Below, piece after piece: positions 1 through 20,266 of a stretch of 20,266 nt of DNA. Under the pieces are notes generated by a model. That model was not told where the DNA came from and did no database searches. It saw only the letters and a list, made by a program, of their open reading frames with translations. The position numbers and the translations under genes were made by a program. Origin of the DNA: a virus; IMG/VR virus record IMGVR_UViG_3300027980_000319, positions 1 through 20,266 of that record, one strand, 5' to 3'. Positions within the stretch are counted from its first letter, which is position 1; every line of letters starts with the position of its first letter.

Positions 1-368
1 CCGGTTGCAAGATCATCTATTTGAGCCTGTAATCTGTTTGGATCATCAGCAAAAACAACACTCCCGGCAATGTCTCCGAAAGCGTAAATAGTCCCTGTTT
101 GATATAATACATCGGTTATAGTTACCGCCTCATAAACATCTTTAGCCCATACGGTTGTCATCCTGCTGTTTTTTTGGGCAAACTCAAAACCGGTTATATC
201 TACCCCGCCCTCATCGGCTTGAGTATTCAGCCTGAAGTTTTCAGAGAAGAAAAGAATTTCTTCTGAAAATCTATTTTCCCCTGTCCCGGCGTCGGTAATC
301 TCAAAGGCTTCAAAAGGAACCCCGACTGTTAAAAGGTCCCTGTAATCATATTTAAATGGTACTCTCAT
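1..368 (-). CDS. Phage tail-region protein, partial (C-terminus beyond window)
   Basis: I do not recognise a family. The frame is open from an ATG at 368 to the left window edge, giving the first 122 residues, which begin MRVPFKYDYRDLLTVG. An AAGGAG Shine-Dalgarno site lies 8 bases before the ATG, which supports this start strongly. The visible part is acidic and mixed alpha/beta, with no signal peptide or membrane segment. It follows the 602-aa tail protein in the same direction with an 18-base gap, so it is very probably part of the tail-tip or fibre set made after the tape measure. Its role cannot be assigned from this fragment. Confidence 0.75.
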   Translation of the reverse strand, partial: MRVPFKYDYRDLLTVGVPFEAFEITDAGTGENRFSEEILFFSENFRLNTQADEGGVDITGFEFAQKNSRMTTVWAKDVYEAVTITDVLYQTGTIYAFGDIAGSVVFADDPNRLQAQIDDLAT

Positions 369-386
369 TTTTTTCTTCTCCTTATC

Positions 387-2195
387 CTAAACACCGTATG
401 AATCAACACCGTAAACGTCAAGCCCGTAAACAGCCCCTGTATTTACCCCTGAATCTTCAGGCTCTGGGATTGTCTCTGATATAAACCTTACACCAAATCT
501 TAATTCAAGAGCTGTTAAATTAATAGTTATTGAAAGGACTTCCCAGAGCGCCCGGGGAATATAAATATTCCCGTTTCTTCTCTTATACTCATAAATAACA
601 TTATCTAAAATCCTAGCTTGCACATGCTGTATTTTAGTACTTATTTTTAGCCGGGGAAAAATAAATTGGGAAAACTCCATTACATCATCAGTCATAGCTT
701 TAACTTCGTCAAAATCATCCATATCAAGTTCGAACGGCTTTTCATTATACTGCCCGTATCGACCCTTAACTAATTCCTGGAATTCCGTATTTCTATAAAG
801 AAGAGTTTTCCCGTCTAAAAGATTCTTTCCATAATCAACCCTAACAGAAGATAAATATTCATCAATTTCATAATCCCTTTTAGGCCAAGGGGCAATTAAT
901 TCATCGTCCATTATTTCAGCAAACGCTTCCCTTGAATCATCCGATTTTCTAAAAGTAAATCTTCCATCCCCTAAAATATCAAAAATGCCCTGATTGATTA
1001 CACAGGCTTTTTCAATTAATTTATTAGTTTTAATTATGTTTCCTTTCCCTATCCATAAGGAGAAAGACCTTGCTCTATTTTTTTCAAACTCCCATTCTGT
1101 TGTGTCGTAAGTTGCAGAACTGAAAACAACCCCTTCATAATAATCAAGTGTCAACTCTATAGCTAATAATGTATTTTTGTTGCTGCTTACAGAATAAGAA
1201 ACTGTCAATTCTTCTGTTGTATCGGTCCCGGTGAAAGTTCCATCAACACCCGTTCCAGAATGAGCAAAAATAGTGCCGTCTTCTTTATACACTGTAATGC
1301 CAGAATCAACGTCAAAAAACTCATTATCAAAAAACACCCAAGAACCCGCAGCGACTCTATAAGCCGGGGCTTTGGTTTGGTTTCCAAAAGCTATAGGAAT
1401 AGGCGTTCCCACTAAATCAGGATCAACCGAAGGGTAGTCATCTGTATTAAACTCATTCACAGGAAGCGAGCGGGAAAGCTGGTCCCGGGGGTCTTTAATT
1501 CTTATCTGAAACTTAAAGTCGTCGTTTGTTAAAGACCCGACACGGCCATTATAAACGTCTAAAGCTTCCGCATAAGGAAGCCCTTCAAAAGAAAGTTTTA
1601 GCCGAAATGGTTGGTTGTATAAATCTCTTTCGGCGAACTTATCAAAGAACCCCGATTCATTATCATACGTAATAACCCCGCCACCATAACGAAGAATCCC
1701 ATAGTACAGGAAGTCTTTTTTCTTGGATAGGCTGGGAACGGATCTGATAAGAGGCTCATAATAAACGCTCTCAAAATAGTTTTTCGCAACAAGGTCCGTT
1801 TTATCAGTAAACCCGATTGCAGCACCGGGGGCTTTAATTGTGAAAGCTTCGGGAATTCTCGACTCGTCAAAATGAACATAAAGGCGGGTTGTAATAGGGT
1901 CATAATACCAAGATCTAGTTTGAGCCTCAACTTCTGCAATTGAATTCAACTCTGTATATAAAACACCGTTCGCATTAAAAGACTGAATATTTCTATAGAT
2001 ATCGGTTGCATTTTTCCAATAACCTGTATTACCCCTATCATCAACTACTAAATTAACCCCGGGGGTTATTGTTGTTTTCCACACGGGGCCTTTATGGTTT
2101 ATCCATACAAACCCGGAAAGCGGCGTATCTATTTCATTTATTATTATTTTCTTTGAAGATGGACTGTCTAAAAAATCCTGCAATGAAAGTGCCAT
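387..2195 (-). CDS. Large tail-tip / baseplate-hub-like protein, 602 aa
   Basis: This is the largest gene after the tape measure and is read in the same direction, where siphophages usually encode tail-tip or hub proteins. I infer a tail-tip structural role from position; no catalytic motif is visible. The protein is rich in beta-strand-forming and aromatic residues (many Tyr, Phe and Asp) and has no signal peptide or membrane segment. The C-terminus is odd: after a Pro/Glu linker (around residues 575-585) it ends in three short repeats, VYGLD-VYGVD-SYGV. The start ATG at 2195 is preceded by a weak AAAGGTTGG-like site. It lies 11 bases after the preceding 262-aa gene. It is not recognisable as lambda gpJ (over 1100 aa), so it belongs to a different tip architecture. 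Confidence 0.8.
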   Translation of the reverse strand: MALSLQDFLDSPSSKKIIINEIDTPLSGFVWINHKGPVWKTTITPGVNLVVDDRGNTGYWKNATDIYRNIQSFNANGVLYTELNSIAEVEAQTRSWYYDPITTRLYVHFDESRIPEAFTIKAPGAAIGFTDKTDLVAKNYFESVYYEPLIRSVPSLSKKKDFLYYGILRYGGGVITYDNESGFFDKFAERDLYNQPFRLKLSFEGLPYAEALDVYNGRVGSLTNDDFKFQIRIKDPRDQLSRSLPVNEFNTDDYPSVDPDLVGTPIPIAFGNQTKAPAYRVAAGSWVFFDNEFFDVDSGITVYKEDGTIFAHSGTGVDGTFTGTDTTEELTVSYSVSSNKNTLLAIELTLDYYEGVVFSSATYDTTEWEFEKNRARSFSLWIGKGNIIKTNKLIEKACVINQGIFDILGDGRFTFRKSDDSREAFAEIMDDELIAPWPKRDYEIDEYLSSVRVDYGKNLLDGKTLLYRNTEFQELVKGRYGQYNEKPFELDMDDFDEVKAMTDDVMEFSQFIFPRLKISTKIQHVQARILDNVIYEYKRRNGNIYIPRALWEVLSITINLTALELRFGVRFISETIPEPEDSGVNTGAVYGLDVYGVDSYGV

Positions 2196-2206
2196 TAAAC
2201 CAACCT

Positions 2207-2995
2207 TTAAACTTCATATGTTATATAGACAAAACCTCTATTATTAGCTAAGGAATTATAAGCTGTTGAATCAAAAGTACCACCAAGATCTCTATATAAC
2301 CTAACCTGTGTTGCATCACACTCTATGCGCCTAAATCCCCCAGAAGAAGAAGTAAACGCGTTAAAATCTAAAAGAGCAAAATTATCATCTTGTATAATCA
2401 CGGCAGAAATGGCAATTATTTTTAAAAAATCAGGAAGACTATGATTTATTGTAAGCAATGCTTGTGATTGCATATTCCATTCGCCCATAGTTAGTTTTTT
2501 TATCTTGAACCTAACATTCCCGTTTTCAAGACCTTCACCAAAAACTCCATGACCAACAACATTAAGGGCACCGGGGATATTATAACCATTCTGTCCCAAT
2601 AGCAATAATTTATCTCTATATATCCCGGCAGAAGCTTTGAACATAGAATATAAAGCGCGGTTGTTCCCGTCATAATAGCCTTGATAATCATCATTCCAAG
2701 CTGGAACAGTCATTGAATAAATAAAATCGTCTGTAACAAGATCATAATACAAATAAAATGCATTTGAATTGTTTACATCGTCATAACCTGAAGGAGTGAT
2801 ATCATCAGTATCAACGATATATAAGGATCCTTTATTTTCAAAAACAGAGCCAAGTTTTACAACCGGCTCATCATCATTATTAAAATTAGTTAAACTTATC
2901 CGGGCCATGCCCTTATATGTTTTATTTAAAGTTTCCATTATCCCGTCAAGGTTAGAATCACCTTGGTCAAAATCATTTAATAGTGTTATAGCCAT
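2207..2995 (-). CDS. Tail-tip or receptor-binding-type protein, 262 aa, unknown family
   Basis: I do not recognise the family. It is a soluble, beta-rich protein of 262 residues with many Asn, Asp, Gly and Tyr, as is common in phage adhesion or tip proteins. The C-terminal quarter contains IIAISAVIIQDD and ends NRGFVYITYEV, a pattern that resembles the virion-binding end domains of small phage tail proteins; this is a memory-based impression, not a search. The ATG at 2995 overlaps the TAA stop of the upstream gene by one base (TAATG), with a GAGG site just before it, so translation is probably coupled. Position after the tape measure and distal-tail-like gene supports a tail-tip role. Confidence 0.7.
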   Translation of the reverse strand: MAITLLNDFDQGDSNLDGIMETLNKTYKGMARISLTNFNNDDEPVVKLGSVFENKGSLYIVDTDDITPSGYDDVNNSNAFYLYYDLVTDDFIYSMTVPAWNDDYQGYYDGNNRALYSMFKASAGIYRDKLLLLGQNGYNIPGALNVVGHGVFGEGLENGNVRFKIKKLTMGEWNMQSQALLTINHSLPDFLKIIAISAVIIQDDNFALLDFNAFTSSSGGFRRIECDATQVRLYRDLGGTFDSTAYNSLANNRGFVYITYEV

Positions 2996-3747
2996 TATTC
3001 AACCTCTTGCTCAAAGTCCTGATTAGTTGTGAGTAAATCCCTTTTCCCTAAAGGAGTTAATCTCAAGCCCTCTTGATTATACGTTACATATTGTATTCCG
3101 TAAATCGAACCCGCTTTATCAAACCGTATAAAAAACGGGGTTATTATATCAGCTATGGAGAAGAGTCTTCTCAGCTCGTCCCGCTGTTCGATTGTAATCA
3201 TAGGGTATCTGACTTGAAATCTGTCAAACAAATAACCCTTATCACCCCAAGTCTGCCCGCCTCTTGATTTTGTTTTTACGCTGGTAGTCTCATAGTCGTT
3301 AATAATTGAATAAGATATTCCCGGTGTAGCATAAACCTTACCAACCCATATACGGCCAATCTGTATATACAAATCAGGGTTGGCCCCGTCAACAATTCTT
3401 ACCCTTAAATATCTATATGTTTGTACAGGAAATTCAACATAAATAAACCCTGCGCTCCACACTGCATCTATCTCAAAAGCAGGAGACCCCCAAGAATTGG
3501 AGGAATTCATTTGAACTTTTATTTCAGTTGCCCCGCTTGTTACATTATGAGCGCCAATCACAACACCTGAAACTTCTTTAGCTGATAAAAGGTCAAAAGT
3601 AATTTCTGCCGTTGTTGCCGCGTCTGTCCTGTATAATCGCGTTAATAGGGGATTAACGACATTTGACACCGGATATTGAATATCGTTCGTTGCTGCCGTT
3701 ACATTAGCGTTTCCTATTGAACCTTGCTCTTCTATATATAATTTCAT
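2995..3747 (-). CDS. Distal-tail-like protein with probable galactose-binding-like (discoidin-type) domain, 250 aa
   Basis: This gene comes directly after the tape measure, the usual place of the distal tail (Dit-type) protein that joins tail tube to tip. Residues about 45-135 show a jelly-roll pattern like F5/8-type carbohydrate-binding modules: a strand near ITFDL, then VSGVVIGAHNV, then a stretch ending YVEFPVQTYRYLRVRIVDG, the last being the typical 'rYlRv' strand of that fold. The C-terminal part (about 150-250) is a separate domain, with FDRFQVRYPMITIEQRDELRR (more than half charged or polar) suggesting a structural adaptor. ATG at 3747 overlaps the tape-measure TGA by four bases (ATGA). 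The Dit role is inferred from position; the sugar-binding fold is a pattern call. Confidence 0.65.
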   Translation of the reverse strand: MKLYIEEQGSIGNANVTAATNDIQYPVSNVVNPLLTRLYRTDAATTAEITFDLLSAKEVSGVVIGAHNVTSGATEIKVQMNSSNSWGSPAFEIDAVWSAGFIYVEFPVQTYRYLRVRIVDGANPDLYIQIGRIWVGKVYATPGISYSIINDYETTSVKTKSRGGQTWGDKGYLFDRFQVRYPMITIEQRDELRRLFSIADIITPFFIRFDKAGSIYGIQYVTYNQEGLRLTPLGKRDLLTTNQDFEQEVE

Positions 3748-6701
3748 GATGCAACCACCGCCCTTTCATCTACAGGAAGCCGTCCTTCCCTAAATCCTCT
3801 AATTAGCCAACCCTCAAGCTGTTCGTCTCCAACCTGTAATATGACCGGCTGCTTCTCATCAGACCCGGACAGCCCGGAAGAATTAAAGCCAGTTGAAGAA
3901 GTGGGTTCAACAGTGACGCGTTCCCGGCCTCCGACATTATCACCAACCATAATAGGCATTGGACCGTTAGTCTCGAAAGATCCACCTTCAGCAAAGGCAG
4001 GGGGTTGAGGTTTGGAAGCGGCAACCGCTGCAATCTGCAACCCGCTTGCAGTCCCTTGAAGAGCTGCCAGTGGTATGTTTAGAGGGAAAGGTACAGAAGC
4101 TAAAGTTCTTGCCACAGCAAGCGCCCCTTGAGCAATGGAGGTTGCAAGGCTTATACGCCAAGAAGCCAACGCCGCTTTATATTCAGCCTGTGCTTTCTCC
4201 TTTTCAAATCGTTCAACTATCTTCGCCCGCTCTATAGCGTCCTGCTTTTCTTTTATCAAGGCTGTATCACCGGCCTTAAAAGCGGCGGCAAGTTCTCTTT
4301 CCAGCCTCTCCATTGTGGACTCTTCCAAAAGCCCGTTTGCCTCTAATTCAGCTTGAAGTCTTGCATCGATTGCGGCAAGATCGTTTTCTAGTCTTACTTG
4401 ATTTAAATTATCTAAAGCTGAAAGTAAATTGGTTGTTCCGTTTACGATACTACTTGTATAGTCAAACCAGTTTTCTTTTAAGAATTCAACCGTATCTTTC
4501 CAAATCGCTCTAAGTTGTTGGGTCAAGGCAGAAGCTGAATTGAAAATCTTTTCATTGGCAGCCCGAACAGCCGCCAGTTTGAGGGCCTGAATTTTTGTAA
4601 AGTTTTCCGCAGCTTGTTCTTCCGGAGAATCACCGCCACCATCACCACCAAGACCGGCAGCCACTTCCGCGTTCAATCGCTTCTGTTCTTCAAGTGCGGC
4701 AAGTCGGGCAATTCTTTCCCTTTCAATCTCCGCTATATTAGACGCAGTCTGTTCTTTCACTGCCTGTTTATTGGCAGCAGCCGCAGCAATAGCCGCTTCG
4801 CTGGAAGCAATAGATTCCAACCTTGCCGCCTCGATTTCCCCGGCAAACCCGTTGACATTTTCCTGAAGATCCGCAAACTTTTCCCCGACAAATGGTAACT
4901 TGGCAGCAAGATCCAGAAACTTATTAACACCGCCTAAAAGCTTTTCAAGTATAATCCCGGCTAGTTCAAGAACAACAACCTTTACGCTGTTAAACGCAGT
5001 TATCCAAGCCGCAGAAATTGAAGCCCCTATTAGTTTAAAAATCTCTTTTAATTTACTCAAAGTTGTAGTTATCTGAACAACAACAAAATCCCAGTTCTTA
5101 ACCAAAAGGATAATTGCGGGAATTAATATAGTAATGATAATGGCGGCAATAGCTCCAATCGGGTTAGCAGCAACGGCAACATTTAAAGCCTTAAAAGCAA
5201 CCGCAAGCCCCTGTATTACAGCGGCCCCCTTTGATATAGCTAAGAACGTAATAACCCCGGCAGTAAGACCGGCAAGAACAGGAACGGCTTTCCCTACAAT
5301 TTCAACAAATGAAACCAAGGCGGGAAGAACCCGGGACCCTATCTCTATTCTAAGGTTTTCAAACTTGATTTGTGCTTGCTCTAGTCTGAACGCCTGAGAA
5401 GCAAACCCTGAAGTTTGCTTTTCAAGGGCTGTGGTTGCCGCTCCTGAGTTGTTTTCAAACTCTTTGAGTATATCGTTGTAAACAGCGCCATCTTCCGCTC
5501 CTGCTGCAAGAGCACCACGCAAACCCCTAATATTAGGCACAAGCTTTGCTATCTCTTCCAGTGAACCGTTTGAAGCCTGTTGGATAAACTCTAAAGCGCC
5601 TCCAAGCCCTTCAGATTCTAACAGGGCAGACCCAGAGGCAAACCCGTATTCATTTATAGCTTTTGTCAAATCTTCAGTTGGCTTTAAAAATGCGTTGACA
5701 ATACCGTTAAGCTGTGTTGTTGCTTCCGCTGCGGGAACCCCGACCTTAGTCAGAGTAGCAATCCCGGCGCCAAGATCTTCTAATGGAAGTTGAGCGGCGG
5801 CAAAAAGTGAAATAGATTTTCCTATTGTCTGGGATAGTTCTTCCCCGGTAATCTTTCCCTGCTTAACTATAGTAAAATAATCGTCTGTGATATCCGCAGC
5901 GCTTTGCGCTTCCGGTCCATACGCATTTAAAGCGGTCGTTACAATATCGACCGCTTGAGCGTTTTCTATTAATGCGCCTTTGGCTAGAACTGAAGATTCA
6001 GTTACAACGTCAATGGCTTCCGCAAGGCTGCCAGCACCCGCCGAAAGGGATTGGTAAACCCCGGCAGAAAGTTCTTTCTTCTGTATGGCAAAATCTTCTG
6101 ACAATTCAGTTATGGACCCGTCAAGCCTCTGAAATTGTTCATCGGTAATATCAATTAGTGTATTAACATTGGCTATCTGTTTAGAATAATCCACAAAATC
6201 AGTCGTTGAGGACCCTATGAAAGCAGTAGCTGCCGCAATAGAAACAAACCCTGCCGCAATCCCGGCAAGGTTCTTTATTGAAACAGTAGCTGTTTGATTA
6301 AACTTCCTGGAATTAGCAGTTGTTTTTTTCTGTTCCTGCTGATATTTCTTTTGAGCGTCTTTGGCTTTTAATATCTGATCATCAAGTTGATTATACCTAT
6401 CCCTCAATTTACCGATAGAAGCAGATTGCGGGTCAATCCCGTTTCTTATTAAACTTTGGATCTGTTTTCTTAAAGCTTTCTGTTCAGCCTGTGCGCCTTT
6501 AAGTGATCCGCTGGTTGCCTTAACGGCGGCGGCTGCCCGTTTATTCCTATCGATGAATTGATCTATTTCTTTAGGATTAAAAGCGGCGCGGAATTGTTCA
6601 ATTTCCTGCGTGACTTCCTTCGTCTCTGTTCCAAAATCATCTAAATCTTTTTGAGCCTGAGCAAAATTAGAATTTACAGTAACATTAATTTTTGCGGCCA
6701 C
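3744..6701 (-). CDS. Tail tape measure protein (TP901 type), 985 aa
   Basis: This protein sets tail length and is released during DNA ejection. At 985 aa it is the longest gene here and sits directly after the tail assembly chaperones, as expected. Residues about 75-130 are a charged coiled coil; about 165-400 form the TP901-type tape-measure core, with segments such as LSAGVYQSLSAGAGS and LPLEDLGAGIATLTKVGVPA typical of that family. A long hydrophobic stretch (about 465-535, including AIAAIIITILIPAIILLV) and another near 845-905 are probably membrane-interacting. A second coiled coil (about 640-700, ERIARLAALEEQKRL) lies between them. The start is GTG at 6701 with an AGGGG site about 7 bases upstream; no ATG fits better. 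By the usual length rule (about 0.15 nm per residue) the tail would be roughly 150 nm. Confidence 0.95.
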   Translation of the reverse strand: MAAKINVTVNSNFAQAQKDLDDFGTETKEVTQEIEQFRAAFNPKEIDQFIDRNKRAAAAVKATSGSLKGAQAEQKALRKQIQSLIRNGIDPQSASIGKLRDRYNQLDDQILKAKDAQKKYQQEQKKTTANSRKFNQTATVSIKNLAGIAAGFVSIAAATAFIGSSTTDFVDYSKQIANVNTLIDITDEQFQRLDGSITELSEDFAIQKKELSAGVYQSLSAGAGSLAEAIDVVTESSVLAKGALIENAQAVDIVTTALNAYGPEAQSAADITDDYFTIVKQGKITGEELSQTIGKSISLFAAAQLPLEDLGAGIATLTKVGVPAAEATTQLNGIVNAFLKPTEDLTKAINEYGFASGSALLESEGLGGALEFIQQASNGSLEEIAKLVPNIRGLRGALAAGAEDGAVYNDILKEFENNSGAATTALEKQTSGFASQAFRLEQAQIKFENLRIEIGSRVLPALVSFVEIVGKAVPVLAGLTAGVITFLAISKGAAVIQGLAVAFKALNVAVAANPIGAIAAIIITILIPAIILLVKNWDFVVVQITTTLSKLKEIFKLIGASISAAWITAFNSVKVVVLELAGIILEKLLGGVNKFLDLAAKLPFVGEKFADLQENVNGFAGEIEAARLESIASSEAAIAAAAANKQAVKEQTASNIAEIERERIARLAALEEQKRLNAEVAAGLGGDGGGDSPEEQAAENFTKIQALKLAAVRAANEKIFNSASALTQQLRAIWKDTVEFLKENWFDYTSSIVNGTTNLLSALDNLNQVRLENDLAAIDARLQAELEANGLLEESTMERLERELAAAFKAGDTALIKEKQDAIERAKIVERFEKEKAQAEYKAALASWRISLATSIAQGALAVARTLASVPFPLNIPLAALQGTASGLQIAAVAASKPQPPAFAEGGSFETNGPMPIMVGDNVGGRERVTVEPTSSTGFNSSGLSGSDEKQPVILQVGDEQLEGWLIRGFREGRLPVDERAVVAS

Positions 6702-6711
6702 GTATTAACCC

Positions 6712-7020
6712 CTATTTTCTTTTTGATTTTTGTATAGTGAATTGTTCGTTTTCCCGTTCCACTCTGTTAAAGCTTTTAAGGAAATCAACAACCCAAGGCG
6801 CTTCGTTATACCACCCGCTGCCGTTTGGCATTCCAAACTCTTTGCAGGTTTCCCAAAACCCGTAATAATGAAGAAAGTCATCACTTCTGATGACTCTCTT
6901 TTCTTCTCCGTCATAGATAACCTTAAACGGTTTATTGTTCCGGTAATTAACAAGCTCTTCAATACAAATCATATAGTCCCCGGGTAAAAGTTCCCAATCA
7001 TCCCAAAACAAACGATCCAT
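6712..7020 (-). CDS. Downstream tail assembly chaperone frame (lambda gpT-like position), 102 aa
   Basis: Located between the gpG-position gene and the tape measure, this frame matches lambda T by position. In lambda, T is made only as a gpG-T fusion by a -1 ribosomal frameshift. Here the frame is exactly -1 relative to the upstream gene, and it stays open upstream through 7104, past the upstream stop, so a fusion is possible. However, it also has its own ATG at 7020 with a GAGG site 8 bases away, so separate translation is possible too. The protein is rich in Trp, Tyr and acidic residues (DRLFWDDWELLPGDY) and has a C-terminal NGSGWYNEAPWVVDFLKS segment, reminiscent of small proteins next to tape measures. 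Its sequence similarity to gpT is not evident by eye. Confidence 0.65.
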   Translation of the reverse strand: MDRLFWDDWELLPGDYMICIEELVNYRNNKPFKVIYDGEEKRVIRSDDFLHYYGFWETCKEFGMPNGSGWYNEAPWVVDFLKSFNRVERENEQFTIQKSKRK

Positions 7021-7073
7021 AAAAAGCGCCTCAGAAAAAGTACAGACTTCGATTCTGAACTCTATTCCAAGGC

Positions 7074-7104
7074 TTAGTTTTCCCCCGGCGTCATTTCCCC
7101 GGTT
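7074..7104 (-). other. Candidate -1 ribosomal frameshift window joining the two chaperone frames
   Basis: Between a -1-frame TAA (7105-7107) and the zero-frame TAA (7074-7076), the -1 frame is open and runs into the 102-aa gene with 18 extra codons before its ATG. The run GGGGGAAAAC (7077-7086) is the only homopolymer-like slip sequence. The phasing is imperfect: the zero frame reads CCG GGG GAA AAC, so GGG can re-pair perfectly at -1, but the classical X XXY YYZ heptamer is not in the pre-shift frame. The frame relation and synteny with lambda G/T are seen; an actual shift is inferred. Confidence 0.4.
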
Positions 7105-7502
7105 TTATCCATATCGTCAAGAGTCTCTTCTTCAATACCATCTTCGCCGATATCAGAAAGCGCAGAATCAAAACCCATAATTCTATTCCAAAGCTCTATA
7201 CATAATTCTGTAGATTCCGGGCTTCCTTTTTGCATGTCTTCAATAAGCTTTTGCGGCGTATCAATCTTAGCTCCATTTTCATCTTCATATTTATTGATTC
7301 TGGTAACTTTAGCTTTTAAGGCCGTAAACTCGCTTTTTTGAAACTCCATCTTGCCGCCCTTCAGATATTTCATCTTCTGGAACTGGTCACGCTCTTTAAG
7401 CGTGGCAATCTTCATTTCTACAGTACACTGTTCTTTTTCTTCAAGTTCTCTATTTTCGCAAAACTTAGGAATATAGATTAGTTCTATCGCTGCTCTTCTC
7501 AT
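7074..7502 (-). CDS. Tail assembly chaperone, lambda gpG-like position, 142 aa
   Basis: A 142-aa protein (lambda gpG is 140 aa) between the tail tube gene and the tape measure. Proteins in this slot coat the tape measure during tail assembly and are not part of the mature virion. The sequence is highly charged and helical, with an acidic C-terminal tail (residues about 112-142, rich in Asp and Glu), like gpG proteins. Residues 1-30 look like a small beta unit (RRAAIELIYIPKF). The gene ends CCG GGG GAA AAC TAA, a G5A4 run immediately before the stop, with the -1 frame open into the next gene. ATG at 7502 is preceded by AAAGGAGATTTTGCCAT, an AAGGAG site at good spacing. Confidence 0.75.
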   Translation of the reverse strand: MRRAAIELIYIPKFCENRELEEKEQCTVEMKIATLKERDQFQKMKYLKGGKMEFQKSEFTALKAKVTRINKYEDENGAKIDTPQKLIEDMQKGSPESTELCIELWNRIMGFDSALSDIGEDGIEEETLDDMDKTGEMTPGEN

Positions 7503-7517
7503 ATGGCAAAATCTCCT

Positions 7518-8213
7518 TTAAAATACCGTTTCGGTTGCGTTTGTTGTTCTTACATAAACCGTTGCAGCGCCCTGTCCTTTCGAATAGGAAAGGTCAAAGT
7601 TCTGAGCGCCTTTAAGCGGCTTATCCAATGTGATTGAAGATAAGATTACCGGAAAGAGAAGCCAAACTTGCTTATCGCCCACGGCAATTTGATCGCTATT
7701 CTGCAAGATTGCGAGAAGAACGTCTTCATCATCTTTTTGGGTAAAGGTGTAAGTTCCTTCACCGTCATCTTCTGAAAGGTCAAAAAACTTCTGCAAAAAG
7801 CGAAGTTGAGTTTCGTTGATACCACCACCGGGAGAAATAAATCTCAAGAATGCACTTATGTCCCCGGAAAGATCTGTATAACCGTCAACAATACTTACAT
7901 TATAACCATCGTCGCAATCATCCGTCACATCAATTGTTCCCTTCTCTCCACTGATAGAAGCATCAACTTTACAAATTTTATTCAGCGTAATAGGAAAAAC
8001 GTCATCATCCACAATCGGGGTAATGGCGTTTGCATTATCAGGCGATTTAAAATTATATGTTGAGCTAAACGGAAGAGTGGACCCGACCGCTGCTTTTTTG
8101 TCAATTTGAAACCATGAGTTGTCAGCTAAGGCGGCAATCCCGTCTCCTGCAACTAATGATCCCTTGACTGCTTCAAAAAGTATGGCAACCTTACCACTTT
8201 TTTTTACGTCCAC
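7518..8213 (-). CDS. Major tail tube protein (lambda gpV-like position), 231 aa
   Basis: By order (tail terminator, tail tube, chaperones, tape measure) this is the tail tube subunit, and its length (231 aa against 246 for lambda gpV) fits. The protein is beta-rich, with N-terminal VKKSGKVAILFEAVKGS, an acidic region around residues 65-125, and C-terminal strands QVWLLFPVILSSITLD. No membrane segment or signal is visible. The start is GTG at 8213, with AGGGGG about 6 bases before it. Sequence identity to gpV is not obvious by eye, so the call rests mainly on gene order and the immediate neighbours. Confidence 0.8.
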   Translation of the reverse strand: MDVKKSGKVAILFEAVKGSLVAGDGIAALADNSWFQIDKKAAVGSTLPFSSTYNFKSPDNANAITPIVDDDVFPITLNKICKVDASISGEKGTIDVTDDCDDGYNVSIVDGYTDLSGDISAFLRFISPGGGINETQLRFLQKFFDLSEDDGEGTYTFTQKDDEDVLLAILQNSDQIAVGDKQVWLLFPVILSSITLDKPLKGAQNFDLSYSKGQGAATVYVRTTNATETVF

Positions 8214-8222
8214 AATAACCCC

Positions 8223-8345
8223 CTATTTCTTTTCTTCACCGGCGGCTTCTACCGCCTTTGGTGTTTCTTTTTTTACAGGGAGTTTCTTGCCGTCTTTGCT
8301 TCTTGGGTCAAGTCTCTTCCCGCATTTAAAAACTTCTTTTTTCAT
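8223..8345 (-). CDS. Small basic protein, 40 aa, unknown
   Basis: A short gene between the tail terminator and tail tube genes. It starts with ATG at 8345, preceded by AGAGAGGTG at ideal spacing, and ends in TAG at 8223-8225. The peptide begins MKKEVFKCGKRLDP and ends in a Lys/Glu/Ala tail; it contains one Cys and 13 Lys. It fills the gap between its neighbours exactly (14 bases on one side, 9 on the other), which together with the strong ribosome binding site makes it a likely real gene. I do not recognise a family. It could be a minor tail or assembly factor. Confidence 0.65.
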   Translation of the reverse strand: MKKEVFKCGKRLDPRSKDGKKLPVKKETPKAVEAAGEEKK

Positions 8346-8359
8346 AATACACCTCTCTT

Positions 8360-8767
8360 TCAATTATCGCAATCGTCAAGATCATTGACAAAAACAATAT
8401 CATAATAATTAAATACATTCTGAGTTTCCCGGCCCATCGGCCAAAGCTCGCCAGAAAGTTCGTCCCTTTCTTGAAATCCAACAACAGAAGCAACCACTTT
8501 TTCTTCAAGCCAAGGCCATATTACATCGTTATACTCTTGACCCTTATCCTGCCCGTGAAGCTGAATCTGAAAAACAACAATAAAAGCCCCCCGGGCTGTT
8601 GAGTTTGTCATATCCGCAACATATACAGTAAACTCGTTATCGTTGGACCGTAGCGGGGGCCTGTTGATGTATTCGTCAAAATCATCAAGTCCGGCTGTTC
8701 CAAGCAGTGGCGGCAGCTCAAGCGCGGCTAAATCGGCAATTGCCTGTGTTCTCTCCATTGGACTCAT
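8360..8767 (-). CDS. Tail terminator / tail completion protein (lambda gpU-like position), 135 aa
   Basis: Length 135 aa against 131 for lambda gpU, and placed between the gpZ-position gene and the tail tube, as in lambda. gpU caps the tail tube and stops polymerisation. The pattern fits that class: an N-terminal helix (residues about 4-18), then strands including EFTVYVADM and RGAFIVVFQIQLHG, a helix PWLEEKVVASVVGF, and a final strand near YYDIVFVNDLDD. Its ATG at 8767 overlaps the upstream TGA by four bases (ATGA), implying coupled translation. The name is given by synteny and fold pattern, not by identity. Confidence 0.65.
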   Translation of the reverse strand: MSPMERTQAIADLAALELPPLLGTAGLDDFDEYINRPPLRSNDNEFTVYVADMTNSTARGAFIVVFQIQLHGQDKGQEYNDVIWPWLEEKVVASVVGFQERDELSGELWPMGRETQNVFNYYDIVFVNDLDDCDN

Positions 8768-9183
8768 GAAAGACCCCTTCTTTTAATCTCACCTGTGAGA
8801 ATTCTATTCTCAAACTCATTTATATAATCGGCCATTCCGGCAGAAACAGCCCTTCTTAATTTTCCAGTTATAATTTCTTTTCCGGCTTCTCTTCTTCCAG
8901 AGCGAAGCAAGCGCCCTTTTTCAAAAAGATTAGCCGGATAGGAATAAATCTTTACTGCATTTCTAGCTCTATTCACATCGGAAGCCACAGTGAAACGGCC
9001 CAACCTGTCAACAGGAAAAGCGGTTAAATCAATTTCTTGACCTGATAATAAATCCCTTTTTAATATTGTTCTCGCTCTCTTGCCTACAAGCGCCAAAAAT
9101 CTTCCACTTAAATCGGGGAAGATATCAATAAATCTAATAAGTTCATCTAGTTCGAAACTTGTATCAACACCTAGAACAGCCAT
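8764..9183 (-). CDS. Minor tail / tail completion protein (lambda gpZ or HK97 gp10-like position), 139 aa
   Basis: This gene lies between the head-tail joining gene and the tail terminator, the slot of lambda Z. The protein is basic and helical, with an N-terminal segment FELDELIRFIDIFPDLSGR followed by Arg-rich helices (KRARTILKRDLLSG) and a C-terminal Arg/Lys-rich end. This is the composition usual for gp10/Z-type neck completion proteins. It is shorter than gpZ (192 aa). ATG at 9183 overlaps the end of the upstream gene by 13 bases, again indicating an operon. The function is inferred from order and composition. Confidence 0.6.
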   Translation of the reverse strand: MAVLGVDTSFELDELIRFIDIFPDLSGRFLALVGKRARTILKRDLLSGQEIDLTAFPVDRLGRFTVASDVNRARNAVKIYSYPANLFEKGRLLRSGRREAGKEIITGKLRRAVSAGMADYINEFENRILTGEIKRRGLS

Positions 9184-9485
9184 ATTATAGCAATCCCTTC
9201 ATCGTCAATATCGAAAAAATGGAACGTATATTCTGTCCCATTTTCTCTCATGATTTTAGTAGTATTCTCAACCAAACCGGAAGGACGCAAATCAACCATT
9301 ATCATCGGTTTCAAAGTATTCGGCTTGAAGTTGCCCGCGTCCTTTGAAAGCTGCCGGGGCGCCCTGCTAAAGATTCCCCCAAACTCAGAAGGACCGCCGT
9401 CTATTAGGAAAGTTTCAGAAGCAGGAGATTGCTCTAGCTGGTTCTTTCTATCTACTCTTAATAGTTCGACGGTTTCTAAGCTCAT
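9171..9485 (-). CDS. Head-tail joining / head completion protein (lambda gpFII-like position), 104 aa
   Basis: Second gene after the major capsid gene, in the lambda FII slot (FII is 117 aa), which forms the interface between head and tail. The 104-aa protein is predicted mostly beta: IMVDLRPSGLV, an extended strand YTFHFFDIDDEGIAII, and a Gly/Pro-rich centre. The start ATG at 9485 has a purine-rich AAGGAAG sequence 13 bases upstream, which is rather far; a TTG 4 codons upstream, closer to that site, is an alternative start. No recognisable catalytic motif. The call is by synteny. Confidence 0.6.
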   Translation of the reverse strand: MSLETVELLRVDRKNQLEQSPASETFLIDGGPSEFGGIFSRAPRQLSKDAGNFKPNTLKPMIMVDLRPSGLVENTTKIMRENGTEYTFHFFDIDDEGIAIIWLF

Positions 9486-9503
9486 AAATTATACAACTTC
9501 CTT

Positions 9504-9800
9504 CTATCCAAACATCTTTTCAAGATGTTTATCTTCTCTTACTTTACCCTTGCAAACCTGCGCCCAGAAGCAGCCACGACAGCCAAGCTTCCCGAGCTCT
9601 TCTGTTTTTTTAGGGTATTTTTTAAAGCACTTTGGTTTTTTGGGTGCCTTTTTCTTCAACATTTCAGCCTTAGTTAAAGGCTTCCCGCTCCCCGCCTCAG
9701 TCCCCAAATCAACCGAATCTTTTGCGTCCTGAATATCAGCTTCATAAGCTTTTTTAAGTTCAGGATCTTTTTCAAGTGCTTCTTTTAATTTATCATTCAT
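9504..9800 (-). CDS. Lys-rich four-cysteine protein in the lambda FI position, 98 aa
   Basis: First gene after the major capsid gene, where lambda has FI (a DNA packaging accessory protein, 132 aa). The N-terminal half is charged and helical (MNDKLKEALEKDPELKKAYE), then a Lys-rich linker (about 48-66). The C-terminal part has Cys58, Cys74, Cys77 and Cys83, spaced C-x15-C-x2-C-x5-C, with the core GCRGCFWAQVCKG. This suggests one metal site, zinc or an iron-sulfur cluster; the C-x2-C-x5-C part recalls clusters of Cas4/AddB-type nucleases, but no nuclease domain is present. FI itself is not known for such a site. The role is unknown; a packaging or terminase partner is a positional guess. Confidence 0.65.
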   Translation of the reverse strand: MNDKLKEALEKDPELKKAYEADIQDAKDSVDLGTEAGSGKPLTKAEMLKKKAPKKPKCFKKYPKKTEELGKLGCRGCFWAQVCKGKVREDKHLEKMFG

Positions 9801-9818
9801 ATGGCTTCACTCCTCGCT

Positions 9819-10895
9819 TTAGAATGTACCTACTGACTTAACAGTATGGTTAATGTTACCCATGACATAAAAATGTCTAGCCTGTGCTCTCACAAGTGTT
9901 GTAATAGGGTCTTTCTCTGTGAATGAGTCAACAGCAAGATCACCAACAACACGGGCGACTTTTCCATTTTCATCATATACGTCAACACCCCTCTTAACAT
10001 TGTAAGAGCGGTCATTTAATGAACCGGCAAGAACTTCGTCATCTGGAACGAAAGGTTCAGGAGTTGCGCCTTTATACTGCACATACTCAACACCCGGATC
10101 ATAAGACAGAAGCCATATATCAGAAGTTGAACCAACTGGCTTGTAATGAGCGATCACATAAAGACCGTTTACATTGCCGAATCTTTCAGCAAACATACGC
10201 TGTTCAATGATCTGGTTTGCAGCGTTGGCTTTCATATACTCAATAATTCCAGAGTCATTTCCAAACTCAGACTGCCAGTCTTGGCCAAGAATTGCAAAGC
10301 GGTTTTGCTTTGGCGTATTCCTTGAATCTAGTCGCTGCTGAATCTGAAGAATTGCTTCGTTCATATTCGCGCCACCGGCTGTGAAGTCGTAAGTTATTGA
10401 ACCCCCGGCTTCTCTTCCGAAATCATAATCAAGACCAAGATCGCCACCAAGGACGCCGCGAGCAACAAAAATACCCGTTCTGTAAACATCAAGGGCCTGT
10501 CTCGCTTTAGTCATATTATGACCTTCTGCGTGACCTTCGACAATATTCATCACATTGGCAGCCATTTGTTCAAGCTGGGAATCAGTCGCTTCATGTCCTG
10601 CCGCAACTGTATCGCGAAGAACTTCATCGATTGGCGTTTTTTCACTTGCCCGGGGAACTGTAACCATAAGATTAGTCCCCGGTTCATAATGTCTAATCAC
10701 GCTCTGATTTGACGAATTACGATAGGCAATACCGTAAGGATTTGAAATTAATTTATCAAGGCTGAAAGCCGCAGATATATCATCATCGGGAGTGTTAAAA
10801 AGCAAAGTCTCAATTCCGATTGTTCCATCTTCATTAAGCATCGCCTTTTCTTTGTACAGCCTTGTGACTGCTCTGGTTAATATTTCTTTAGCCAT
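9819..10895 (-). CDS. Major capsid protein, lambda gpE family, 358 aa
   Basis: The main shell protein of the head. Length 358 aa is close to lambda gpE (341). Hallmarks of the gpE family are visible: the N-terminal half with SNPYGIAYRNSS and VPRASEKTPIDEV, the helix-rich middle, TYDFTAGGANMNEAILQIQQ, the segment NRFAILGQDWQSEF, and a C-terminal ARHFYVMGNINHTVK. It follows the decoration-protein gene with a gap of two bases. An AAGGAGA site about 8 bases before ATG 10895 is one of the strongest ribosome binding sites in the window, fitting high expression. Confidence 0.92.
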   Translation of the reverse strand: MAKEILTRAVTRLYKEKAMLNEDGTIGIETLLFNTPDDDISAAFSLDKLISNPYGIAYRNSSNQSVIRHYEPGTNLMVTVPRASEKTPIDEVLRDTVAAGHEATDSQLEQMAANVMNIVEGHAEGHNMTKARQALDVYRTGIFVARGVLGGDLGLDYDFGREAGGSITYDFTAGGANMNEAILQIQQRLDSRNTPKQNRFAILGQDWQSEFGNDSGIIEYMKANAANQIIEQRMFAERFGNVNGLYVIAHYKPVGSTSDIWLLSYDPGVEYVQYKGATPEPFVPDDEVLAGSLNDRSYNVKRGVDVYDENGKVARVVGDLAVDSFTEKDPITTLVRAQARHFYVMGNINHTVKSVGTF

Positions 10896-10897
10896 TT

Positions 10898-11224
10898 TTA
10901 GTATCTCCTTACGTAGAAGCCAAGAGGCGCGAAGTCAAGAATGTCAGCATCAGAAACAACAAGCTGAACGTTTGAACCATCAACAAGTCCAGTAACTGCA
11001 AGCTCGCCGCCTAAAATAACATCATCGCGAAATTGACCGACTTCTACTCTTTGCGCGTCACCATTATAGATGGCGGCAAGATCACCGGCTGATTTGTTCT
11101 GAAGAACACCGGCATTATTTTCCAAAGCTTGGCCCGGGTAGTAAGTACCGGCAGCTATTGGAAGTTGTTCTGTTTGGATTTTTCCGGCAATATATTCTTT
11201 GCCTTTACCAAGATCCGTTTCCAT
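10898..11224 (-). CDS. Head decoration protein, lambda gpD-like, 108 aa
   Basis: Between protease/scaffold and major capsid genes, exactly as lambda D, with nearly the same size (108 against 110 aa). gpD trimers stabilise the expanded capsid. The sequence has the gpD-like pattern of a flexible N-terminus followed by PIAAGTYYPGQALE, where the PG after the first strand is typical, and a small beta domain with ILGGELAVTGLV near residues 70-81. ATG at 11224 overlaps the protease TAA by one base (TAATG); an AAGGGG site lies about 8 bases upstream. No tail-like or fibre-like extension is seen. Confidence 0.85.
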   Translation of the reverse strand: METDLGKGKEYIAGKIQTEQLPIAAGTYYPGQALENNAGVLQNKSAGDLAAIYNGDAQRVEVGQFRDDVILGGELAVTGLVDGSNVQLVVSDADILDFAPLGFYVRRY

Positions 11225-11631
11225 TACTTAACCCCTTTCTGATTGTTTTTACCAACCAGCTTATCAATTGCATTGTCAACTCTTGCAAGATAGGAAGTTT
11301 CCCCTTCCTCTTCTGCCGTCAATTTTTTTGGTAATTGACTGCTAGAATTAAGTTCCCCTAAATCCTGCGTATCCGTATTGGCATCAATACGGGTTTTAGA
11401 TTCTAGCTCTTTTTCTGAAAACTCAGCAACGCTCATGCCGTTTTTAGCATCCAGTAAAACAGCTTCTGAAATCTTCGCGCCGGAAAGAGTAAGAATTCTT
11501 GCAAATCTTTCCCTGTCAGCTTTTAACGCTTTATCCTGATTTTCTGCATTAGCGGCTTGCTGTGCTTCATGCTCCGCTTTTGCTTCGGGATACTTCGCCA
11601 AAACTTCATTAAGTGTTAATTTAACATCCAT
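11224..11631 (-). CDS. Nested in-frame scaffold protein (lambda Nu3-like), 135 aa
   Basis: Codon 305 of the protease gene is an ATG (11629-11631) preceded by a perfect AAGGAG six bases upstream. Translation from it would give 135 aa covering the charged helical C-terminus shared with the protease. This is the lambda C/Nu3 arrangement, in which the independent scaffold is read from an internal start in the protease gene. Residues about 1-40 are Ala/Glu/Lys-rich helix and about 85-105 are a low-complexity Asp/Ser/Asn stretch. The Shine-Dalgarno site and domain boundary coincide, making the nested product likely. Confidence 0.75.
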   Translation of the reverse strand: MDVKLTLNEVLAKYPEAKAEHEAQQAANAENQDKALKADRERFARILTLSGAKISEAVLLDAKNGMSVAEFSEKELESKTRIDANTDTQDLGELNSSSQLPKKLTAEEEGETSYLARVDNAIDKLVGKNNQKGVK

Positions 11632-12543
11632 GAAATTCTCCTTATTAATATTTCCATCCGCATTTACAAGCGGAGCGGATTCCAAACCAATAGACCCTCT
11701 AACCAAATACTCTAAAACCTCATCAGATTTAAGCATTTTATCAGCAAGTCCGAAATCAATAGCTTCCCTGCCAACAAGAACACGACCCTTTAAAGAGTCG
11801 ATTTTTTCATCGGTTAAAACTTCTGATCTTTTTATTAAAACAGTTTCTTTAAATATATTATAGACTGTGTTCATCTGATCGACTACTAAATTCTTACCCT
11901 CATCAGTTCGAAGGTCTGCAATCTTCTCACTTGAAGCCGTATTGGTGATAAACTCACGCTTAACCCCGGAAGCTTCTTCTTCTACGGTTCTATTATAAAA
12001 CTCGATCACAACACCGATTGAACCAACCTCTGAAGTTTTAGAAGCAAGAACAACTTCATCACAGGAAGCAGCAAGCCAATAAGCGGCGCTATCTGCTTTA
12101 TTAAATACAACAGCCGTGGTTTTTTTTGAACTGCTGAAAAATCTCTGGGAAGTAATCTCAAGCCCGGAAAGATTCCCACCGCTTGAATCAATTAAAAACG
12201 CGATTTGATCAACAAAAGGATCATTGTCTGCACGAAGTACAGCTTCTCTAATATACCGGTAGGTAGTGACCGTTTCTCCGTAAAACGCCGCGCAAATATC
12301 AACCTGTTGAACAAGCATTCCCTTTACATGGATCTGAGCGACACCATCATTAAATGAATAAAAGTCTTTATTATCACCTGAATCTTCAGGATCAAAATCA
12401 AAGACTTTAGCATTTTGAATAACATCTTCTTTAGCAGCTTTTACTTCACCTTTTTTCATAGCCGCTCTTGTTTGAATTAACAAGTCTTTTGCATTCCCAA
12501 ACTCACGAACTTGATACTCGGGCATTACATAAAGTACATTCAT
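11224..12543 (-). CDS. Prohead protease (S49 family, lambda gpC-like) with C-terminal scaffold region, 439 aa
   Basis: This serine protease matures the prohead; in lambda gpC the C-terminal third also supplies the scaffold. Residues about 60-290 form the S49/ClpP-like fold: the oxyanion loop DSSGGNLSG (119-127), the nucleophile Ser152 in KADSAAYWLAASCDE, and GSIGVV (175-180) after it. Lys207 in TASSEKIAD is the best candidate for the dyad lysine, corresponding to Lys218 of lambda gpC. From residue 305 the protein changes to a charged helical region (LNEVLAKYPEAKAEHEAQQ), the scaffold part, with its own internal start. Start ATG 12543 overlaps the portal TAA by one base and has AAGGAG about 7 bases upstream. 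Confidence 0.93.
   Translation of the reverse strand: MNVLYVMPEYQVREFGNAKDLLIQTRAAMKKGEVKAAKEDVIQNAKVFDFDPEDSGDNKDFYSFNDGVAQIHVKGMLVQQVDICAAFYGETVTTYRYIREAVLRADNDPFVDQIAFLIDSSGGNLSGLEITSQRFFSSSKKTTAVVFNKADSAAYWLAASCDEVVLASKTSEVGSIGVVIEFYNRTVEEEASGVKREFITNTASSEKIADLRTDEGKNLVVDQMNTVYNIFKETVLIKRSEVLTDEKIDSLKGRVLVGREAIDFGLADKMLKSDEVLEYLVRGSIGLESAPLVNADGNINKENFMDVKLTLNEVLAKYPEAKAEHEAQQAANAENQDKALKADRERFARILTLSGAKISEAVLLDAKNGMSVAEFSEKELESKTRIDANTDTQDLGELNSSSQLPKKLTAEEEGETSYLARVDNAIDKLVGKNNQKGVK
11638..11643 (-). promoter_or_regulatory. Internal ribosome binding site for nested scaffold start
   Basis: Reads AAGGAG on the minus strand, six bases before the internal ATG at 11629-11631. It is stronger than the sites of many flanking genes, and there is no coding reason for it. 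It decides the scaffold start. Confidence 0.75.
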
Positions 12544-14024
12544 TATTCAGCTCCTTTATTTTCACTTTTTTCTTCTTCCTGCTTCCGAAGCTCTTCTTCA
12601 AATAAAAGCCTATTCTGAAAATCAGGAGCGACCCGGGAATATTCATCTTGCTGCTTTTGCCATTCTTCCAAGAAGTTTTCATATTCATGACCGTTAAGAT
12701 TGGCGAAAGTAGAGCGCAGTTCAAACCCCTGCTTGACTTGTTCAGCCTGAGCTTTAACTTCTACAAGCGGGTTGATATGTCCCGGGATAGGGCCAAGGTA
12801 AACGCCTGAAAGATAAGCCTGAACTATTCGCCAATCTCCCGTTAAGAATCCCGGGGCCTCTATATATCGGTTTTTTATAGCATCTGTCAAGATTGCTGAA
12901 TTTATAGGATCGTTCACATTCCTTGCAAACGATTTTCTTTTATTATTTGATGATAATTTCAAATCATTAATGGCGCCCTTATGAGCCGTAAAGGAAGTAG
13001 AATATTCTCCTAGTATTGATTCAGGAGGTGTGCCGGTTGCCATTCCGCAATATTTAACCATCCAGCCTTTAAACTCTCCAAAGTTTTTAGAAGGGGTTTG
13101 AAGGTCCGTGAAAGAAAGCTCTTCCCCGGCATTGAACTGAAAAATTGACCCTGCGCCCATGTTGGCAGCGTTGGCAATTTTAGAAAGAGGGTTCCAGTGT
13201 CTTCCCTTCTTCGCCCTGTTTGCATCGGCAAGGTTTTTAGCTTGCTTGGGAAGATCTGTCCCGTTCCCTTTAAAAGTTGCCATTATAATGGCTTCCATAA
13301 CAGCCCTGTGAGTGATTGCATCGGTATGCGTATCATCATTTCTAGCCATGTTTATGATTGAATATATAAAAGGATAACCGCGCAATTGGCGCGGCAGTTC
13401 TTTAAGGTAGAATTGAAGAAGATCCTGATTCCCTGCGGAATCCTTAAACATGGTTGTTTTTCCGTTTGTTCTTTTGATTCCCTTTCTTCTCAGCTTTTCA
13501 TCGTGCAGAATCCCCAGAGTATACCCTGAGTTATTCAAAACTTTGCTGTTAAAACTAGAATCAATCTCACAATTCTGCATTTCAATTAAATCTGTTAAAA
13601 GTCCGTTTTCTCTCTCTAAAAAAACTAACGCGTCCCCGGCAGACATAGCCCCGCGTGCTGTAACGCTTTGCTTTTCATACCAGTTAAATCTTCTATAATA
13701 GGAATCGATAATTTTTTGAAAGTCACGCGCCCAAGCCGCAGCATCTGCCCGGGAGATTCCGAGTGTCTGCCAATCCGGCTGACTTCTGTAAACAAGCCCC
13801 GGACCGATAGAATAATCAAGCTGTTTATTAATAGCCGCTCTTGCTGGTGGATAGGTATGATAGAGCGTGGTTGATCTTGATGAAAGAATGTCATAGCTTC
13901 CATATAAAAGCCCGTTTGAATCGGCTGAAAGAACGCGCCAATTGTCAAGGGAACCCATATCTTTTTCGCCGCTGTAAGTCCCGCCGAATATCTTATTCAT
14001 GAAATTCTTTGAATAGTGAATCAT
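12543..14024 (-). CDS. Portal protein, lambda gpB family, 493 aa
   Basis: Twelve copies form the ring at the packaging vertex; the terminase docks on it and the head-tail joiner attaches below. Length 493 aa against 533 for lambda gpB. Family signatures: the N-terminal helix YPPARAAINKQLDYSIGPGL, the segment LRGYPFIYSIINMARNDDTHTDA, KYCGMATGTPPESIL, NNKRKSFARNVNDP, and near the C-terminus GPIPGHINPLVEVKA (from residue 411), which is highly typical. The C-terminus is a charged helix ending in Glu/Lys. ATG 14024 follows directly on the TAA of the gpW-like gene, with GGCGGGG about 6 bases upstream; Met9 is a less likely alternative. Confidence 0.95.
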   Translation of the reverse strand: MIHYSKNFMNKIFGGTYSGEKDMGSLDNWRVLSADSNGLLYGSYDILSSRSTTLYHTYPPARAAINKQLDYSIGPGLVYRSQPDWQTLGISRADAAAWARDFQKIIDSYYRRFNWYEKQSVTARGAMSAGDALVFLERENGLLTDLIEMQNCEIDSSFNSKVLNNSGYTLGILHDEKLRRKGIKRTNGKTTMFKDSAGNQDLLQFYLKELPRQLRGYPFIYSIINMARNDDTHTDAITHRAVMEAIIMATFKGNGTDLPKQAKNLADANRAKKGRHWNPLSKIANAANMGAGSIFQFNAGEELSFTDLQTPSKNFGEFKGWMVKYCGMATGTPPESILGEYSTSFTAHKGAINDLKLSSNNKRKSFARNVNDPINSAILTDAIKNRYIEAPGFLTGDWRIVQAYLSGVYLGPIPGHINPLVEVKAQAEQVKQGFELRSTFANLNGHEYENFLEEWQKQQDEYSRVAPDFQNRLLFEEELRKQEEEKSENKGAE

Positions 14025-14237
14025 TTAAAACCCCGCCAATAAACCGTTTGACCCTTGAACGGCCAAAAGCTGACTTTCTAAGCCAGCTTTATATTCTGTT
14101 AACCTGTCAAGGTCTTCAGCTTTAAATATTCTTTTTGTCGGACCGCTGCCAACCTCGTATTCTTTTCCAAGTAAAAGCATTCTATGAATTGCGTCTTCGA
14201 CTTCTGCTATCCTTGTAGTAAGTTCCGCTTCTGTCAA
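14025..14237 (-). CDS. Head-tail joining protein, gpW-like, 70 aa
   Basis: Lambda gpW is 68 aa and is encoded between terminase and portal; this 70-aa gene is directly upstream of the portal gene. The pattern fits: a first helix (AELTTRIAEVEDAIHRMLLLGKE as two short runs), a beta hairpin around YEVGSGPTKRIF, then a helix DLDRLTEYKAGLESQ. gpW stops DNA leakage and is the platform for tail attachment. The start codon is TTG at 14237, overlapping the TGA of the upstream gene (TTGA), with GAGGG eight bases upstream; no ATG is available. The call is by size, place and pattern and is fairly safe. Confidence 0.82.
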   Translation of the reverse strand: MTEAELTTRIAEVEDAIHRMLLLGKEYEVGSGPTKRIFKAEDLDRLTEYKAGLESQLLAVQGSNGLLAGF

Positions 14238-14383
14238 TTTTTTACCCTCATCTTTTTATATGAATCTTTTTCAACCGGCAGCATGGGACCATGACAGCAA
14301 AAGCGCTTTTCCTTTCCCAACCGAAAGAAAGAACGCTTGCTTTTGCCGCACTTAACACAAATGTAATAATACATTATCCTCAT
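14234..14383 (-). CDS. Mini cysteine-rich (probable zinc-binding) protein, 49 aa
   Basis: Begins at ATG 14383, whose first bases overlap the TGA of the upstream gene (ATGA), and ends at TGA 14234-14236, which overlaps the TTG start of the gpW-like gene. The protein starts MRIMYYYICVKCGKSKR and has Cys9, Cys12, Cys29 and Cys30, spaced C-x2-C-x16-C-C, with a basic composition. This spacing is the same as in the next-upstream 77-aa gene, so the two look like paralogues. Four cysteines in this layout suggest a small zinc knuckle for nucleic acid or protein contact. It is too short for default gene finders and would be missed. No family is recognised; translation coupling at both ends supports it. 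Confidence 0.7.
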   Translation of the reverse strand: MRIMYYYICVKCGKSKRSFFRLGKEKRFCCHGPMLPVEKDSYKKMRVKN

Positions 14384-14613
14384 ATATTGCCCGTTTGGTC
14401 AAGTTCTTTAAGTTTAAGCTTCTTCATTAATCCTGTGTTTTTAGGCTCTGAAGACCTCTTGTCAATAAACTTCCTCTGTTCACTCTCATGCTCATATTGC
14501 AACCTGTCAAGAGATCGCATACGCCTATCGCAGCAAACAGCAAAGGTTTTCTTTTTTGCAATTAGATTTATTTTTAAGCTCTTACATTTTGAGCACTGAA
14601 AATATTTTATCAT
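14380..14613 (-). CDS. Small cysteine-rich (probable zinc-binding) protein, 77 aa
   Basis: ATG at 14613 overlaps the TGA of the 283-aa gene by four bases (ATGA), and its own TGA overlaps the next ATG. The N-terminal part has Cys7, Cys10, Cys27 and Cys28 (C-x2-C-x16-C-C: CSKC then VCC), followed by a charged, helical tail with many Lys, Glu and Arg and no other domain. The basic, metal-ligand-like N-terminus suggests nucleic acid or terminase interaction. It aligns without gaps in the Cys spacing with the 49-aa gene next to it. A plus-strand frame overlaps it but has no such context. Function unknown. Confidence 0.7.
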   Translation of the reverse strand: MIKYFQCSKCKSLKINLIAKKKTFAVCCDRRMRSLDRLQYEHESEQRKFIDKRSSEPKNTGLMKKLKLKELDQTGNI

Positions 14614-15461
14614 ATTGTCACCAACTCCACATTCCCGGCATATAACATTCTAAATCTGTCAAGGCTTGTCAAATCGTCCTGAATAATCAGCTCTATTTTA
14701 TCAATTCCAGAAACTGCGGGAGCAACCCCGTGTTTATCTTCTCCGCCCCAAGTATAACGCCATAAAAAACCGTCTTGGCCTTGATTTGGATTAGAAGCAG
14801 CGTAAGCATTCCAATCATAAGCAAGCCCTGCAAGTTCTCCGTTTGTTCTCACGTTCCAGTTATTTGTCGGGGGAATCCCTAGCGCCGGATCTGGAACCCC
14901 GCGCAATAAAAGCCCATATTCAAGACCGCCGACAATATCCCCGAATTTTGAAAGGTCAACAGAAGAATCAGTTAAACATTCGCCAATCATCCTTATTATA
15001 TTTAAATTATTTGCTATAAGACCGGGAGGAAGAAAAGCTTCGAACTTTTGAGGAGTAACCGACCCGTCAACATTTAAATCAATCGTTCTTGATTGGACTG
15101 AAGCCCCGGCTAGGTAATCAGTATTCAAAAGAGGAGCAACCGTGATTGCACTTCCAACCACTGCTTTTACGTCCCCGCTATAAACGCCGAACGGGGTAGT
15201 CAGTAAAGCTCTGTCCCCTATAGAAAAAGAAGAAGGGTCAACAACTTCTAGGGTTCTTGTATCTTGACTGGCAGGAGCTGAAAGGGTTGTTGGTACTCCG
15301 TTCGCTTTGGAAAAATAAAAATCAATAGGAATTTTAATAATATCATTTTGCTCAGTTAGCGGATTAACAACAACAAGCGCCCTTTGTTTTTCTCCCGCCG
15401 CGTCTTCATATTCGCATTGATTAAAATCTTTCCTGATAAAAAATAAATCACCTTTACTCAT
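14610..15461 (-). CDS. Virion-type protein of unknown function, 283 aa
   Basis: No named function is recognised. The middle (about 55-130) is a beta-rich insertion with SIGDRALLTTPFGVYSGDV, similar to the small surface beta domains of phage virion proteins. It is followed by LNVDGSVTPQKFEAFLPP, FGDIVGGLEYGLLLRG and ELIIQDDLTSLDRFRML, a motif series I associate with uncharacterised tailed-phage proteins found among structural genes; this is recall, not a search. It is the first gene on this strand after the cassette, and no neighbour in lambda occupies this place. The ATG at 15461 has only a weak AGG before it, while a promoter -10 box ends just 6 bases upstream, so it may be read from a leaderless or nearly leaderless transcript. 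Confidence 0.75.
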   Translation of the reverse strand: MSKGDLFFIRKDFNQCEYEDAAGEKQRALVVVNPLTEQNDIIKIPIDFYFSKANGVPTTLSAPASQDTRTLEVVDPSSFSIGDRALLTTPFGVYSGDVKAVVGSAITVAPLLNTDYLAGASVQSRTIDLNVDGSVTPQKFEAFLPPGLIANNLNIIRMIGECLTDSSVDLSKFGDIVGGLEYGLLLRGVPDPALGIPPTNNWNVRTNGELAGLAYDWNAYAASNPNQGQDGFLWRYTWGGEDKHGVAPAVSGIDKIELIIQDDLTSLDRFRMLYAGNVELVTI

Positions 15462-15467
15462 GCGCCT

Positions 15468-15496
15468 ATTATAAACCCTTATATAAAAAAATTCAA
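15468..15496 (-). promoter_or_regulatory. Candidate minus-strand promoter for the downstream late genes
   Basis: On the minus strand: TTGAAT (-35, 15491-15496), a 17-bp spacer, and a perfect TATAAT (-10, 15468-15473). The ATG of the 283-aa gene begins six bases after the -10, so the transcript would start at or very near the ATG. It restarts transcription of the late genes beyond the opposite-strand cassette. AT richness here makes chance boxes possible. Confidence 0.5.
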
Positions 15497-15523
15497 AAGA
15501 AATAAAAAAAGGCTAAGAAAGTG

Positions 15524-15552
15524 TTGACAAGTTACCCAATGGGTAATATACT
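15524..15552 (+). promoter_or_regulatory. Promoter P1 of the cassette, with operator in spacer
   Basis: Consensus TTGACA (15524-15529), a 17-bp spacer and TATACT (15547-15552). The spacer holds the palindrome TTACCCAATGGGTAA (15532-15546: arms of 7 bases around a central A), so a protein bound there would block RNA polymerase. A start site would be near 15559, and AGGAG (15564-15568) then ATG 15577 follow. The 29 bases 15522-15550 are identical to 16084-16112 (P2). Confidence 0.85.
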
Positions 15553-15576
15553 TGTAATTAGATAGGAGATAGAGAG

Positions 15577-15795
15577 ATGAAAGAAACAAAATACCGCGAA
15601 GTTGAAAAATTGAAACCCACAAGATCATTAAAATGGGATAAGAGCAAAAGAGGATGGGTGCAGGATATGGATACTCCATTAATCTATAAAGTCCATACTG
15701 TATCAAGGACTAGTTGTCACAACATAATCGATTGTGATTCACCTGAAAAGGCAGAAAAAGTTTATTTAAAAAAACTTAAAACTTTAATAAAATAA
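15577..15795 (+). CDS. Cassette gene 1, basic unknown protein, 72 aa
   Basis: I recognise no family. First gene behind promoter P1, with AGGAG eight bases before the ATG. The protein is basic (many Lys), with an N-terminal Lys/Arg-rich stretch (REVEKLKPTRSLKWDKSKRG), an aromatic centre and a C-terminal helix (PEKAEKVYLKKLKTLIK). No signal peptide, membrane segment or catalytic motif is visible. It is followed by gene 2 after 34 bases that carry a small hairpin. It could be an inhibitor or other accessory protein; the assignment to the anti-defence class is inference from locus layout only. Confidence 0.7.
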   Translation: MKETKYREVEKLKPTRSLKWDKSKRGWVQDMDTPLIYKVHTVSRTSCHNIIDCDSPEKAEKVYLKKLKTLIK

Positions 15796-15802
15796 ATAAT
15801 AA

Positions 15803-15816
15803 GGGGCTAAGGCCCC
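15803..15816 (+). other. Small GC-rich hairpin between cassette genes 1 and 2
   Basis: GGGGC-TAAG-GCCCC, a perfect 5-bp stem with a 4-base loop, in an otherwise AT-rich gap. No T tract follows, so it is not a terminator. It ends 14 bases before the ATG of gene 2 and could influence initiation or protect mRNA. Confidence 0.45.
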
Positions 15817-15829
15817 GGGAGAAAGAAAG

Positions 15830-16015
15830 ATGACAAATTATAGTTTTAGTGATTTTAGAAATACAAGTAGTTTGGGATTTTTTGAAATGACAGTTTTTAA
15901 CGAAAACGGTAATGTGGTTGTAGTTTTTAATGGTGGCTCAAAAGAATTAATAAATATTGAACGTGAAATCAGATCAGGAACGCCCATAGAAAAATTCAAA
16001 TCATATTATGCATAA
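15830..16015 (+). CDS. Cassette gene 2, unknown protein, 61 aa
   Basis: Unknown family. A GGGAGAAAG ribosome binding site precedes ATG 15830. The 61-aa protein has a polar N-terminus, a strongly beta middle (FFEMTVFNENGNVVVVFNGG) and a C-terminal helix (ELINIEREIRSGTPIEKFKS). No metal ligands or catalytic residues stand out. It ends P1's unit; a terminator-like hairpin with a long T tract follows within 30 bases. Its small size and soluble alpha/beta shape are common for phage inhibitors of host functions, but that is only a suggestion. Confidence 0.65.
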   Translation: MTNYSFSDFRNTSSLGFFEMTVFNENGNVVVVFNGGSKELINIEREIRSGTPIEKFKSYYA

Positions 16016-16038
16016 ATAAAAATAAATAAGGTTGCAAG

Positions 16039-16073
16039 GGTACTTTTAAAAGTACTCTTTTTTTTATTTTTTT
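16039..16073 (+). terminator. Terminator closing the P1 unit, AGTACT-type palindrome
   Basis: The palindrome GTACTTTTAAAAGTAC (16040-16055) can form a hairpin and is followed by two T runs (16058-16065 and 16067-16073). The stem is AT-rich and so weaker than the second terminator. A close copy of the palindrome is found twice near the end of the large terminase gene. Confidence 0.6.
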
Positions 16074-16085
16074 GTGATGAATATG

Positions 16086-16114
16086 TTGACAAGTTACCCA
16101 ATGGGTAATATAAT
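16086..16114 (+). promoter_or_regulatory. Promoter P2 of the cassette, with operator in spacer
   Basis: Perfect TTGACA (16086-16091), a 17-bp spacer and perfect TATAAT (16109-16114), a full consensus sigma70 promoter. The palindrome TTACCCAATGGGTAA (16094-16108) fills the spacer as in P1. A start site would be near 16121, and GGGAG (16132-16136) and ATG 16143 follow. Such a strong promoter usually needs repression, which the operator would supply. Confidence 0.88.
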
Positions 16115-16142
16115 AAGAACATAAAGAAACCGGGAGAAGAAA

Positions 16143-16376
16143 ATGGAATTACAGATTCAAACAGGAACACACAATTCAGTTACTATTACAGCAGGGAAGA
16201 AAGAGTTCTTCATTATGAAATCAGATTATTCTATCAATGTACTTTGTAAAAATGCAGCACATGCAGCTTACAACGGAATGGGTAAATTCTTTGATACATG
16301 GGAACAGGCAATTGACGCATATAAAAGCGAAGCGGCTAAAGAGTCAATCAAAACAGCCAGAGAGATTTTAAAATAA
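16143..16376 (+). CDS. Cassette gene 3, unknown protein, 77 aa
   Basis: First gene behind the consensus promoter P2, with a GGGAGAAG ribosome binding site. The 77-aa protein has an N-terminal beta part (MELQIQTGTHNSVTITAG, KEFFIMKSDYSINVL) and a C-terminal helix rich in Ala, Lys and Glu (EQAIDAYKSEAAKESIKTA). It contains one Cys. No family is recognised. Being first behind the strongest promoter, it should be the most highly expressed gene of the cassette if P2 is free, which makes it the best candidate for the main effector. Function not assigned. Confidence 0.7.
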   Translation: MELQIQTGTHNSVTITAGKKEFFIMKSDYSINVLCKNAAHAAYNGMGKFFDTWEQAIDAYKSEAAKESIKTAREILK

Positions 16377-16403
16377 TTTAAAGTTTATCGCCCCGGCAGC
16401 GGA

Positions 16404-16420
16404 GCAAAGGGGACCAAATG
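16404..16420 (+). repeat. Translation-initiation repeat, copy 1
   Basis: GCAAAGGGGACCAAATG, ending in the ATG of gene 4. The same 17 bases occur at 16873-16889, ending in the ATG of gene 6. It contains AAGGGGA, a good Shine-Dalgarno site. Shared leader sequence suggests duplication of an initiation module or a common translational control site. Confidence 0.6.
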
Positions 16421-16597
16421 AAAGATGAAAAAAGACTATCAGAAAGAAGAAAGATCATAAAGCAAATTAACAAATTCCACAAAAACGGAAGCAAAACTCT
16501 TTGTAGTGATTATTTAAATTATCGTAGTGAAGGCGGGGGATTATCTCCAATTGCTTGGAATAATAGAATAAAAGAAATGGAGAAAGAGCAAAAATGA
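16418..16597 (+). CDS. Cassette gene 4, basic unknown protein, 59 aa
   Basis: A 59-aa gene from ATG 16418 to TGA 16595-16597, just below usual length cutoffs. The start has a strong AAGGGGA site. The protein is strongly basic at its N-terminus (MKDEKRLSERRKIIKQINK), with a polar centre and a charged C-terminus (RIKEMEKEQK), and contains one Cys. Its stop overlaps the next ATG (ATGA), a translational coupling signal and good evidence that it is real. I recognise no family. The basic helical start would suit RNA or DNA binding, but this is a guess. Confidence 0.65.
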   Translation: MKDEKRLSERRKIIKQINKFHKNGSKTLCSDYLNYRSEGGGLSPIAWNNRIKEMEKEQK

Positions 16598-16806
16598 AAA
16601 CAGAAATATATAACGATCCAAAATATTGTTACAATGAAATCAGGATTGCGCGAGACATTTTTACTAGCGAAAAACTATTTACTCAAGAAAAAGCCGAATT
16701 GCTTTTAAAGGGGTTAATAATGATGCTAGTTTATTGTCCTGAAGAACTAAGAATTCCGATAGAAGCAACAATAAAAGAGATTGAAATTAGAAGAGCTTAT
16801 ATATAA
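16594..16806 (+). CDS. Cassette gene 5, helical unknown protein, 70 aa
   Basis: Overlaps gene 4 by four bases (ATGA). The 70-aa protein is predicted almost wholly helical, with amphipathic segments (NEIRIARDIFTSEKLFTQEK, then AELLLKGLIMMLVYCPEE and ATIKEIEIRRAYI). The middle is hydrophobic but interrupted by charges, so it is more likely a helical bundle or dimer than a membrane protein. No family is recognised. An 80-base gap follows, the largest inside the cassette, holding no clear terminator and ending in the repeated GCAAAGGGGACCAAATG leader. Confidence 0.65.
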   Translation: MKTEIYNDPKYCYNEIRIARDIFTSEKLFTQEKAELLLKGLIMMLVYCPEELRIPIEATIKEIEIRRAYI

Positions 16807-16872
16807 ACAATCATCTTACAGCTCTTATTATTACTGGTAAGGGTTTTTAATTTTAACAGCTCCTTAATTGGG

Positions 16873-16889
16873 GCAAAGGGGACCAAATG
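16873..16889 (+). repeat. Translation-initiation repeat, copy 2
   Basis: Identical 17 bases to 16404-16420, again ending at a start codon (gene 6). Part of the 80-base gap after gene 5, where I see no promoter or strong hairpin. Confidence 0.6.
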
Positions 16890-17219
16890 GAATATAAGTT
16901 ATCAAAAGAACAGATCATGAATTTTGTTGAAATTTTTACAGAGAATATGGAAAAATTTAATAATGATAGTCTTTTAGAAATAGATCTTCTAAAATCAAGA
17001 TCATTTAGATTTTCAGATATTCAATCACCAATCCACACAAAAAAAGAAAAAATTGCATTAAAGCTTTCACAACAAACAATCTATGACTTTAAAACTGTTT
17101 ATATGGCCTACAAAGCAATCGGGTCGATAGTAAAAACAAATGATGTTTTGCTGTACTGTACAAAAACAGGAACAAACCCTCTTTCAATTATTACCGGCTA
17201 TCAAAGGAAGTTAAAATGA
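16887..17219 (+). CDS. Cassette gene 6, unknown protein, 110 aa
   Basis: The largest cassette protein. Start ATG has the strong AAGGGGA leader shared with gene 4. The sequence is helix-rich with a charged N-terminal half (SKEQIMNFVEIFTENMEKF) and a Lys/Ser/Thr-rich centre, then SQQTIYDFKTVYMAYKAIGS and a basic C-terminus (GYQRKLK). Three short potential helices around 68-90 could form a DNA-contacting unit, but no clear helix-turn-helix is visible. Its TGA overlaps the next ATG by four bases. I recognise no family. Confidence 0.7.
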   Translation: MEYKLSKEQIMNFVEIFTENMEKFNNDSLLEIDLLKSRSFRFSDIQSPIHTKKEKIALKLSQQTIYDFKTVYMAYKAIGSIVKTNDVLLYCTKTGTNPLSIITGYQRKLK

Positions 17220-17410
17220 ATGAAGCTACTATTTTACTATTAAAATATACATTAACGTGTTTAGTACTTTTCCTGTATGGGGCATTAATGACTGGTTATT
17301 TTCTTGATGTGCTCTCTTCAAGAATATCACTGTATTTCCATACTTATCTGACAGCTATTTGCGGCATTTTGCTTGTAACATTTTCTATCTTTACAATATG
17401 GAGTTTTTAA
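17216..17410 (+). CDS. Cassette gene 7, small two-helix membrane protein, 64 aa
   Basis: Start ATG overlaps the gene 6 stop (ATGA). Two hydrophobic helices are visible: residues about 5-29 (TILLLKYTLTCLVLFLYGAL) and about 41-62 (TAICGILLVTFSIFTIW), separated by a short polar loop with one Arg and one Asp. There is no cleavable signal peptide. This is an inner-membrane protein. It is between a soluble gene and the HTH regulator, so it is not expected in a purely structural operon; a membrane role such as superinfection exclusion, or a holin-like or toxin-like role, is possible but not shown. The family is unknown. Confidence 0.7.
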   Translation: MNEATILLLKYTLTCLVLFLYGALMTGYFLDVLSSRISLYFHTYLTAICGILLVTFSIFTIWSF

Positions 17411-17411
17411 A

Positions 17412-17702
17412 ATGAAACCAGAGGACATAAAGAAGATAAGAGGAGATTTAACAAGAAAAGCTTTTGCTGCTGAACTTCTAAGAATGAGTGAGTATTACCT
17501 TCATTTTAGAGAGGATGTCAAAATACATGAGCGGACAATTGTTAAATACGAAAGGGGAGAGCGAACGCCAAACCCTTGGCAGGAGTTTTTAATCCTTATG
17601 TATGATGCAAAAAATAAAAATATAGTTTATGAAAATCGATTCATTAAACACCTGAAAGAAAACAATTTTGATCTTTCCTTGTTGCAAGAAAATGAAAGTT
17701 GA
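17412..17702 (+). CDS. Cassette gene 8, XRE-like helix-turn-helix regulator with insertion, 96 aa
   Basis: Likely DNA-binding repressor, last gene of the cassette. Residues 3-24 (PEDIKKIRGDLTRKAFAAEL) match helices 1-2 of Cro/CI-type HTH domains, and 39-50 (HERTIVKYERGE) match recognition helix 3 with the typical W/Y-ERG ending; 54-68 form the next helix. About 14 extra residues (25-38, SEYYLHFREDVKIH) separate helices 2 and 3 relative to the usual domain. GGAG eight bases before ATG 17412 gives a good ribosome binding site. It is the obvious candidate to bind TTACCCAATGGGTAA in P1 and P2, autoregulating its own unit. In layout it resembles anti-CRISPR-associated (Aca) regulators; no alignment to a known Aca was made. 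Confidence 0.75.
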   Translation: MKPEDIKKIRGDLTRKAFAAELLRMSEYYLHFREDVKIHERTIVKYERGERTPNPWQEFLILMYDAKNKNIVYENRFIKHLKENNFDLSLLQENES

Positions 17703-17757
17703 CTTATAGTTACTTTGTTGTGTGATTCCCATTTATATGGTGCTATCAGTTCCGGTT

Positions 17758-17787
17758 CCCCTTCCGCTCTCGCGGAAGGGGTTTTTT
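17758..17787 (+). terminator. Strong intrinsic terminator closing the cassette
   Basis: Ten-base-pair perfect stem CCCCTTCCGC / GCGGAAGGGG (17758-17767, 17772-17781) with a TCTC loop, then TTTTTT (17782-17787). It acts on the plus strand 55 bases after the HTH gene stop, and ends the cassette before transcription would run into the convergent large terminase gene. No T tract is present on the minus strand side. Confidence 0.9.
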
Positions 17788-17791
17788 ATTT

Positions 17792-17838
17792 AGTACTTTT
17801 AAAAGTACTGATATTTAAAAAGTACTTTTGAAAGTACT
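17792..17838. repeat. Tandem AGTACT palindromes at the 3' end of the large terminase gene
   Basis: AGTACTTTTAAAAGTACT (17792-17809) and AGTACTTTTGAAAGTACT (17821-17838), starts 29 bases apart; the second covers the terL TAG stop (17837-17839). A third copy lies at 16039-16056. On the minus strand the copy overlapping terL is followed by five T, so it could be a weak terminator for terminase transcripts. The spacing and palindromy also fit a protein binding site. Confidence 0.6.
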
Positions 17839-19882
17839 AATTATATTCGGCCCCGTAATCTTCATAATCTTCTTCATAGTTACCGGTTAAATCTTTGTAG
17901 TAGCTTGAATATTCTTCTATCGACCAAGCAAAAATATTATCAAAATAAGCCCTAGCGATTGAATAATTTAAAACGTCTAACATTTCATTTCTTGCCCTGA
18001 TTGGAAACCAGCCCATTTTCCCCGGCTTTTTCGGGTCGTCTTGGTATCTCTCAGAAAGTATTTGTTTGTAAAACTCGTCTTCAATTTCTACTTTTACACC
18101 TTCCAAAATAACATACTTGGGGACATGAATTGTATTAAACCCTTCAGAGTTTTCAATTATGGCGTAAATAGACTCTTTTAATAGACTTACTGAAACCATA
18201 TATCTTTTGGTTAGTGTTGTCTTAACATCGTTTATTCTACTTTCTTTAATTATTCCCATTGATTTTTCATCAGGATTACCCATTATAGCAATAAATTTAT
18301 CCTGCCTTAAGGAAACAAACTCATAAACTATATGGGCTTTTCCGTTGAAATCTTTTTTCCTTTTGGCTGCTTTTCTTGGGTCATATCCTGCGTCCATTGC
18401 AATCCCGCCAATATAAACTTCTTGGCCTGAAACAAGATAAGTTTTTTGATAGGCAAAGTCTGAAAGGGCAGTGTAACAAGGATCATCAATTCTAGCTGTG
18501 TTACCATAAAAAACCTGTCTGTCAACTATCCACTTTTCACCATTATAGCCAAAGCCGACAACCGCCAATTCTAATCTGTCCCCTTGGACATCTACCCCAC
18601 CATAAAAAAGCATTGGGCCGGTATAAACCTCAACCCCGCTTATTGTTTTAAGTTTTCCTTGTGGAACAATTCCAAGAGTATATTCTTCAGCCCGTTCTTT
18701 TAACATTTCCCACTTGGCTGACTTTTTAACAGAAAACCAAGGACTAGCCATCATATCAATAACAAAATCTTTATATTTTGGAATATCCTGCCCGAACCCC
18801 GTATCAATAAAAGCTTGGCAGATCCTAGCCCAAGGCAGTACAGGGGATAAAAGCCCTGGGGCCTTGTATGAAGTTCTTAACGGGTCCGTTGTTTGACTGG
18901 TGGGCCGCCATACGCCATTGTTTAAAAGCCAGTGTTTATCAGATTCATGAAAATCTTTTTTACAATATTTACAAATAAACCTGATAGATTCTTTCTTTAG
19001 TATTTTTATCCCGGTTTTTTTATCTGTATCTCTTCTAAAAGTAAGTCCAAAATCTTCACCTTCCCTTTTTAGATCAAGTTCTTGCTTTTCTCCACAATGA
19101 GGGCAGGGAGGAAAAAAATGTCTTCTATCCCCAAGGAGATAATTTTTATATATTCTTGAAGTTTCAGCTCTGGAAGAAGTAGACCCTTGCAGAATCTTAT
19201 AGAATGCGGTCCCATATGTACGACCCTCAACAACTTTTTCAACGTCCCCAAGGTCTTTAATTTCAGCCGCTGCTTCGTCAAGCTCATCTTCTACAATGAA
19301 GTTAAACTTGTTTGATTTCAGATCCGCAACCGAATTGTAAGAGGACATCATAAAAATGCTATTACCGGCAAGCTCTTTATATAAAACATTATCTTTAGTT
19401 TTTCTTTTATTCCTGTTCGACATTGGCCGGATATATTCCGCAAGGTTAGAATTATCAATCAAAGTATCAATGTTGGCCGAACCCCTAACACTGGCAATAG
19501 TTTTGGTAGATGTCAGATAGAGAATAGATCCTAATTTGTTTCGTATGAACGCGCCCATGCCGTTTTCACATACAGTTGTAGTAAACATTGACTGTACACT
19601 CTTTATTACTGATATGATCCTCACAGGGTCATCAGGATGAAGCCTGTCAAGGACTTCGTTCCAATGCGGGGCAAACTCTTTGTCAAATGGTCCCGGGAAG
19701 TCAGAAATTCCCTCTGGAATATATCTATTGTCCTGCGCCCAATCGGAAAACATTTGAACATAATATTCCTCTGGAAGTGCGTTTATTCTTTCAAGCGCAT
19801 AATCCATTTGATTCTGTTGAATCAGTTCTATTATTTCGTATTGTGAATTTTGATATAGGGCTTGAGTTAACCCGCGTTCCAT
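17837..19882 (-). CDS. terL: Terminase large subunit, lambda gpA family, 681 aa
   Basis: The packaging ATPase and cos-cutting nuclease; length 681 aa against 641 for lambda gpA. In order: adenosine-binding/Walker A region VIKSVQSMFTT (about 92-102), Walker B FIVEDE (195-200), coupling motif GST (233-235), CPHCGEKQ (260-267) and CKYC (304-307) as a Cys-rich zinc-like insert, nuclease Asp431 in YGGVDVQGDRLELA, Asp497 in GIAMDAGYDP, and RNEMLDVLNY (from 631). These align with lambda's KSARVGYSK, GST, CPHCGEEQ, GIDSQLDRYEM, CWDTGG and RNEALD. The Walker A is odd: the expected Gly/Lys positions are Met99 and Thr102. ATG 19882 overlaps the small-subunit stop by 16 bases. The stop overlaps a palindrome. 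Confidence 0.95.
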   Translation of the reverse strand: MERGLTQALYQNSQYEIIELIQQNQMDYALERINALPEEYYVQMFSDWAQDNRYIPEGISDFPGPFDKEFAPHWNEVLDRLHPDDPVRIISVIKSVQSMFTTTVCENGMGAFIRNKLGSILYLTSTKTIASVRGSANIDTLIDNSNLAEYIRPMSNRNKRKTKDNVLYKELAGNSIFMMSSYNSVADLKSNKFNFIVEDELDEAAAEIKDLGDVEKVVEGRTYGTAFYKILQGSTSSRAETSRIYKNYLLGDRRHFFPPCPHCGEKQELDLKREGEDFGLTFRRDTDKKTGIKILKKESIRFICKYCKKDFHESDKHWLLNNGVWRPTSQTTDPLRTSYKAPGLLSPVLPWARICQAFIDTGFGQDIPKYKDFVIDMMASPWFSVKKSAKWEMLKERAEEYTLGIVPQGKLKTISGVEVYTGPMLFYGGVDVQGDRLELAVVGFGYNGEKWIVDRQVFYGNTARIDDPCYTALSDFAYQKTYLVSGQEVYIGGIAMDAGYDPRKAAKRKKDFNGKAHIVYEFVSLRQDKFIAIMGNPDEKSMGIIKESRINDVKTTLTKRYMVSVSLLKESIYAIIENSEGFNTIHVPKYVILEGVKVEIEDEFYKQILSERYQDDPKKPGKMGWFPIRARNEMLDVLNYSIARAYFDNIFAWSIEEYSSYYKDLTGNYEEDYEDYGAEYN

Positions 19883-20266
19883 CTTTTGACCTCATTAGCT
19901 TGAGCAATTTTAACACTTTTAATTACATTGTTAAGCTCTTTCTTGATCATTTCGATTATGGCACCGCCCTTCTTCTCATTGACTAGAGTTAAGATTCTAG
20001 GTTCAATTCTATCAATCATTTTGTAAGAATCAATATTCATTTTCTCCATATAAGACACAAAACAAAAATCAAAAAAAGCTATCTCACCAACTTCTTCAGA
20101 ATCCTTCATTAACTGGATTCTCTCCCGTTGCAGCTTGATTGATTTAATCTCTTGATCATGTACAGTTTTTTTGTAGGAAGCGCTTCTTGCCTGATCTATA
20201 AGTTCCTGATCGGCATTATTCTCTTCTGTATTACCTGAATCCTGCGACCGCGATTTTTTTTTATCT
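19867..20266 (-). CDS. terS: Terminase small subunit, probable, partial (N-terminus beyond window)
   Basis: The frame is open from the right window edge to TAA 19867-19869, giving 132 residues of C-terminal part; an internal Met at 20109 is not a likely start because the frame continues upstream with good coding content. The fragment starts KKKSRSQDSGNTEEN, then a charged helix (QARSASYKKTVHDQEIKSIK, ending ERIQLMKDSEEVGEI), like the central coiled oligomerisation region of Nu1-type proteins, where '..G.iv' follows the helix. The 16-base overlap with the large terminase start and the packaging position support the call. The DNA-binding winged helix expected at the N-terminus is outside the window. 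Confidence 0.72.
   Translation of the reverse strand, partial: DKKKSRSQDSGNTEENNADQELIDQARSASYKKTVHDQEIKSIKLQRERIQLMKDSEEVGEIAFFDFCFVSYMEKMNIDSYKMIDRIEPRILTLVNEKKGGAIIEMIKKELNNVIKSVKIAQANEVKRWNAG

Follow-up and report, generated by a model that had tools for sequence, protein, structure and literature searches.

A palindromic promoter site recurring in unrelated phages and its probable role in an autoregulated accessory cassette of an uncultivated tailed phage

The closest described counterparts of the locus studied here are the acr-aca operons, for which every set of promoters analysed contained an inverted repeat within the core promoter, a single one in most promoters, and repression by the cognate Aca protein was observed in the ten pairs tested (Shehreen et al., 2022, PMC9410906). 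For instance, the AcrIC7-AcrIC6-Aca10 operon of Pseudomonas citronellolis is formed by small genes and a small HTH regulator, and its operator, ATACGCTCATTGAGCGTAT, is a perfect palindrome with a 1-nt centre (CA-T-TG) lying in the -35/-10 spacer of a single promoter (PMC9410881). In the acrIF8-aca2 operon of Pectobacterium phage ZF40, Aca2, which possesses its own dimerization domain, represses its own expression through an inverted repeat overlapping the -10/-35 region, two repeats being present at one promoter (PMC8434428). A different kind of reference is constituted by the moron-type units of tailed phages, which are located between structural genes, display a lower G+C and have their own promoter and terminator.

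In this work, we analysed IMG/VR record IMGVR_UViG_3300027980_000319, a 20,266-base fragment of an uncultivated phage; the window, that is, the whole stretch of DNA analysed, is the entire record. It contains a cassette of small genes that resembles acr-aca10 in having an HTH gene at the end of its second unit, downstream of the small genes of that operon, and a perfect palindrome with the same 1-nt centre (CA-T-TG) within the core promoter. Conversely, the operator sequences differ, the window has two promoters instead of one, each with one repeat instead of the two repeats at one promoter of ZF40, its HTH protein is smaller than Aca2 and only weakly similar to Aca10, and no Acr was identified. 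As in morons, the cassette is an independent unit with predicted promoter and terminator between phage genes, but it comprises two units under one shared operator sequence. We consider it likely that this phage accessory cassette uses TTACCCAnTGGGTAA as the operator for its own Xre repressor, which would shut both units in the manner of Aca proteins.

Organization of the cassette and its promoters

The cassette lies on the plus strand between the terminase and the structural genes (Table 1); the flanking structural and packaging genes, which are those of a tailed phage, are all on the minus strand, and the G+C of the cassette is 0.31-0.36 compared with mostly 0.38-0.47 in the rest of the record. 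DNA similarity to the cassette was not found among cultured phages, and no relatives were retrieved from IMG/VR using peptide patterns of the window terminase and portal. As read from the sequence, predicted promoter P1 precedes unit 1, with two ORFs, and P2 precedes unit 2, with six ORFs (16143-17702), each unit being closed by a predicted terminator.

Sequence reading and a repeat search revealed a 29-nt block, TGTTGACAAGTTACCCAATGGGTAATATA, identical at 15522-15550 and 16084-16112. In agreement with the preliminary description, the block includes TTGACA, the 17-nt spacer and the start of the -10 box, both spacers harbor a perfect 7+1+7 palindrome (TTACCCA-A-TGGGTAA), and the two copies are not conserved outside the block. 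P1 and P2 are the top two sigma-70 promoter matches within 14000-20266, and P2 would be the stronger judging by its agreement with the consensus. No palindrome copies beyond the putative operators O1 and O2 were found in the window with up to 3 mismatches allowed, and none of 100 dinucleotide-preserving shuffles reached the observed count (shuffle mean, 0.56). MerR-type spacer operators are found in spacers of 19-20 nt; activation of this type, by distortion or untwisting of the spacer, was ruled out because both spacers are already of 17 nt.

Table 1. Coordinates of the predicted features of the cassette and its surroundings in the window.
Feature	Position	Strand	Description
Portal	12543-14024	minus	
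Candidate divergent promoter	15468-15496	minus	TTGAAT-17-TATAAT, consensus match only; adjoins P1 in divergent orientation and would serve the structural genes on the minus strand
Promoter P1 (predicted)	15524-15552	plus	TTGACA 15524-15529, 17-nt spacer, TATACT 15547-15552; 11/12 consensus matches
Operator O1 (putative)	15532-15546	strandless	TTACCCAATGGGTAA, perfect 7+1+7 palindrome inside the P1 spacer
Unit 1 ORF, 72 aa	15577-15795	plus	no family
Unit 1 ORF, 61 aa	15830-16015	plus	no family
Unit 1 terminator (predicted)	16036-16059	plus	10-bp stem followed by T-run
Promoter P2 (predicted)	16086-16114	plus	TTGACA 16086-16091, 17-nt spacer, TATAAT 16109-16114; 12/12 consensus matches
Operator O2 (putative)	16094-16108	strandless	same sequence as O1, in the P2 spacer
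Unit 2 ORF, 77 aa	16143-16376	plus	no family
Unit 2 ORF, 59 aa	16418-16597	plus	no family
Unit 2 ORF, 70 aa	16594-16806	plus	no family
Unit 2 ORF, 110 aa	16887-17219	plus	no family
Unit 2 ORF, 64 aa	17216-17410	plus	hydrophobic; membrane protein by eye
Unit 2 last ORF, 96 aa	17412-17702	plus	Xre-type HTH; proposed autorepressor acting on O1 and O2
Unit 2 terminator (predicted), strong	17758-17781	plus	10-bp stem with 8 G-C pairs, followed by T-run
GpA-type terminase	17837-19882	minus	family match

The cargo ORFs gave no match at a meaningful score in Pfam, PHROGs, NCBIfam and PADLOC, and these family searches detected none of the known anti-CRISPR genes among them. To our knowledge, most Acrs lack recognisable homologs, so the missing match says little.

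Other sequence elements were observed within the cassette. A stable GGGGC/GCCCC hairpin with 5 G-C base pairs (15803-15816, z -2.35) stands directly 5' of the ribosome-binding site of the 61-aa ORF, where translational control is possible. The palindrome GTACTTTTAAAAGTAC occurs three times (16040-16055, 17793-17808 and, imperfectly, 17822-17838); the first copy forms the stem of the unit 1 terminator, and the other two, in the stretch where unit 2 and the terminase gene converge, could be terminators of a minus-strand transcript. The gene leader GCAAAGGGGACCAAATG is repeated at 16377-16426 and 16846-16895 (72% over 50 nt), each time before a cassette ORF, and the leaders at 15814-15829 and 16129-16144 resemble one another.

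Occurrence of the palindrome in viruses and in bacterial genomes

Using the pattern TTGACAN{0,5}TTACCCANTGGGTAA, we scanned IMG/VR together with 257 Gb of genome sequence from bacteria and archaea. The palindrome linked to TTGACA was present in 8 IMG/VR contigs besides the window and in three places of the bacterial and archaeal genomes, all of them inside reading frames and close in number to the 2.8 estimated for random sequence. The preliminary description had named a wide spread of the palindrome outside promoters as an outcome that would speak against an operator, and this was not what the scan for the TTGACA-linked palindrome displayed. The same counts bear on the alternative that the site serves as operator for a regulator already present in the cell, either a host protein or the repressor of a resident prophage, which the phages exploit or by which they are silenced, the cassette HTH protein binding elsewhere. 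One site in unrelated phages could indeed reflect a shared cellular regulator, and P1 and P2 are sigma-70-like; nevertheless, the linked site is at chance level in the genomes and never at an intergenic promoter, and HTH gene and site co-occur within the same cassettes, for which we assign this explanation a low probability.

Besides the window, the site was found in four lineages: L003/L016, L004/L014, L005/L015 and a podovirus group (L006, L007, L008, L009, L010 and, later, L026 and L040). About five lineages, window included, share the operator sequence. Where whole records besides that of the window were checked, each contained the exact palindrome once. When the centre was freed to NNN, the same 8 IMG/VR contigs were recovered and none was added, all having ANT at the centre, even though 15/16 of the pattern space allowed others. 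With the -35 box loosened to TTGANN, 24 IMG/VR contigs were obtained, 16 of them new, two of which belong to the podovirus group; in most of the 16 the site was inside reading frames, and the matches outside reading frames in L027, L028, L033 and L035, having neither TTGACA nor a convincing -10 box, were set aside as uninformative. Freeing four palindrome positions yielded mostly imperfect or other palindromes among the matches listed, CC/GG being the commonest perfect class (8/17 among the matches listed). The exact 26-nt promoter had no match in IMG/VR, and only chance-level matches were obtained when the promoter was compared with cultured phages by short-query blastn. None of the papers covered by a literature search contained the operator sequence, the search returning only unrelated papers with the 11-mer core.

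Retrieval by the HTH protein alone provided an independent test of the association, since two contigs missed by the TTGACA pattern (L020/L026 and L023/L040) carried the exact 15-mer next to a TTGACT -35 box; the test was passed twice, though within one lineage. Because the 15-mer remains intact where the -35 box changes, the earlier proposal that the block is under constraint gains support. The palindrome might also be no operator at all, P2 being a recent copy of P1 in which the palindrome hitchhiked within a duplicated strong promoter, as two copies with 29 identical bases in one phage and the further duplicated leaders of the cassette could suggest. Against this, the perfect palindrome occurs in unrelated phages with other neighbouring bases, and is intact where the -35 box was altered; moreover, the -10 box and the distance between -35 box and palindrome (0, 2 or 4 nt) vary among these phages, which argues against one copied promoter and makes duplication a very unlikely account of the site.

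Cassettes and HTH proteins associated with the site

In contigs with flanks, the site was always 5' of a run of small ORFs, and the run opposes the structural genes in every lineage but one where the context is known. The cassette of L006, L010 and their kin is placed between portal and terminase genes on the opposite strand, its last gene encoding a 102-109 aa Xre-HTH protein. The site is by capsid/scaffold genes in L004/L014, the L014 run opposing the capsid and scaffold genes and ending in an Xre gene, and by the terminase in L005/L015, where the L015 run opposes the terminase genes and has the Xre gene mid-run; L003/L016 are arranged differently from the other lineages. A small Xre-type HTH gene is found at the end of or within the cassette in four lineages, and in an all-against-all comparison of cassette ORFs it alone gave matches between lineages (window vs. 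L006, E=9e-5; L006 vs. L014, E=1e-3; L006 vs. L015, E=4e-3). The cargo genes located between promoter and HTH gene change from one podovirus-group phage to the next. Two promoters with one operator each were particular to the window among the loci examined. We also observed that in podovirus-group cassettes a leader, AGAAAGGCAA..ATG, is repeated before several genes, and that the terminase frame of L015 (2842-5256, minus strand) has an apparent intein-like insertion directly after the TGPLGC motif.

Related sites were observed next to other phage regulators. In L016 (reverse complement), five exact or degenerate operator copies are found at 6674-6728 and 7697-7735, three between divergent genes and two around the next promoter; the divergent genes flanking the degenerate sites look Cro-like and CI-like, the latter matching phage repressor family phrog_12107 (E=4e-8). 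The related palindrome TTACCAATTTGGTAA is present in promoter spacers of L136, L137, L074 and L149, and its L136 copy adjoins a divergent Xre repressor gene. From the L016 sites and the L136 copy, this class of palindromes appears to be used by phage Xre proteins. These same two loci would fit a lysogeny-type operator, with the window HTH protein as a CI/Cro-like repressor and the cassette as part of an immunity region. However, in the 20,266 bases of the window and in the L006, L010 and L014 lineages the cassette is within the structural block and ends with the HTH gene, each promoter has one site, and a divergent repressor pair is lacking; hence, this reading is as improbable to us as that of a host regulator.

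Relatives of the cassette HTH proteins were identified by tblastn in Pseudomonas phage Sirocco and in Aeromonas phages 51 and 62AhydR11PP (Popoffvirus-like). Like the window, these phages have a small ORF and an HTH gene antisense within the structural block, and the promoters of 51 and 62AhydR11PP show by eye an apparent imperfect inverted repeat in the spacer, of a sequence differing from that of the window; unlike it, the three have one promoter and no TTACCCAnTGGGTAA. As the antisense layout is found in these phages too, it is widespread, and the link between the phages with the site is the exact operator and not the layout. The two-gene cassettes (L157, 3817-4393, Sirocco; L160, 3761-4177, 51; L161, 3735-4177, 62AhydR11PP) are candidate accessory loci, and one of their ORFs is annotated as pyruvate carboxyltransferase despite its length of 267 nt.

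The HTH protein of the window displayed a weak match to HTH_3 (E=0.02), with an insertion preceding the recognition helix, and 26-33% identity to the podovirus HTH proteins in the alignment. AlphaFold predicted, with moderate confidence (pLDDT 73.5), a five-helix Xre-like fold (helices 3-10, 15-30, 40-47, 55-69 and 75-83) with a recognition helix, as in the Xre/Cro HTH family, and the best Foldseek matches of this model were C.Kpn2I, HigA2, TP901-1 CI and Aca10, with probabilities of 0.97-1.00 to Xre proteins and poor E-values of 0.2-0.7 (Aca10, 0.71). In sequence comparison with the PDB, the L006 HTH protein matched Aca10 (7xi5) best, at a weak E=0.017. The Aca10 residues contacting DNA, R34 and R44 (PMC9410881), align with R30/R40 in the L006 protein and, through an intermediate sequence, with R41/R51 in that of the window, so that both arginines have an aligned counterpart in the latter; only the second is kept in L014 and neither in L015. 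Thus, the lineages do not fit equally, given that the L015 protein lacks the contact residues and L003/L016 are arranged differently. The L014 protein gave weak matches to Aca2 structures (E 0.5-1.2), no Aca-type match at cut-off was obtained for the window protein in NCBIfam, Pfam and PHROG, and no member of the HTH family was found in plasmids.

Proposed regulation and its implications

The autoregulated cassette that we favour would work as follows. The strong, housekeeping-type promoters P1 and P2 would fire fully right after DNA entry, and the Xre-HTH protein would accumulate from the last gene of unit 2; its dimer would then bind O1 and O2, one operator per promoter spacer, and exclude RNA polymerase from both promoters, resulting in a self-limiting shut-off of the two units. 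That one regulator, this HTH protein, may switch both units had been anticipated in the preliminary description, and it is favoured by the same promoter position of the 15-mer in the four other lineages, by an Xre-HTH gene usually late or last in the downstream operon, and by the recovery of the site through HTH-only retrieval. The cargo genes could act early against host defences, a role whose probability we place somewhat short of even. By analogy, the evidence supports a locus that works like an Aca-controlled operon; it falls short of establishing an acr-aca operon, and such a label would be premature because neither a member of a known Aca family nor an Acr was recognised.

More doubtfully, TTACCCAnTGGGTAA might be the common operator of a dispersed family of phage cassettes in which the cargo turns over, and operator and repressor stay. 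Since unrelated phages keep an identical site, a repressor could act beyond its own phage and shut counter-defence cassettes in others, raising the questions of why the operator is identical in unrelated phages and whether their repressors silence each other's cassettes. If this were true, TTACCCAnTGGGTAA alone would constitute a bait for new anti-defence genes. If our reading is right, a 15-bp sequence would mark regulator-controlled accessory cassettes in phages that otherwise share almost nothing, and would allow candidate anti-defence genes of uncultivated phages to be located from sequence alone.
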